From assembly GCF_027571385.1 (NCBI RefSeq), contig NZ_CP085636.1, positions 4,756,001 to 4,820,000 on the forward strand: DNA of 64,000 nucleotides, written 5' to 3'. Source of the DNA: Shewanella sp. MTB7 (GTDB taxonomy: Bacteria; Pseudomonadota; Gammaproteobacteria; Enterobacterales; Shewanellaceae). Of this stretch, positions 1 to 64,000 are shown in pieces. Each line of letters starts with the position of its first letter. The stretch's first letter is position 1. A model generated the notes under the pieces. It had not been told where the DNA came from, did not search any database, and saw nothing but the letters and a program-made list of their open reading frames with translations. The position numbers and the translations under genes were made by a program.

Positions 1-1074
1 TTCTGTTAACCCCAATACTTTGTCTAGGGTATGCTTAGTGCCTGAATTGTCGATGATATAACCTGAGTAGTAACCGATATACTGCCTAAAATTACTTTTT
101 AGCAAGAGTAAATTTAGCTTTTCTTGACGGCAGTTCTGTGACTTAAAAGAGAGCTCGATCTGACCGTTATCAGAATATATTCGCCATAACTCCCCCTGCT
201 TACTTCCCTGTTTATCTCCTCTAAATCTGGCAAAGTCAAAATGCACAGATCCTAGCAAATGCCGCTCGCCATTAACCCAAAATACGTTTTCGTTGCAGCC
301 TGTTTCATTGACCCCTGCGGCTAAGTTTAATCCGATTACCCCTTTGTCACTGTGCGCATTAATACAAGCCCAACGCCAGCTAGTTTCGCGGCGCATATAA
401 CCTGCAGAGAAATCATAACTGCCCAGTACTTGATTCAAAGGTTGAGGTTCATCATTTATCGTTAACTGACCTTGTGGTTTTAGCCCGTTATGCTTTTGGG
501 TATAGGTCCAGCCGCTATAACCTGTTGGATTACACATGGCCATGGGCAAACTGAGTGCTGGTGGCAGCAAAGTCAATTCAGCTTTAATGTTTGATGTATC
601 GATAGATAAAGACCAGATACCTTGGACTAGATTAAAAGCCACGGCTCCCTTGCGCCCAACAATTCTAGCAGTTCCATCCATCGGGGATGGCGCTAAGCTG
701 TAACCCAAACTGGGAGGTTTAAGCCAACTAGTCTCAATAAGCTTGTTCTTACTGATATCGAAAAGGTAACAAAATGCACTGCCAACATAACGAATATCGG
801 CAATCGCTACGCCAATAATGTAGTGCGGTGTCACTAAGCTGACAAACTGAAACTGTTTATAGTGAAAATAACGACTCAGAACCGAGGCGGGTCTATCCAT
901 CTCATTAACGTAATTAAACAACTCAAGCCCAAGCGAGGCCACTGGCCCATCAAAATAACCAAAGCTTGGTACTCCTCTTTCCGAGATAAGACTCGAGGGA
1001 GCAGGCCTACTCTCTATGTGCATAGGGGAAAACTCATTCACGCCCATCTCCAGATTAAATTCAATGTTGAACAT
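1..1074 (-). CDS. DUF2804 family protein, 3' end outside window
   Basis: The minus strand is open for 358 codons from the ATG at 1074 to the window edge, so the C-terminus is missing. I recognise the protein as DUF2804, a family of unknown function common in marine gammaproteobacteria. It is soluble-looking, rich in aromatic residues and predicted beta strands, with no signal peptide or membrane segment. Characteristic stretches include SGWTYTQK and ETSWRWACINAH, which is typical of these beta-rich proteins. It is divergent from the yajG-like gene, with about 140 bp between. The plus-strand reading 862-1083 is a shadow of this gene. Family call is from memory of the pattern; no function is assigned. 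Confidence 0.75.
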   Translation of the reverse strand, partial: MFNIEFNLEMGVNEFSPMHIESRPAPSSLISERGVPSFGYFDGPVASLGLELFNYVNEMDRPASVLSRYFHYKQFQFVSLVTPHYIIGVAIADIRYVGSAFCYLFDISKNKLIETSWLKPPSLGYSLAPSPMDGTARIVGRKGAVAFNLVQGIWSLSIDTSNIKAELTLLPPALSLPMAMCNPTGYSGWTYTQKHNGLKPQGQLTINDEPQPLNQVLGSYDFSAGYMRRETSWRWACINAHSDKGVIGLNLAAGVNETGCNENVFWVNGERHLLGSVHFDFARFRGDKQGSKQGELWRIYSDNGQIELSFKSQNCRQEKLNLLLLKSNFRQYIGYYSGYIIDNSGTKHTLDKVLGLTE

Positions 1075-1216
1075 TTACTCTAACCTGATGTTAACAAAGT
1101 TCAAAGCCTCTTAACGACTACCAATAGTCTCGGGGCAAGGAACAATGGCATCCAAAAGCATTTCTGGTATGCTGATACCATTCAGTTTTGTTCATTTAAA
1201 TTAAGATAAAACCATC

Positions 1217-1783
1217 ATGAAACGTTTATTTATTTCGCTAACTGCCGCGATTGCTCTATCGGGTTGTGCTTCTCAGATGCCGAGTCATATCGCGCTCAAT
1301 CCTCAAGTCCCAAACATCGAATCCCAGCTACAATTGCCTGAACAACTAGCCATAGAGACCATAGATACTCGTTCGGCTAACTTTATTGTTCGATTCAATA
1401 ATGACGACCAAGCAGCCAAGCTGATCAGCCCTTCTGAGGCCCCAAGAAAGCAATTGGATGACGTATTTCGTGAAGGATTTACTAAAGCCGGTTATCAAAT
1501 AGATCCCAGCTCAACAAAACAGATCCAGCTCCAAATAGAGCAGTTACTAACCGATGTAGACACGGGCACATTCAACTACGAAGCCAACAGCAATATCATT
1601 ATTAATATCATCGCAAAAAATGATAATCACACACTGACAAAGCGCTACACGGCCAAAAATACAGTAACGGGGCCATTCAGTGCCGATTTTGCCACTCTAG
1701 AGCTCGCCATCAATAAGCTACTCGATGAGCTAAGCAAAAAAATAATAACCGATCCTGAGTTAAATGAATTTTTGCAGCAGTGA
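1217..1783 (+). CDS. yajG: YajG family lipoprotein
   Basis: 188 residues with a lipoprotein signal peptide: basic start, hydrophobic stretch, then the lipobox LSGC placing the modified cysteine near residue 17. The mature part resembles YajG, a small lipoprotein of unknown function often encoded beside ampG. Here ampG follows two genes downstream, which supports the call. The body alternates short beta and helical stretches and ends in a helical segment (LAINKLLDELSKKI). It is probably anchored to the outer membrane on the periplasmic side, because the residue after the lipobox cysteine is Ala rather than Asp. The exact role is not known for the family. Confidence 0.75.
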   Translation: MKRLFISLTAAIALSGCASQMPSHIALNPQVPNIESQLQLPEQLAIETIDTRSANFIVRFNNDDQAAKLISPSEAPRKQLDDVFREGFTKAGYQIDPSSTKQIQLQIEQLLTDVDTGTFNYEANSNIIINIIAKNDNHTLTKRYTAKNTVTGPFSADFATLELAINKLLDELSKKIITDPELNEFLQQ

Positions 1784-1832
1784 TAATCCATTAGTTAACG
1801 CCCACTAACAGAAGCAATAACAAGGAAGCCTT

Positions 1833-2417
1833 ATGTTCCGTTTATTTAACGCCCTAATTTTATTGTGTCTAAGCCAAGCTGCGCTGGCTATCGACATTCA
1901 ACCCAATACTCTCTACCCACAAGTGCAACTCGATACGAGTATGGGCAAGATAGTGGTTGAGCTCGACAGAACTCGAGCACCGATCACCGTCGATAACTTT
2001 CTCACCTACGTCGTTAATGGCCACTATGATAATACGCTTTTTCACCGTGTTATTGCCGAGTTTGTCGTGCAAGGTGGCGGTTTAGATCTTAAACAAGAAG
2101 AGAGACCTGTTGCCTCCCCTATTGTCAACGAATCAGGTAATGGATTATCAAATACCTTTGGTACTATTGCCATGGCAAGAGATCAGAACCCTCACTCAGC
2201 CACCAGCCAGTTTTACTTTAATGTTGGCGAGAATGACAGATTGGACCCATCATCCAGACGTTGGGGCTATGCTGTATTTGGTGAAGTAGTTGAAGGTGCT
2301 GAGATTATTCAAGCAATGTCGAATGTAAAGACTGAACAAAATTTGAAACTTCAATGGCCAGACTTTCCTATAAAAGACATTATCTTAGAGAAGGCAACTT
2401 TGCTGCCGAGAAAATAA
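1833..2417 (+). CDS. Periplasmic cyclophilin-type peptidyl-prolyl isomerase
   Basis: 194 residues. The first 19 or so form a cleavable signal peptide ending in ALA, so the enzyme acts in the periplasm (PpiA-like). The cyclophilin core follows, with FHRVI, FVVQGG, GTIAMAR, SATSQFYFNV and GYAVFGEVVEG in the canonical order. The Arg in FHRV and the Phe in QFYFNV are the conserved catalytic-site residues. It catalyses cis-trans isomerisation of X-Pro bonds during protein folding. It starts 50 bp after the yajG-like gene behind an AAGGAAG ribosome site, so the two may be cotranscribed. Confidence 0.9.
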   Translation: MFRLFNALILLCLSQAALAIDIQPNTLYPQVQLDTSMGKIVVELDRTRAPITVDNFLTYVVNGHYDNTLFHRVIAEFVVQGGGLDLKQEERPVASPIVNESGNGLSNTFGTIAMARDQNPHSATSQFYFNVGENDRLDPSSRRWGYAVFGEVVEGAEIIQAMSNVKTEQNLKLQWPDFPIKDIILEKATLLPRK

Positions 2418-2507
2418 CTCTTCCATTACTCATTATTATTCACAAATAGTCAGCAATTACGTCTCATTTGCATCTATACTCAATGAGCACTAATAAGGAG
2501 GCGACCG

Positions 2508-2837
2508 ATGACACCTAATGAGTTCATCGATAATAAAGCGCCCCAGCTGGCCCAATATGGAAAAGCGTTTCTGAGTAATCAGCTCGATTTTAATGAGGTA
2601 CAGCTATATTTATGGGACACCCTAGAAGAGTGGCAACAGTTCAATCATCAGGGTGACGCGCAAACGGATGTAGAGCGAGTTTTTTGGCACCTTTTACATG
2701 CCTTTGACCGATGGCCCGACTGGATGATCCGCGGCAATCAATATCTACGTAAACAGATAGATGAATGTTGTGATTTTCTCAGTATCGGGGGGCAAATACC
2801 TAGAGGATGTATAGGTAATAGACCCAGCTTCGAGTAA
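2508..2837 (+). CDS. Conserved hypothetical protein, 109 residues
   Basis: I do not recognise a named family. The start is supported by a strong AAGGAGG site 6-7 bases before the ATG. The protein is acidic, helical and cytoplasmic-looking, with many Trp residues (LWDTLEEWQQ, FWHLLHAFDRWPDW) and two adjacent Cys near residue 87. A strong terminator follows the stop, so it closes the yajG-cyclophilin group. The gene looks real from its ribosome site, terminator and spacing; its function is unknown. Confidence 0.65.
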   Translation: MTPNEFIDNKAPQLAQYGKAFLSNQLDFNEVQLYLWDTLEEWQQFNHQGDAQTDVERVFWHLLHAFDRWPDWMIRGNQYLRKQIDECCDFLSIGGQIPRGCIGNRPSFE

Positions 2838-2845
2838 GTTAAAAA

Positions 2846-2877
2846 AACAAAACCCAGACAACTTGTCTGGGTTTTTT
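2846..2877 (+). terminator. Rho-independent terminator
   Basis: A ten-base GC-rich stem (AACCCAGACA / TGTCTGGGTT) with a short loop, followed by a run of T. It lies 10 bp after the 109-residue hypothetical gene. An A-run on the left side may let it work on both strands. Confidence 0.85.
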
Positions 2878-2976
2878 ATATTAAAAGTGTTTAATTGCGG
2901 CTGGTAACACTTTTTACCTTGAACCAAATTACGCCCCCCCTTAAGCTAGTCCTAATAACAACTTAGAACCTCTTTT

Positions 2977-4389
2977 ATGTCTTTAACAGCAAACTCATCG
3001 CTTTCTCGCTTCAAAGATGCGCTCTCCATTTATTGCCATAAACGAGTTTTAGTCCTATTACTACTTGGCTTCTCAGCAGGCCTTCCTTTGATGCTGGTCT
3101 TCTCTACTCTCTCCTTTTGGCTTAGAGAGGCCGGAATCGACAGAACAGCCATAGGTTACTTTAGTTGGATAGCCCTCGCTTATGGCTTCAAATGGGCATG
3201 GTCTCCCTTAGTTGATAGGCTTTCATTGCCAATATTAACCCGTCTGTTAGGCCGCCGCCGAGGCTGGATGTTATTTGCACAAATACTGTTAGTAGCAGCT
3301 ATCGTAGGCATGTCATTTAGCGATCCCGTTAAAGATTTGCAACGACTCGCTCTCTTTGCACTGATGGTCGCATTTGCCTCGGCCACCCAAGATATTGTCA
3401 TCGATGCCTTTCGTATTGAATCTGCTCCAGAAAAGATGCAGGCCGCCCTCGCTGCCGCGTATCAAGTCGGTTATCGCAGCGCCATGATTGTGGCCACAGC
3501 AGGCGCCCTGACCATTGCCGCTTGGATAGAGCCGAGTAGTGATGCATATAATCTCATGGCTTGGCAAACCGCCTATCTGATCATGGCAGGCCTGATGTCG
3601 GTGGGGATTCTTACCACCCTTTTTAGCAAAGAGCCTGAAGTTGAAATGAAACTTGCTGATGAACAAGAACAGCAAATTAGAAAAGAATTTAACCAGCGTT
3701 ATCCTAAAGTAGTTGCTAGTACCTTATCTTGGTTTTACACCGCCAGTGTTTTACCTTTTTTAGACTTCTTTAAACGTTATGGTCGCAATGCAATCCTTAT
3801 TTTACTGCTGATCTCATGCTACCGAATATCAGATATAGTGATGGGAATTATGGCCAATGTTTTTTATGTGGACATGGGTTTTGCTAAAGATGAAATTGCC
3901 GCAATAAGTAAAATATACGGTCTAATAATGACCTTAGTCGGTGCAGGATTCGGGGGGATATTGCTGGCACGTTACGGCACCATGAAGATCCTATTTCTGG
4001 GTGCCTTGCTGGTTGCGGTGACTAACTTGCTCTTCGCCTATCAGGCCGTGATCGGTTATGACATCCCTCTACTCACCGTTATCATCTCTATCGATAACTT
4101 TAGTGCAGGTATAGCAACCGCAGCCTTTATTGCCTATTTGTCCAGCTTAACCAGTACAGGCTACAGTGCGACTCAATATGCCCTGTTATCTTCAATAATG
4201 TTGCTATTTCCCAAATTCATTGCCGGTTTCTCCGGCGCCTATGTTGATGCTTTCGGTTACATCAACTTCTTTATTACCGCCAGCGTGATCGGTTTTCCCG
4301 TATTATTCCTTGTCTATATTGTCGACAAACGCACTCGTCATCATGATGTTCTAAATAAGGTTAATGATAATAGAGACACATCCGACTAA
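2977..4389 (+). CDS. ampG: AmpG-family muropeptide permease (MFS)
   Basis: 470 residues, almost entirely membrane helices (about 12 to 13). It matches AmpG: the N-terminal segment LLLGFSAGLPL, the loop SPLVDR followed by LGRRRGW, and DIVIDAFR in the fourth-fifth helix region. AmpG is an inner-membrane proton symporter that brings GlcNAc-anhydroMurNAc-peptides into the cytoplasm for cell-wall recycling, and it affects AmpC beta-lactamase induction where that system exists. The nearby yajG-like gene is the usual neighbour. A long cytoplasmic loop near residues 215-245 (KEPEVEMKLADEQEQQIRKE) is charged, as expected for the central MFS loop. Confidence 0.85.
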   Translation: MSLTANSSLSRFKDALSIYCHKRVLVLLLLGFSAGLPLMLVFSTLSFWLREAGIDRTAIGYFSWIALAYGFKWAWSPLVDRLSLPILTRLLGRRRGWMLFAQILLVAAIVGMSFSDPVKDLQRLALFALMVAFASATQDIVIDAFRIESAPEKMQAALAAAYQVGYRSAMIVATAGALTIAAWIEPSSDAYNLMAWQTAYLIMAGLMSVGILTTLFSKEPEVEMKLADEQEQQIRKEFNQRYPKVVASTLSWFYTASVLPFLDFFKRYGRNAILILLLISCYRISDIVMGIMANVFYVDMGFAKDEIAAISKIYGLIMTLVGAGFGGILLARYGTMKILFLGALLVAVTNLLFAYQAVIGYDIPLLTVIISIDNFSAGIATAAFIAYLSSLTSTGYSATQYALLSSIMLLFPKFIAGFSGAYVDAFGYINFFITASVIGFPVLFLVYIVDKRTRHHDVLNKVNDNRDTSD

Positions 4390-4420
4390 AGCTTCTATGA
4401 CTAAGACTTAGCTCTTACTA

Positions 4421-4457
4421 AAAAGAGGTTTAAAGCACTATTCTTTAAACCTCTTTT
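4421..4457. terminator. Bidirectional terminator between ampG and yajQ
   Basis: Perfect 15-bp arms (AAAAGAGGTTTAAAG and its complement) around a 7-8 base loop. The arms begin with A and end with T, so the hairpin can terminate both converging genes. Confidence 0.8.
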
Positions 4458-4481
4458 ATCTTAATTTTTCACAAAAAAAAA

Positions 4482-4967
4482 TTAATCTCGGAAATTATTA
4501 AACTGAAATGGCTGATCTAGACCTGATTCACGTGCTAATGCCATTACCGCTTGCAGATCATCACGCTTCTTGCCTGTGATACGAACAGAATCGCCCTGAA
4601 TTGAAGACTGTACCTTTAACTTACTGTCTTTAATCATCTTAACTAATTTCTTAGCAGTAAGAACTTCAATGCCTTCTTTAAAGCGAACTTTCAATGAGAA
4701 TGTCTTACCACTGTGCACTGATTTATCGTCGACATCCATAGAGGCCGGATCAACATTACGCTTGCTCAGTTGCATACGTAAAATATCCACCAATTGTAGA
4801 CACTGAAAATCATCTTCTGCCGACAGCGTTACGATATGATCTTTATATTCGATACTCGCTTCTTTGCCGCGAAAATCAAAACGTGTTTTGAGCTCACGCA
4901 CTGAATTATCTACAGCGTTTCTTAGTTCAACTTCATCGACTTCTGAAACTATATCCATTGAAGGCAT
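4482..4967 (-). CDS. yajQ: YajQ family nucleotide-binding protein
   Basis: 161 residues, the normal length for YajQ (formerly DUF520). Recognisable stretches are [11 protein letters not shown] at the start, [28 protein letters not shown] and [17 protein letters not shown]. Members have two ferredoxin-like domains and bind nucleotides; in Xanthomonas a member binds cyclic di-GMP and acts with a transcription factor. Its role here is not shown by the sequence. It is convergent with ampG and lies beside panE, as in other gammaproteobacteria. Confidence 0.95.
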
Positions 4968-5135
4968 TTCATGTGTCCTATACCTGTATTTATCGTGGCC
5001 GTAGTTTACCTCAGAAGTCTAATCGAGACTAGAAACGTGGTAGATAACATATACGATTAAATTTGTTATTTTTATAGGTGACAAGGAAGCAACATTTTCC
5101 TATGATGGCTCAAATGACCAAATGCGCCTGAACCA

Positions 5136-5513
5136 GTGATATCTAGACAAAATATTTTTAAGTTGGCTTTGCTCGTAACACTTATGGCGATCAGTTATCT
5201 GGTGTTTTCCCGACCCAACTACCCTTTTATGCTCCCTCAGACCATCCCCAACATGGATAAAATTGGCCATTTTGGTAGCTTTTTTTGCCTCTCTTATTTG
5301 ACTCATCTCGCCTTTAAACCCAAATGGTATCTGCTCGCGATAACGCTTGCTTGTTATGGTATTTTTATCGAATTAGTGCAATCGACATTGCCCTACCGCA
5401 GCGCTTCAATAGCCGACTTTGTTGCCGATATGCTTGGAGTTTTACTATTCTATTTTTGTCATTGGAGTTACCTACGATATATCAAGGCGTCTGGTATTTC
5501 TGAGCCCGAATAA
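5136..5513 (+). CDS. VanZ-like membrane protein
   Basis: 125 residues from a GTG start; an ATG at codon 17 is an alternative because neither has a clear ribosome site. Three or four hydrophobic helices are visible. The VanZ-like pattern is present: DKIGHFGSFFCLSYL, then IELVQSTLPYRSASIADFVADMLGVLL, where the His, Glu, Gln, Arg and two Asp are the conserved polar positions. VanZ itself gives low-level teicoplanin resistance by an unknown mechanism; most chromosomal members have no known function. The gene ends 16 bp before the panE start and may share its transcript. Confidence 0.75.
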   Translation: MISRQNIFKLALLVTLMAISYLVFSRPNYPFMLPQTIPNMDKIGHFGSFFCLSYLTHLAFKPKWYLLAITLACYGIFIELVQSTLPYRSASIADFVADMLGVLLFYFCHWSYLRYIKASGISEPE

Positions 5514-5529
5514 GTCAAGGAAACCCGTT

Positions 5530-6501
5530 ATGAGCAAAGACAAATTGACATCAACTTTGGCATCAGAATCAGAAATCGCAATCTTAGGTGCCGGAGCAAT
5601 AGGGCAACTCTTGTTCCATCAATTGATGGCGATAGGCTGCGCGCCCTACTTTATCACCAGAACGATAAATACAAGTAAGCAAACACTTACTTTTACCTCC
5701 TTAGAAAATCAAATATCCAGCTTATCTGCCCCATTTTGTTCCTCAGTAATTCAGCCAGGCGTTGATGACAAATTAGCTCACATAATGCAAGACACCCAAC
5801 TCATCATTGTCTGTGTAAAAGCTTATCAAGTTAATGAGGCCATCGACTCAATCCTCACTCGCCTTCCTAAGCACTGTCATATCCTATTGCTGCATAACGG
5901 GATGGGGCCACATCTTCAGGTGAAAAAGCGGCTATCTACTCATGGATTAAGTGTAGGAACAACTTCACAAGGTGCACTAAAGCTTGCCAATCTGCATATA
6001 CAGCAAACTGGTTGTGGCAGTTCTCAATTAGGACACGTTAGCGGGCCTCGACTCTCAAATAAACTTAAGCAGCGATTGCTTGATGCTATTCCACTGAGTC
6101 AATGGTGCGAACCTATTTTGCCTTTGCTTTGGCAAAAACTGGCTATCAATGCGGCTATCAACCCACTGACAGCGATAGAAGACTGTCGCAATGGCGCCTT
6201 AGTAGATATTCGCTATACGCCAATTATCAATCAGCTCATCTCAGAGCTGGTTATGGTTGCTAAAGCCGACGGGATTGAACTCGACGAGTTAGTACTTACC
6301 AACCGGGTGTATGAGGTGATTAAACTCACCGCTAACAACTTCTCTTCAATGCATCAAGATGTCGTGAACAAACGGCAGACTGAAGTGGGTTCGATTAATG
6401 GCTATATCATAGCGCGTGCACGAGTCCACGATATGGCCTGTAAAATCAATGAAGACCTATATAATCAAATCACCACAATTGAATCCATGTATCCGACCTA
6501 G
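5530..6501 (+). CDS. panE: 2-dehydropantoate 2-reductase (ketopantoate reductase)
   Basis: 323 residues from the ATG at 5530, chosen because an AAGGAAA site lies 6 bases upstream and the Rossmann motif (ILGAGAIG) then falls near residue 20. A reading from 5419 overlaps the VanZ-like gene and is not needed. Conserved features: the NADPH-binding glycine motif, CVKAYQV, LLHNGMG, then WQKLAINAAINPLTAI with the catalytic Lys and Asn, and a C-terminal helical domain with SSMHQDVVNKRQTEVGSINGYI. It reduces ketopantoate to pantoate in pantothenate and CoA synthesis. Adjacency to yajQ is conserved in E. coli. Confidence 0.88.
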   Translation: MSKDKLTSTLASESEIAILGAGAIGQLLFHQLMAIGCAPYFITRTINTSKQTLTFTSLENQISSLSAPFCSSVIQPGVDDKLAHIMQDTQLIIVCVKAYQVNEAIDSILTRLPKHCHILLLHNGMGPHLQVKKRLSTHGLSVGTTSQGALKLANLHIQQTGCGSSQLGHVSGPRLSNKLKQRLLDAIPLSQWCEPILPLLWQKLAINAAINPLTAIEDCRNGALVDIRYTPIINQLISELVMVAKADGIELDELVLTNRVYEVIKLTANNFSSMHQDVVNKRQTEVGSINGYIIARARVHDMACKINEDLYNQITTIESMYPT

Positions 6502-6665
6502 GTCCTTTCAACCTAATTATTCCGCTAAATTTAACTTAACGCAAAAACAGCAGCGAAATAACACATGCAACACCTGCTCAACAAAATAGCTTGAAAAATA
6601 AACGTCAGACGGCATACTCATATCTAACTACTGTGTTAAAAAATAATTAGATAAAAGTAGAACTT

Positions 6666-8150
6666 ATGCAAAGAGAACAATGGAATTCACGGGTTGGCTT
6701 TATACTCGCCGCTGTGGGCTCAGCAATCGGACTTGGTAACATTTGGCGTTTCCCCTATATGGCTTATGAAAATGGCGGCGGGGCTTTCTTCATTCCCTAT
6801 CTTTTTGCCATGCTCACTGCTGGGATCCCCTTCATGATTATGGAATTCAGCCTAGGTCATAAGCTACGTGGAGCTGCGCCTAAAGTTTTCGCTAAGTTGG
6901 GGGAGAGTTATGGCCTCAGGCTTGAATGGCTTGGGTGGTTTCAAGTCTCTATTGCCGCCGTCATTGGCATCTACTATGCGGCCGTCATAGGATGGGCAAT
7001 CTCCTTTCTGGGTTTTTCGTTTAATCAAAGTTGGGGCGTCGACACCAATGCTTTTTTCTTCAATGAATATTTAAAGATAGGGGAGCACTCTCCCACCAAT
7101 TTAGGCGATTTCCAGCTCAACATTGCCATACCAATGACCTTAGCTTGGTCCATTACCTTAATGGCTATTTTTACCGGTGTAAAAGGGGGAATAGAACGCG
7201 CCAGTAAAATAATGATGCCCCTACTCTTTATCATGGTGTTACTCCTGATCGGAAGAATGGTCTTTCTACCTGGCGCCTTAGAAGGACTTAACTATCTATT
7301 TCAACCAGACTTTAGCAAGATACTCGATGCCAAGGTATGGTCTGCAGCCTATGGTCAAATTTTCTTCTCCCTAAGTGTCGGCTTTGCCATCATGTTGGCT
7401 TACTCAAGCTACTTACCTGAAAAATCAGACATCAATAATAATGCCTTTATGACGGTTTTAATCAACTGTGGTTTCTCTATTCTTGCAGGCATACTCATTT
7501 TTGCCATACTCGGTTACATGGCTCAAGAACAAGCGAAACCTTTAACAGAGGTGGTTTCATCGGGTGTAGGTTTGGCCTTTGTGACCATACCTGCAGCGAT
7601 TAACTTACTCCCCGCTCCCTACATTTTCGGTCCGATCTTCTTCTTTGCCTTAGTCGTTGCTGGACTCAGTTCTCACATTTCGATCATTGAAGCGGTAACG
7701 TCCGCCCTGATGGATAAATTGTGCATGCCACGAAAAAAAGCAGCACTCATCGTCTGCGGAACTGGGTTCACTATCTCCATGGCATTTGCGACAAATGGCG
7801 GGTTGCTACTACTGGATATAATCGATTACTTTATCAATAATGTCGCTTTACTCGCGAGTTGCTTCATTGAACTAATCATACTGGCTTGGTTGTTTAAAAT
7901 TGCCGATATTCGACAATACGCTAATCAAATTTCTGACTTTAGTGTTGGCCGTTGGATAGACATTTGTTTACGCTTTATCAGTCCGAGTATGTTGGCAATT
8001 ATTTTAGTTAAAAATCTTATCAATACATTTAATAATGGCTATGGAGATTACCCCATTACAGATCAACTGCTATTAGGCTGGGGACTGATTGCCTTTATGC
8101 TGTTTATCTCTCTATTAATCAATCTAGCAACCAAACAGGAGGAATTATGA
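6666..8150 (+). CDS. Sodium-dependent NSS-family transporter (MetP type)
   Basis: 494 residues and about 12 membrane helices. The N-terminus WNSRVGFILAAVGSAIGLGNIWRFPY is the signature of the neurotransmitter:sodium symporter family; the unwound GSAIGLGN segment holds the sodium and substrate sites. Bacterial members take up amino acids such as leucine, tryptophan or tyrosine, and the subclass with a tiny partner subunit moves methionine or alanine. Such a subunit overlaps the stop codon here, so a MetP-type role is inferred. The substrate itself cannot be read from sequence. It is convergent with hdfR. Confidence 0.88.
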   Translation: MQREQWNSRVGFILAAVGSAIGLGNIWRFPYMAYENGGGAFFIPYLFAMLTAGIPFMIMEFSLGHKLRGAAPKVFAKLGESYGLRLEWLGWFQVSIAAVIGIYYAAVIGWAISFLGFSFNQSWGVDTNAFFFNEYLKIGEHSPTNLGDFQLNIAIPMTLAWSITLMAIFTGVKGGIERASKIMMPLLFIMVLLLIGRMVFLPGALEGLNYLFQPDFSKILDAKVWSAAYGQIFFSLSVGFAIMLAYSSYLPEKSDINNNAFMTVLINCGFSILAGILIFAILGYMAQEQAKPLTEVVSSGVGLAFVTIPAAINLLPAPYIFGPIFFFALVVAGLSSHISIIEAVTSALMDKLCMPRKKAALIVCGTGFTISMAFATNGGLLLLDIIDYFINNVALLASCFIELIILAWLFKIADIRQYANQISDFSVGRWIDICLRFISPSMLAIILVKNLINTFNNGYGDYPITDQLLLGWGLIAFMLFISLLINLATKQEEL

Positions 8151-8251
8151 GTACAGGCGCCATAATCATGATGACATTTGCCCTACTTATTACTTGGGGC
8201 GGCGCTGGCATCTGTATCGCCATTGCAATGAAAAGAGCAAAAAAACAGTGA
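8147..8251 (+). CDS. MetS-family small subunit of NSS transporter
   Basis: 34 residues encoded by an ATG that overlaps the stop of the transporter gene (ATGA), preceded by a strong CAGGAGGAAT site. The peptide is one hydrophobic helix (MMTFALLITWGGAGICIAIAM) with a short basic tail (KRAKKQ). This matches the small MetS-type partners of methionine/alanine NSS transporters first described in Corynebacterium. Overlap and ribosome site argue for coupled translation. It is easily missed because of its size. Confidence 0.75.
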   Translation: MSTGAIIMMTFALLITWGGAGICIAIAMKRAKKQ

Positions 8252-8254
8252 CAC

Positions 8255-9091
8255 TCATGTCATCACTAAACGCTCTATTTTAACGATGGCATCATGTGAA
8301 ATAGTGTCCCGTCTATAGATGAGGTAAACAGGTCTATCCCATGGCTCGCTCTCTTTAACATGATAGAGTTGTTTAGTCGTGAGATAAGGGGTTGTAATTG
8401 AGTTTGGCAAGTAAGCGGCTCCGCCTTTTTGCAGGATAAAAGCTAACGCAATCCCTCCTGTTGAGGTACGAAGGTAAGGCGCACTCTTTTGACCATGGCG
8501 CTCAGCATGCTCGGACGAGAAACGAGTCCCCCAATCAACATAGACATACCGCTGAGATAAGGCTTCATCAACTGAGCACTGAGAAGTAGCCACTAACTCA
8601 AGTCTAATATCGACTATTTTCTTGCTGACTAATTCATCACACTTAAGCGGTTCAAATGCAAACGCCATATCTAAGGTTCGTTCTAATAAACGCCGATTCA
8701 ACAATTCACGACTCAGAACTTCCGCCTGAAATCCATAGCCACAAAAGGCTTCAGCCACCTCACTTAAACATTGTTGCAAGTAGGCATCCCAAATATTTGG
8801 GGTTCCCCCAAGCGTCAGTTGCAGAGTTTTATTATCAGCAAGCGTTAACTCATTTTTAGCATGTTCAAGAGTGCTGACCATCACTTCGGCATAGACAATT
8901 AACCGCTCTCCGGATGGGGTTAACTTGATACTGTTTCGATGTCGGATAAATAATGTCCGTCCAAAGAATAATTCAAGTTGTTTTATTCGTGCACTCACAG
9001 CAGCTTGAGTGATATATAAATTCTCGGCAGCACGGCCAAAATGGCGAGTTTTAGCTACCTCTAAGAAAGTTTTAAATACTTTGACGTCCAT
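8255..9091 (-). CDS. hdfR: LysR-family regulator HdfR
   Basis: 278 residues. An N-terminal winged helix-turn-helix (FLEVAKTRHFGRAAENLYITQAAVSARIKQLE) is followed by a LysR effector domain. The wording TRHFGRAAE...ITQAAVS and FIRHRNSIKLT is very close to E. coli HdfR, and the divergent maoP gene is the same neighbour as in E. coli. HdfR represses the flagellar master operon flhDC in E. coli; that target need not hold in organisms with polar flagella. It probably also acts on the 166-bp divergent region upstream, as LysR proteins often do. Confidence 0.88.
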   Translation of the reverse strand: MDVKVFKTFLEVAKTRHFGRAAENLYITQAAVSARIKQLELFFGRTLFIRHRNSIKLTPSGERLIVYAEVMVSTLEHAKNELTLADNKTLQLTLGGTPNIWDAYLQQCLSEVAEAFCGYGFQAEVLSRELLNRRLLERTLDMAFAFEPLKCDELVSKKIVDIRLELVATSQCSVDEALSQRYVYVDWGTRFSSEHAERHGQKSAPYLRTSTGGIALAFILQKGGAAYLPNSITTPYLTTKQLYHVKESEPWDRPVYLIYRRDTISHDAIVKIERLVMT

Positions 9092-9257
9092 CGACTTTTC
9101 TTATGTCGACTCCATTTAGAGCCCACTGGAGAATAACAATAAATTCTTATGGTTACGACAAAAATATATTGTTTCTCTTTTTGGGAAAAAAATTCTAATT
9201 TCAAATTAATCTAACGTTTAAAAACCATTAATAATAATAAAATTTCTGAGGTCTACT

Positions 9258-9638
9258 ATGTCTGAAGAGTCAATTCGTTGCGGTCAAAAATGTTTTATCG
9301 ATAATACCAACTTTCCTCGGGGATTTAGAAAGTGCGGAGACTTTTCATTAGCAGAGTCTGAACTACTCAGTCTCTATGGTGAGACCCTTTTGAACTTGGA
9401 ATCAGGTTTATTTTCACCACAAACCTTAGAAGAAGACCACTTTATTCGTGTATTAACCCAGCCTGATCAAGCAAAAACTAAACTCGAACTAGTGTGGATG
9501 AAATACATCAAACTATCGCGAGAACCCAGGCAGTTTCATACTCTTAACAGCACTTACTCTTACAAAGCTCCTGCTGAGATGATGCCAATAACAAACATAA
9601 AATCTGATGAGAGTGCACAACTAAATGCAACGATATAG
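9258..9638 (+). CDS. maoP: MaoP (DUF413) macrodomain Ori organisation protein
   Basis: 126 residues of the DUF413 family, seen in FIDNTNFPRGFRKCGDFSLAE near the start and MKYIKLSREPRQFHTL near residue 90. In E. coli MaoP (YifE) acts with the maoS site to organise the Ori macrodomain. Divergence from hdfR repeats the E. coli arrangement. The C-terminal 25 residues are variable. The 3' end overlaps the next gene by 14 bp, so the two are likely translated from one message. Confidence 0.88.
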   Translation: MSEESIRCGQKCFIDNTNFPRGFRKCGDFSLAESELLSLYGETLLNLESGLFSPQTLEEDHFIRVLTQPDQAKTKLELVWMKYIKLSREPRQFHTLNSTYSYKAPAEMMPITNIKSDESAQLNATI

Positions 9639-11652
9639 CCTTGAAGAAATTTTAGATTTTATCAAACAAGGCGAGGTTTTTGCAGGACAACTCTCCTCTT
9701 CAGGTTGTTATATTAAGATAGAGCAATACCTTCCAGTTGTTTGCACAGCCATCCATACGGGTCATGAATTACGAGAAGATCGACTAAAATACTGTTTACT
9801 TACCGCTGAAGAGCGTGATAGTCATGAAGCTAGATTGACCTATGAACTCATCGCCTCACAGCCTATCACGCTAAGCAGCCTTGACTCACGACTTGAATAT
9901 GATCTCGATTATCCAAAAGCATTGTCAACGTCCTACAAGCTAATGACAGAACAGGCGCTTTGGAAGAGACCTCTGAGTGCAACGCAAAGATTAATAAGTC
10001 ATAACAAGCACGACGCATTTTTTCAGATCTACACCGCCTTAATTACGAAATTAGAATCCCTGTTTGGCAAGGTTATCGTATTTGATATCAAAGCCTATAC
10101 GCCTCAGGAAGCTGATACATCAGCGCCACTGTTCGATATTTCGACCACTCAAATTGATATGTCGAGATGGCAATCAGTGGTTAATAAGTTTCATTCAGAA
10201 CTGACAAAAACATCTGTACCCAATATGGACACATCAGTTGCGCTAAATGTCATCAGCCGTGGTATGGGATACCTCACCACCCACACTAATGCGCATTTTG
10301 ATCGCACTCTAGTCCTAGCCATACACATAAAGAAAGTCTATTTAGATGCTCAAAATGGGGATGTATTTCCTCTGGTTGTTGACGCACTTAAGCTGGGGTT
10401 AAAACAGTCATTAAGTGAAACCAGTGCTTTTTTCCAACGAAAAATAAATCAAAAGAACAAAGTATGCGGAGCTAACATGCTCAGCTCTGCGATAGAGCCT
10501 GCCGTGCTTAATGTCGACGCTTTGATATATAAGTTAGCTCAGGGAGTGGAGACCCTAAAATATGTAAATCCGGTTAACTTAACCATGGAGCGACATCGAT
10601 TTGAGCGAGCTCCTAGCCGATTTAAACCCAATTTTCACTATCGACAACTGCCCATCGATGCCAATGCATTCAAGTACAATTTATATCGAGTACCAATAGA
10701 AAGCATCTTAGATCCAGCCATGAAGCAGCTCTATTCAGATATGATCCACTCTCTAAGCGAGCAAATAGATCTACTGTCAAGCGTGGGTCAAGAGGCCTTT
10801 TTATACAACTCACTTCGCCATTATGGAAGACCCGACGCTCAATCCATTAATAACGCTAAATTCCTGCTTTACGCGAAAGAGATAGAGGAAAATAGCGGCG
10901 AGATCCTAGATGCTAAAAGTGCTTGTGAGCTAATGAAGCAGCAAGCAAGTGACTGGGGAATGAAGTGTAAAGTTAATCTAAGCAGCTCTATTCTAGCTCG
11001 CGCTATGGTGAGCTCAACCCCACCGCAACTTAAAGTAAATACTCACGCAAAATTTAGCTATGCAGAGGTTCAGCGGTTAAACCATCATGAACTAGGTGTT
11101 CATATGGCGACGACATTAAACGCTCGTCACCAAGCATTAAAAGCACTACGTTTAGGCCTACCGGGAGCGACCGAAACCCAAGAAGGCTTGGCCATCATGG
11201 CGGAATACAATGCCGGTTACATGGCTCATAACAGGCTTAACACCCTTGCTTATCGAGTACTCGCGGTAGACTCCATGCTCAAAGAGCAAAACTTCTACCA
11301 GACTTACAGCTATTTAGTCGATGAGCTAGGGATGAAAGAAGATGATGCCTTTGTCACCACAACTCGAGTATATCGAGGTGGTGGATTAACCAAAGATCAT
11401 CTCTATCTAAGCGGATTTGTCACCATAAAACAGCTATCAGCTGAACGTGATCTAACTAATCTTATGATCGGAAAAACGGGTTCTCAATATTTGGATCTTA
11501 TCGATGAATTAGTACAACGAAACTGGTTAACACCACCTAAGTTTGTTATCCATAATCAGCAAAATAATGATTCTGAAATACATAACATAAGTGATATTGA
11601 AGCCAATAAGACGTCTAGTTTGAGTTACTTGATTGAGAGTTTAAGAGGTTAA
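9625..11652 (+). CDS. QEGLA-motif (DUF1704) metallopeptidase-like protein
   Basis: 675 residues of the DUF1704 family, often annotated as flavohemoglobin expression-modulating QEGLA protein. HELGVH near residue 488 is an HExxxH zinc motif and TQEGLAIMAEY near residue 518 is the family signature; both are shared with the eukaryotic tyrosine/glutamate carboxypeptidases of the MATCAP group. A zinc carboxypeptidase-like activity is therefore a reasonable inference, but the bacterial substrate is unknown. The first 300 residues contain an N-formylglutamate-amidohydrolase-like region in related proteins; I cannot confirm that here. It overlaps maoP by 14 bp and has no signal peptide. Confidence 0.82.
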   Translation: MQRYSLEEILDFIKQGEVFAGQLSSSGCYIKIEQYLPVVCTAIHTGHELREDRLKYCLLTAEERDSHEARLTYELIASQPITLSSLDSRLEYDLDYPKALSTSYKLMTEQALWKRPLSATQRLISHNKHDAFFQIYTALITKLESLFGKVIVFDIKAYTPQEADTSAPLFDISTTQIDMSRWQSVVNKFHSELTKTSVPNMDTSVALNVISRGMGYLTTHTNAHFDRTLVLAIHIKKVYLDAQNGDVFPLVVDALKLGLKQSLSETSAFFQRKINQKNKVCGANMLSSAIEPAVLNVDALIYKLAQGVETLKYVNPVNLTMERHRFERAPSRFKPNFHYRQLPIDANAFKYNLYRVPIESILDPAMKQLYSDMIHSLSEQIDLLSSVGQEAFLYNSLRHYGRPDAQSINNAKFLLYAKEIEENSGEILDAKSACELMKQQASDWGMKCKVNLSSSILARAMVSSTPPQLKVNTHAKFSYAEVQRLNHHELGVHMATTLNARHQALKALRLGLPGATETQEGLAIMAEYNAGYMAHNRLNTLAYRVLAVDSMLKEQNFYQTYSYLVDELGMKEDDAFVTTTRVYRGGGLTKDHLYLSGFVTIKQLSAERDLTNLMIGKTGSQYLDLIDELVQRNWLTPPKFVIHNQQNNDSEIHNISDIEANKTSSLSYLIESLRG

Positions 11653-11773
11653 GGAATTAACTCAATTGATGCATGCCATAGTCTAATGATTTAAATCTTA
11701 TACCATTAAGCATGCATCTCTTACTCAAAAAAGGTAAATTAGCCAACATTGAATTAATCTTAGAGTCAATACC

Positions 11774-12415
11774 ATGCCGACACCCCAATACCTCTCTCCT
11801 TTTTACTCTGTAAAAAAAAGCGCCATCTTCTACACAGGCATACTTTGCCTCACACTGTTGAACATTTTTTTCATTGACCGTAATTTAGCCGACTTCATTT
11901 ATCAACAAGACTTTGCCAATTCATTCACTAAATTGCTCAGTAATATCCCACTGTTTCTGGAAGGTCTTGCCGTGGTTGTACTAATAAGCTGCATCGCCCC
12001 CAAAGTAAGAAAAAGGTTTTCCGATTTAGCCATCCATTTAGTGCTCACTCTTCTGCTGGCATCGATAATCCGCATCGGAGCAAAAGCTCTCTTCGGCCGT
12101 ACTTGGCCGCAAACTTGGGTCGATAACAATCCCTCTTGGATTAATGATCGCGTTGAGGGGTTTCATCCATTTGCTGAAGGCCTAGCGTACAACTCATTTC
12201 CTTCTGGCCATGCGCTTTTTACTTTCGCGCTGGCCAGCGTATTCTGGTATCACCTACCCCGCTACCGCCTACTTTGGATAGTAACCATGCTAGGTGTATT
12301 TATCGGTCAGCTCGCGCAAAATTTTCACTACTTAGGCGACCTGTTAGCCGGTGCAGGCATAGGCATTTTTTGCGCGCAGATAGTTATCGCCTTAAGTCAA
12401 AAATTGAGCCGCTAG
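11774..12415 (+). CDS. PAP2-family membrane phosphatase
   Basis: 213 residues, about five to six membrane helices. The three parts of the acid-phosphatase signature are present: KALFGRTWP (Lys and Arg), FPSGHALFTFA (Ser-Gly-His) and NFHYLGDLLAG (His-x3-Asp). Such enzymes dephosphorylate lipids such as phosphatidylglycerol phosphate or undecaprenyl pyrophosphate on the periplasmic face. Substrate cannot be told. Its stop codon shares the palindrome CTAG (12412-12415) with the stop of the convergent EamA gene. Confidence 0.85.
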   Translation: MPTPQYLSPFYSVKKSAIFYTGILCLTLLNIFFIDRNLADFIYQQDFANSFTKLLSNIPLFLEGLAVVVLISCIAPKVRKRFSDLAIHLVLTLLLASIIRIGAKALFGRTWPQTWVDNNPSWINDRVEGFHPFAEGLAYNSFPSGHALFTFALASVFWYHLPRYRLLWIVTMLGVFIGQLAQNFHYLGDLLAGAGIGIFCAQIVIALSQKLSR

Positions 12416-13284
12416 CCCCACATGACCAACATTGCAGCAATCGCTATCAGTATCAGCCCCAGCATATCCTTAATTTTCATCCGCTCTTGAAGCCAAAAAA
12501 TGGCAATTAATAAGGTAAAGAAAATCTCTATTTGACCCAATGTTTTCACATAAGGAACCGCCTGCAAAGACATGGCGCTAAACCAACCGATAGAGCCTAT
12601 ACAACTGGTAGTACTGATTAATAGAGTAAGCTTAGGCCTATGCCAAAGCATGGCGAATGTGTCGCTCTCCTTCACCGAGATGTAGATCAACAACACCACG
12701 GTCTGAATAGAGATAACCAGCAGTAATACCCAAGCAGCACTATAGGGAAAGGGTAAAGCTAAACTCAAGCTTGCCTCTCGTACCCAAAGTGAAGTTAATG
12801 CGAACGCGGTACCACAAGCCAAACCAGTAAGTGCAGTTGGCAAAGAGATATCTTTAAGTCCCTGACGGCTGCTCATCAAAAACACAGCTAAACCACCAAT
12901 CAAGACGCCTAACCAACCTAGCAGTGATAACTGAGTACCAAAAAAAATAACCCCGAGTACAGCGGCGACTAAGGCTTCACTCTTCGCCAAACCGGCACCA
13001 ACGGCAAAGTTTTTCAATTTAAATAACTTTACCATCAAGGCCGTAGCAAGGATCTGCATCGCTGATGCCCCTAAGACATAGAAAGCAAACTCGACAGTGA
13101 AGCTAGGTAACGCCACAGGCCGCCACAGTTGAAGTCCGGCAAGATAGAGTACTGCGATGGGGCCAGCCCATAGAAAGCGCGTCAGAGTGACTCCTGCAAT
13201 ACTCACCTCTTTACTCAGCTGACTTTGAAATGCATTACGCCATGCCTGCATAGCAGCTGCGAGGAAGGTAAACAAGATCCACAT
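12412..13284 (-). CDS. EamA/DMT-family transporter
   Basis: 290 residues with ten predicted membrane helices in two repeats, each beginning with a short loop after a hydrophobic helix. The C-terminal repeat carries TLGQIEIFFTLLIAIFWLQERMKIKDMLGLILI, typical of the second EamA domain. Members export amino acids, metabolites or nucleotide sugars; no substrate can be given. It is followed on the other strand by the PAP2 gene with a 4-bp overlap. Confidence 0.8.
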   Translation of the reverse strand: MWILFTFLAAAMQAWRNAFQSQLSKEVSIAGVTLTRFLWAGPIAVLYLAGLQLWRPVALPSFTVEFAFYVLGASAMQILATALMVKLFKLKNFAVGAGLAKSEALVAAVLGVIFFGTQLSLLGWLGVLIGGLAVFLMSSRQGLKDISLPTALTGLACGTAFALTSLWVREASLSLALPFPYSAAWVLLLVISIQTVVLLIYISVKESDTFAMLWHRPKLTLLISTTSCIGSIGWFSAMSLQAVPYVKTLGQIEIFFTLLIAIFWLQERMKIKDMLGLILIAIAAMLVMWG

Positions 13285-13402
13285 ATATAATTGATAACTT
13301 CTAGGAGGGTATTAATTGAACTAAGGATATCCCATCGCCCGTGGACAAACGACCGAGAATAGCGAAAAATTACGTATACTCACTATCAACGAAATGAATA
13401 AT

Positions 13403-13431
13403 AAAAAGCCAGTAGTAAGTTGCTACTGGCT
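13403..13431 (-). terminator. Terminator after kdsA
   Basis: Stem GCCAGTAG / CTACTGGC with a six-base loop; read on the minus strand it is followed by TTTTTATT. It lies about 60 bp after the kdsA stop. Confidence 0.8.
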
Positions 13432-13491
13432 CAGTAAAAATCGTCAACCAATGTTAGTACTAGGAAAATATCTAGATACGGTCAAAAGGTC

Positions 13492-15658
<2,167 letters not shown>

Positions 15659-15757
15659 AGCGGTGTGTTCTCCAATCCATAAATTTATTATTATTTTAAT
15701 TTCTATTTATTTATTTTTGATTTTTAGCTATTTAATATTTCTAGAAATATCGCGTTA

Positions 15758-15780
15758 AACGGTAGGTATGACCTACCGTT
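15758..15780 (-). terminator. Hairpin between sirB1 and the DUF819 gene
   Basis: A perfect 10-bp stem (AACGGTAGGT and its complement) with a three-base loop. On the minus strand it lies 15 bp after the sirB1 stop and is followed by only TTTAACG, so it is a weak terminator or an attenuator ahead of the DUF819 gene. Confidence 0.55.
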
Positions 15781-15794
15781 ATTAACGTGTCGAA

Positions 15795-16574
15795 CTAATG
15801 ATATACCTCTTGCTCTTCTCGTAACTCCTTCAGCTGCATCTTCACCAACTCAATAACAGGATCATGGGGACTGTTATCAACAAAATGCTTAAGATCAGCC
15901 GCGGCGACACTGATACAACCCAATTGCTGAGCAATAAAAGCACGCTCACGATTCAAATTAAGATCATCAGGATGCCACTGTAGCAATAAATTACAGCACT
16001 CCATGGCAGGTTCAAACTTGTGCGAAACGATACAACCCGCTTTAAGCTCATGGATCATTCTCGACACCAAGCGCTTCAAACTGACAGGCTTAAGATAGCT
16101 AGCTTTAAACGGCACGCCGTTACCCAACTCACCACGAACTAAAACATGTAACTGGTGACGAGTTAACTCATTGCCGTTTAACGGATCGATATATTTAACC
16201 ACATCATCGATTTTACTACTAAGTACAGTGGTGCCCGGCAGAAGAAGAGGTTCCAGCTTAAGATCTAACTGTTTGGCAAGCAGCATCAATACCGTCGCTA
16301 ACGTAGTGCTATTTCCCTGACGACTACTAATACACGTCCCCAGATCTGCCGCTTCAACACTGAAATAGGGCTCACGTATACAAAAGCCTAAATCTTGGTA
16401 GAACCAATGTAATAATTTGGCAAGTCGTTCATGTCGATCGACAACATAATGGCTAAGCACTGAGCCTGCAAGTTCCAGCCAAGCCCAGTTAGCAGACTCA
16501 ACTTTAGAAAAGTTGAGATGTGCGCCGATCTCAAATGCCATTTCAGGCAGTTCAATCTCATTTTTAAGTGGCAA
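15795..16574 (-). CDS. sirB1: SirB1 family protein (transglutaminase-like core)
   Basis: 259 residues. The N-terminal part matches the transglutaminase-like SirB1 family (RLAKLLHWFYQDLGF...LGTCISSRQGNSTTLATVLMLLAKQL); the usual catalytic Cys is not apparent at RQGNSTT, as in many SirB1 proteins. The C-terminal 70 residues are helical and repeat-like (CNLLLQWHPDDLNLNRERAFIAQQLG), consistent with TPR units. Function is unknown. It follows sirB2 by 8 bp and is part of the conserved sirB2-sirB1-kdsA group. Confidence 0.88.
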   Translation of the reverse strand: MPLKNEIELPEMAFEIGAHLNFSKVESANWAWLELAGSVLSHYVVDRHERLAKLLHWFYQDLGFCIREPYFSVEAADLGTCISSRQGNSTTLATVLMLLAKQLDLKLEPLLLPGTTVLSSKIDDVVKYIDPLNGNELTRHQLHVLVRGELGNGVPFKASYLKPVSLKRLVSRMIHELKAGCIVSHKFEPAMECCNLLLQWHPDDLNLNRERAFIAQQLGCISVAAADLKHFVDNSPHDPVIELVKMQLKELREEQEVYH

Positions 16575-16582
16575 AGTGGTTA

Positions 16583-16978
16583 TTATCCTAACAACATGGC
16601 TTGTTTAAACACGGCTAGCTTAGCGGCGTATACCACCCAAGCAATAGCACCTAAGGCTGCAAAAACTTTAAATAGCTTATTGCGATTAGCCTTTAGAGCT
16701 ATCGTAGCTAATACAATATAAGCGGCTACTGCACCTAGTTTTTCTGTTAACCAAGGATCCACAAATGGATATTGATTGATAATGAAGCACAAGGTAAGGC
16801 CGGATAAAATTAAAAAAGTATCAATCACATGGGGAGCTATTTTAACTAGCTTCTTTTCCATCACAGGAGATTCACGAAGGTGTAGCACAAAACGTACGAT
16901 AAAAAAGAGTACGCTCGCTGCAACCAGAGTCAAATGAAGGTGCTTAATCACCGGATACAGATTGTTCAAAGTTTCCAT
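16583..16978 (-). CDS. sirB2: SirB2 family membrane protein
   Basis: 131 residues from the ATG at 16978 (METLNNLYPVIKHLHL), which matches the family length near 130; a longer reading from 17029 adds 17 residues without a better ribosome site. Four hydrophobic helices are visible. IKHLHLTLVAASVLFFIVRF is the signature opening of SirB2. Function is unknown. In E. coli the equivalent gene directly follows prmC; here more than 7.5 kb intervenes. Confidence 0.88.
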   Translation of the reverse strand: METLNNLYPVIKHLHLTLVAASVLFFIVRFVLHLRESPVMEKKLVKIAPHVIDTFLILSGLTLCFIINQYPFVDPWLTEKLGAVAAYIVLATIALKANRNKLFKVFAALGAIAWVVYAAKLAVFKQAMLLG

Positions 16979-17443
16979 TTTTATACTTACTTCGCTGACA
17001 AAGGCGCTAGTGTACCTGATCCCCATCATCTAAACCAATAACAGGCTCCCATCGAGCAAGTTTATAACAAAAAAACTCACGTTTGCTCTACCTTAGTGAA
17101 TATATACACAAGCGACTTGGAATTGCAGGATTCAGCGGGAATTTAATACACTCTAGGCAAGGCCCATAATATGCTCCAGCATGACTGACATTCACATCAT
17201 GGTGATTACATTGTTTGTAGTTAATGGTTGCTCCCTTAGCAAAATCAATAACGCAGAATAAAGTGCATTAAACCCCATCGAAGAAGGTATATCTATCGTC
17301 ACGTTTTATTTACATGACCTTCAATGACTATCACTATTTCTTATGACTGACAATGGCGGATGACCATCACGCCATCGTCATTAAAATTCCCATAATCTAT
17401 TGCAAGGCAAAACATCATGAAAAGTAAAAATTCAAGTAAGATA
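16979..17443. other. Intergenic region with a dispersed-repeat fragment
   Basis: About 460 bp with no gene I can support. At 17131-17162 it holds TTCAGCGGGAATTTAA followed by GGCAAGGC, the same pattern as parts of the element at 30.83 and 31.17 kb, so it contains a fragment of a dispersed repeat. It marks one edge of the accessory block. Confidence 0.45.
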
Positions 17444-18613
17444 TTAGTATTTTCTCACTATAGAACCGAAGAGTACCTGCGCTTTCTTAATAAAGAGTCT
17501 GGGGTTCGACATGAATATGGTGCCAAAACCTTGCAGTTGCATGCTTCGCTCTTTTTGATAAAGCTCTTTTGCATACTTTAAATTGATTTCTCCCCATATT
17601 TTTGCAAGAGCGCCTCTATTGAGTAAAACAGGTGAAACTTCTTTTTTTGCTTTCTTAAACAGTCCAGAATTAATAGAAAGCCAGAGACCCATCCCTCTTA
17701 CAAAGATATAGTCATTCGGATCTGCATTCGCAACAACAGGGGCCAATAGCTTCGGATATAAGATCTGCAAAAAATCGAGTTTTGGCGTCATAAAACAAAA
17801 ATTCCAAGTGTGATATAAACTGCACCACTCTTGGGATAGCTCCAACTTAAGAGATCTATCTCCCTCAGAGATACTGACATTTTTGATTTTAATTGCGCCG
17901 ATAACTGCACCACTTAACGCATTGTTTTTGTAACCGGCAACAAAGTCAGCTATAACCGCCTCTGAGATATTAACTGTTAGGAAGTTTCTACGGCCTCTAA
18001 TTTCATTATCATTAATTACACCTCTGGTTCTAACTGTTATATATTGCTTAAAATCAGCATCTTTTGTTTTTGTCTTGATGACTGAGAATATATCGCCCGT
18101 TAGTTTATAAATATCAATAGCCGACCGAATAAAACCAGCTCTAATACCGCATGTGACCCTTCTTTTTTCCATGATATGTATATAAACTTGGTGCATAAAC
18201 CTATGATCTTTCACCATAGCTTTGAGTAACAAATCTAATAAATATGTATAATGTAAAGTTCGTGTGATCAGTACATTGTTGGGCTCAGAGATAAGATCAT
18301 CACGAACGGCGATAACAGCAAGCTCACACAGAGCAGGATGTTTGCTTACAATCCCCGAACGCACCTCCTCAAGAAAGAGAGCCATATCTTGGGGACAAGT
18401 AAGCCTTCCCCCTAATAAATCTATAAATCCTTTTAAATCAGATAAGTACATATCATTCTTTAATATATCATTGAGAATGTTGGGATCTGATTTCATATTC
18501 ATATCAACATTCAGCTTTTCAATCACACAGTCTAACGTATAAGGCTTATTTACCTTGAAAATAGAAACGTTTTTTGTAATCTTGTTTGTCAGCGTTAACT
18601 CTTCAATTTCCAT
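17444..18613 (-). CDS. Unrecognised protein, 389 residues
   Basis: I recognise no family. The start is well supported by GGAGG six bases before the ATG. The protein is soluble-looking, without a signal peptide or membrane helix. Residues 1-190 are mostly helical (LTCPQDMALFLEEVRSGI, LHYTYLLDLLLKAMVKDHRF); residues 190-300 look more beta-rich (YITVRTRGVINDNEIRGRR, SGAVIGAIKIKNVSIS); the end is basic (NPRLFIKKAQVLFGSIVRKY). It stands alone in the accessory block, with a 44-bp perfect palindrome 44 bp upstream of its start. Codon use is AT-leaning compared with core neighbours. Confidence 0.65.
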   Translation of the reverse strand: MEIEELTLTNKITKNVSIFKVNKPYTLDCVIEKLNVDMNMKSDPNILNDILKNDMYLSDLKGFIDLLGGRLTCPQDMALFLEEVRSGIVSKHPALCELAVIAVRDDLISEPNNVLITRTLHYTYLLDLLLKAMVKDHRFMHQVYIHIMEKRRVTCGIRAGFIRSAIDIYKLTGDIFSVIKTKTKDADFKQYITVRTRGVINDNEIRGRRNFLTVNISEAVIADFVAGYKNNALSGAVIGAIKIKNVSISEGDRSLKLELSQEWCSLYHTWNFCFMTPKLDFLQILYPKLLAPVVANADPNDYIFVRGMGLWLSINSGLFKKAKKEVSPVLLNRGALAKIWGEINLKYAKELYQKERSMQLQGFGTIFMSNPRLFIKKAQVLFGSIVRKY

Positions 18614-18657
18614 ATTGCCTCCGATAAATTCTTCATGATGTCAAAAGAATCTTCTAT

Positions 18658-18701
18658 TTTTGTTCACTTATGCTGCTATATAGCAGCATAAGTGAACAAA
18701 A
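18658..18701. promoter_or_regulatory. 44-bp perfect palindrome upstream of the 389-residue gene
   Basis: Every base from 18658 to 18701 pairs with its mirror position about the centre 18679/18680 (...TGCTGCTAT|ATAGCAGCA...). There is no loop spacer. The flanking bases are T before and A after the arms, so it is not a terminator on either strand. It lies in the leader of the 389-residue gene; an operator for a dimeric protein or a cruciform/RNA hairpin is possible. Confidence 0.6.
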
Positions 18702-18850
18702 TATGCAGGCAGTTAGACAAAGACATCTTGTTAATTTTTATAGCATAAAACTAAATAGTATGAGGTATGCTGATATGCATCATACTTCTAAAAAATACTC
18801 GCAGATAATGCAATGTTAAACGCGACGATTAATAACACTGCTCTAGCCAC

Positions 18851-18887
18851 AAAAAAGCCCTAAACGAGTCAGACTCGGCTTAGGGCT
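18851..18887 (-). terminator. Terminator of duplicated gene, copy 1
   Basis: Stem AGCCCTAA / TTAGGGCT enclosing a second small stem (GAGTC/GACTC), followed on the minus strand by TTTTTT. It is duplicated almost exactly at 20466-20502. Confidence 0.85.
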
Positions 18888-18933
18888 CAGCAATGTTAGA
18901 ATCGTTCAATTAAAGTAACCAACACTCAACAGA

Positions 18934-20097
18934 TTAATCCTTTAACTTTTCACGCTTATTTTGCATCATTTTACTACCCAAATAGCTGTCATCATAGTTT
19001 TTAAACGCCTTCAGCGTAGGGAGTTCAATCATCTCAACATGACTATTTTTAATCCCCCAACCAATAATGTTGTGGATTAAACCTGAGCCTTGGGCAATTT
19101 TCACATCTGTCTGGAAGTAAAGAGGAGCCTTAGACTCGTTGTTTTTACGGTATTTACTGGCGGCATAATAGATAGCATGTTGATCATTAGTAAATGCGTT
19201 GGCGTCTTTGTCTTCCTGCTCCAAACTGTTATTTCCGCTGACACAGGTCTCGGCTTTACGACATGTCTCAACAGTCTCCTTCATCACACTGGTATTTAAT
19301 GGCCAATCAGATTTTTTAGGTGATGTCTCCATCTTCTTAAACTGTCTGAAATGGGGTCGTGCCACAGATACCCATGTTGTATCCCACTTTCCAGCAACTG
19401 CATTAATTTGCCAGTTTTGACAAGTGCGATCTTTCTGCCAAGTTAATCCTGCATCAACCAAAATGTTAATATTCTGATACTCACTGCGCGCCCTATGCAT
19501 ATCGGCATTCTTTATCATACAAGCCGATATTGCTATCTCTTTAATTAACGGCTCTGAATCATATTTGGCGGCCAGCAAATGATGTAGCTCTTTGTAACGA
19601 GTCTTAAATTTAGTTTTCCAAAAATGAGGGTAGTCCCCATCAAAATTGCTACGTTTAAAGTCCAGCGTGGACGACCCTGCCTCATCTTTAACCCAATAAA
19701 TACCCGCAAAGATCCGCAGCTTAATCCCAAGCTGGTTGTTACCATCAACATCATTCCACGTCTCAACTTCATCAATTGCATCATCAATCCAGCTCGAATC
19801 CAGCACAGCTTTCTGATTTGAGTTAAGCGGCGCATCTGGTTGCAATTCAGACCATTCTAGCTGTACAACAATACCATCAACACTCTCTGCCCAGTCCGTA
19901 GGCTTTGATAAATCCGTCACATTTGGGTTGTCGAAACCATTACGAGAGCCGGGTACTTTAGACACATCGCCACGGGTATAAAATCCTGCTGCACGGTCTT
20001 TAGCTTCAACCTCCACACTTATGCCTGTACCTAAGATACCAGCGATCACAAGGGAGAGAATGGGGAAAACAGATTTTGAATTATTCAGTTTGTACAT
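18934..20097 (-). CDS. Secreted TIM-barrel-like protein of unknown family, copy 1
   Basis: 387 residues with a signal peptide (MYKLNNSKSVFPIL..., likely cleaved after VEAK or nearby, about residue 33). The mature protein has a beta/alpha pattern resembling glycoside-hydrolase barrels: DGIVVQLEWSELQP, a helix WIDDAIDEVETW, then LGIKLRIFAGI, later YKELHHLLAAKY and EIAISACM. No catalytic pair can be fixed with confidence. It is about three-quarters identical by eye to the copy at 20552-21739. Relative to that copy it lacks three residues after FAGIY, and eight more near residue 370. Cys residues occur in even number in the C-terminal half, compatible with disulfides. No homologous named family comes to mind. 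Confidence 0.75.
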   Translation of the reverse strand: MYKLNNSKSVFPILSLVIAGILGTGISVEVEAKDRAAGFYTRGDVSKVPGSRNGFDNPNVTDLSKPTDWAESVDGIVVQLEWSELQPDAPLNSNQKAVLDSSWIDDAIDEVETWNDVDGNNQLGIKLRIFAGIYWVKDEAGSSTLDFKRSNFDGDYPHFWKTKFKTRYKELHHLLAAKYDSEPLIKEIAISACMIKNADMHRARSEYQNINILVDAGLTWQKDRTCQNWQINAVAGKWDTTWVSVARPHFRQFKKMETSPKKSDWPLNTSVMKETVETCRKAETCVSGNNSLEQEDKDANAFTNDQHAIYYAASKYRKNNESKAPLYFQTDVKIAQGSGLIHNIIGWGIKNSHVEMIELPTLKAFKNYDDSYLGSKMMQNKREKLKD

Positions 20098-20465
20098 AAC
20101 TGCCTCTTTATTCTGTATATGTATGCTTAATTAAATAACCTCATATCTACAGCTATAAATACCGTCACTTATTCCATATTGTAATATTAATAGTATTTAT
20201 AAGGCGTAAAGCGTCAAGTTAACACTGCAAACAAGCTGCATCAATATGCAAGAAAACACTCAAACTTAAGCCTGAAGTAAAAAAACAGACACGAACACGA
20301 ATTAGATAATGAGATTCAAACGGTAGGTAAGCAGATATATAGCAAAGAAAATGAAAAAAACAGGAAACTAGCGAGCTTTAAATAGACTCGTAACAGATTC
20401 TGTATAACTTCCCCTTTTCTATGTATCAACTTCATGAACGCGACTATTAACACAGCTAAATTAAC
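20098..20465. promoter_or_regulatory. Duplicated upstream region, copy 1
   Basis: AT-rich leader and promoter region of copy 1; 20098-20385 has a clear counterpart at 21740-22023. I see no confident -35/-10 pair, only conserved blocks, including AATATTAATAGTATTTATAAGG near 20186-20205. The remaining 80 bp before the next terminator is unique. Confidence 0.5.
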
Positions 20466-20502
20466 AAAAAAGCCCTAAACGAGTCAGACTCGGCTTAGGG
20501 CT
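20466..20502 (-). terminator. Terminator of duplicated gene, copy 2
   Basis: Same hairpin as at 18851-18887 (AGCCCTAA / TTAGGGCT with inner GAGTC/GACTC), T-run on the minus strand. Confidence 0.85.
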
Positions 20503-20551
20503 CAACAATGTTAAAAGCTATCGATTAAATAACAGAATAATACTGAACAGA

Positions 20552-21739
20552 TTAATTCTTTAACTTAGTACGCTTTTTTTGCATATTATCGCTTGCCAGA
20601 TAATTAGTACTAGCAGAATTATTATCATCATATTTTTTAAAGGCTTTTAATGGCGGTAGCTCAATCAGTTTCACGTCACTATTTTGAATACCCCAATGAA
20701 TAATATTATGTATCAACACAGACCCCTGAACGACTTTAACATCGGTCTGGTAGTAAACTGGCGCCTTAGATTGATTACCGCGGTATTTACCCGCTACATA
20801 ATATAGGGGATGGCTATCGTTCGAGAATGCATTATCGTCCTTATCCTCTATCTCAAGACTGTTGTTACCGATAATACAATTCGATTCGAGTCGACAAGTT
20901 TCTACCATTGATTGCATAGTACTTTTACTTAACGGCCAATCCTTCTTTAAAGGAGGTGAAGTCATCTTCTTAAACTTCCTAAAGTGAGGGCGAGCGACAG
21001 ACACTCTAGTATTGTCCCACTTCCCCGCGACAGCTGTAATTTGCCACGTTTGACAATTCCGATCTTTTTGCCAAGTTAACCCCGCATCAACCAAAATATT
21101 AATATTCTGATACTCACTGCGTGCCCTATGCATATCGGCATTTTTTATCATACAAGCCGATATAGCAATCTCTTTAATAAGAGGCTCTGAGTCATATTTA
21201 GCGGCCAGCAACTGATGCAACTCTTTGTAACGAGTCTTAAAAGCACTTTTCCAGAAGTGTGGAAAATCGCCATCAAAATTGCTGCCTTTAAAATCCAACG
21301 TCGAAGAACCGGCCTCATTTTTTACCCATTGAGGCGTATAGATCCCTGCAAAAACCCTTAGCTTAATCCCAAGCTTATTGTTACCCGGAACATCATTCCA
21401 TGTCTCGACATCGTCAATCGCAGCATCAATCCAGCTCGAATCCAGCACAGCTTTCTGACCTGGAGCAACTGGCGCATCAGGTTGTAATGCATTCCACTCT
21501 ACCTGAACCACAATACCATCAACTTCCTTGCCCCAATCGGTAGGTTTTGATGTATCAGCAATATTTGGATCATCATAGCCATTACGCGAACCGGGCTGAT
21601 GACTTATATCGCCACGGGTATAAAACCCCTTGGCACGACTTTTAGCTTCAACTTCTACACTTATTCCCGCAGCAACAATACCAGCGACCACAAGGGAGAG
21701 CATAGGTAAAACAGATTTTGAATTATTCAGTTTGTACAT
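20552..21739 (-). CDS. Secreted TIM-barrel-like protein of unknown family, copy 2
   Basis: 395 residues; the paralog of the gene at 18934-20097. The signal peptide is nearly identical (MYKLNNSKSVLPML). The central block around EIAISACMIKNADMHRARS is identical in both copies, pointing to a conserved functional site. This copy keeps TPQWVKNEAG where copy 1 has WVKDEAG, and has eight extra residues near the C-terminus (NNSASTNY). The fold pattern suggests an extracellular or periplasmic barrel enzyme or binding protein, possibly acting on carbohydrate; this is inference from strand/helix pattern only. Confidence 0.75.
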   Translation of the reverse strand: MYKLNNSKSVLPMLSLVVAGIVAAGISVEVEAKSRAKGFYTRGDISHQPGSRNGYDDPNIADTSKPTDWGKEVDGIVVQVEWNALQPDAPVAPGQKAVLDSSWIDAAIDDVETWNDVPGNNKLGIKLRVFAGIYTPQWVKNEAGSSTLDFKGSNFDGDFPHFWKSAFKTRYKELHQLLAAKYDSEPLIKEIAISACMIKNADMHRARSEYQNINILVDAGLTWQKDRNCQTWQITAVAGKWDNTRVSVARPHFRKFKKMTSPPLKKDWPLSKSTMQSMVETCRLESNCIIGNNSLEIEDKDDNAFSNDSHPLYYVAGKYRGNQSKAPVYYQTDVKVVQGSVLIHNIIHWGIQNSDVKLIELPPLKAFKKYDDNNSASTNYLASDNMQKKRTKLKN

Positions 21740-22155
21740 AACTGCCTCTTTATTCTGTATATGTATGTTTTATTAAATAACCTCATATCTACAGCTATAA
21801 ATACTGTTATTCACCTCCATATTATAATATTAATAGTATTTATAAGGCGTGAAGCATTAAACTAACATTGAAAACAAGCTGCGTCAATAAGCAAGAAAAC
21901 AGCCAAACTTAAGCCTGAAGTGAAAAAACAGATATGAATTAGATAATAAGATTCAAGCATTAGGTAAGAAAATATAGCAAAGCCAATGAACAAGAAAATG
22001 GAAGTTAAGCGAGCTTTAAATAGCTTGAGTTATTCTTAGACAAGGCATAACAACCTACCACTTAAGCTCATTATTAAATCTGAGTAAGAAGCTTAAAGTT
22101 ATGCCATTAAGAATGAATAGTACAAATAAGAATGAATAGTACAAAACCCTATTTA
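21740..22155. other. Upstream region of copy 2 and a short tandem repeat
   Basis: 21740-22023 is the duplicated leader/promoter region. 22108-22126 and 22127-22145 are two perfect copies of a 19-bp unit (TAAGAATGAATAGTACAAA), ending 10 bp before the fliB-type stop codon. No other gene or RNA is visible. Confidence 0.6.
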
Positions 22156-23349
22156 CTAACGACCACAGCTTTTCAGCAAACTGAGTATCGCTTGTGAGCC
22201 AGAGAAGGAGGATTGTTGCAGAATGCTTCTAGCTGACTTTATAAAATTGGGTTTATGTAGTCTCACTACGTGGTAAACCTGAAAACACAAGACGATATCA
22301 CGTTCACTTAAGCCATTGTACTTTGCAGCCATAACGGCGAGATAACAACGTAACATAAAACAGTCGAGTATCAGTAAGTTGAACGCAGCCAATGGGTTTT
22401 TATCTGCTGTCAGCGGAAATTGCAGATGATAAATATAGTAGAGTAGATAACGGCTAAACAGATCCTCATAGGATGCCAATGCCGGAATGGCAATATCATT
22501 CCAGGCACTATTTATACGTTCCATATCCAGCTCACCCTTTGTATCTGACATGGCTAAAATGGCATCATTTAACTCACCAAATCTGGGACGAAAACGTCTC
22601 GGGTGTTCGTCACAACACATAGTATGAAGCGAAAGAAAGGTATGCAGTTGATGTTGTGGCACATAGGGGAATGATTCAAAAGCCTGTTGGAGTTCCCCAT
22701 TTTTTGCTATATGTGATAAATACATGAACTTATCATCCAACAAACCTAGCGAAGCTTGCTGCTTAGATACACTATCGGCGCAATTGACCAACATACCTAT
22801 GGCAAACAAGCTATGTTGCCAGTTTAAATGTTCATCGAGCAACAACTCGATACTATAGTCATAGGCCTTGACAGCCCACTCCGGCACGGATCTAGGAAAA
22901 ACATCCTTTTCGGTCGCATGACTCTCAAAGATAAAAGCATCCGTACCAAACAATATCTGCCTGGCAGCCTCAGGACAGGACAACGAAAGACTTTCGAATG
23001 TATCAGCCCCTCTCACTCTAGAGATCCTGGGGTAACTTCTGCAGGTGTCACTCAAGGCATCTTCTCCCGCGAGAACATGGATCTTACAAAGCTTGTTCTG
23101 TTGCAGAAACGGACACTTCCCCTGATCATTAAAGCGAATAATGATCAAATCATCATCTTTGTTGTTAATTAACTGCATCGAATCTTCAGCTAGACTCTTC
23201 AACTCCGGATGCGCCATCGTTTTGTGATAACTTGCTTTATCGACATGAACCGACCAGTCGATACAACAGGAATCTTCGCAGTCGGGACCTATGCAGTGAA
23301 GTTCACTGACACGTAAAGCACGCTGCTTTTGCAGCCGATAGTTAAACAC
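22156..23349 (-). CDS. fliB: FliB-type lysine-N-methylase, orphan
   Basis: About 397 residues from a GTG at 23349; an ATG at 23418 in the same frame would overlap the upstream CPBP gene by 50 bp. FliB features: a Cys cluster CIGPDCEDSCCIDWSVHVD, then CPFLQQNKLCKIHVLAGEDALSDTCRSYPR, whose Cys residues match those of flagellin lysine methylase. FliB methylates surface lysines of flagellin in Salmonella. No flagellar gene is in this window, so the substrate here is open. The N-terminus lies at the join with AT-rich DNA, and the true start may have been displaced. Confidence 0.75.
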   Translation of the reverse strand: MFNYRLQKQRALRVSELHCIGPDCEDSCCIDWSVHVDKASYHKTMAHPELKSLAEDSMQLINNKDDDLIIIRFNDQGKCPFLQQNKLCKIHVLAGEDALSDTCRSYPRISRVRGADTFESLSLSCPEAARQILFGTDAFIFESHATEKDVFPRSVPEWAVKAYDYSIELLLDEHLNWQHSLFAIGMLVNCADSVSKQQASLGLLDDKFMYLSHIAKNGELQQAFESFPYVPQHQLHTFLSLHTMCCDEHPRRFRPRFGELNDAILAMSDTKGELDMERINSAWNDIAIPALASYEDLFSRYLLYYIYHLQFPLTADKNPLAAFNLLILDCFMLRCYLAVMAAKYNGLSERDIVLCFQVYHVVRLHKPNFIKSARSILQQSSFSGSQAILSLLKSCGR

Positions 23350-23368
23350 GGCTGCGCGCGGCCTATCC

Positions 23369-24127
23369 TTATTTGTAGTGTTTAATGAAGAACTCAGGGA
23401 ACAAAACCAAACTTGCATTTATTAAAAAATGTATCAGAATTAGAAATTCTAAACGTTTGAATTTATTTAGAATAAAACAAGTCCCAAAAATCAGGCTAAA
23501 AACCACATAATTTAAAGTTAGCCCTAAACTTCTAAATTCCCCATGAATAAATACAAATGAAATCGCAATTATTGGTAGTATAAACCAAAGGTTTGGTATT
23601 ATTCGTTTTAGTCGTGTTAATACAAACCCTCTAAATATCACATCTTCTGTAATAGCAGCTGTAAATGCTAGAACAATAATAGTAACTAAACACTCTAATG
23701 TGCTAATTGGGCCAATAAATCCTGCTAGGGATATTGTTGGAAGCTCGTTTCCATAATATATTATTGGAATAATAAGTGCTGAAACTATTAATATAGCTAA
23801 CATCCCGATAAACCAATGTTTATGTTTAATAAACCATGACTAATCAACTCCAACAGAACTCCAGGTTTCATTATTTTTTATTAACGCATATCTTATAAAT
23901 AAAAATGAAACCCAATGAAACAACAAATTAGAGAAAACAAAATACCACCATTCAGTTCTTTCATTATTATTATGTAATGATGAAATAAAATCATCTGGTA
24001 AAAATGGAAAGAATATAGAACTAAAAAAGTCTGTACTGTATAGAACAGGATATGCAATTAAGCCAACTATCAAGGCGACAACCGTATATTTATCTAAATT
24101 GGTTTTCGTATGAATGTCTGAGTTCAT
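23369..24127 (-). pseudogene. CPBP intramembrane protease gene split by an amber codon
   Basis: Two readings in the same frame, 23840-24127 (95 residues) and 23369-23803 (start at an internal Met), are separated only by a TAG at 23840-23842. Joined, they give about 252 codons, a normal CPBP (CAAX-type) length with several membrane helices. The second half carries the family motifs: TEDVIFRGFVL (the EExxxR position reads EDxxFR), FVFIHGEF and HFLINASL. The region is much more AT-rich than the genes around it, suggesting transfer. The stop may have inactivated the gene, or a shorter product may start downstream. Members cut prenylated proteins or act in bacteriocin self-immunity. Confidence 0.65.
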
Positions 24128-24543
24128 CTAATCCCTCGCTTAGTCTGATTAAAATTATCCATTCTCTATAACTTTTGGTAAACGATTTCCGATACACGTT
24201 CACCTTACTGAACCTACACACCTTATGTCTGTTACTCAACAGTAAAACCTGAGTTAAAGACTCCGTCAGCAAACCATAATAATCGAAGAGATAACATTCT
24301 CGTGAATCAGCAGGTGTAGATGCGTCTGTGACCGTTGACGGCAAGGAAGCTGTCGTCGAGCTTACAAGGACGTACTAGCAGCGTGTCACAGAAACATCTG
24401 CACACACCCGCTGGAGGCGATAGAGTAGAATGAAAGTACGATTTTCAAAAACTCACCCAAATACCAAACCAGCAAGAAACTAAATCAGAAAATGTAATCA
24501 GCCTTCACTCGAAGGCTAACTAGATTTGTTATTAGACAAACAG
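24128..24543. repeat. Structured repeat-like region
   Basis: No gene supported. 24319-24332 (GATGCGTCTGTGAC) and 24385-24398 (GTCACAGAAACATC) form an imperfect inverted repeat that extends outward with GGTGT / ACACC. The block 24300-24415 is GC-richer than its surroundings and looks like a dispersed Shewanella repeat I have seen elsewhere; the minus-strand reading 24090-24344 that crosses it is probably not a gene. Confidence 0.4.
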
Positions 24544-24580
24544 AAACGCCATTGGTATTAATGAAATACCAATGGCGTTT
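24544..24580 (-). terminator. Hairpin after prmC
   Basis: A perfect 16-bp stem (AAACGCCATTGGTATT and its complement) with a five-base loop. On the minus strand it lies 74 bp after the prmC stop and is followed by CTGTTTGTCT, so it probably ends the hemA-prfA-prmC message. Confidence 0.6.
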
Positions 24581-24653
24581 AAACTTATTACTGATAACAG
24601 TACCGCTCAGGCCAACTCAAGAATAAGCAGCACAAGCCGATGCAGCGGCGAGT

Positions 24654-25496
24654 TTACCTTGGCCAACGCCCCAACGTACAACGGTCATTGCTACCAAAGT
24701 CCCGTACCGTGGCGACATTTTCATAGCCAAGTTCAATCATCTTATCTCTAAGCTGGATCGCTTGCTCAAAACCATGCTCCAACAGTAGATATCCTCCGGG
24801 TGCCAGATAATCTCGAGCACTTTCGGCAATATGATACAGATCCCCAAAGCCGTGCTCAGATGCCGTTAATGCACTATGAGGTTCAAACCGAACATCGCCC
24901 TCTTCAAGATGGTTATCCATCTCATCGATATAAGGAGGATTAGAGACAATCAGATTAAAATCATAGCAACAAATTGAATCGAACCAATCACTTTGGACAA
25001 TCTCGACCTGAGGCAACTTCAGGTTTACTCGGTTAGCTTTTGCCAATGCCACCGCTTCGATGATCTTATCTACGGCGGTGATCTGCCATTGAGGCTTCTC
25101 ATAGGCCAGAGAAAGAGCGATGACTCCTGTTCCAGTGCCTAAATCCAGCACTTTGGCTGTTTCAGCTAAGGGAAGGTTAAGCGCCGTTTCTACTAATATT
25201 TCAGTATCAGGTCGAGGGATCAAGGTGGTTGGGTTCACCAAAAAAGGCAGTGACCAAAACTCACGTTCGCCAACAATGTGGGCTATCGGCGTACCGATAA
25301 CACGTCTGGCAACCATCTGAGTGTATTCAGCGATCTGATCCGATGTTAGACGCTCATCGGGCCAAGTATAAAGGTAACCCCGTTGTTTATGTATGATGTG
25401 TAATAACATCACCTCGGCATCAAGCTTAGGTGTATCAGAAACATCGAGCAACTGAGGTGAGGCCCATACTAGGGCCTCGGATAATGTCTGGTACAA
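24654..25496 (-). CDS. prmC: Release-factor glutamine methyltransferase
   Basis: 280 residues. A helical N-terminal domain (1-80) that binds the release factor is followed by a class I methyltransferase fold: VLDLGTGTGVIALSLA binds S-adenosylmethionine, and VSNPPYID near residue 185 is the NPPY motif that holds the glutamine side chain. PrmC methylates the Gln of the GGQ loop in release factors 1 and 2. It lies 59 bp after prfA on the same strand. The usual next gene, sirB2, is 7.7 kb away because of the accessory block. Confidence 0.95.
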   Translation of the reverse strand: MYQTLSEALVWASPQLLDVSDTPKLDAEVMLLHIIHKQRGYLYTWPDERLTSDQIAEYTQMVARRVIGTPIAHIVGEREFWSLPFLVNPTTLIPRPDTEILVETALNLPLAETAKVLDLGTGTGVIALSLAYEKPQWQITAVDKIIEAVALAKANRVNLKLPQVEIVQSDWFDSICCYDFNLIVSNPPYIDEMDNHLEEGDVRFEPHSALTASEHGFGDLYHIAESARDYLAPGGYLLLEHGFEQAIQLRDKMIELGYENVATVRDFGSNDRCTLGRWPR

Positions 25497-25555
25497 ATGA
25501 TGTCCTTAATTTGAAACCTTGCTAAGTAGCTTAGAGTAAGATGAGTTCTTTCGAA

Positions 25556-26641
25556 TTAATCTTCCGCTAACGCCGCTAACATATCAGCTTGATTTTCTAA
25601 TATTAAGGGATCGATAAGCATGTTTAACTCACCTTCCATAACTTCGTTTAAGCGATACAGAGTCAGGTTGATTCTGTGTTCACTCAAACGACCTTGAGGG
25701 AAGTTGTAAGTACGAATACGCTCTGAGCGATCTCCACTGCCTACAAGATTACGACGAGTACTTTCTTCTGCACTACGACGCTTCTCATCTTCTACCGCTT
25801 GAATTCGAGCAGCTAACACACTCATGGCTTGCGCCCGGTTTTTATGCTGCGAGCGTTGGTCTTGGCACTCGACGATTATACCAGTCGGGATATGAGTAAG
25901 ACGGATAGCAGAATCTGTTTTGTTGACATGTTGCCCACCCGCACCTGATGCTCTGAAGGTATCGACTTTCAGATCACCCTTATTAATTTCAATGGCTTCT
26001 GATTCAGGAACTTCTGGCATAATAACAACAGTACATGCAGAGGTGTGCACGCGGCCTTGAGACTCGGTCTCTGGTACACGTTGGACTCGATGTCCACCGG
26101 ATTCAAACTTAAGCCTGCCGTAAACGCCTTCACCTGACACTTTAACGATAACTTCTTTAAAGCCACCATGCTCGCCTTCGTTAGCGTTCATGACTTCTAT
26201 TTGCCAGCGATTTTTTTCACAAAAACGACTATACATACGGAAGAGATCACCCGCAAAAATCGCAGCTTCGTCACCACCCGCACCTGCACGGATCTCAATG
26301 AACGCATTTTTGTTGTCGTTAGGGTCTTTAGGAAGCAGTAAGATTTGCAACTCATCTTCTAGCGTTTCTAGTACAGATTTAGCGACTTTAATCTCATCCT
26401 GAGCCATCTCTTTAAGCTCAGCATCATCTTCATTAAGCATCTCTTTTGCAGCTTCAAGATCTTCCATCGCTCGTTGAAAATTGGTGAAAGTCTTCACCAC
26501 ATCTTCAAGCTGAGAATATTCTTTAGAAAGCGCACGGAAACGGTCCTGATCTGAGATCACACTCGGGTCGCTAAGCAAAGCCAACACTTCTTCATTACGT
26601 TCAAGCAAGCCTTCAAGCTTGCGGATCACACTGTCCTTCAT
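25556..26641 (-). CDS. prfA: Peptide chain release factor 1
   Basis: 361 residues, the normal length. The [15 protein letters not shown] segment holds the GGQ motif that triggers peptidyl-tRNA hydrolysis. The codon-reading P-x-T motif appears as PET in [10 protein letters not shown], where E. coli has [20 protein letters not shown] and [17 protein letters not shown] are also diagnostic. It ends translation at UAA and UAG. The gene lies 13 bp after hemA and upstream of prmC, which modifies its product. Confidence 0.97.
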
Positions 26642-26654
26642 TAAAACGCTAACC

Positions 26655-27905
26655 TTAGTTTTTATCTAGTCCGAGCGCACTTCTAAGCTGGCCAATGCTA
26701 TTCAAATCACCTTGGCGGCTCGCTGCTGTTAAGGCTTGAGTTGGTGCATGGATCAATTTATTGGTTAGCTTATTCGCCAGCTCGAGTAATAGTTGTTCAC
26801 TATCTCCGCCCTGGGCTAACTTATTGATCGCACGCTCAACTAGTTCATCTTTTATCGCCATACTTTGGGTACGGTATTCACGAATACTGTCGACCGTTTC
26901 TAACGATCTGACCCACTCCATGAAAAGATGTGACTCTTCTTCAGCAATTATTTCAGCTTGCTCGGCAGCTTCCCTTCGGGAGGCCATATTCTGTTCAATA
27001 ATGCCTTGCAGATCATCCACTGTATAGAGGAAGGCATCGTCTAGCTCTGCAACCTCGGCTTCAATATCTCGAGGAACTGCTATATCTACCAACAACATAG
27101 GTTGATGACGACGCTGCTTTAGCGCTTTTTCTACCATGCCTTTGCCTAATATAGGTAAAGGACTCGCGGTGGATGATATCACGATATCGGCCTGAGCGAG
27201 ATAATCTGGTATCTGTTCGAGTGTAATAGCTGTTGCGCCAAACTCTTCACACATGCCTTGGGCCCGTGAAAGTGTCCGGTTTGCAACGACCATGGACGCA
27301 ACACCGTTATCTTTTAGGTGTCTGGCGACCAGCTCTATCGTTTCACCAGCACCAATCAACAAAACTTTAGTCGATTTAATTGAGGAAAAGATATGTTTAG
27401 CCATACTCACTGCTGCAAACGCAACAGACACAGCCGCGGCACCAATTTCCGTTTCCGTGCGCACTCTTTTGGCGACAGAAAACGTATTTTGGAACAAGCG
27501 GTCCATAGTGATAGCAACGGAGCCCGCCTCTCTTGCTTTAACAAAGGACTGTTTCACTTGTCCTAAGATTTGTGGCTCACCTAGAATCAAGGAGTCCAAA
27601 CCAGAAGACACACGCATTAAGTGCTTAACGACTCCTTGGCCCTTAAATTTATATAAGCAAGGCTCTACCTCTTCATGGGAAAGTTGGTGATACTCTTCGA
27701 ACCAACGAATAATCTCAGCTTCGTCACCAGTATTGGTGTAAAGTTCTGTTCGATTACAGGTTGATATGATCACGGCCTCACCAGTCTTGGTGCATTTTGC
27801 CAAACTCTTCATAGCATCATGAATTCTATCTGGCGAAAAGGCTACCTTCTCACGTAGGTCGACCGTGGCTGTTTTATGGTTTATACCGATTGCTACAAGG
27901 CTCAT
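26655..27905 (-). CDS. hemA: Glutamyl-tRNA reductase
   Basis: 416 residues from the ATG at 27905 ([18 protein letters not shown]), matching E. coli HemA; an upstream ATG at 27956 adds 17 residues not seen in the family. The catalytic Cys lies in [10 protein letters not shown] near residue 50. [17 protein letters not shown] is the family signature, and [17 protein letters not shown] the NADPH site. It reduces glutamyl-tRNA to glutamate-1-semialdehyde, the first committed step of haem synthesis. It diverges from lolB, the conserved arrangement. Confidence 0.96.
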
Positions 27906-28180
27906 CTGACTCGTTCTGGTCTCTAGGATCTGGTTATCTTGCGAGTTGTTATTCATTCTACTGAATTGAATAGACTAAAAACAGAATATGCTTAACAAAA
28001 CCGAATAATAATCTCAACTCTTATCAATTTTTATCATTAAATGACCTTTTTAGGCTTCATAATGTCTTTACTGCTACATGCTTACAGACTTGGGAGCACA
28101 AGGATCGCTATAAATTTACTGATTTCCATTGTATTCTCATCAGTCCCTCGTATCATATTAACCTTCAATGCCAGCAAAAG

Positions 28181-28834
28181 ATGAATAATTTGAGCTACTT
28201 CACAAAAACCAAGCTTCTCTGGGTAATATTAAGCCTCTCTTTACTATCAGCTTGTGCCACCAAGACACCCGATAACCTCATCCCGATTCAAGTTAATCAT
28301 GTATCACAGACACAAGCCTGGGAGATGCAAGGTAAACTTGCAGTGAAAACACCTAACAATAAATTCAGTACTAATCTCTATTGGTTACATACCCCAGATA
28401 GCAATGAGCTCAAATTAACCACCATGCTGGGCACCACCGTTCTTTCTCTGACGACTCAACATGGTATTGCAAGATTAGAGGTCGACGGTAAGATTTATGA
28501 GCATCACGATGCTCAAGAGCTATTGACTGAGATCACTGGCTGGTCAATTCCTGTCGACTCTTTGCCCCTATGGATAACAGGCCAAACTGATATTGATGAC
28601 AACATCATCAGTCAAGATCAGCAGTTAAGGCCCCAAGTGTTACTATCATCAAGCGACACGCCTTGGCGAGTCGAGTTTAAAAGTTGGCAACAACAAAGCG
28701 GTGCCCAATTACCAAGATTACTGCAACTAACAAAAGACCAGCTTAGACTTAAAATACAGATAAGCCAATGGCAGGCACTTGCTGCAACGACCACTCAACA
28801 ATCTAATATAAACGATAAAACCATCAATGAGTAA
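28181..28834 (+). CDS. lolB: Outer-membrane lipoprotein receptor LolB
   Basis: 217 residues. A lipoprotein signal ends in LSAC with the modified Cys near residue 25. [26 protein letters not shown] and [22 protein letters not shown] segments are typical of LolB. It takes lipoproteins from LolA and inserts them into the outer membrane. The 3' end overlaps ispE by 8 bp (ATGAGTAA), so translation is probably coupled. The hemA / lolB-ispE-prs layout is the same as in E. coli. Confidence 0.93.
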
Positions 28835-29681
28835 TCACATATCTCTCGGCTGGCCAGCTCCCGCCAAATTGAACCTTTTTTTACACGTCAATCACAGGCG
28901 TGAAGATGGCTACCATGAACTACAAACCCTGTTTCAGTTTATTGAACATGGTGATGTGTTAGATTTTAAAGTTACAGAGAATTCAGCACTTAAATTGCAT
29001 TCAAATATCAGCGATGTTGTTGCTAATAACGATAACTTAATTCTTCGTGCCGCAAAATCATTACAGAAAAGGTCTGAAACAACCAAGGGAGCTGAGATTT
29101 GGCTCAATAAACGTCTGCCAATGGGGGGAGGGATTGGTGGAGGTTCATCGGACGCTGCCACCTGTTTAGTGGCATTAAATGCACTTTGGAAAACGAATTT
29201 AAGTCGAATTGAATTAGCTGAAATTGGTTTAACACTTGGTGCCGATGTACCTGTTTTCATTCATGGTTTATCCGCTTTCGCCGAAGGGGTCGGAGAACAG
29301 TTTATTCCCGTGTCACCAAAAGAGTATTGGTACCTGGTTTTAGTGCCGGATGTGCATGTATCAACCGCCGAAATATTCCAAGACCCCGATCTTACTCGCA
29401 ATACGCCAAAACTAGACCTTAATTCACTAATGAGCAGTCAATGGCAAAATGATTGCCAAGAACTTGTCGTAAAAAGGTACCCTCAAGTTGCCAAAACCTT
29501 GGGCTGGCTGATAGAATATGCGCCGTCTAGAATGACAGGAACCGGCGCTTGTATTTTCGGGGAATTCGAGCTGCAGCAGCAAGCACTGGACGTTTTGGCA
29601 AAACTGCCGGACGACATGACAGGTTTTGTTGCTAAAGGGACAAATATATCTCCTTTAGAGTTACGTTTAGCGCAACTTTAA
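28827..29681 (+). CDS. ispE: 4-diphosphocytidyl-2-C-methyl-D-erythritol kinase
   Basis: 284 residues of the GHMP kinase superfamily. [13 protein letters not shown], the ATP loop [16 protein letters not shown] near residue 90-105, and [14 protein letters not shown] near the C-terminus are the three kinase motifs. It phosphorylates CDP-methylerythritol in the non-mevalonate isoprenoid pathway. It overlaps lolB and is followed 66 bp later by prs. Confidence 0.96.
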
Positions 29682-29747
29682 AGAAAACACTTTCTGGGGT
29701 AACTTATCCCCAGCCATTAAATGAAGCATACGCCTGAGGTTGATACA

Positions 29748-30695
29748 GTGCCTGACATTAAACTTTTTGCCGGTAACGCAACACCTGAACTCGCTAAGAA
29801 GATAGCCGACCGTCTATTTTGTAAACTTGGAGACGCGGATGTTGGCGTTTTCAGTGACGGCGAAATCAGTGTCCAGATAAACGAAAATGTACGTGGTGCG
29901 GATGTCTTCATCATTCAATCTACTTGTGCACCGACTAACGATAACCTAATGGAACTTATCGTTATGGTTGACGCACTTCGTCGTGCTTCAGCTGGTCGTA
30001 TTACAGCGGTGATCCCTTACTTCGGCTATGCTCGTCAAGATCGTCGTGTCCGTAGTGCTCGTGTACCGATCACAGCTAAGGTTGTAGCTGACTTCCTATC
30101 TAGCGTAGGTGTTGACCGCGTCCTAACCTGTGACCTTCACGCAGAGCAGATCCAAGGTTTCTTCGACGTTCCTGTTGATAACGTATTTGGTAGCCCTGTG
30201 TTACTTGAAGATATGTTAGCTAAGAATCTTGATAACCCTGTTGTTGTTTCTCCTGATATAGGCGGTGTTGTACGTGCTCGTGCCGTCGCTAAACTGCTTG
30301 ATGATTCAGATCTAGCCATTATCGATAAACGTCGTCCTCAAGCAAACGTTGCTCAAGTTATGCATATCATTGGTGATGTTCAAGGCCGTGATTGTATTAT
30401 CGTTGACGACATGATCGATACCGGTGGAACTCTGTGTAAAGCTGCTGAAGCTTTGAAAGAACATGGTGCTAACCGCGTATTCGCTTATGCAACTCACCCT
30501 GTATTCTCTGGTGATGCTGCTAAGAACATCGCTGAGTCAGTAATTGATGAAGTGATCGTGACTGACACTATTCCATTGAGCAAAGAGATCCAGGCACTTG
30601 AGAAAGTCACTCAGTTGACTATGTCGACTTTGATGGCTGAAGCGATTCGTCGTGTAAGCAACGAAGAGTCAATCTCTGCGATGTTTAAGCACTAA
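29748..30695 (+). CDS. prs: Ribose-phosphate pyrophosphokinase
   Basis: 315 residues from the GTG at 29748, chosen because it gives exactly the E. coli length and start ([16 protein letters not shown]) and has GAGG eight bases upstream; an ATG at 29721 adds nine residues. FGYARQDRR, the flexible-loop Arg residues, [11 protein letters not shown] and the PRPP-binding [10 protein letters not shown] are present. It makes phosphoribosyl pyrophosphate for nucleotides, histidine and NAD. Codon use is strongly optimised, as expected for a highly expressed gene. Confidence 0.96.
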
Positions 30696-30720
30696 TTAAT
30701 TTATTGCTTGCAACATCAAA

Positions 30721-30748
30721 AAAACGCACTCAATGAGTGCGTTTTTTT
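30721..30748 (+). terminator. Terminator after prs
   Basis: Stem ACGCACTC / GAGTGCGT with a short loop and seven T, 25 bp after the prs stop. An A-run precedes the stem. Confidence 0.9.
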
Positions 30749-30800
30749 ATGGCTGAAATAGTAGCTATCGCTAAAATGCTTTCTACATAAAGCTTATCTA

Positions 30801-31413
30801 ATACCAATCCTATTAAATATTTGTTCATTCAGCGGGAATTCAAAGTGCTGAAGGCAAGGTCATATTGCTCCTCGGCTTTTTTCCTGACAATGCTCTATCT
30901 CCTATCCCCCTATCCTCGTGCAATATCGACATGCACCACACCTGACCGACATGGATGGAGGAAATGTCTAATGTATGCCTGGAACATACAAAGACCTTGC
31001 TGTCGTATATCGAAAGCCTCTAACGTAGTATAAAGGACTTTGCCACTTGCTTTGAACATCAACTGCACTACATGAGCCTCTCAGGTATTCCACTTCTGCT
31101 TTGCATTAACTTAAAAGGGAATAACCATTTCTTCATCAATGCGCCTTGAATTAGTTTGCCAAAAAAATTGATCGCTCAGCGAGAATTTAGCGGTCCTGAG
31201 GCAAGGCTACGAACGAAGAGCATAGTTATTCTACGGTCAAGCTTGTTAACACAGCATCAGAACCGCTAAAACTCGCCTATAAGGAGTGTTTCTGGCTGCC
31301 TACTTCTTCGTTGAATTAACTCATAAGGGAATAACCATTATGTCATCCATTCACCTTGAATTACTTTGCCACAAAACACTCTGAGTAGATCAACTTCTTA
31401 TACTGATTGGTAT
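30801..31413. mobile_element. Non-coding element with IS630-like ends (MITE-like)
   Basis: The right end, read on the minus strand, starts ATACCAATCAGTATAA, the same 16 bases as the end of the IS630 relic at 59567. The left end starts ATACCAATC. Both ends are bordered by TA (30799-30800 and 31414-31415), the target used by this family. No transposase is inside. An internal segment repeats: TTAACTTAAAAGGGAATAACCAT near 31109 and TTAACTCATAAGGGAATAACCAT near 31317, each followed by CTTGAATTA...TTTGCCA. Confidence 0.6.
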
Positions 31414-31622
31414 TAAAGAGCACGGTAAGTGAACCTTGCCAAGATATAGCCATCGCCCTTACCATCATAAAGCCAAGCAATACCTTTAATCGTCAGCATT
31501 CCTTCAAGAATGGCATAGCGAATTTTATTAGTGCCTTCAGTCGCTGTAGATATCTCCTTATGAATAGCTCGAATATAACGCTCACAGGACTTTGGCTTGA
31601 CCTCCCTCTTGATTTAAAGCGG
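31413..31622 (-). pseudogene. Possible gene relic truncated at the element's right edge
   Basis: On the minus strand a reading of about 68 codons runs from near 31622 to a TAA at 31413-31415, with protein-like composition (KPKSCERYIRAIHKEI, TNKIRYAILEGMLTIKGI, GDGYILARFTYRAL) but no start codon near its beginning. Its stop is made by the TA target and the end of the mobile element. It may be the remains of a small conserved gene. Family not recognised. Confidence 0.3.
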
Positions 31623-31747
31623 ACTAGGCTCAACCTGTAACGTAGGGGAAAGAAGATACAATATAAGAAAAACTAACATGAATGTTGAATTGTAATCGAG
31701 ATGAATAACATTTGGATAAATAGAAGATGCGAGTAGAAATTTCAGGC

Positions 31748-31779
31748 ACAAAAAAGCCCGTCATAAGACGAGCTTTTTT
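31748..31779 (-). terminator. Terminator of the tRNA operon
   Basis: Stem AGCTCGTC / GACGGGCT (one G-T pair) with a TTAT loop and a T-run on the minus strand, just after the last tRNA-Gln. Confidence 0.85.
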
Positions 31780-31784
31780 GTATT

Positions 31785-31859
31785 TGGCTGGGATACCAGG
31801 ATTTGAACCTGGGAATGCCGAGATCAAAACCCGGTGCCTTACCGCTTGGCGATATCCCA
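31785..31859 (-). tRNA. tRNA-Gln(TTG), copy 1
   Basis: 75 bases with encoded CCA. Anticodon loop TTTTGAT gives TTG. Acceptor TGGGATA pairs with TATCCCA-type 3' strand. Last gene of the array. Confidence 0.95.
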
Positions 31860-31905
31860 ATCTAACTTTTCAAACAACTCACCTAAGTAGGCTGCTTTTA
31901 ATAAA

Positions 31906-31990
<85 letters not shown>

Positions 31991-32032
31991 ACTGCATCAA
32001 TTTTATATCTTGATTAAGATAGCAGTATATAG

Positions 32033-32069
32033 AATCTGGCGTGTCTAATATCAACACCACCACTCCCGC
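32033..32069 (-). pseudogene. Decayed 5' half of tRNA-Leu, fragment 1
   Basis: Matches the acceptor and D-arm of the tRNA-Leu genes (GCGGGAGTGGTGG, TAGACACGCCAGATT) but the D-loop is altered and the 3' half is missing. It is followed by the same hairpin spacer (ATCTTGATTAAGAT) that flanks the intact genes. Confidence 0.7.
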
Positions 32070-32111
32070 ACTACATCAATTTTACATCTTGATTAAGATG
32101 GCAGTATATAG

Positions 32112-32149
32112 AATTTAGCGTGTCTAACTATCAACACCACCACTTCCGC
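32112..32149 (-). pseudogene. Decayed 5' half of tRNA-Leu, fragment 2
   Basis: As fragment 1, about 79 bp further on, with additional changes (GCGGAAGTGG and ACACGCTAAATT). Together with fragment 1 it forms a tandem array of a roughly 79-bp unit. Confidence 0.7.
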
Positions 32150-32211
32150 ACTACATCTAGTTTTACATCTTGATTAAGATAAAAAAAACCTGCTATAAAC
32201 AGGTTTAAATA

Positions 32212-32286
32212 TGGCTGGGATACCAGGATTTGAACCTGGGAATGCCGAGATCAAAACCCGGTGCCTTACCGCTTGGCGATATCCCA
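32212..32286 (-). tRNA. tRNA-Gln(TTG), copy 2
   Basis: 75 bases, identical in sequence to the other tRNA-Gln genes here; TTG anticodon, CCA encoded. Confidence 0.95.
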
Positions 32287-32307
32287 ATAAATCTAATTAA
32301 AACTCGA

Positions 32308-32392
<85 letters not shown>

Positions 32393-32492
32393 ATCGAATT
32401 TCAGTGCAAGTTTCCTTGCTTCGTCTTTAAATAGTAATAAGGCAGACCTTAATCAACTATCAAGACAAGGTTAAAAATAAACCTTTTAAAAA

Positions 32493-32567
32493 TGGCTGGG
32501 ATACCAGGATTTGAACCTGGGAATGCCGAGATCAAAACCCGGTGCCTTACCGCTTGGCGATATCCCA
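32493..32567 (-). tRNA. tRNA-Gln(TTG), copy 3
   Basis: 75 bases, TTG anticodon, CCA encoded. Confidence 0.95.
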
Positions 32568-32613
32568 ATCTAACTTTTCAAACAATTCGCCTAAGCAAAT
32601 CATCTTTAATAAA

Positions 32614-32698
<85 letters not shown>

Positions 32699-32714
32699 AC
32701 TGCAACAACCAAAA

Positions 32715-32750
32715 CCAGCGTGTCTAATATCAACACCACCACTTCCAATC
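32715..32750 (-). pseudogene. Decayed 5' half of tRNA-Leu, fragment 3
   Basis: GGAAGTGGTGGTGTTGATATTAGACACGC-type remnant of the acceptor/D-arm, followed by the same hairpin spacer; the first acceptor bases are lost. Confidence 0.6.
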
Positions 32751-32823
32751 TGCATCAATTTTACATCTTGATTAAGATGGCAGTATTTAAACTGCAGCCT
32801 TCATTTTACATCTGAAGAAAAGA

Positions 32824-32900
32824 TGGTAGCAATAGCGGGACTTGAACCTGCGACCCCAGCATTATGAATGCTGTGCTCTAACCAGCTGAGCTATATTGCC
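32824..32900 (-). tRNA. tRNA-Met(CAT), elongator, copy 1
   Basis: 77 bases with encoded CCA. The anticodon loop TTCATAA gives CAT. Acceptor GGCAATA with TATTGCT; lacks the C1-A72 mismatch of initiator tRNA. Confidence 0.93.
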
Positions 32901-32919
32901 ATATTAACCACTTTAAAAA

Positions 32920-32994
32920 TGGCTGGGATACCAGGATTTGAACCTGGGAATGCCGAGATCAAAACCCGGTGCCTTACCGCTTGGCGATATCCCA
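32920..32994 (-). tRNA. tRNA-Gln(TTG), copy 4
   Basis: 75 bases, TTG anticodon, CCA encoded; 19 bp downstream of the Met copy 1 gene in sequence coordinates. Confidence 0.95.
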
Positions 32995-33040
32995 ATCTAA
33001 CTTGTCAAACAACTCGCCTAAGCAAGCTGCCTTTAATAAA

Positions 33041-33125
<85 letters not shown>

Positions 33126-33140
33126 ACTGCAACAGCCAAA

Positions 33141-33175
33141 ACCAGTATGTCTAATATCAACACCACCATTCCTGC
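33141..33175 (-). pseudogene. Decayed 5' half of tRNA-Leu, fragment 4
   Basis: Remnant of acceptor and D-arm (GCAGGAATGGTGG, TAGACATACTGG), more diverged than fragments 1 and 2, again followed by the hairpin spacer. Confidence 0.6.
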
Positions 33176-33204
33176 ACTGCATCAATTTTACATCTTGATT
33201 AAGA

Positions 33205-33281
33205 TGGTAGCAATAGCGGGACTTGAACCTGCGACCCCAGCATTATGAATGCTGTGCTCTAACCAGCTGAGCTATATTGCC
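33205..33281 (-). tRNA. tRNA-Met(CAT), elongator, copy 2
   Basis: 77 bases, identical to copy 1. It is the first gene of the array, directly after the promoter. Confidence 0.93.
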
Positions 33282-33322
33282 ATCGTTTTACTTCTTACTC
33301 CTCTTGCTGAGGAACGGGGCGT

Positions 33323-33351
33323 ATTATGCTTATTCAACTCATCTAGGTCAA
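33323..33351 (-). promoter_or_regulatory. Promoter of the tRNA array
   Basis: On the minus strand TTGACC, 17 bases, CATAAT, then a GC-rich discriminator (ACGCCCCG). Such a discriminator is typical of stringently controlled stable-RNA promoters (ppGpp/DksA). It lies about 45 bp before the first tRNA. Confidence 0.75.
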
Positions 33352-33484
33352 TAGCTTTTTTCGCTATTCTTTACGATCTCAATCGTTCGGCTATAACTTC
33401 ACCAAAGTGATGGCTAGATGCACAACTCAAGCCTGTTCAACCCCATTATTTCAATAAAAGAATCAAGTTTACTGGGCACTAAAA

Positions 33485-33524
33485 ATGATAATGACTCAAT
33501 ATTTCAATTGAGCCATTATTTTTT
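33485..33524. terminator. Terminator after ychF
   Basis: Stem of about 11 bp (AATGACTCAAT / ATTGAGCCATT, one mismatch) with T-runs on both sides, 47 bp after the ychF stop on the minus strand. Confidence 0.65.
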
Positions 33525-33570
33525 GTTACCTTCAGGCTACAGACTATAACAATAACTAGAGCGTGGTACT

Positions 33571-34662
33571 TTATACATTAAACAGGAAATGCATCACATC
33601 ACCATCTTTAACAATATAAGTTTTACCTTCTACTTTTAGTTTACCTGCTTCCTTGGCGCCAGCTTCACCTTTGTAGGTAATAAAGTCATCATAAGCCATC
33701 ACTTGAGCACGAATAAAGCCGCGTTCGAAGTCTGTATGAATAACACCAGCAGCTTGTGGACCTGTAGCACCAATAGGTACGGTCCAAGCACGCACTTCTT
33801 TAACACCCGCTGTAAAGTATGTTTGCAGTTTCAACAGATCATAACCGGAACGTATAACGCGATCTAAACCAGGCTCTTCTAAACCAAGGTCCACCATAAA
33901 CTCTGCACGATCCTCTGGCTCCATCTCTGCAAGCTCAGATTCGATAGCAGCACATACTGCAACGACTACGGCATTCTCTTTAGCAGCGATTTCACGAACG
34001 ACATCCAAATGAGGATTGTTCTCGAATCCATCTTCAGCCACGTTAGCAATATACATAGTTGGCTTAAGTGTAAGGAAGTTTAAGTATGCAACTGCAGCTA
34101 ACTCCTCCTTACTAAGATCCATTGCGCGTAACATCTTGCCGTCATCGAGGATCGGACGCATCTTTTCAAGTACGGCCACTTCAAACTTAGCATCGGCGTC
34201 ACCACCTTTAGCACGCTTAGCTTGACGAAAAATAGCACGCTCACAAGAATCAAGATCCGCTAACGCCAATTCAGTGTTAATCACTTCTATATCGTCAGCA
34301 GGAGAAACCTTATTAGCAACGTGAACAATGTTGTCATCATTGAAACAACGAACCACATGACCAATAGCGTCAGTTTCGCGGATATTGGCTAGGAACTTGT
34401 TACCCAGACCTTCACCTTTAGAAGCACCGGCAACCAGACCAGCAATGTCCACAAACTCCATAGACGTAGGTAAAACACGCTCAGGGTTAACTATCTGCGC
34501 TAATGCATCCAAACGGGCATCAGGTACAGGTACTACACCAGTATTTGGCTCAATAGTACAAAACGGGAAGTTTGACGCTTCAATTCCCGCTTTAGTTAAC
34601 GCATTGAATAAGGTTGATTTACCTACGTTTGGCAAGCCTACAATGCCACATTTAAAACCCAT
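33571..34662 (-). CDS. ychF: Redox-regulated ATPase YchF
   Basis: 363 residues from the ATG at 34662 ([17 protein letters not shown]), supported by AAGG nine bases upstream and the family length; a reading from 34683 adds seven residues. The P-loop GLPNVGKST, the G3 motif DIAGLV and a C-terminal TGS domain ([21 protein letters not shown]) are present. The G4 position reads NVAED instead of NKxD, the reason YchF prefers ATP to GTP. It binds ribosomes and affects oxidative-stress responses. pth precedes it, the conserved pair. Confidence 0.96.
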
Positions 34663-34812
34663 ATTGTTTACCTTAAATATCAATTACAAACTAACAGTTG
34701 CACTGTTAGTTAAGTACTTATACAAATATACAAAGCCGCTATGTGCGACTTCATCAAATTCGTCCCACTTTACTCACAAAGAGCCTCTATGAGAAAAGAG
34801 GAGTGATAGCCC

Positions 34813-35397
34813 TTAAGCCTTATAGGAGTGCAACCGATTCATGGCCTTTGCCATATCTTCATTAATTAGCACTTCTGTTGATCTAACCGCCTCATCAATC
34901 ACTTCTTCAATCGCTGTCTGCTCTGTCCCGGGCGCTTTCCCTAAGACATAGTTACTCACTTGGCTCTTATCACCAGGATGACCTATACCGATACGAAGTC
35001 GATAGAAGCCTTTATTATTTGCAAGACTAGCAATGATATCTTTCAAGCCGTTATGACCACCATGACCACCGCCAAGTTTAAACTTAGCCACACCGGGCTC
35101 CATATCCAGCTCATCATGAGCCACTAAAATCTCATCAGCTTCGATACGGAAAAAATTGGCCATTGCCCCTACAGACTTACCACTGAGGTTCATGAATGTC
35201 GAAGGTATGAGTAAACGTACATCTTTGCCATGTAAGGTCACTCTGGCTGTTAAACCAAAATATTTACTATCCGCGACTAAGGTTGCACCGCTCGCGCGAG
35301 CTAGCTCTTGTACATACCAAGCTCCGGCATTGTGCCTAGTCTGAGCATATTTCTCACCTGGATTGGCGAGTCCAACTATCAGTTTTATATTACTCAT
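34813..35397 (-). CDS. pth: Peptidyl-tRNA hydrolase
   Basis: 194 residues. [23 protein letters not shown] carries the catalytic His and Asn; [21 protein letters not shown] and [12 protein letters not shown] complete the active site. It recycles peptidyl-tRNA released from stalled ribosomes. The ychF gene follows on the same strand after about 150 bp. No clear terminator separates them. Confidence 0.96.
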
Positions 35398-35662
35398 ACA
35401 ACCTATTATTTCGTTCAGTGCGACTCAAGGCAACGACCCTTTTTAACGTTAGCGAGAGTGCTAATCGCAAAATGTGGCGCAGATAAAAACGCGGCATTTT
35501 AACACTCAATGCCCGAGTCAACAAACTATTAGAAGATCGCTCTCGTTATAATGAAAGCTCAAAGAGGATATAGGCTAAGAAGGAAAGCTTTAAATCCGAG
35601 GGTCAAGAGAGCCTTAAGGCTTTTATTACCAACAACAAAAGCCTTTGTACTAAAATTGGGAA

Positions 35663-36859
35663 TTACTTAAGTCCCATCGCATACTTAAGTACTTTATTTT
35701 TAATAGACGAGTCTATATTCGCGACCTTCAGAGCTGCATTACGGATAAATTTCAACGGCAAAACATCATTACTAAAACCCGCATAAAACAGATCCATTGC
35801 CGTCATCATTAACAGGTTATCCTGATAACGAGACTTCTCATAAGTGGCTAATGCCCTCTGTTCCCACCAAGACTCACCTGAACTCAATTTAGACGATACT
35901 GTCGCGATAAGCGCTTCAACATCTTTAAAACCAATATTCACCCCTTGGCCAGCCAATGGATTAATCGTATGAGCTGCATCCCCCAGAATCACCACATTAT
36001 CTGAATAGTAAGATTGAGCATGACGTCTCGTAAGTTTGAAACTTCCCTTTTGCAGTACTTCAAAATCTCTATCTAATCTTGCTGGGAAATGGCGCTTGAT
36101 CTGTTCGGCTAGAGCCTTATCATTCATCTGTGAAAGTTGGGCTATTCGAGCCCCATCATCATACCAAACCAAAGAAGCATGCTTACCAGGCAGAGGAAGC
36201 AAAGATCGAGGTCCGCTTGGCGTAAACTGTTGCCATGTCACATCTTGCTGCTCTTGTGCCGTTTTGATGTTTATTAACATCGCAGATTGAGCATAATCCC
36301 ACCCAGTCAAACCAATTCCGGCCCATTGTCTAACCAGTGAATTAGCCCCATCAGCCCCAATAAGTAATGGAGCCACGATACTGATTCCATTGCTAAGGAA
36401 AACCTCAACAATGTTGTCTTTGCGACTAAAGCGATCAACGGTAACAGGACTAAGGAGTTCGATATTATCAAAAGCCTCAAATTGCTTCCAAAGCGCCAGT
36501 TGAATAAGACGATTCTCAACGATATGCCCCAGATGAGTTGCCCCAACTTGCTCTGCATGAAATCGAGTGATACACCCTTCAATCTCCCAGGTTTCTAATC
36601 CTAGATAAGCCGCTCTGCGCATCTGGCTTAAGCTTGTAAGTGCACCTAGACGATCCAATAAGTTTTCAGATGCTACGCTAAGCGCCGATACCCGAAGATC
36701 CAACGCTTGTTCATGATGATAAGGTTTAGGTTGAAACGCTTCGATAACAACAACATTCAGCCCTAGCTGTGCTAAACCGATAGCGGTTGCAGCCCCCACC
36801 ATGCCGCCTCCGACGATGATGACATCTTTACTTATTGCCCTAACTTGTGACTCACTCAC
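35663..36859 (-). CDS. ubiF: FAD-dependent ubiquinone-ring hydroxylase (UbiF/UbiI type)
   Basis: 398 residues of the UbiH/UbiI/UbiF family. The N-terminal dinucleotide motif VIVGGGMVGAATAIGLAQLG, the middle LIGADGANSLVRQWAG and the C-terminal FAD motif VILGDAAHTINPLAGQGVN are all present. UbiF adds the last ring hydroxyl before UbiG in aerobic ubiquinone synthesis. Position opposite miaB is the same as for E. coli ubiF, which favours that paralog over ubiI or ubiH. Confidence 0.85.
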   Translation of the reverse strand: MSESQVRAISKDVIIVGGGMVGAATAIGLAQLGLNVVVIEAFQPKPYHHEQALDLRVSALSVASENLLDRLGALTSLSQMRRAAYLGLETWEIEGCITRFHAEQVGATHLGHIVENRLIQLALWKQFEAFDNIELLSPVTVDRFSRKDNIVEVFLSNGISIVAPLLIGADGANSLVRQWAGIGLTGWDYAQSAMLINIKTAQEQQDVTWQQFTPSGPRSLLPLPGKHASLVWYDDGARIAQLSQMNDKALAEQIKRHFPARLDRDFEVLQKGSFKLTRRHAQSYYSDNVVILGDAAHTINPLAGQGVNIGFKDVEALIATVSSKLSSGESWWEQRALATYEKSRYQDNLLMMTAMDLFYAGFSNDVLPLKFIRNAALKVANIDSSIKNKVLKYAMGLK

Positions 36860-37055
36860 GATTGAATTCCCATACCACTATCTCTTTTATCTGGATTTAA
36901 CCGCTTATAGAGCGATCAATTATGACTGGAATATTTAAATAAGTGTGTAAATGTTGCTAACCCCAGAAAAGCTCACACCCTCTTACAAACAGATCCATTT
37001 GCACACAGAAACATGTTCTACACTTTGCCCACCAAATAATATAAGTGAGCAAATA

Positions 37056-37358
37056 ATGAAAATAATGACACCTTTGGTCCTTCTCGCAGTTAGTCTCTTA
37101 CCACTCACAGCAACAGCTGAATTGATAAAAGAACAAAGCATCAATAAAACGATGGAAACCATGACTGTAACCTATAGAACACTGCTAGATTATGCCCTAT
37201 ATCAATATACGACGGAAATGTTAGTCAATTTTAGGTTGCAGATCCAAGCTGATATCTATCATCAAGCTCACTCAAGCATCATGAGAATGGCCAGCTCATC
37301 ACCCTATATGTCAGTGATGAATAACCCTATTAAAGAGAAAATAAACGGCGCCGAATAG
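37056..37358 (+). CDS. Small secreted protein of unknown function
   Basis: 100 residues from the ATG at 37056, giving a clear signal peptide (MKIMTPLVLLAVSLLPLTATA). An in-frame ATG at 36951 would place the hydrophobic segment 35 residues inside and is less likely. The mature part is helical (TMTVTYRTLLDYALYQYTTEML) and has no Cys. No family recognised. It is between ubiF and miaB where E. coli has nothing. Confidence 0.5.
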   Translation: MKIMTPLVLLAVSLLPLTATAELIKEQSINKTMETMTVTYRTLLDYALYQYTTEMLVNFRLQIQADIYHQAHSSIMRMASSSPYMSVMNNPIKEKINGAE

Positions 37359-37457
37359 ATAATTTTTAATAAAACAGTCCAAAAGCTGGTCAGTACCTTG
37401 CTCAAGAGGTAAAATGTTGCGCTATTTTTCCTGTGGTTCCAAGAGTGATGTAAACTG

Positions 37458-38882
37458 ATGAGTAAGAAACTCCATATTAAAACCTGGGGCTGTCAGATGA
37501 ATGAGTATGACTCATCTAAGATGGCCGATCTGCTGGACGAATATAAAGGGTACACATTAACAGAAGACCCTGCTGAGGCAGATATCCTCCTGTTAAATAC
37601 CTGTTCTATCCGAGAGAAAGCTCAGGAAAAGGTGTTCCATCAACTTGGGCGCTGGAAAAAATTAAAAGACAAAAATCCCAATCTAATCATTGGAGTCGGT
37701 GGCTGTGTGGCATCACAAGAGGGCAAAATGATTAAAGAGCGTGCTCAATGCGTAGATTTAATCTTCGGCCCTCAGACCTTGCACCGTTTACCTGAGATGA
37801 TCGATCAGATCAGACAAGGCGGTAAAGCCGTTATCGATATCAGTTTCCCTGAAATTGAAAAATTCGATCGTCTACCTGAACCACGTGCCGATGGCCCTAG
37901 TGCATTTGTCTCCATCATGGAAGGATGTAGCAAGTACTGCTCTTTTTGTGTCGTGCCTTATACACGTGGTGAAGAGGTCAGCCGTCCACTTGATGACGTT
38001 ATTCTTGAAATTGCGCAACTCGCAGCTCAAGGTGTGCGCGAAGTGAATCTTCTGGGTCAGAATGTTAATGCTTACCGCGGTGCAACTCATGATGATGAGA
38101 TCTGTAGCTTTGCCGAACTACTGCGTTATGTTGCGGCAATTGATGGTATCGACAGATTGCGTTTCACCACCAGCCATCCCATCGAATTCACTCAAGATAT
38201 TATTGATGTTTATGAAGATACACCAGAATTGGTGAGTTTCCTGCATCTTCCTGTTCAATCTGGCTCAGATAGAATCTTGACTCAGATGAAACGTGGACAT
38301 ATGGCTATTGAATACAAATCAATTATTCGCCGTCTTCGCAAAGCTCGTCCTGGTATTCAAATAAGCTCTGACTTCATCATAGGTTTCCCTGGTGAATCTA
38401 AGCAAGATTTTGCTGATACCATGAAATTGATTGAAGATATTCAATTTGATCATAGTTTTAGCTTTATCTACAGCGCACGTCCAGGTACACCTGCTGCGGA
38501 TCTACCCGATGATGTTAGCCTAGATGAAAAGAAAGAGCGTTTGGCTATCTTACAAGATAGAATTACCCAACAAGCGATGCGCTTTAGCCGTCAGATGTTA
38601 GGCACAGTTCAGCGTATCTTGGTCGAAGGCCTTTCAGTTAAAAATCCGATGGAGCTTAGAGGCCGCACAGAAACCAGTCGTGTGGTTAACTTCGAAGCCG
38701 ATCCTAAGCATATTGGTAGCTTTGTCGATGTCGAAATCGTCGATATATACACTAACTCACTTCGTGGTACCTTTATTCGTGGGGAAGATGAGATGGATCT
38801 AAGGCGTTCACTACGTCCGTCTGATATTCTGGCTAAACATAAAAAAGATGATGATATTGGCGTTACTCAGTATATTCCTTAA
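37458..38882 (+). CDS. miaB: tRNA-2-methylthio-N6-dimethylallyladenosine synthase
   Basis: 474 residues. The N-terminal MTTase domain ([31 protein letters not shown]) holds three Cys for one iron-sulfur cluster; the radical-SAM motif CSKYCSFC follows near residue 157; a C-terminal TRAM domain ends the protein. It adds the methylthio group at A37 of tRNAs reading UNN codons. It starts the miaB-phoH-ybeY-corC-lnt group but is separated from phoH by a terminator. Confidence 0.96.
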
Positions 38883-38897
38883 CACATCTAATCAGAT

Positions 38898-38926
38898 AAA
38901 AAGCGGCACGATTCATGCCGCTTTTT
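38898..38926 (+). terminator. Terminator after miaB
   Basis: AAAAAGCGGCA / TGCCGCTTTTT, an 11-bp perfect stem with a seven-base loop, 15 bp after the miaB stop. Confidence 0.88.
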
Positions 38927-39025
38927 ATCTCTAATCACTCGCAGTTGAGCAACAAATAGAATTAGCAATTGTCCTGTTTCGCTCGTAAACTGTGAGTATA
39001 TGTTTATGCTCATCTGGAGTTATTT

Positions 39026-40069
39026 TTGTCTAACAAATTAACCACGCTTAATCTATATCTTGAGCCTGCCGATACGCGACGTTTACAATCTCTATGCGGA
39101 CCTTTTGATGACAACATTAAACAACTAGAGCGTCGGATCGGTGTTGAAATTTGCTACCGGGATAATCATTTTCAAATTGTGGGACAAGCTAAGAACTGTT
39201 TGAGTGTAAATAACCTGCTTAAAGCTCTCTATGTAGAGACTCAGCCTGTTAAAGGCAGTACGCCTGACATAGAGCCTGACACTGTCCACCTTGCGATTCA
39301 GGAAGCAGTAGCACTCGAAGCTGCATTACCAAGGGATGACAAGGCACTCTATATAAAGACTAAACGTGGTGTCATTAAACCGCGTAACCCAAATCAAAGT
39401 GACTATATTGCCAACATCACTACCCATGACATCACCTTTGGTGTCGGTCCTGCTGGCACAGGCAAAACCTTCCTTGCCGTAGCGGCAGCTGTCGATGCGC
39501 TGGAGCGACAAGAAGTACGACGTATATTACTGACTCGCCCAGCTGTAGAAGCGGGAGAAAAACTGGGCTTTCTACCTGGCGATCTCAGTCAAAAGGTCGA
39601 TCCTTACCTGCGCCCACTGTATGACGCATTGTTTGAAATGTTAGGGTTTGAGAAAGTTGAGCGTTTGATAGAGCGTAATATCATCGAAGTCGCACCTCTG
39701 GCGTATATGCGCGGACGCACACTGAATGACGCATTTATCATTCTCGATGAGAGCCAAAACACAACGGTAGAGCAGATGAAGATGTTTCTAACCCGCATTG
39801 GCTTTAACTCGCGTGCCGTTATCACAGGTGATATTACTCAGATAGATCTGCCAAAACATCAAAAATCGGGGTTACGCCAAGCAATTGAAGTATTAAGTGA
39901 GGTCGAAGAGATCAGTTTTAACTTTTTCCAAGCAAAGGATGTGGTTCGTCACCCCATTGTTGCCAGAATAGTTGAAGCTTACGAAGACCATGAGCAACGG
40001 GCCCTACAGGCAAAAAACAAGCGTGAAAATCAATACAAGCTTCAGGAAATATCAGAAAATGAGCACTAG
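39026..40069 (+). CDS. phoH: PhoH-like ATPase (YbeZ)
   Basis: 347 residues from a TTG start at 39026, supported by CTGGAG six to seven bases upstream and no nearby ATG. An N-terminal KH-like region precedes the P-loop GPAGTGKT near residue 140; the Walker B segment [12 protein letters not shown] and [12 protein letters not shown] follow. PhoH-like proteins act with YbeY in RNA handling. The 3' end overlaps ybeY by 11 bp. Confidence 0.93.
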
Positions 40070-40535
40070 TCACGCAGATATTGAATTGGTTCTGGATCTA
40101 CAGATAGCCTCTGACAGTAACACATTGCCGACAGCAGATAATTTTGAACTTTGGGTGCGAACTGCACTCGGAAATACCATGACCCAAGCTGAATTAACGA
40201 TACGAATCGTTGATGAAGCAGAAAGCCAAAGCCTTAACAGTACCTATAGGGGAAAAGATAAGCCGACAAACGTGCTTTCATTTCCCTTCGAAGCACCACC
40301 TGAAATTGATATTCCTCTGCTGGGTGATTTAATCATCTGTGCATCGGTTGTCGAACAGGAAGCAATACAGCAAAACAAGCCCTCACAAGCACATTGGGCT
40401 CACATGGTTGTACATGGTTGTCTTCATCTGCTAGGGTATGATCATATCAACGATGCCGAGGCTGAAGAGATGGAATCACTAGAGATCCAACTCATTGAAA
40501 ACCTAGGTTTTAACAATCCATACAAGGAGCTATAA
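40059..40535 (+). CDS. ybeY: Endoribonuclease YbeY
   Basis: 158 residues from the ATG at 40059 ([13 protein letters not shown]), with CAGGAAA ten bases upstream; longer readings run back into pho[12 protein letters not shown] is the zinc-binding H-x3-H-x5-H motif, and NVLSFPFE is conserved. YbeY takes part in 16S rRNA 3'-end maturation and ribosome quality control. It overlaps phoH by 11 bp. Confidence 0.95.
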
Positions 40536-40586
40536 CTGATCAACATTTAGCAACATATGCTAAATGTTTTAGATCAAGTAAACACT

Positions 40587-41450
40587 ATGAGTGATGACAT
40601 CCCACCGAGTACCAGCGCCCAAAAGAAGAGCTGGTTAGAAAAAGTAAGCCAGCTGTTTCAGGGCGAACCTCAAACTCGCAATGATCTTGTTGATGTAATT
40701 CACGGCGCAGAGCTTCGTGAAGTTATCTCTCAAGACACACGAGAAATGATTAAAGGCGTCTTAGAAGTATCCGATCTACGAGTAAGGGATATTATGATCC
40801 CAAGAGCGCAGATTGTAGCACTTCAAATAGATGATTCGGTAGCAGAGCTTCTCACAACTGTCATAGGAACAGCGCACTCACGCTTCCCTGTGATAAATGA
40901 AGACAAAGATCACATCGAAGGTATTTTGCTTGCAAAAGACCTGCTTCAATATGGGTTTAAGAACAGTGATGAACCTTTCTCATTAAAACAAGTTATCCGT
41001 CCTGCTGTCGTTGTTCCTGAGAGCAAACGTGTTGATGTACTGCTCAAGGAGTTTCGCTCCCAAAGATACCATATGGCGATCGTCGTCGATGAGTATGGTG
41101 GCGTTTCTGGATTGGTGACGATTGAAGACATTCTCGAAGAGATCGTTGGCGAGATCGAAGATGAATTCGATCACGATACAGCTGAAGAAACTGAGATCCG
41201 TAAGATTAGTAAACTGGTCTATATGGTCAAAGCGTTAACGCCTATTGAAGACTTCAACGAGACCTTCAAAACACAGTTTAGTGACGAAGAATTCGATACG
41301 GTTGGTGGTTTAGTTTCCCATGCTTTTGGTCATTTGCCAGAACGTAATGAGAAAGTCGTCATCGGTGGCATTGAATTTACAGTCGTTAGCGCAGACACTC
41401 GCCGATTACTGCAACTCAGAGTCAAACTCCCGGATCCAGATGCCGAATAA
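40587..41450 (+). CDS. corC: CorC/YbeX transporter-associated protein
   Basis: 287 residues from the ATG at 40587 (MSDDIPPSTSAQ), which fits E. coli CorC; a reading from 40557 adds ten residues. Two CBS domains span about residues 65-185 (VRDIMIPRAQIVAL, DYE-like GGVSGLVTIEDILEEIVGEIEDE), and a CorC_HlyC domain forms the C-terminus. It has been linked to cobalt/magnesium efflux and, more recently, to ribosome metabolism. It is followed 52 bp later by lnt. Confidence 0.93.
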   Translation: MSDDIPPSTSAQKKSWLEKVSQLFQGEPQTRNDLVDVIHGAELREVISQDTREMIKGVLEVSDLRVRDIMIPRAQIVALQIDDSVAELLTTVIGTAHSRFPVINEDKDHIEGILLAKDLLQYGFKNSDEPFSLKQVIRPAVVVPESKRVDVLLKEFRSQRYHMAIVVDEYGGVSGLVTIEDILEEIVGEIEDEFDHDTAEETEIRKISKLVYMVKALTPIEDFNETFKTQFSDEEFDTVGGLVSHAFGHLPERNEKVVIGGIEFTVVSADTRRLLQLRVKLPDPDAE

Positions 41451-41502
41451 AAAAACAGTAATACGTTTTTAATTAGGTAATTTTTTCTATGATGAGGCTG
41501 GA

Positions 41503-43047
41503 ATGCTGAATACACTTCGGGCATTCGCCCATCATGCAAAAATGCGATTGGTACTGGCATATTTTGCCGGTGCCAGTACCGCACTTGCTTTTGCTCCTTA
41601 CTCAATATGGCCAATCTACTTAGTTGCCATGGCAATAACTCTGCATCTTAGTCGTGACTTATCACCCAAAGAGAGTTTCATTTTTTGGCTTAGTTTCGGC
41701 TTTGGTTGTTTCTCTGTTGGGATCAGCTGGGTTCATGTCAGCATGGATAAGTTCGGTGGACTTCCACTTATCGCTTCTATCGGATTAATGGCGCTACTGG
41801 CTATTTACCTTGCACTTTACCCCGCATTGAGTGGTTACCTGCTACAGAAATTATCCCCAAAAAACCAGCTCATTAGAAACCTGTTGCTCTTTCCAGTGGT
41901 ATGGATGTTAACCGAGTGGGCCAGAGGTTGGGTGTTGACTGGTTTTCCTTGGTTATGGGCTGGTTACTCTCAAACTGAGGGACCAATAAAAGAGATTGCT
42001 AGTGTTATCGGTGTCTTGGGACTTAGTTATCTTATTGCTATGTTTGCAGGGGCATTAGCCTTATGTTTCCAGAAACGCTGGCATAGCATGGCATTAATGT
42101 TGCCTTTATTAGCCCTCGCCACTTATATTAGCCCTATGTTTTCGAGTGTTGAACCAAATGGGGAATCAGTCAAGGTCACGCTAGTACAAGGCAATATTGC
42201 TCAAAGTATGAAATGGGAGCCTGAAGCCTTATGGCCTACCATGCTCAAATACATGGATCTATCTCGACCTGAACTGGCCGATACCGATATTTTCATCTGG
42301 CCCGAAGCCGCCATACCGGCTCCAGAATCTATGGTGTCTGATTTTCTCGACAATGCTAATAAAGTTGCCAACTTAAACAACAGCGCCATTATTACCGGTA
42401 TTATCAGTAACCAACAAGAGAACTTCTATAACTCACTTATCGTGCTTGGAAACCATAATCAGTCTAAGCAAAACCAAGCTGATTATAAAATCGGTGGAAC
42501 CAATGAATTTAGGAAACACCACCTGTTACCTATAGGTGAGTTTGTTCCCTTTGAAGCCTTGCTTAGGCCTATCGCCCCACTTTTTAATCTGCCTATGTCC
42601 TCTTTTGTCCGTGGTGAATACCAACAAGCAAACCTAAATGCAGTAGGCTATCAGATAGCACCAGCCATCTGCTATGAGATCGCATTTCCGGAGCAGTTAA
42701 GAGCTAACGTCAATGAAGATACGGAACTATTACTGACCGTATCTAATGATGCATGGTTCGGCAGTTCAAACGGCCCATTGCAGCATATGGAGATAGCGCA
42801 AATGCGCTCGATAGAATTAGGCCGTCCTTTAGTCAGAGCTACCAACAACGGCGTAACGGCCGTGGTAGATGAAAAGGGCAATATTACCCATAGACTGCCT
42901 CAATTCGAGGCTGGTATTCTTGTCGCTGATATACCACTAATGAAAGGGGTAACAGGTTTTTCTAAGTGGGGAGAGTGGCCGATACTTATCTGGTCATCAA
43001 TATTGTTTGTGCTATTCCTGTTTAGGTTTGTAAAACACCGATCATGA
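41503..43047 (+). CDS. lnt: Apolipoprotein N-acyltransferase
   Basis: 514 residues: about seven N-terminal membrane helices, then a periplasmic nitrilase-like domain. IWPEAAIPAPE has the catalytic Glu, the Lys follows in FRKHHLLPIGEFVPFE, and PAICYEIAFPE carries the catalytic Cys. A last helix ends the protein. It adds the third acyl chain to lipoproteins, the final maturation step before LolB (also in this window) places them in the outer membrane. Confidence 0.96.
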   Translation: MLNTLRAFAHHAKMRLVLAYFAGASTALAFAPYSIWPIYLVAMAITLHLSRDLSPKESFIFWLSFGFGCFSVGISWVHVSMDKFGGLPLIASIGLMALLAIYLALYPALSGYLLQKLSPKNQLIRNLLLFPVVWMLTEWARGWVLTGFPWLWAGYSQTEGPIKEIASVIGVLGLSYLIAMFAGALALCFQKRWHSMALMLPLLALATYISPMFSSVEPNGESVKVTLVQGNIAQSMKWEPEALWPTMLKYMDLSRPELADTDIFIWPEAAIPAPESMVSDFLDNANKVANLNNSAIITGIISNQQENFYNSLIVLGNHNQSKQNQADYKIGGTNEFRKHHLLPIGEFVPFEALLRPIAPLFNLPMSSFVRGEYQQANLNAVGYQIAPAICYEIAFPEQLRANVNEDTELLLTVSNDAWFGSSNGPLQHMEIAQMRSIELGRPLVRATNNGVTAVVDEKGNITHRLPQFEAGILVADIPLMKGVTGFSKWGEWPILIWSSILFVLFLFRFVKHRS

Positions 43048-43061
43048 CTACTTTTTCAAAT

Positions 43062-43087
43062 AAAATACCCGCTGAGGCGGGTATTTT
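43062..43087 (+). terminator. Terminator after lnt
   Basis: AAAATACCCGC / GCGGGTATTTTT with a four-base loop, 15 bp after the lnt stop. Confidence 0.88.
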
Positions 43088-43180
43088 TACTCAAACCACT
43101 TCAATATGCACCATTCAGCATGTCGAAGTAGCTTGTAGGCAAATGAAATTTTAGCTCTCCAAAAAAATGTAACGATATTG

Positions 43181-43687
43181 CTATGGTGCCAGCGCCTCTC
43201 GGGTAAACTCACTCTTATCACACTCAGGACAATCAGAGATCACACCGGGAAATTCAATCTTCATCTCATGACCACAGTGCACGCACACCATGTTCCCTTG
43301 ACCGACAATTTCACCACTTTGATAATGACCTTGGTGTTTAAAATCTTGCAATATTTCATGCCATTCAATCTGACTACGGTCAGTAATACCACTCAACCAA
43401 TGCCAAACCGTGTTCTCAACAGTGATCATGGTAGGACTGTGGCTCAAGTCGGTATCATTTTTTTCTTGAAGATAGTTAGCAATATCACGTTTTAAAAATT
43501 GTTCAACTAAAGCTAACTCATCTTCTTTAGCCTGTTTCTTAAGAGATAGAAACGCTTTCCCATTGGTAACAACAGAAAACAACTCCTTTACAGTCATGGA
43601 GTTATCGTTAAGGTAGTCGATTTTCACTTTCGCTAATAGTGCTTCATAAAGCGATAGTAACTCCGCACTTCTTGCACTCATATTCAA
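43181..43687 (-). CDS. ybeL: Zinc-ribbon protein YbeL (DUF1451)
   Basis: 168 residues. A helical N-terminal region (LLSLYEALLAKVKIDYL) is followed near the C-terminus by a zinc ribbon: VCVHCGHE and then DCPECDKSEF, two CxxC pairs. This is the DUF1451 family (E. coli YbeL), of unknown function. It sits between lnt and leuS on the opposite strand. Confidence 0.85.
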   Translation of the reverse strand: MNMSARSAELLSLYEALLAKVKIDYLNDNSMTVKELFSVVTNGKAFLSLKKQAKEDELALVEQFLKRDIANYLQEKNDTDLSHSPTMITVENTVWHWLSGITDRSQIEWHEILQDFKHQGHYQSGEIVGQGNMVCVHCGHEMKIEFPGVISDCPECDKSEFTREALAP

Positions 43688-43801
43688 TACTCCTTCATCC
43701 GAACCTTTTTAATGACTCACTTCTAGTTTATTCTATGCGGAACTAACTCGCGCGGAAAGTGCGCAAGATCAAATAATGGGCGACATGTCCGGGAAATATT
43801 G

Positions 43802-46393
43802 ATGCAAGAGCTATATCAACCTTCAGAAATTGAAGCCAAGGTGCAGCAGCACTGGCAAGACACGAAAACCTTTGAAGTCACCGAAGATGAGAATAAAGAG
43901 AAGTTTTACTGTCTCTCTATGTTCCCATACCCATCGGGCCGTCTGCACATGGGTCATGTCCGTAACTACACCATAGGTGACGTTGTCGCCCGTTACCAGC
44001 GTTTGCAAGGGAAAAATGTTCTGCAACCGATTGGTTGGGATTCATTCGGCCTGCCAGCTGAGAATGCAGCGATTAAAAATAGCACTGCACCAGCGCCTTG
44101 GACTTACGAAAATATTGATTACATGAAAAACCAGCTAAAAGCGCTAGGTTTTGGCTATGACTGGAGCCGTGAAATCGCCACTTGCACACCAGAATATTAT
44201 CGCTGGGAACAATGGTTCTTCACTACGCTTTTTGAGAAGGGCTTAGTCTATAAGAAGACAGCTTCTGTGAACTGGTGTCCTAATGATGAAACCGTACTCG
44301 CCAACGAACAGGTACAAGACGGATGTTGCTGGCGTTGTGATACCCCTGTGGTACAAAAAGAGATCCCACAGTGGTTCATTAAAATTACCGCTTACGCTGA
44401 AGAACTGTTAAACGACATCGACAAGCTCGATGAGTGGCCTGAGCAAGTTAAGACCATGCAGCGTAACTGGATTGGCCGCAGCGAAGGCATCGAGATGACG
44501 TTCCAAGTTGTCGATAGCGATGAGTCTTTCGACATCTACACTACACGTCCTGACACAGTGATGGGGGTTACCTATGTAGCCGTTGCTGCTGGGCATCCTT
44601 TGGCAGAAAAAGCCGCTGCGAATAATCCAAAGCTGGCTGCATTTATCGAAGAGTGCAAGAACGCCGATACCACTGAAGCTGCGATGGCTGCAATGGAAAA
44701 GAAAGGTGTTGCAACCGGTCTGTATGCCATTCATCCATTAAGTGGTAAGCAAGTCCCTATCTGGGCTGCTAACTTCGTATTGATGAACTACGGTACAGGC
44801 GCTGTGATGTCAGTTCCTGCTCATGATCAGCGTGATTATGAATTTGCAGTTAAATATGACTTAGCCATCGAAGGTGTTATCAAGCCATCTGATAGAGAGT
44901 TGGACATCAGTGCAGAAGCCTATACTGAAAAAGGTGTCGTATTTAACTCTGGTGACGCTTTCCCTGAATTAGACGGACAAGACTTTCAAGCGGCATTCGA
45001 CGCTATCGATGCTAGACTAACGGCTGAAGGTAAAGGTAAACGTCAGGTTAACTTCCGTCTACGTGACTGGGGTGTATCTCGTCAGCGTTACTGGGGAGCA
45101 CCAATCCCTATGGTCACACTTGCTGATGGCACTGTCGTTCCAACACCTAAAGATCAACTGCCAGTCATTCTTCCTGAAGATGTTGTCATGGATGGGATCC
45201 AAAGCCCAATCAAAGCAGACAAAGAGTGGGCTAAGACTCAGGTTAATGGCCAGGAAGCGTTTAGAGAAACAGATACCTTTGATACCTTTATGGAATCATC
45301 ATGGTACTACGCGCGTTACTGTAGCCCACATGCCGATGAGATGTTAGATCCAGCTAAAGCAAACTACTGGTTGCCAGTGGATCAGTATATCGGCGGTATT
45401 GAGCATGCGTGTATGCATTTACTTTACTTCCGCTTCTTCCACAAATTGCTACGTGATGCAGGGTTGGTGAACTCAGATGAGCCAGCAAAACGTCTACTGA
45501 CTCAAGGTATGGTGTTAGCTGATGCTTACTACTATAACAATGAGAAAGGCGCACGGGTTTGGGTCTCTCCATCAGATGTAACCGTACAGGAAACGGACGA
45601 TAAAGGTCGTACCGTCAAAGCGGTTGATAGCCAAGGACATGAACTTGTCTATACCGGCATGAGCAAGATGTCTAAGTCTAAAAACAACGGCATTGACCCT
45701 CAAGAGATGGTCGATAAATATGGCGCTGATACAGTTCGCTTGTTTATGATGTTTGCAGCCCCGCCAGAACTAACACTTGAGTGGCAAGAGTCGAGCGTAG
45801 AAGGCGCACATCGCTTCATTAAACGTTTGTGGAAAGTCGCTCATGACCACGTAGCTAAAGGTGTGACTGTAGCGCTGGACGTTAAGTCACTTGATGCCAA
45901 GCAAAAAGAACTACGTCGTGAACTACACAAGACTATCGTTAAGGTCGGTGACGATATTGAACGTCGTCAGATGTTTAACACCGCTATCGCATCTGTCATG
46001 GAGCTGATGAATCGTCTTCAAAAAGCACCAACTGAAACAGAGCAAGATAGAGCCTTGATGCAGGAAGCTCTGTCTGCTGTTGTACGTCTACTTTACCCTA
46101 TCATTCCACACACTAGCTTTACTTTGTGGAACAACCTTGGTAATCCAGAGAATATCGAAGACGTACGTTGGCCCGAAGCCGATCAATCGGCACTTATTGA
46201 AGATAGCAAACTGATCATCGTTCAAGTAAACGGTAAGCTTCGCGCTAAAATCACAGTGCCTGCGGACGCAACGCAAGAAGCTGTCGAGGAACAAGGTTTT
46301 GCAGAGGAAGGTGTCATTAAACACACCGAAGGTAAAACCGTTCGCAAAGTGATCTACGTACCGGGAAAATTGCTCAATATCGTAGCTAACTAA
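43802..46393 (+). CDS. leuS: Leucyl-tRNA synthetase
   Basis: 863 residues from the ATG at 43802 ([18 protein letters not shown]). [16 protein letters not shown] holds the class I HIGH-like motif, [11 protein letters not shown] the KMSKS loop, and an editing domain with [15 protein letters not shown] lies between. It charges the tRNA-Leu made by the array at 31.9-33.1 kb. Codon use is strongly biased, as in highly expressed genes. Genes for lptE and holA follow, the conserved order. Confidence 0.97.
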
Positions 46394-46405
46394 ACTAGCA
46401 CTACA

Positions 46406-46438
46406 TGACTGGCATTGGGTTTTACCCAGTGTCAGTCA
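46406..46438 (+). promoter_or_regulatory. RNA hairpin between leuS and lptE
   Basis: A 15-bp stem (TGACTGGCATTGGGT / ACCCAGTGTCAGTCA) whose only two non-Watson-Crick positions are G-T pairs, with a three-base loop. No T-run follows, so it may limit read-through or protect the leuS message end rather than terminate. Confidence 0.5.
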
Positions 46439-46449
46439 GCTAGAACTAA

Positions 46450-46989
46450 ATGACATCAGCCAAAGGAATACATGTCTCGATTATGCTTATAAAACGCCTA
46501 TGTTTCGCAACAATAACCATAACAATGGCATTGAGTATTTTGTTCAGTGCTGGTTGCGGCTTTAAACTGCAAGGGAATTATTCAATTCCTGAGCAATTAA
46601 GAACCCTACATCTGAGCAGTCAAGATCAATACAGTGAACTCACACGTCTAGTGCGTGAGCGTTTGCGCCTGCAAGGTATTAAATTAACCAAAGATGTCGA
46701 AGACATACCTCAGCTACAGATATTACATGACTCACTGGATAGAACGACGCTCTCTCTCTACCCTACGGGCAATGTAGCCGAATATGAGTTGACCTACCAA
46801 GTCACCTTTGCCGTCACACTTCCTGATCAAGACTCTCAACAATTCGATGTTGATATTCATCGTGACTATCTGGACGATCCTCGAACCGCTCTAGCAAAGA
46901 GTCGTGAAATGGAGATGTTGTTAAAAGAGATGCGTATTCAAGCAGCAGATCAGATGATCCAGACGCTTGCCACTATTGAAGTCAAGTGA
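46450..46989 (+). CDS. lptE: LPS-assembly lipoprotein LptE
   Basis: 179 residues as read from 46450; an ATG at 46483 (MLIKRLCF) gives a more usual signal peptide and may be the real start. The lipobox is FSAGC, followed by GFKLQGNYSIPEQLRTLHL, the standard LptE opening (GFxLRG). It forms the plug of the LptD outer-membrane translocon that places lipopolysaccharide on the cell surface. It lies between leuS and holA, as in E. coli. Confidence 0.92.
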   Translation: MTSAKGIHVSIMLIKRLCFATITITMALSILFSAGCGFKLQGNYSIPEQLRTLHLSSQDQYSELTRLVRERLRLQGIKLTKDVEDIPQLQILHDSLDRTTLSLYPTGNVAEYELTYQVTFAVTLPDQDSQQFDVDIHRDYLDDPRTALAKSREMEMLLKEMRIQAADQMIQTLATIEVK

Positions 46990-47050
46990 TACTCAGGTAT
47001 CGCGCCCCTCAATTAGGCACTACACCTCATAACTTTGTTAAGGTAATTTG

Positions 47051-48091
47051 ATGCGGGTTTACCCAGATCAACTTTCACGTCATCTCAAACCTCTTCAGCA
47101 ATGCTATCTTGTTTTTGGCGATGATCCTTGGCTGTGCGAAACTAGCCGAAGTCAAATCTACGCTCAAGCTAAGAAAGAGGGATTTGAGGAGAAGATACAA
47201 CTAACCCAAGAAACAGGTTTTAACTGGGGTGACTTAGTTGATCAATGGCAAGCCATGAGCCTATTCTCAAGTCGGCGCATTATAGAGCTAATCTTACCCC
47301 AGGCAAAGCCTGGCAGTGAAGGCGGGGCTATGTTTCAAAGCTTGATGCAGATGCCAAACCCTGATGTTCTTCTCATCATCACAGGACCTAAACTGACCGC
47401 TGAGCAGACCAAAAGTAAATGGTTTAAGACGTTAGATGCCCATGGCATTTATATTCCCTGCGCAACTCCCGAAGGAGGACTATTTCAACGCTGGCTCGAT
47501 GAACGGATAAATCACTTCAAACTCACACTCACTCGTGATGCCAGAGAGATGCTCTTCAGTCTCTATGAAGGTAACTTATTAGCAGCCGATCAATCCCTGC
47601 AGTTATTACAACTGTTAAGTCCAAAAGATCGAATTGACAGTCATCAGCTTACCTCTTATTTTGAAGATCAATCGCGCTTTAGTGTGTTTCAGCTCACCGA
47701 TGCCATGCTCAATAATCAACAAGATAAGTCGTTGCATATTCTCTCCCAACTAAAGGCTGAGGGTGTCGCGATGCCCATCATCTTATGGGGCGTGTTTAAA
47801 GAGCTTTCCATACTGCTGCAACTAAGAACCGCGATGGACTGTAATCAATCACTACAATCTTTATGGGGTAAGCTGAGAATATGGGATAAACGTAAATCTT
47901 TATATCAATCGGCGCTTAATAGGCTCACCTTAGTTCATATAGAAAAGTTACTTGCCAGTACGTCAGCTGTTGAGCTGAAACTTAAGCAGCAAGGCATCGA
48001 AGATTGGACTGGTATGAGCCACCTAAGCCTGCTTTTCGATCCCAAAGCACATCAGGTGTTAGCTCACATAAAACTTAACGAAGAGGAGTAA
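47051..48091 (+). CDS. holA: DNA polymerase III delta subunit
   Basis: 346 residues from the ATG at 47051 with AAGGTAA upstream. The opening YPDQLSRHLKPLQQCYLVFGDDPWL, RRIIELILP and FQLTDAMLNNQ are characteristic. Delta opens the beta sliding clamp within the clamp-loader complex. It directly precedes nadD by 6 bp and follows lptE by about 60 bp. Confidence 0.94.
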   Translation: MRVYPDQLSRHLKPLQQCYLVFGDDPWLCETSRSQIYAQAKKEGFEEKIQLTQETGFNWGDLVDQWQAMSLFSSRRIIELILPQAKPGSEGGAMFQSLMQMPNPDVLLIITGPKLTAEQTKSKWFKTLDAHGIYIPCATPEGGLFQRWLDERINHFKLTLTRDAREMLFSLYEGNLLAADQSLQLLQLLSPKDRIDSHQLTSYFEDQSRFSVFQLTDAMLNNQQDKSLHILSQLKAEGVAMPIILWGVFKELSILLQLRTAMDCNQSLQSLWGKLRIWDKRKSLYQSALNRLTLVHIEKLLASTSAVELKLKQQGIEDWTGMSHLSLLFDPKAHQVLAHIKLNEEE

Positions 48092-48097
48092 TCAGTT

Positions 48098-48733
48098 ATG
48101 CGTATCGGTATCTTAGGTGGCACATTCGATCCGATACATTTCGGCCATATTCGTCCTGCAATAGAAGTAAAACAACTGCTGAATTTAGATAAAATTTGGC
48201 TAATGCCGAATCATATACCTCCTCATAAAACAACCCCATCAGTAAATACGCAGCATCGTGTCGAGATGGCACAGTTAGTTTGCGATCAATATGCTGAATT
48301 TGAACTGTGTGATATTGAAGTAAATCGGCAGACACCCTCCTATTTAGTGACCACTCTTGAGCAGATAACCCTAAATAATCCAGATGATGAGTTCTACTTT
48401 ATTATGGGGATGGACTCACTCATCACATTGACTAATTGGTACAAATGGCAGTCTCTGTTTACCCTTTGCCACCTCGTTGTCTGCCAGCGCCAAGGCTGGA
48501 ACTTGGCTCCTGATAATGCCATTTTTAACGAATATCAAACAAGGTTAGCGTCACCACAAGCGATAACGGCTCAAAAATCAGGGCTTATCATCCCCATTAA
48601 AGTCACACCACAGGCATACTCTTCCACCGAAATTCGACAACAATTGTCTCAAGGAAGCACGCCTACAGATGCTTTACCCAACATAATCTCTGAATATATT
48701 AAAGATAAAAATCTGTACCAAACATCAGCTTAA
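48098..48733 (+). CDS. nadD: Nicotinate-nucleotide adenylyltransferase
   Basis: 211 residues. GILGGTFDPIHFGHIRPA is the nucleotidyltransferase motif with HxGH; MPNHIPPHK and YSSTEIRQQL (ISxTxxR-like) complete the active site. It makes deamido-NAD from nicotinate mononucleotide. It begins 6 bp after holA with a GAGGAG site inside the end of that gene. Confidence 0.95.
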   Translation: MRIGILGGTFDPIHFGHIRPAIEVKQLLNLDKIWLMPNHIPPHKTTPSVNTQHRVEMAQLVCDQYAEFELCDIEVNRQTPSYLVTTLEQITLNNPDDEFYFIMGMDSLITLTNWYKWQSLFTLCHLVVCQRQGWNLAPDNAIFNEYQTRLASPQAITAQKSGLIIPIKVTPQAYSSTEIRQQLSQGSTPTDALPNIISEYIKDKNLYQTSA

Positions 48734-48849
48734 TGTTCAAAATTGATTCTTACTTAATCAAATTACACTTCTATAGCAGCAATCGCTTATGAGAATTGAT
48801 ATAACCTGTTATACTTCCGCGCTGTTAAAAAATTATTAAGGAATAACGC

Positions 48850-49179
48850 GTGGAAAGCGCCGAGCTAAAACTGTTTGTGATCGACAAAGTCGAAGATTTA
48901 AAAGCAAAAGATGTCGTGGTTTTAGACATCTCAGAACGTTCTAACCTAGCTGATTTTATGGTGGTTTGTTCAGGTACTTCAAAAACTCACGTGAGAGCTA
49001 TCGCAGAAAACCTAGTGGTTGAAGCTAAGCGTGCAAACCTTCACATCAATGGTGTTGAAGGCCGTGAAAGTAGTGAATGGGTACTGGTTGATCTTGGTGA
49101 TGTGATCCTTCACGTTATGCAAGATAAGACTCGTGATTATTACGAGCTTGAAAAATTGTGGACTGAAAAGCCAGCTTAA
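48850..49179 (+). CDS. rsfS: Ribosome silencing factor RsfS
   Basis: 109 residues from a GTG with TAAGGAATAACGC upstream. [27 protein letters not shown] and [17 protein letters not shown] are diagnostic. It binds ribosomal protein uL14 and blocks subunit joining under starvation. Its stop overlaps the rlmH start by one base (TAATG), indicating coupling. Confidence 0.95.
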
Positions 49180-49649
49180 TGAAGATACAGCTGGTCGCAG
49201 TAGGCACGCGTATGCCAGATTGGGTAACCACAGGCTTTAAGGAATATCAACGACGATTCCCTAGAGATATGGCACTCGAACTGGTAGAGATCCCAGCTGG
49301 CAAAAGAGGGAAAAATGCTGATATAGCTCGAATTCTACATAAAGAAGGCGAGCAGATGTTAGCAATAATCCCGAAAGGAAATCACATTGTCAGCTTAGAT
49401 CTACCGGGTAAAACATGGACAACCCCAGAGTTGGCTACTCAACTAAGTCGTTGGCAACTAGATGGACGCGATGTCAGTTTACTCATTGGTGGTCCAGAAG
49501 GTCTAGCTCCCTCCTGCAAGCAAGCCGCAAGCCAAAGCTGGTGCCTATCTGCATTGACCTTACCTCACCCCTTAGTCAGGGTCGTTGTTGCTGAAAGCCT
49601 CTATCGAGCATGGAGCGTTAATACTAATCACCCCTACCACAGAGAATAG
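49179..49649 (+). CDS. rlmH: 23S rRNA pseudouridine-1915 N3-methyltransferase
   Basis: 156 residues of the SPOUT class. [12 protein letters not shown] is the knot that binds S-adenosylmethionine, and the C-terminal [15 protein letters not shown] is nearly invariant. It methylates pseudouridine 1915 in helix 69 of 23S rRNA. It shares one base with rsfS and precedes mrdA by about 100 bp. Confidence 0.97.
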
Positions 49650-49746
49650 TCTGGGGAATTAAGTAGAAACGAGTTAGCGTCTTGAGCTAGGCTATGTATC
49701 AAATAGTTATACCAATTACATTACATCTAAGCTGGAGAATCTGTAA

Positions 49747-51603
49747 GTGGCGCCAAGAAAGCGGATAACGATGCATGACCACGCAGCAGAAGCTTCGCTT
49801 TTCAAACGAAGAGCTTTATTTACTTTTGTTTGTGTTGTTCTTTTATTAGGGATATTACTGAGCAATTTATATCACCTACAAATTCTCTCTTATACCGCTT
49901 ATGAAACCCGCTCTAATGACAATCGGATTAGGGTTGTACCTGTCGCACCCAGTCGCGGCTTGATTTATGATAGAAATGGCAAAATCCTTGCCGAAAACTT
50001 GCCTTTTTTCACTTTAGAATTGACCCCTGAGAAAGTTAAAAACATTCCAGAAACCTTAGCCAGACTAAGCAAAATTATTCCTATCAGTGCTGATGAAGAG
50101 GAAGATTTCACTCAATCCCTCAAATACCATCGACGCTTTAAACCCTTGACTCTTAAGACTCCACTGACAGAAGATCAAGTGGCTATTTTTAGTGTTAACC
50201 AGCATAAGTTCCCAGGGATCTCTGTCGTTGCAGGTTTGAAACGTCACTATCCTTATAATGGTTTGATGACACACGCATTGGGATATGTAGGTCGCATTAA
50301 TGACAGAGATAAACTTAGACTGCAAAAAGAAGAGAAGTGGAAAGACTACGCCGGCACCAAATATATTGGCAAGCAAGGGGTAGAGAAGTTCTATGAAAAT
50401 TTACTGCATGGTAAGCCTGGCCACCTCGAAGAGGAGGTCAATAATCGTGGCCGTACTATTCGAACACTCAAGTCTGTCGCCCCAGAACCGGGCCAAGATA
50501 TCTACCTCACGTTAGATCTCGATCTTCAGAAGAAAGCATTAGAACTGCTCGATGGACGACGCGGGTCAGTTGTGGCTATTGACCCCCGTGATGGTGGGAT
50601 CTTGGCAATGCTTTCCAGCCCCACTTATGATCCCAATTTATTTGTTCACGGAATAAGCAGCAAAGCATACAGTGGACTCCTTAGTTCACGCGCTCGCCCT
50701 CTTATTAACCGAGCGACACAGGGTCAATATTCGCCTGCATCAACGATAAAACCACACCTAGCCCTGCTGGGGTTAGATGAAAAAATCGTTACGCCAAAAA
50801 CACGAGTTTGGGATCCCGGTTTTTGGCAGATCCCTGGCGTCGAACGTAAATACAGGGACTGGAAACGTTGGGGCCATGGCTGGGTCGACGTAAATAGCGC
50901 CTTAGTTGGCTCGTGTGATACTTATTTTTACGATCTTGCCTATAAGACTGGAGTCGATAAGATCGCCAGCTTTATGCAACCTTTTGGCTTCGGTGAACGA
51001 ACCGGTATCGACATTTTCGAAGAGTCCGCTGGTATCATGCCTTCTAAAGACTGGAAACGTATGCGCTATAACCAGCCTTGGTACATAGGCGATACGATTT
51101 CTGTCGGCATTGGCCAAGGTTATTGGACAACCACGCCACTACAACTCGCCAATGCTGCAGCTATCATGGCGAACAAAGGACGGCGATTCGTACCGCACCT
51201 GCTCAGATCCATTAAAGACAATACTTCGAGAATAGACTCACCAGTCGATGAGATGGCGCCTATCATTCTGAATGACCAAAACAACTGGAATATCATCAAT
51301 GAATCCATGATGAATACAGCACATAAATCCCGCTTTAAGGATGCTGGTTATACTGCAGCAATGAAGACAGGGACAGCTCAAGTATTTAGCGTTGCAGAAA
51401 ATGAAGAATATGATGCTGACACCATAGATGAATACTTGAAAGATAATGCGCTCATTATTGCCTATGCTCCCTATGAAAATCCTAAAATAGTGTTGGCTGT
51501 AGTACTTGAAAACGCAGGCTGGGGAGGCGCTAATGCCGGACCTGTCGCCAGAGCACTACTTGATGAATATATGCTACGAGACAATCTGGAGTTTAATCAA
51601 TGA
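49747..51603 (+). CDS. mrdA: Penicillin-binding protein 2 (elongasome transpeptidase)
   Basis: 618 residues from a GTG at 49747, with an ATG at codon 9 as an alternative. One membrane helix lies near residues 25-45; a dimerisation domain and the transpeptidase domain follow. The active-site Ser is in SPASTIKP near residue 331, the second motif is SCD (VGSCDTYFY) and the third MKTGTAQV. It cross-links peptidoglycan for rod-shaped growth with RodA, whose gene overlaps its 3' end by 4 bp. Confidence 0.96.
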   Translation: MAPRKRITMHDHAAEASLFKRRALFTFVCVVLLLGILLSNLYHLQILSYTAYETRSNDNRIRVVPVAPSRGLIYDRNGKILAENLPFFTLELTPEKVKNIPETLARLSKIIPISADEEEDFTQSLKYHRRFKPLTLKTPLTEDQVAIFSVNQHKFPGISVVAGLKRHYPYNGLMTHALGYVGRINDRDKLRLQKEEKWKDYAGTKYIGKQGVEKFYENLLHGKPGHLEEEVNNRGRTIRTLKSVAPEPGQDIYLTLDLDLQKKALELLDGRRGSVVAIDPRDGGILAMLSSPTYDPNLFVHGISSKAYSGLLSSRARPLINRATQGQYSPASTIKPHLALLGLDEKIVTPKTRVWDPGFWQIPGVERKYRDWKRWGHGWVDVNSALVGSCDTYFYDLAYKTGVDKIASFMQPFGFGERTGIDIFEESAGIMPSKDWKRMRYNQPWYIGDTISVGIGQGYWTTTPLQLANAAAIMANKGRRFVPHLLRSIKDNTSRIDSPVDEMAPIILNDQNNWNIINESMMNTAHKSRFKDAGYTAAMKTGTAQVFSVAENEEYDADTIDEYLKDNALIIAYAPYENPKIVLAVVLENAGWGGANAGPVARALLDEYMLRDNLEFNQ

Positions 51604-52706
51604 GTCCGCAACACCATAGGATGAATATATGGCAACGTATGCATATCGATCTGCCGTTATTGCTGGGACTCTTAGCACTAATGTGTTTTGGACTTTTTGT
51701 GATCTATTCAGCCGGTGGAGAAGACTTAGCCCTAATGGAACGTCAACTGTTCCGCATGGGATTATCTCTATTCATTATGTTTGTTGTGGCACAAATCAAC
51801 CCTGAAGTTCTGAGACGTTGGGCATTCCCCATCTATATAACAGGGGTTATATTGCTGCTTGGAGTGCACTTCTTTGGTGAAATAAATAAGGGAGCACAGC
51901 GCTGGTTAAACCTTGGTTTTATGGAGTTTCAACCATCAGAACTGATGAAACTGGCCTTCCCTATCACTATGGCTTGGTACATCAGTAAATTCCCACTCCC
52001 ACCGAAAAAACGTTATCTGGCGGGAGCTGGCGTAATACTGCTTATCCCGACCCTATTGATCGCTAAACAACCCGATCTAGGAACCTCGATTTTAGTCGCC
52101 GCATCCGGAATTTTCGTGCTTTTTCTGTCTGGAATGAGCTGGCGAATTGTCGGAGGGTTTATCGGTAGCGTGCTAGCAATGTTGCCAATATTATGGTTCT
52201 TCCTGATGCATGACTACCAACGTACCCGAGTACTCACCCTGCTCGATCCAGAAAAAGATCCTCTTGGCGCTGGCTATCATATTATCCAGTCCAAGATTGC
52301 GATTGGCTCTGGCGGAATGCTCGGCAAAGGTTGGCTCGATGGCACTCAGTCTCAACTGGAATTTCTGCCGGAAAGACATACCGACTTTATCTTTGCCGTC
52401 ATTGGTGAAGAGTTTGGTTTGATGGGCAGCTTTTTGTTACTCGCCATATACCTATATATCATTGGACGCGGCTTAGTGATCGCATCTCAGGCACAAACCA
52501 GTTTTGCGCGTCTATTAGCAGGAAGTATTACCTTAACTTTCTTCGTCTACATTTTTGTCAATATCGGCATGGTTTCAGGGCTTCTGCCGGTGGTAGGTGT
52601 ACCTTTACCATTAATTAGTTATGGTGGAACATCCATGTTAACGTTGATGACAGGGTTTGGTATCTTGATGAGTATTCATACCCACAGGCGCTTTGTTGAC
52701 AGATAA
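51600..52706 (+). CDS. mrdB: RodA peptidoglycan glycosyltransferase
   Basis: 368 residues of the SEDS family, about ten membrane helices. FVIYSAGG, GAQRWLNLGFMEFQPSELMK, LLIAKQPDLGTSIL, FLPERHTDFIFAVIGEEFG and LPLISYGGTSML are family motifs. RodA polymerises glycan strands together with PBP2. The start overlaps mrdA (ATGA), so the pair is translationally coupled. Confidence 0.96.
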   Translation: MSPQHHRMNIWQRMHIDLPLLLGLLALMCFGLFVIYSAGGEDLALMERQLFRMGLSLFIMFVVAQINPEVLRRWAFPIYITGVILLLGVHFFGEINKGAQRWLNLGFMEFQPSELMKLAFPITMAWYISKFPLPPKKRYLAGAGVILLIPTLLIAKQPDLGTSILVAASGIFVLFLSGMSWRIVGGFIGSVLAMLPILWFFLMHDYQRTRVLTLLDPEKDPLGAGYHIIQSKIAIGSGGMLGKGWLDGTQSQLEFLPERHTDFIFAVIGEEFGLMGSFLLLAIYLYIIGRGLVIASQAQTSFARLLAGSITLTFFVYIFVNIGMVSGLLPVVGVPLPLISYGGTSMLTLMTGFGILMSIHTHRRFVDR

Positions 52707-52839
52707 ACTCAATTTCCCATGCGACCATAACGATTTCATGGGTGATTAAGGTAAGTCAGTTAATATCTAACTAATATATCTTCTGCAACGGTCTAACAGT
52801 GCAGCCTATTGACTTGCTGTTATATTGGGAACTGAATAA

Positions 52840-53853
52840 GTGAAAATGATGCTTAAATTTTTAACCACAATACTCTTGGCCACACTCTCTATAAGCTCTT
52901 CTGCCACGGCAGCTTTAGATGTAAACATCGAAGATGAAGCATCATCATTAAAATCTGAATTCTTGGCAACTCAATTCGCCTTGGGGTTTACTCATGAAGA
53001 AGTAAACACCTTTCTGTCGTCGGCTAAGTTCGATCAAAGCGTGATAGACGCCATGACAAAACCGTGGGAAGCTAAACCCTGGCATCAATACTACCCCATT
53101 TTCCTCACCGAAAAGCGTTTAAAGACTGGTCTTGAATTTTGGAAAAAACATAAAAGTACCGTTGATCGCGCCGCCAAAGAGTTTGGTGTCGATCCGCAAA
53201 TTATTATCGCTATAATAGGTATCGAGACCTTCTACGGTGGCTACATGGGAAACTACCCAGTCGCCGATGCCCTATATACGTTAGGTTTCTATTACCTACC
53301 AAGAGCCACTTTCTTTAGAAAAGAACTGAGTAATTTACAAACTCTAGCCAAAGAGGAAGGCTTGGATATCAATCAGCTAAAAGGTTCCTACGCGGGTGCG
53401 ATGGGCTTTGGTCAATTTATACCGTCAAGTTACCGCCATTATGCCGTTGACTTTGACCATGACGGTCAAAGAGATCTACTCAATAATCCTGTGGATGCTA
53501 TAGGCAGCGTGGCTAACTACTTCCATCAACATGGTTGGGTCGCGGGCGCCCCAGTTGCGATACCGTTAACCGATTCAAATGGGATCCCTGCTTCTTTAAA
53601 AACATGGGCTGGGGAACGTTTGCATTATCAAGTCTCTGATATTTTAACGCCGACACTTGCTCTGGCTGAATCCGTCGATCTCGATATATCACAGCCTGCA
53701 CTTATCGTTGAACTTGAGCTGGAAGCTAAAAGTGAATATTGGATCGGACTGAAAAATTTTTACGTGATCACCCGTTATAATCGTAGTCCGCTTTATGCTA
53801 TGGCCGTTTATCAATTCAGCCAACAACTAAAAAAGGCACATGATGCCCAATAA
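52840..53853 (+). CDS. mltB: Lytic murein transglycosylase B
   Basis: 337 residues. A signal peptide of about 25 residues ends in TAA; no lipobox Cys is visible, so this form is probably soluble in the periplasm. Start may be GTG (52840) or ATG two codons on. The catalytic Glu is in IIIAIIGIETFYGG, and GAMGFGQFIPSSYRHYAVDFDHDG is the MltB/GH103 signature. It cuts glycan chains to anhydromuramyl products, which AmpG (at 3 kb) recycles. It overlaps rlpA by 14 bp. Confidence 0.92.
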   Translation: MKMMLKFLTTILLATLSISSSATAALDVNIEDEASSLKSEFLATQFALGFTHEEVNTFLSSAKFDQSVIDAMTKPWEAKPWHQYYPIFLTEKRLKTGLEFWKKHKSTVDRAAKEFGVDPQIIIAIIGIETFYGGYMGNYPVADALYTLGFYYLPRATFFRKELSNLQTLAKEEGLDINQLKGSYAGAMGFGQFIPSSYRHYAVDFDHDGQRDLLNNPVDAIGSVANYFHQHGWVAGAPVAIPLTDSNGIPASLKTWAGERLHYQVSDILTPTLALAESVDLDISQPALIVELELEAKSEYWIGLKNFYVITRYNRSPLYAMAVYQFSQQLKKAHDAQ

Positions 53854-54637
53854 AATATCTAACTGGATAGCGATTATTTCCTTCGCGTTACTTATCTCTG
53901 CTTGCTCCAGCTCAGACGGCGGACGCTACACAATGGCAAATGATCAGGCACCGAGTAGCGCGCCTGATGTAACAAAAGTTGAAAATGCCCACCCTAAATA
54001 TGAAGCCTATAGTCGTGGTGGTAATAAGAAAAATTACACCGTGCTAGGTAAGTCTTATCAAGTCATGGATACAGGTAAAGGCTATCGCAGTAGTGGCACC
54101 GCTTCGTGGTATGGCAGTAAGTTTCATGGCCACCTGACCTCTAACGGTGAAACCTATGATATGTACTCCATGTCAGCAGCCCATAAATCACTGCCACTGC
54201 CAAGCTATGTCAAAGTCACTAACCTCGCCAATAACAAAGAGGTCATCGTTCGAGTCAATGACAGAGGTCCCTTCCATGAAGATAGGATTATTGATCTTTC
54301 CTATGCGGCCGCCCATAAATTAGATATGTTAAAAACCGGAACGGCAAAAGTCGCAATCGAAGCTATCTATATTGAAAATCCTGAATCAATCGCGCTAGCT
54401 GAATTAAAAGAAACAAAACTTCATTATATTCAAGTTCTTGCGTCTTCAAATAAAGCTAAGGTCAACACTCTTGCAAAGCGTTTAGAAGATAAATACCAAG
54501 TCAAAACGCGGTTAAAGCAGAGTAATAACCTCTACAAATTGCAGCTAGGCCCTATAGGCCGTCAGCAGTTGGCGACTAAACTCAACCAGGAACTTAAGTC
54601 TAATGGCTTTCCACAGAGTTACTTAATCTCTGAATAA
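53840..54637 (+). CDS. rlpA: Septal-ring lytic transglycosylase RlpA
   Basis: 265 residues; the second Met (53843) may be the start. The lipobox LISAC places the lipid on Cys near residue 22. The double-psi beta-barrel spans about residues 85-175 (GTASWYGSKFHGHLTSNGE, VRVNDRGPFHEDRIIDLSYAAA, including the conserved Asp and His), and a SPOR domain that binds denuded glycan occupies the C-terminus (YIQVLASSNKAKVNTL). The start lies inside mltB, a typical coupled arrangement. Confidence 0.94.
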   Translation: MMPNKISNWIAIISFALLISACSSSDGGRYTMANDQAPSSAPDVTKVENAHPKYEAYSRGGNKKNYTVLGKSYQVMDTGKGYRSSGTASWYGSKFHGHLTSNGETYDMYSMSAAHKSLPLPSYVKVTNLANNKEVIVRVNDRGPFHEDRIIDLSYAAAHKLDMLKTGTAKVAIEAIYIENPESIALAELKETKLHYIQVLASSNKAKVNTLAKRLEDKYQVKTRLKQSNNLYKLQLGPIGRQQLATKLNQELKSNGFPQSYLISE

Positions 54638-54807
54638 CCTAGAGGCAAGTGTTGAAAAACGCTCGGCACCAGATAACGGCTTGAGCTTAAACCCTGATTA
54701 TTTACAAAAGATTAATGAACCTTCACTGAATTAGCCTGTCGACTAATGATATACTCGCGCAAGCTTACGATCCTGAATATAACCAAATAAGACGTGCCTT
54801 AATTGAT

Positions 54808-55980
54808 ATGAATTTTTTAAACCGACCTTTAAAATCCTTTATTCTTGCAACTAGTCTTGCATCTTCTTTCGTTTTTGCTGCTCCCGTTGTGACACCAAAT
54901 GCGCCAACAGTAGCCGCTAAAGCCTTCGTTCTAATGGATTACAATACTGGGCAAATTATTGCTGAAGAGAATGCCTACGAAAGTTTGAATCCGGCCAGCT
55001 TAACTAAAATGATGACCAGTTATGTCATTGGTCATGAGATCAAAGTGGGTAATATTTCTCCTGATGACCAAGTCACCATCAGTCAAAAAGCCTGGTCTAA
55101 GAACTTCCCTGACTCCTCAAAAATGTTCATCGAAGTGGGTAAACAGGTTTCGGTAGACGATCTCAACCACGGCATTATTATTCAATCAGGTAACGATGCC
55201 TGTGTTGCTATGGCCGAACATATTGCTGGCACCGAAGATGGTTTCGTCGATCTGATGAACTCTTGGGCTAAACAGCTAGGTATGCAAGACAGCTACTTTG
55301 AGAACTCTCATGGACTCGACTCTGACAATCACAAGACAACTGCTTATGATATGGCAATTTTAGGGGCTGCACTTATACGTGATGTTCCTGAAGAATATGC
55401 GGTATATAGCAAGAAATCTTTCACCTTCAATGGCATAAAGCAATATAACCGCAATGGTCTATTGTGGGACAAGAGTCTAAATGTAGATGGTATTAAAACA
55501 GGTCACACTTCAGGGGCAGGTTATAACTTAGTGACCTCTGCGACCAAGGATGATATGCGTTTAGTTGCCGTCGTTATGGGAACTAAAAGTGAAGCTGCAC
55601 GTAAAGCAGAAAGTAAAAAGATCCTAAATTATGGTTTTCGCTTCTTTGAAACAATAACCCCATATAAAGCGGGCGACAGCTTCGTAACTCAAAAAATTTG
55701 GTATGGTGATAAGGAATCTGTGGATTTAGGCGTTATCACTGATACGCCTATCACGATTAATCGTGGTCAAGCTAAAAACCTACAAGCAAACTTTGAGCTT
55801 ACAAAAGAGCTAACTGCACCGTTAGCGAAGGGAGAAACTGTCGGTCGTATCTACTTCCAGCTTAATGGTAAAGATATCGCTCAGTTCCCACTTGTGACGC
55901 TTCAAGAAGTGAATGAAGGCAGTTGGTTCAGCAAGTTAATGGATTATTTTAAGCAGATGTTTGCGGGCTGGTTTAGTTAA
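54808..55980 (+). CDS. dacA: D-alanyl-D-alanine carboxypeptidase (PBP5/6 type)
   Basis: 390 residues. A signal peptide of about 24 residues is followed by the penicillin-binding motifs: SLTKMM near residue 61, QSGNDACVAM, and GIKTGHTSGAGYN. A beta-rich C-terminal domain and an amphipathic tail (WFSKLMDYFKQMFAGWF) anchor the protein to the inner membrane. It trims the terminal D-Ala of peptidoglycan stem peptides. Confidence 0.95.
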   Translation: MNFLNRPLKSFILATSLASSFVFAAPVVTPNAPTVAAKAFVLMDYNTGQIIAEENAYESLNPASLTKMMTSYVIGHEIKVGNISPDDQVTISQKAWSKNFPDSSKMFIEVGKQVSVDDLNHGIIIQSGNDACVAMAEHIAGTEDGFVDLMNSWAKQLGMQDSYFENSHGLDSDNHKTTAYDMAILGAALIRDVPEEYAVYSKKSFTFNGIKQYNRNGLLWDKSLNVDGIKTGHTSGAGYNLVTSATKDDMRLVAVVMGTKSEAARKAESKKILNYGFRFFETITPYKAGDSFVTQKIWYGDKESVDLGVITDTPITINRGQAKNLQANFELTKELTAPLAKGETVGRIYFQLNGKDIAQFPLVTLQEVNEGSWFSKLMDYFKQMFAGWFS

Positions 55981-56004
55981 ACAGCACATTTAGAAACGTA
56001 AATT

Positions 56005-56036
56005 GAAGCCACCTTCGGGTGGCTTCCTTATTTTCC
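56005..56036 (+). terminator. Terminator after dacA
   Basis: GAAGCCACC / GGTGGCTTC closed by a TTCG tetraloop, followed by a T-rich stretch. 24 bp after the stop. Confidence 0.85.
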
Positions 56037-56111
56037 CTCCCTTGAATTTTATATTATTACCACCATATAGATTGAACTATTCTAATTTTGCTTCCTTAGG
56101 AAAATCCCGTT

Positions 56112-56390
56112 ATGACTGATACTGACTTAAACACAAAATTTCATGAACTAATGGAACTCCCATGCTCTTTTCCATTTAAGATCGTTGGCGATGCAAGTGA
56201 GACTCTGGCAGATAAAGTCGTCGCAGTAGTACAAAAGCATGTTCCTGGTGACTATGCTCCAAGTACCAAGACCTCAAGTAAAGGAACATACAGCTCAATA
56301 ACAATCAGGGTTACAGTTCAGAGTAAAGAACAGATTGAATCCCTCTATGTAGAACTTGCGGCCATCGAAGGCGTGAAACGCGTTCTATAA
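56112..56390 (+). CDS. ybeD: YbeD family protein (DUF493)
   Basis: 92 residues with the ACT-like fold of DUF493. [16 protein letters not shown] at the start, then [21 protein letters not shown] and [11 protein letters not shown] at the end are typical. It is thought to have a regulatory role; no activity is established. Position between dacA and lipB is conserved. Confidence 0.93.
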
Positions 56391-56489
56391 TTCTAGCAAT
56401 TCAACTAAGTAGATCATCCTCACAGGTAACTCGTTTTGATTAGCTTTTAGGCTCAATAACCTCGAAGCAACATCAGACAGATTTGTAAG

Positions 56490-56528
56490 TGTGATCTAGC
56501 TTACAATTATCAGTTAGAGGCGTATACT
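56490..56528 (+). promoter_or_regulatory. Candidate promoter with CRP-like site before lipB
   Basis: TGTGATCTAGCTTACA (56490-56505) differs at one position from the CRP consensus TGTGA-N6-TCACA. Its last six bases (CTTACA) are 17 bp from TATACT (56523-56528), a reasonable -10. The site would overlap the -35 region, as in class II CRP activation. Inferred from pattern only. Confidence 0.45.
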
Positions 56529-56555
56529 ACTGCCATTATTGTTTTAGGGGAGCGC

Positions 56556-57221
56556 TTGACCTTGTCCGAGAGCACATTGCACGTAAGGTATCTTGGTCAG
56601 CAAGATTACGAATCTGTATGGCACGCGATGCAGAACTACACCGATAACCGAGATAGTACGAGCCCTGATCAACTATGGTTAGTAGAACACCCTCCTGTAT
56701 TTACCCAAGGTCAAGCAGGTAAGAGTGAGCATATTTTGAATCCAGGAGATATTCCTGTCATTCAGGTCGACCGTGGAGGTCAGGTCACCTATCACGGACC
56801 CGGTCAACTTGTCGCCTACCCTCTTCTCAATATCAAGCGACTTAAGATAGGTGTTAGACAACTTGTCACTGATATCGAAAATAGCATAGTACAGATGCTT
56901 GCTGCTTATCAAATCGACGCTTATGCAAAAGCTGATGCACCCGGTGTTTATGTCGATGAACGTAAAATTGCATCATTAGGACTTAGGATCCGCAAAGGCT
57001 GCTCCTTTCATGGGTTAGCGCTTAATGTCGATATGGATATGAGCCCATTTCAACGAATTAACCCTTGTGGGTATGTCGGTCTGGAAATGGTGCAATGCAA
57101 ACAATTAGGCGGGCCGCAAACTGTCACAGAGGCAGGCGAACAGCTCGTTAAAACATTTAGCCAAATATTAGGCTATCAGAATCTAGTTCACCATCAAGGA
57201 TTGTCACAGTCATATGAGTAG
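56556..57221 (+). CDS. lipB: Octanoyl-(acyl-carrier-protein) transferase
   Basis: 221 residues from a TTG start, chosen for its AGGGGAG site four bases upstream. [20 protein letters not shown] and [22 protein letters not shown] (with the catalytic Cys and a Lys in EERK-like DERKIASLG) identify it. It transfers octanoate from acyl carrier protein to lipoate-dependent enzymes. It overlaps lipA by 8 bp. Confidence 0.95.
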
Positions 57222-58179
57222 GCCAGAAAGATTACAACCAGGTGTAAAACTCAGAGATGCCGATAAAGTCTCACGCATCCCTGTTAAAGTCGTTCCCTCT
57301 GAGCGCGAAACTATGCTGCGTAAACCTGACTGGTTGAGAGTAAAGCTTCCCTCGTCAAGCCAACGTATCGATGAGATAAAGCAGGCTTTACGTGCCAATG
57401 GTCTACATTCCGTCTGTGAAGAGGCTTCTTGCCCAAATCTAGCCGAATGTTTTAACCATGGCACTGCAACGTTTATGATCTTAGGCGCTATTTGCACCCG
57501 TCGTTGCCCATTTTGTGATGTTGCCCATGGTCGCCCACTCAAACCTGATGCTGAGGAGCCTAAAAAATTGGCTCAAACCATCAGGGATATGAAGCTTAAA
57601 TATGTGGTGATCACCTCCGTTGATCGTGACGATCTTCGTGATGGTGGTGCGCAGCACTTTGCTGACTGTATTCGTGAAATTCGTTTGCTCAATCCAGAGA
57701 TCAAGATTGAAACATTAGTACCTGATTTCCGCGGTCGTATCGATGCTGCACTTGATATTTTATCCACTGAGCCACCTGATGTTTTTAATCATAACTTAGA
57801 AACTGCGCCAATGCACTACCGCAAAGCGCGTCCAGGTGCTAATTACCAGTGGTCACTGGATCTGCTTAAGAAGTTTAAAGAGCGTCACCCGCACATCCCA
57901 ACTAAATCAGGCTTGATGATGGGGTTAGGTGAAACTAATGAAGAGATAGCTCAAGTACTCAAAGATCTACGCGCTCACAATGTTGAAATGCTAACACTGG
58001 GTCAATATCTGCAACCGTCGAAGTTCCACCTTCCAGTTGAACGTTACGTACCGCCTGCTGAGTTTAACGAGCTGAAAACGTTTGCTGACAGTATTGGTTT
58101 TACTCACGCAGCTTGTGGACCAATGGTTCGCTCAAGTTACCATGCAGACCTTCAAGCTCAAGGAAAAGAGGTGAAATAA
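57214..58179 (+). CDS. lipA: Lipoyl synthase
   Basis: 321 residues. The auxiliary-cluster Cys residues are in [12 protein letters not shown], and the radical-SAM motif is [10 protein letters not shown]; the C-terminal RSSYHA motif is also present. It inserts two sulfurs into the octanoyl chain attached by LipB. The coupled lipB-lipA order is conserved, and a shared promoter upstream of lipB is likely. Confidence 0.97.
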
Positions 58180-58197
58180 TTCTCAGTCCTTTTCTAT

Positions 58198-58228
58198 CAG
58201 AAAATAGCGTCACTAGTTGGCGCTATTT
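58198..58228. terminator. Bidirectional terminator between lipA and rimI
   Basis: AAATAGCGTCA / TGGCGCTATTT stem (one G-T pair) flanked by A and T runs, between two convergent genes. Confidence 0.75.
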
Positions 58229-58232
58229 CTTG

Positions 58233-58697
58233 TCAAAGCAACGTTAGCTCCATTATGATCGCGTCTTCACTGCCGTCGGCAGTTTTGTAGTAACCTTTAC
58301 GACGTCCGGTCTCACTAAACCCATCTTTAATATATAATGCTCTTGCCGCAACACTTGACTCCCTAACCTCAAGAAAGAGTGTTTCAGCCCCTTCCTCACG
58401 AGCTGATGTAATGACATGCTCCAGTAACAAACGTCCAAACCCTAACCCTTGAGATTCAGGTTCAATACAAATATCCATCAAGGTTGCATCTTCAAAAATT
58501 TGATGCAGGATTGCAAACCCTTGAAGTTTATCTTCAATGTAAACCCCTAAAGAGGTGTATAAGGGCCCAAAACAACTTTCAATAGTAGCACGGCTCATAG
58601 GATGAAAATGTGCTCTAGAGGCGATGGAAGCCATGTGGAGGCTAAGATCAATGCTAAAGGATAATACTGATACCATCTTATGCTCATGCGTCATCAA
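58233..58697 (-). CDS. rimI: Ribosomal protein bS18 N-alanine acetyltransferase
   Basis: 154 residues of the GNAT fold. DICIEPESQGLGFGRLLLEHVI is motif A with the acetyl-CoA loop, and LEVRESSVAARALYIKDGFSETGRRKGYY is the rest of the RimI signature. It acetylates the N-terminal Ala of ribosomal protein S18. It overlaps the upstream gene by 4 bp, the same holD-rimI order as E. coli. Confidence 0.93.
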   Translation of the reverse strand: MMTHEHKMVSVLSFSIDLSLHMASIASRAHFHPMSRATIESCFGPLYTSLGVYIEDKLQGFAILHQIFEDATLMDICIEPESQGLGFGRLLLEHVITSAREEGAETLFLEVRESSVAARALYIKDGFSETGRRKGYYKTADGSEDAIIMELTLL

Positions 58698-59035
58698 TTA
58701 GCTTCTCGTTGAGCGACTATCTGTCCCCAAAGCTCACGCTTGCTTTCAACGATTTTTTCTAACTCTTTCAAAGGCGCGGATGTCAAAACTGCATTCGATT
58801 TAGGCAGCTTCATTCTGCGCATATCCCAAATGACATCAGCCCCTTTAACGAATGAACTTGTAAATGTGCAATGAGTAAAAGGACAGTCAATTAAAGACAA
58901 CACTGTCGTTATAATTGGGTGCTTTTCTAATTCAGAAGAGACTTGGTCAACCAAGATAATGTAACTCTGTTTTGCCTCTTTTCCCTGGCTCCACCTTATA
59001 ATCTCCATTGCATCCAGATATGCCGATTTTTCCAC
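58694..59035 (-). CDS. holD: DNA polymerase III psi subunit (HolD)
   Basis: 113 residues from a GTG at 59035 (VEKSAYLDAMEIIRWSQ), which makes the N-terminus line up with other psi proteins; a longer ATG reading starts at 59173 and adds 46 residues with no family match that I can see. The C-terminal LTSAPLKELEKIVESKRELWGQI resembles the E. coli psi segment ending in LWQQI. Psi links the clamp loader to SSB through chi. The rimI overlap supports the call. The start is uncertain. Confidence 0.72.
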   Translation of the reverse strand: MEKSAYLDAMEIIRWSQGKEAKQSYIILVDQVSSELEKHPIITTVLSLIDCPFTHCTFTSSFVKGADVIWDMRRMKLPKSNAVLTSAPLKELEKIVESKRELWGQIVAQREAN

Positions 59036-59217
59036 GCTTCGATCACTTAAATGTAGAATTTGATATTCACTAGGATACCAGTTTAGCAAGATCTTAGCTT
59101 CATCATAAACTGTCGCCTTGAAAACTGACTCGATCAAGCAATGAATAAAAAAGGAAATAACAGTATATGCCAAACAATGAACTAACTAGCATCAGCCATA
59201 GCTTGAATTGCAGATGC

Positions 59218-59245
59218 AAAAAAGCCGAGCTATTGCTCGGCTTTT
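59218..59245 (-). terminator. Terminator after tRNA-Trp
   Basis: AAAAGCCGAGC / GCTCGGCTTTT with a TATT loop, T-run on the minus strand, 8 bp after the tRNA. Confidence 0.85.
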
Positions 59246-59253
59246 TCTATATT

Positions 59254-59330
59254 TGGCAGGGGTGGGGAGACTCGAACTCACAACATGCGGTTTTGGAGAC
59301 CGCCGCTCTACCAATTGGAGCTACACCCCT
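59254..59330 (-). tRNA. tRNA-Trp(CCA)
   Basis: 77 bases with encoded CCA. Anticodon loop CTCCAAA gives CCA. The D-arm has one more base than E. coli tRNA-Trp, and the T-stem has one mismatch (GTGAG against CTCCC). It has its own promoter and terminator. Confidence 0.92.
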
Positions 59331-59343
59331 GTTGACGAGACGC

Positions 59344-59372
59344 ATTATGCGTAAACTCCCTTAAAAGGTAAA
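59344..59372 (-). promoter_or_regulatory. Promoter of tRNA-Trp
   Basis: On the minus strand TTTACC, 17 bases, CATAAT, then GCGTCTCG. Position about 14 bp before the tRNA 5' end. Confidence 0.65.
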
Positions 59373-59566
59373 GTACTATTTCGAATAATAACGTTCGACC
59401 GAGTGATTTTTACTCAAGAAGTTTAACATTTCCACATTTAGTATAGTAAACCAGCTAAACAACAGATAACAAGAAGCGTCTATTTGGACTATATGTAGTT
59501 AAAAGCAACATGAAAACACAGAAACATTTTCTCATTTCTAGAGTATTTAAATAGTTCGAGCAGCTA

Positions 59567-59984
59567 ATACCAATCAGTATAAAGATGTGATCTAATAAGT
59601 CACCACAAACAAACCGTAAAGCTTATGAAATTCCCTGATTTTGTATCACTCGCAAAAAAATGAAAAAGTAGCACGTAAAAAAATGCGCTATCTATCATTA
59701 GCGCATTTTGCTGAAGGCCATTCTCGTTACGCTATCGCCGACATGCTTAAGGGTCAGTAGAGTGAGTGTTAATAAGTGGGTAGCAGCCTATCTTAACCAG
59801 GGTCTCCACGGATTAAATGACAAACCCAATCTAGGTCGTCCTAGCCAGCTTTCTCTTAAGCAACTCGATATCCTTAAAGACTATGTACACACTCAAAGTT
59901 TGTCTGTTAAAGGAGGCCGTATTAACGCCCAAGATGTAGCATTCTTTATAAAAATGGAGTTTGGCGTTGAGTTTCAGCAAAGTA
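59567..59984 (+). mobile_element. Relic of an older IS630-type element
   Basis: Starts at a TA with the end sequence ATACCAATCAGTATAA. The transposase is decayed: fragments in different frames match the N-terminal half of the intact copies (RYLSLAHFAEGHS-like text, SVNKWVAAYLNQGL, LGRPSQLSLKQLD, QSLSVKGGRINAQD) with stops and frame changes. It is cut off at 59984 by the insertion of the next IS630 copy, and its distal part is not present in the window. Confidence 0.75.
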
Positions 59985-59986
59985 AT
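59708..59986 (+). pseudogene. Transposase remnant, IS630 type
   Basis: The longest readable piece of the older element, about 93 codons up to the insertion point. SVNKWVAAYLNQGLHGLNDKPNLGRPSQL aligns with SVNKWVSNFLTDGLAGLEHKTSPGRPPSL of the intact copies, so it belongs to a different, diverged member of the same family. The piece before it is frameshifted, and the catalytic half is missing. Confidence 0.7.
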
Positions 59987-60045
59987 ACCAATCGGTATAA
60001 AGATGTGATCTAATCTGAACAGTTAATTTTAATGATTAGGTTACA

Positions 60046-61393
60046 GGCTCTTCTCCGCTTACATGAGCTTGATATTTGGATAAAAAGTTGAATGGGTGTC
60101 AGGGACTGATGTTTGTCTGATCTTGAGTTTGAAATATTCAATGTCTCGTATCCCTCTAGCTCTTCGCCTGAGTAAACCAATAGAGACATTCCCAGCTTCA
60201 ACTCGAGCGTTGGTTAATTTATATTTTGCGTAATTACAGACGCCGACTTTTCTATCCAATAGTGCGTCAGCATAATTACACAAGGACAATATCCTCGTTG
60301 ACCTAGCAAGATCGCACCAAGCTTCAAGTGCCTTAACCATCAACGTGTAACACGGTTCATCCCATATCGCTTGTAACTGCTCTTTCAGCATATAAACAAT
60401 GCAGAGAATCTTGTTACTCTCGAGTAAATCACCAAGCCTATCTGACTGCCTTTCATCCAACTTATGGGCGTTTTTTAACAAGAGAAACAACGTTCCTTTG
60501 AGCATCTTTTTATCTTCATGAGAACCATTTCGAAAGGCTTTGGCGCGTTCTTTTTTGATGAGTAAGCAGTAGTTTTGCATCACATGAAATCGGTCGAAAA
60601 CGATATCTGCGTTAGGGAGCATTTTCCTTACTGCCGATTGATAAGGCTGACCCATATCCATTGAAACCGCTTTAATACCGTCTCTTGTAGTTGTTGAGAG
60701 TTGCTCGAAGAACGAAATAAGGATTGCTGCTTTTCTACCGTGTTCGATCCAAATTAAATGACCAGAAACCAAATCGTATACAACGGTCATGTAGTCATGC
60801 CTTTTGGCTCTGGCTACTTCATCAACGCCAATATGGATTAAGTTGTTAAGCTTCGCTGGCTCCAAGCCTGGCAGAGTTGAATGTAGATATTCCTTATCAA
60901 TGTTTTTTACCGTTTCCCAACGAATTCCTAGATGTTGAGACACTGCGTGAATACTCATGTACCGGCATAATCCACTGATGAACTTACAGAAGCGAGTTGT
61001 ATATCTCGCTCCTTTGGCAACGAATTCAGTCGCTTCAATTAACCTTATACCGTCTTTATTTCTGGTCTGAGCGAGTTCAACTTCGATGCTACAAGGACGT
61101 CCACTAACAGGTAAGTCATGTACCCGTCTTCTTACGTAGTGATCGACGGTACATTGGCTTTCAGTTCTTGGCTCTTCAACCTTAAACCGCCTATCTCGGC
61201 GACATTGTACAAGAACCGCCTGAGAATCTTTTTCGATAGAAAAGGACTGTACACATTGCCCTTTAAAGCCAAATAGGGTGGATGATAATGATGGCAAGGT
61301 ATATTCGCCTATTCACAAATAAGAAAGTGTTGTAAATAATAATGTTATTTATGATCTTTGATATGAATAGACTCACCTAAGCGGAGAAGAGCC
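60046..61393 (-). mobile_element. ISL3-type insertion sequence
   Basis: 1348 bp with inverted ends GGCTCTTCTCCGCTTA and its complement. GGTTACA occurs on both sides (60039-60045 and 61394-61400), a 7-bp target duplication by direct reading; the family usually makes 8. It carries one transposase on the minus strand and lies 8 bp upstream of the IS630 copy 1 transposase start. Confidence 0.9.
60059..61297 (-). CDS. ISL3-family transposase
   Basis: 412 residues from a TTG start. The DDE catalytic residues can be assigned: Asp in HIGVDEVARAKRH near residue 155, Asp in AVSMDMGQPYQ near residue 215, and Glu in NARVEAGNVSIG near residue 378. The N-terminal zinc-finger region is unusual: Cys residues are fewer than in typical ISL3 proteins. 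The HTH segment (MSIHAVSQHLGIRWETVKNI) is intact. No frameshift is seen, so the element may be active. Confidence 0.9.
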   Translation of the reverse strand: MPSLSSTLFGFKGQCVQSFSIEKDSQAVLVQCRRDRRFKVEEPRTESQCTVDHYVRRRVHDLPVSGRPCSIEVELAQTRNKDGIRLIEATEFVAKGARYTTRFCKFISGLCRYMSIHAVSQHLGIRWETVKNIDKEYLHSTLPGLEPAKLNNLIHIGVDEVARAKRHDYMTVVYDLVSGHLIWIEHGRKAAILISFFEQLSTTTRDGIKAVSMDMGQPYQSAVRKMLPNADIVFDRFHVMQNYCLLIKKERAKAFRNGSHEDKKMLKGTLFLLLKNAHKLDERQSDRLGDLLESNKILCIVYMLKEQLQAIWDEPCYTLMVKALEAWCDLARSTRILSLCNYADALLDRKVGVCNYAKYKLTNARVEAGNVSIGLLRRRARGIRDIEYFKLKIRQTSVPDTHSTFYPNIKLM

Positions 61394-61401
61394 GGTTACA
61401 T

Positions 61402-61890
61402 ATGGAAAAGCTTAATACCACTGACTTTCGGTCTCTGGCACGACGAGAGAAAAATGCACAAAAGCGGATCCGTCTTTTAGCATTAGCACATTTCAGTGAA
61501 GGGCATAACCGCATTGAGATCACGAGTATTCTTAAGGTGAGTCGTACCAGTGTAAACAAATGGGTAAGTAATTTCTTAACCGACGGTTTAGCGGGCCTTG
61601 AGCACAAAACATCACCTGGCCGACCTCCATCTTTAAACAAGACTCAATCTAAACAACTCGCAACGTTCATTGAGCAGCAAAGTTTATCTGAAGAAGGTGG
61701 CAGACTATCGGGTGCTGATATTAATGAATATACTTTTCAGCACTTTGGTATCAATTATGAACCATCAAGTGTCTATAGAGTATTAAAGCGGCTAGGTTTC
61801 TCTTGGATAACGAGTAGGTCAAAACATCCTAAACAATCCCAAAAAGCACAAGAAGCTTTTAAAAAACTTCCGCTTGGAAACGATCCTTAA
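61402..61890 (+). CDS. IS630 copy 1, first transposase frame
   Basis: 162 residues. An HTH domain (EITSILKVSRTSVNKWVS) and a second DNA-binding region (GRPPSLNKTQSKQLA) are followed by a stop shortly after an A6 run at 61861-61866. The catalytic part continues in the +1 frame (next entry). The start codon is 8 bp from the ISL3-type element, so its native ribosome site is lost. Confidence 0.8.
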   Translation: MEKLNTTDFRSLARREKNAQKRIRLLALAHFSEGHNRIEITSILKVSRTSVNKWVSNFLTDGLAGLEHKTSPGRPPSLNKTQSKQLATFIEQQSLSEEGGRLSGADINEYTFQHFGINYEPSSVYRVLKRLGFSWITSRSKHPKQSQKAQEAFKKLPLGNDP

Positions 61891-62437
61891 CATCCCCGGT
61901 CATATTGCCCTGGCTCAAGTTGATGTTTGGTTTCAAGATGAAGCTCATATAGGGCAACAAAACACGACGACACGCTTATGGGCAAAAAAAGGAAGTCGTC
62001 CAAGAGTCGTTCGACAACAACAGTTTGAGTACGCTTATGTTTTTGGGGCGGTATGTCCGTCGAATGGAAATACCGAAGCGTTGATCACTCCATGGATAGA
62101 TAAAAGGTTCATGCGGCAACACCTAAAGTTAATTTCTGAAGCAACTCTTCCAGATCGCCACGCTGTCGTGATCATGGATCGTGCCGGTTGGCATACAAAA
62201 GATCTAGATGATGAATTCGATAATCTAACCACGATTAAACTACCTCCCTATTCACCAGAGCTTAATCCTATCGAACAAGTTTGGGGATGGATGAGACAGC
62301 GCCATTTAGCCAATAGGTGTTTTGCCAATTATGAGGACATTGTCGAGCAATGCACGCAAGCTTGGAATAGCTTTATTAGTGACATTGATACTGTAAAGAA
62401 TCTATGCAATCGTTCATGGATAAACCTGACCAGATGA
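61874..62437 (+). CDS. IS630 copy 1, second transposase frame
   Basis: 187 residues with the DDE domain: VDVWFQDEAHIG (first Asp), VVIMDRAGWHT (second Asp), PPYSPELNPIEQVWGW (Glu). The residue after the second Asp is Arg, where copy 2 and the family have Gly, and Arg to His changes the DEAR motif. These two changes suggest weakened activity. Expression would need a frame change in the A6 run or independent initiation. Confidence 0.78.
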   Translation: METILNIPGHIALAQVDVWFQDEAHIGQQNTTTRLWAKKGSRPRVVRQQQFEYAYVFGAVCPSNGNTEALITPWIDKRFMRQHLKLISEATLPDRHAVVIMDRAGWHTKDLDDEFDNLTTIKLPPYSPELNPIEQVWGWMRQRHLANRCFANYEDIVEQCTQAWNSFISDIDTVKNLCNRSWINLTR

Positions 62438-62516
62438 TTATACCGATTGGTATTATACCAATCGGTATAAAGATGTGATCTAATCTGAACAGTTAATTTT
62501 AATGATTAGGTTACAT

Positions 62517-63005
62517 ATGGAAATGCTTAATACCATTGACTTTCGCTCTCTGGCACGACGAGAGAAAAATGCACAAAAGCGGATCCGTCTTTTGGCATTA
62601 GCACATTTCAGTGAAGGGCATAACCGCATTGAGATCACGAGTATTCTTAAGGTGAGTCGTACCAGTGTAAACAAATGGGTAAGTGATTTCTTAACCGACG
62701 GTTTAGCGGGCCTTGAGCACAAAACATCACCTGGCCGACCTCCATCTTTAAACAAGACTCAATCTAAACAACTCGCAACATTCATTGAGCAGCAAAGTTT
62801 ATCTGAAGAAGGCGGCAGACTATCGGGTGCTGATATTAATGAATATATTTCTCAGCACTTTGGTATCAATTATGAACCATCAAGTGTCTATAGAGTATTA
62901 AAGCGGCTAGGTTTTTCTTGGATAACGAGTAGGTCAAAACATCCTAAACAATCCCAAAAAGCACAAGAAGCTTTTAAAAAACTTCCGCTTGGAAACGATC
63001 CTTAA
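62517..63005 (+). CDS. IS630 copy 2, first transposase frame
   Basis: 162 residues from the ATG at 62517, matching copy 1; an upstream ATG at 62502 adds five residues. The HTH segment is intact. The frame ends after the same A6 run (62976-62981) as in copy 1. Confidence 0.8.
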   Translation: MEMLNTIDFRSLARREKNAQKRIRLLALAHFSEGHNRIEITSILKVSRTSVNKWVSDFLTDGLAGLEHKTSPGRPPSLNKTQSKQLATFIEQQSLSEEGGRLSGADINEYISQHFGINYEPSSVYRVLKRLGFSWITSRSKHPKQSQKAQEAFKKLPLGNDP

Positions 63006-63552
63006 CATCCCCGGTCATATTGCCCTGGCTCAAGTTGATGTTTGGTTTCAAGATGAAGCTCGTATAGGGCAACAAAACACGACGACACGCTTATGGGCAA
63101 AAAAAGGAAGTCGTCCAAGAGTCGTTCGACAACAACAGTTTGAGTACGCTTATGTTTTTGGGGCGGTATGTCCGTCGAATGGAAATACCGAAGCGTTGAT
63201 CACTCCATGGGTAGATAAAAGGTTCATGCGGCAACACCTAAAGTTAATTTCTGAAGCAACTCTTCCAGATCGCCACGCTGTCGTGATCATGGATGGTGCC
63301 GGTTGGCATACAAAAGATCTAGATGATGAATTCGATAATCTAACCATGATTAAACTACCTCCCTATTCACCAGAGCTTAATCCTATCGAACAAGTTTGGG
63401 GATGGATAAGACAGCGCCATTTAGCCAATAGGTGTTTTGCCAATTATGAGGACATTGTCGAGCAATGCACGCAAGCTTGGAATAGCTTTATTAGTGACAT
63501 TGATACTGTAAAGAATCTATGCAATCGTTCATGGATAAATCTGACCAGATGA
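62989..63552 (+). CDS. IS630 copy 2, second transposase frame
   Basis: 187 residues with the consensus DDE motifs: VDVWFQDEARIG, VVIMDGAGWHT and LNPIEQVWGW. Unlike copy 1, all key neighbours are the expected ones, so this copy is the likelier source of active transposase. It overlaps the first frame by 17 bp in the +1 frame. Confidence 0.8.
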   Translation: METILNIPGHIALAQVDVWFQDEARIGQQNTTTRLWAKKGSRPRVVRQQQFEYAYVFGAVCPSNGNTEALITPWVDKRFMRQHLKLISEATLPDRHAVVIMDGAGWHTKDLDDEFDNLTMIKLPPYSPELNPIEQVWGWIRQRHLANRCFANYEDIVEQCTQAWNSFISDIDTVKNLCNRSWINLTR

Positions 63553-63604
63553 TTATACCGATTGGTATTAGGAGTGCGCCTGGAAACGGACAAATTGCAG
63601 ACGT

Positions 63605-63633
63605 AAAAAAGCCCGCTACATCGTAGCGGGCTT
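63605..63633 (-). terminator. rRNA operon terminator
   Basis: AAGCCCGCTAC / GTAGCGGGCTT stem with an ATC loop and T-run on the minus strand, about 28 bp after the 5S gene. Confidence 0.9.
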
Positions 63634-63660
63634 AAATACTACTCTTTACGAGTAAAATAG

Positions 63661-63780
63661 GCGCCTGGAAATGACCTACTCTCACATGGGGAGACCCCAC
63701 ACTACCATCGGCGCGATTGCGTTTCACTTCTGAGTTCGGGATGGGATCAGGTGGGGCCACAATGCTATGGTTTCCAGACA
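63661..63780 (-). rRNA. rrf: 5S ribosomal RNA
   Basis: 120 bases. CCCGAACTCAGAAGTGAAAC and GCGCCGATGGTAGTGTGGGG are the universal internal segments, and the two ends pair (TGTCTGGAAA / TTTCCAGGCG). Ends are placed by comparison with E. coli. Confidence 0.95.
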
Positions 63781-63957
63781 AATTTGCTATTACTTCCAGC
63801 GTTTAAAAAGCTAAAGGTAAATAATTTCGAAAGCTGTTATCTCACATTCGCAAGATAATTAAATAATTGGTTCGACTTAAATCAAGTTCGTATTCTTTTG
63901 AAGTAACACCTTAGTGCACTCACTCTCTTAACAAGAGTTAAAACCCATCTGGGTTGT

Positions 63958-64000
63958 ATGGTTAAGCCTTACGAGTCATTAGTACAAGTTAGCTCAACGC
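63958..64000 (-). rRNA. rrl: 23S ribosomal RNA, 3' end only
   Basis: The minus strand GCGTTGAGCTAAC...GTACTAATGA...GGCTTAACC matches the 3' end of 23S rRNA. The rest of the gene lies beyond the window. 177 bp separates it from 5S. Confidence 0.93.

Follow-up and report, generated by a model that had tools for sequence, protein, structure and literature searches.

The two tandem genes analysed here belong to a family of predicted secreted barrel proteins, some members of which lie beside sulfatase and GH110 genes and which occurs across genomes together with GH110 and sulfatases, and the two copies are under purifying selection. Our preferred reading, to which we give about even odds, is that the pair is part of a new family of secreted glycoside-hydrolase-type TIM-barrel proteins acting on carrageenan-like sulfated galactans. 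The genes lie in a stretch of 64,000 nucleotides of Shewanella sp. MTB7 (the window), with the following features:

18851..18887, minus strand: terminator-like hairpin and U-run behind copy A, the same sequence as behind copy B (folding, genome scan)
18934..20097, minus strand: copy A, open reading frame of a 387-aa, predicted secreted barrel-family protein whose beta3 loop lacks TPQ
19426..19566, minus strand: part of copy A whose protein sequence equals that of copy B; it covers strand beta4 and the loop after it and includes D199 (D202 of copy B)
20002..20097, minus strand: signal-peptide region of copy A, residues 1-32 (by eye)
20098..20340, minus strand: leader/promoter region of copy A, its start-proximal part kept in four species
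20466..20502, minus strand: terminator-like hairpin and U-run of copy B (folding, genome scan)
20552..21739, minus strand: copy B, open reading frame of a 395-aa, predicted secreted barrel-family protein
21059..21199, minus strand: the matching part of copy B, which covers strand beta4 and the loop after it and includes D202
21644..21739, minus strand: signal-peptide region of copy B, residues 1-32 (by eye)
21740..21980, minus strand: leader/promoter region of copy B

A sequence-only reading had described two genes of 387 and 395 codons, repeated head to tail, each with a signal peptide and matching no recognised family, and this description is borne out. The two proteins are identical in 297 of 396 aligned columns (about 75%, BLASTP). 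Each starts with a hydrophobic, signal-like leader (MYKLNNSKSV...VEVEA-K, by eye), and the putative signal peptide ends in VEVEA before a lysine shared by all 14 aligned members. Secretion of both proteins is supported on this reading by eye. Pfam gave no match for either at E up to 1, GH42 (PF02449), GH14 and DUF4832 (PF16116) included, NCBIfam gave one match only (E 0.19), and PDB sequence searches with copy B and with a 14-row family profile gave none, so that the window proteins go unrecognised by Pfam and NCBIfam alike. Copy B found nothing in phage and plasmid records or in PHROGs, where four families were weakly matched by one family member each (best E 0.0024), and two scans of viral contigs yielded no confirmed match.

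The earlier suggestion that the block around EIAISACMIKNADMHRARS is identical in both copies because of selection, while other parts have drifted, holds at the protein level. Alignment codons 181-220 carry 10 synonymous and 0 nonsynonymous changes between the copies and the EIAISACMIKNADMHRARS block is protein-identical, so the constraint acts on the protein. Across the whole gene, the comparison of the copies gave dN 0.154, dS 1.45 and dN/dS 0.106, that is, purifying selection. In the fold model described below, the invariant block maps to strand beta4 and its loop with the likely acid residue.

The flanking DNA is repeated as well. An identical 37-nt hairpin stands behind both genes, as the notion of a shared terminator had it; its folding energies at the two sites are -22.8 and -23.6 kcal/mol (z -4.15 and -6.36), and a scan of the whole 6.37-Mb genome that allowed up to 3 mismatches found no further site. 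A simple terminator consensus scan listed neither hairpin (four other sites against 2.0 expected), hence the terminator reading depends on the folding result. The upstream DNA of the copies is similar over 123 nt (88%) and 41 nt (85%), and the start-proximal block is also kept in orthologues of three other species. Of the duplicated promoters proposed earlier, the similar and partly conserved upstream DNA therefore stands, whereas proven promoters do not, as the promoter consensus was matched 14 times where 10.8 matches (sd 3.3) were expected.

The pair is not unique: its own genome encodes nine full-length members. Altogether we gathered 25 full-length barrels, 24 in five of 129 Shewanella genomes and one in a Campylobacterota metagenome-assembled genome (MAG): nine in the own genome (G000), five each in Shewanella hanedai (G014) and G516, four in G472, and one each in G442 and the MAG. 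A split further copy in the own genome, L021, is excluded from all counts; matching stretches there number 11. The 14-row profile likewise matched five of the 129 genomes of the genus, and among 369 genomes sampled from the class the own genome was the sole match. A named-genome scan found Shewanella hanedai and one distant copy; it used six peptide patterns of a single member protein, by which rarity outside Shewanella is not proven. The latter shares 48% identity with the query, lies among housekeeping genes of a MAG labelled 'uncultured Nitratifractor' (a campylobacterotan genus) and has an N-terminal extension. One member, L020, carries a C-terminal tectonin domain (PF19193, E 1.1e-34), and other long members show extra domains by eye. 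Among the titles and abstract openings that an open-access library listed for the species, GH families and substrates concerned, none describes the barrel family.

The link to sulfated galactans comes from the genomic context of other members. In Pseudoalteromonas distincta U2A, a lambda-carrageenan cascade of alternating S1_8 sulfatases, GH110 and a GH2 beta-galactosidase is described, and galactans of the lambda-carrageenan type are counted there among the most sulfated polysaccharides known (PMC12549532); a Shewanella strain depolymerising carrageenans, lambda included, is also on record (PMC11353762). We scanned about 9.5 kb to either side of the 20 loci that hold the 24 Shewanella members, using blastp with seven sulfatase and two GH110 queries only. 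Sulfatase and/or GH110 genes were found at 7 of the 20 loci and within this distance at none of the other 13, the window pair among them. The orthologues L017, L024 and L051 have sulfatases and GH110 in their neighbourhood, L018 has a sulfatase, L021 and L025 have GH110 next door, and at L019, a His333 member (copy B numbering), the sulfatases stand about 7 kb off, beyond katG and further genes. All six members with Glu at position 333 lie at these seven loci against 1 of the 19 others (MAG copy included), a tally for which, as the members share ancestry, we claim no p-value. On the 17-kb stretch around the MAG copy, scanned with fewer queries, neither sulfatase nor GH110 was found.

The own genome has a 33-kb sulfated-galactan cluster, which begins at 5252961, reaches the family gene L017 at 5285279-5286364 and comprises nine sulfatase matches, GH110, a TonB receptor, a GntR regulator, an SDR, 2-keto-3-deoxy-galactonokinase, a sodium symporter, SMP-30, aldose epimerase, and the galactose genes GalE, GalT and galactokinase. 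One of its sulfatases matches S1_8B (9bbd) of the P. distincta cascade at E 1.5e-157, and GH110 matches 7jw4 at E 1.2e-99 here and at E 1.1e-215 at the S. hanedai L025 locus. The cluster at L017 thus resembles that cascade in joining an S1_8B-like sulfatase with GH110, which the window locus does not, and has the TonB receptor and galactose genes in addition. For one sulfatase near L024 and for the one next to L018, the best match is a kappa-carrageenan S1_16 sulfatase, so that the exact type of carrageenan is not settled. A multihaem cytochrome/TPR gene (domains taken from the S. hanedai counterpart) separates the last sulfatase from L017, which is oriented opposite to the adjacent sulfatases; as the member stands on the outer side of this gene in both the own genome and S. 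hanedai, it shares no operon with the sulfatases. The family gene of G516 stands inside the cluster, flanked by sulfatases.

Furthermore, the beta-barrel II domain of GH110, a family of alpha-1,3-galactosidases, occurs in 5 of the 129 genus genomes, the same five that carry the barrel family. By IspE identity, G496 (86%) and G511 (82%) are near and lack both, whereas the distant G442 (69%) has both, so single-clade inheritance does not explain the match, which reflects few independent events, at least two. Unlike P. distincta, which uses GH2, the own genome has the barrel family and gave no match to the GH2 C domain (PF02836), a control search for which was positive in 5 of 14 known genomes. 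GH35 was not found either, and the sole GH42 match was a barrel-family member, in a galactosidase search that covered these three families.

Regarding the fold, a barrel-shaped enzyme or binding protein had been proposed from the sequence, with structure prediction and a fold search as the check. The AF2 model of copy B (four sequences) reached a pLDDT of 40 and was excluded from the fold search, so the model of the MAG relative (28-29% identical; moderate quality, pLDDT 63.6, pTM 0.71) was used. It is an eight-stranded barrel resembling glycoside hydrolases, with no helix between beta1 and beta2, and superposes on solved structures of the GH14/GH35/GH5 type of TIM barrel, a comparison made at the level of the whole barrel. 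The highest structural Z was obtained with GH14 beta-amylases (18.8, rmsd 4.2, 287 aligned); the top rows from Foldseek include GH42 structures, and epimerases and other non-hydrolase barrels follow in lower rows. The likeness to GH14 is one of fold, as no sequence relation was detected (no GH14 profile match among 14 members at E 0.5) and a starch context differs from a galactan one. The GH14 acid also sits in the loop after beta4. The barrel is thus supported, on the model of a relative, but an enzymatic role is less secure in the window pair than in the related proteins, because the pair has Asp at the putative acid position where 20 of 25 members have Glu.

Among the active-site positions examined (copy B numbering), R42, W82, R128, W138, W241, N292, Y329, Q331 and E360 are invariant in 25 of 25 members. 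Position 202, in the loop after beta4, is Glu in 20 and Asp in five, which are exactly the window group, and position 333, at the end of beta7, is Glu in six, Asp in five, Asn in 11 and His in three. Copy A lacks three residues (TPQ) of the beta3 loop; P136 is kept in 24 of 25. The best profile match outside the family, among 15 proteins compared, was the DUF4832-type protein L061 (90% probability, E 1.7e-6, 108 columns), which has a GH42-like N-terminal part and differs in its DUF4832 (PF16116) C-terminal domain, a profile that matched none of the 14 family members. A global profile alignment with L061 (78% probability, single template, of low confidence after beta4) places the Glu of its GEW motif on position 202, making residue 202 the best candidate acid, and its beta7 Glu on Gln331, leaving E360 (beta8) or residue 333 (beta7) as candidates for the second carboxylate; alignment of residue 333 with the beta7 Glu of L061 as a nucleophile was rejected on the same ground. 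With 333 varied and the L061 beta7 Glu on Gln331, the catalytic residues of the family would not be a standard pair. The corresponding carboxylates of the window pair are D202, D333 and E360.

Taken together, these observations suggest that sulfatases and GH110 would first expose beta-linked galactose units, and that the barrel members of the clusters would then cleave the beta-galactosidic bond, the step of GH2 in the Pseudoalteromonas cascade, with Glu/Asp202 as the acid and, as its partner, either Glu360 (beta8, invariant) or residue 333 (beta7). The window pair is a paralogous side branch outside the clusters; it is most likely directed at the same glycan class and may be either an altered enzyme or a glycan binder. 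Against this reading stand the 13 loci, that of the window pair included, with neither sulfatase nor GH110 gene nearby, the separate position of the cluster member in the own genome and S. hanedai, the non-standard carboxylates, the moderate quality of a model built on a relative and the small number of independent events behind the co-distribution. The beta-galactosidase step in the own genome may also be filled by another enzyme, from GH1, GH16, GH53, GH147 or GH150 for instance.

That the window pair, and perhaps the members with Asn or His at 333, are non-catalytic glycan binders derived from an enzyme, with the barrel as a lectin-like scaffold that is fused to tectonin in some, is possible if rather doubtful. 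The Asp at 202 in all five window-group members against Glu in all 20 others, the lack of Glu333 in 19 of 25 members, 18 of which are away from sulfatase or GH110 genes while all Glu333 members are near, the tectonin fusion of L020 and the absence of TPQ from copy A all point that way. However, R42, R128, N292, Q331 and E360 are kept in every member, Asp, too, can act as a carboxylate, and purifying selection across the barrel cannot separate a binder from an enzyme. We consider it unlikely that the proteins are secreted TIM-barrel enzymes for a substrate other than galactan, with the GH110 and sulfatase neighbourhood incidental. The 13 of 20 loci without either gene within about 9.5 kb, the Campylobacterota copy alone among housekeeping genes and the epimerases and non-hydrolase barrels in the lower Foldseek rows are consistent with such a substrate, but the restriction of the family and GH110 to the very same 5 of 129 genomes, a distant species included, and the G516 gene between sulfatases argue against it.

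A divergent but true GH42 beta-galactosidase is very improbable. Overall barrel, W-x-x-L-x-P after beta2 and '...P-x-W-[VL]' in beta3 are shared with GH42 (Pfam Glyco_hydro_42), whose structures are among the top Foldseek rows, and the GH42 profile (PF02449) gave weak matches to 4 of 14 aligned members at profile positions of about 32-134. Yet only one barely passes the cut-off (21.8 against 21, over 113 residues only) and the window proteins give none, so the profile searches leave the pair without a recognised family while some relatives show these weak GH42 matches. Compared with two full GH42 proteins together, the family profile reached a probability of 69% across 96 columns (62.5% and 4.9% with one protein at a time), against at most 7.3% for a GH10 control barrel in five single comparisons (2.4% with five aligned), and the alignment stops short of the GH42 acid/base site, where Cys196 stands in place of the Glu (by eye, ungapped). 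GH42 carries its Asn-Glu acid/base where beta4 ends and a Glu nucleophile at beta7; residue 333 of the family, where beta7 ends, is Glu in only 6 of 25 members. The family proteins, of about 390 aa and with no beta1-beta2 helix in the MAG-relative model, differ from the open frames of 676-691 aa of the two GH42 proteins.

Returning to the galactan reading, we put forward a wider proposal tentatively and with clearly less than even confidence. The proteins would be the founding set of a new GH family for the beta-galactosidase step of lambda-carrageenan-type breakdown in Shewanella, where searches for GH2, GH35 and canonical GH42 found none (one genome tested), and would have radiated within single genomes with exchanged carboxylates, E202/E333 near clusters, D202/D333 in the window pair and E202/N333 or H333 elsewhere, moving from hydrolase to altered mechanism or binder. 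If the galactan reading is right, 24 Shewanella genes, one to nine per genome, are candidate enzymes for an unfilled step of lambda-carrageenan-type degradation, and they form a small series of paralogues with the putative catalytic Glu changed to Asp, Asn or His, mostly away from galactan clusters.

The window pair itself is an orthologous group at one place in four species, between sirB2 and prmC, with one copy in three species and two in this genome only. A recent tandem duplication was considered and judged the less likely course, since dS between the copies is as high as between species and copy B falls outside copy A and the three orthologues (support 95/88 in a tree that warns of long branches elsewhere). 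Nucleotide identity across the locus is a mosaic, while the noncoding flanks of A are closest to those of B; a duplication of older date, with exchange, is the likelier history. For six flanking genes, dS was 0.28-0.78 between the own genome and S. hanedai, 0.14-0.31 between G516 and G472, and 0.71-1.64 between S. hanedai and G516, whereas the window gene gave 1.38 (copy A), 1.35 and only 0.40 for the same pairs; copy B against S. hanedai was beyond the computable range of the method. The locus thus does not follow its neighbours, and the simplest reading would be an exchange of alleles between species at this place.

In the sirB2-prmC interval, the divergence of the family gene in the window and in three fetched stretches from other Shewanella genomes (L023, L052 and L055) is at odds with that of the flanking genes, the dS between Shewanella hanedai and the family-bearing genome G516 being 0.40 for the family gene versus 0.71-1.64 across six flanking genes. 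This conflict suggests that alleles have been exchanged between species at this spot. In the G516 orthologue, the expected start, MYQLKK (L052, near 6698, minus strand), is shifted by one base relative to the reading frame of the remaining gene, and an internal ATG within the signal peptide may serve as translation start.

The surroundings of the window pair comprise the following features:

17444-18613, minus strand: ORF of 389 aa, between the pair and sirB2
18658-18701: perfect palindrome of 44 nt, made up of two 22-nt arms without spacer, downstream of copy A
22156-23418, minus strand: FliB, flagellin lysine-N-methylase (NF038110, E 3.4e-78, NCBIfam), directly upstream of copy B

Both the 389-aa ORF, for which the Pfam search gave nothing below E 0.1 and the NCBIfam search zero matches, and the fliB-type gene were not seen in the stretches fetched for the three orthologous sirB2-prmC loci. 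As RNA, the palindrome folds with -30.2 kcal/mol (z -9.0), and it may represent a terminator or a mobile-element remnant.

Elsewhere in the MTB7 genome, a second family copy (L021, 6093-7844) is split by frame breaks; its positional counterpart in S. hanedai (L025) forms a single open frame of 580 aa with an extra C-terminal stretch. The copy of the Campylobacterota MAG (L034, 7133-9049) has an N-terminal extension, in which two similar stretches were recognized by eye and zero Pfam matches were found; this copy is solitary, with housekeeping genes all around, and likely reflects a transfer, or else a contig that has to be checked. Some long members of the family end in a tectonin domain of lectin type, which was assigned by Pfam in L020 (6485-8299) only and by eye or length in L036, L038 and L053; in three genomes such a long member adjoins a shorter one.
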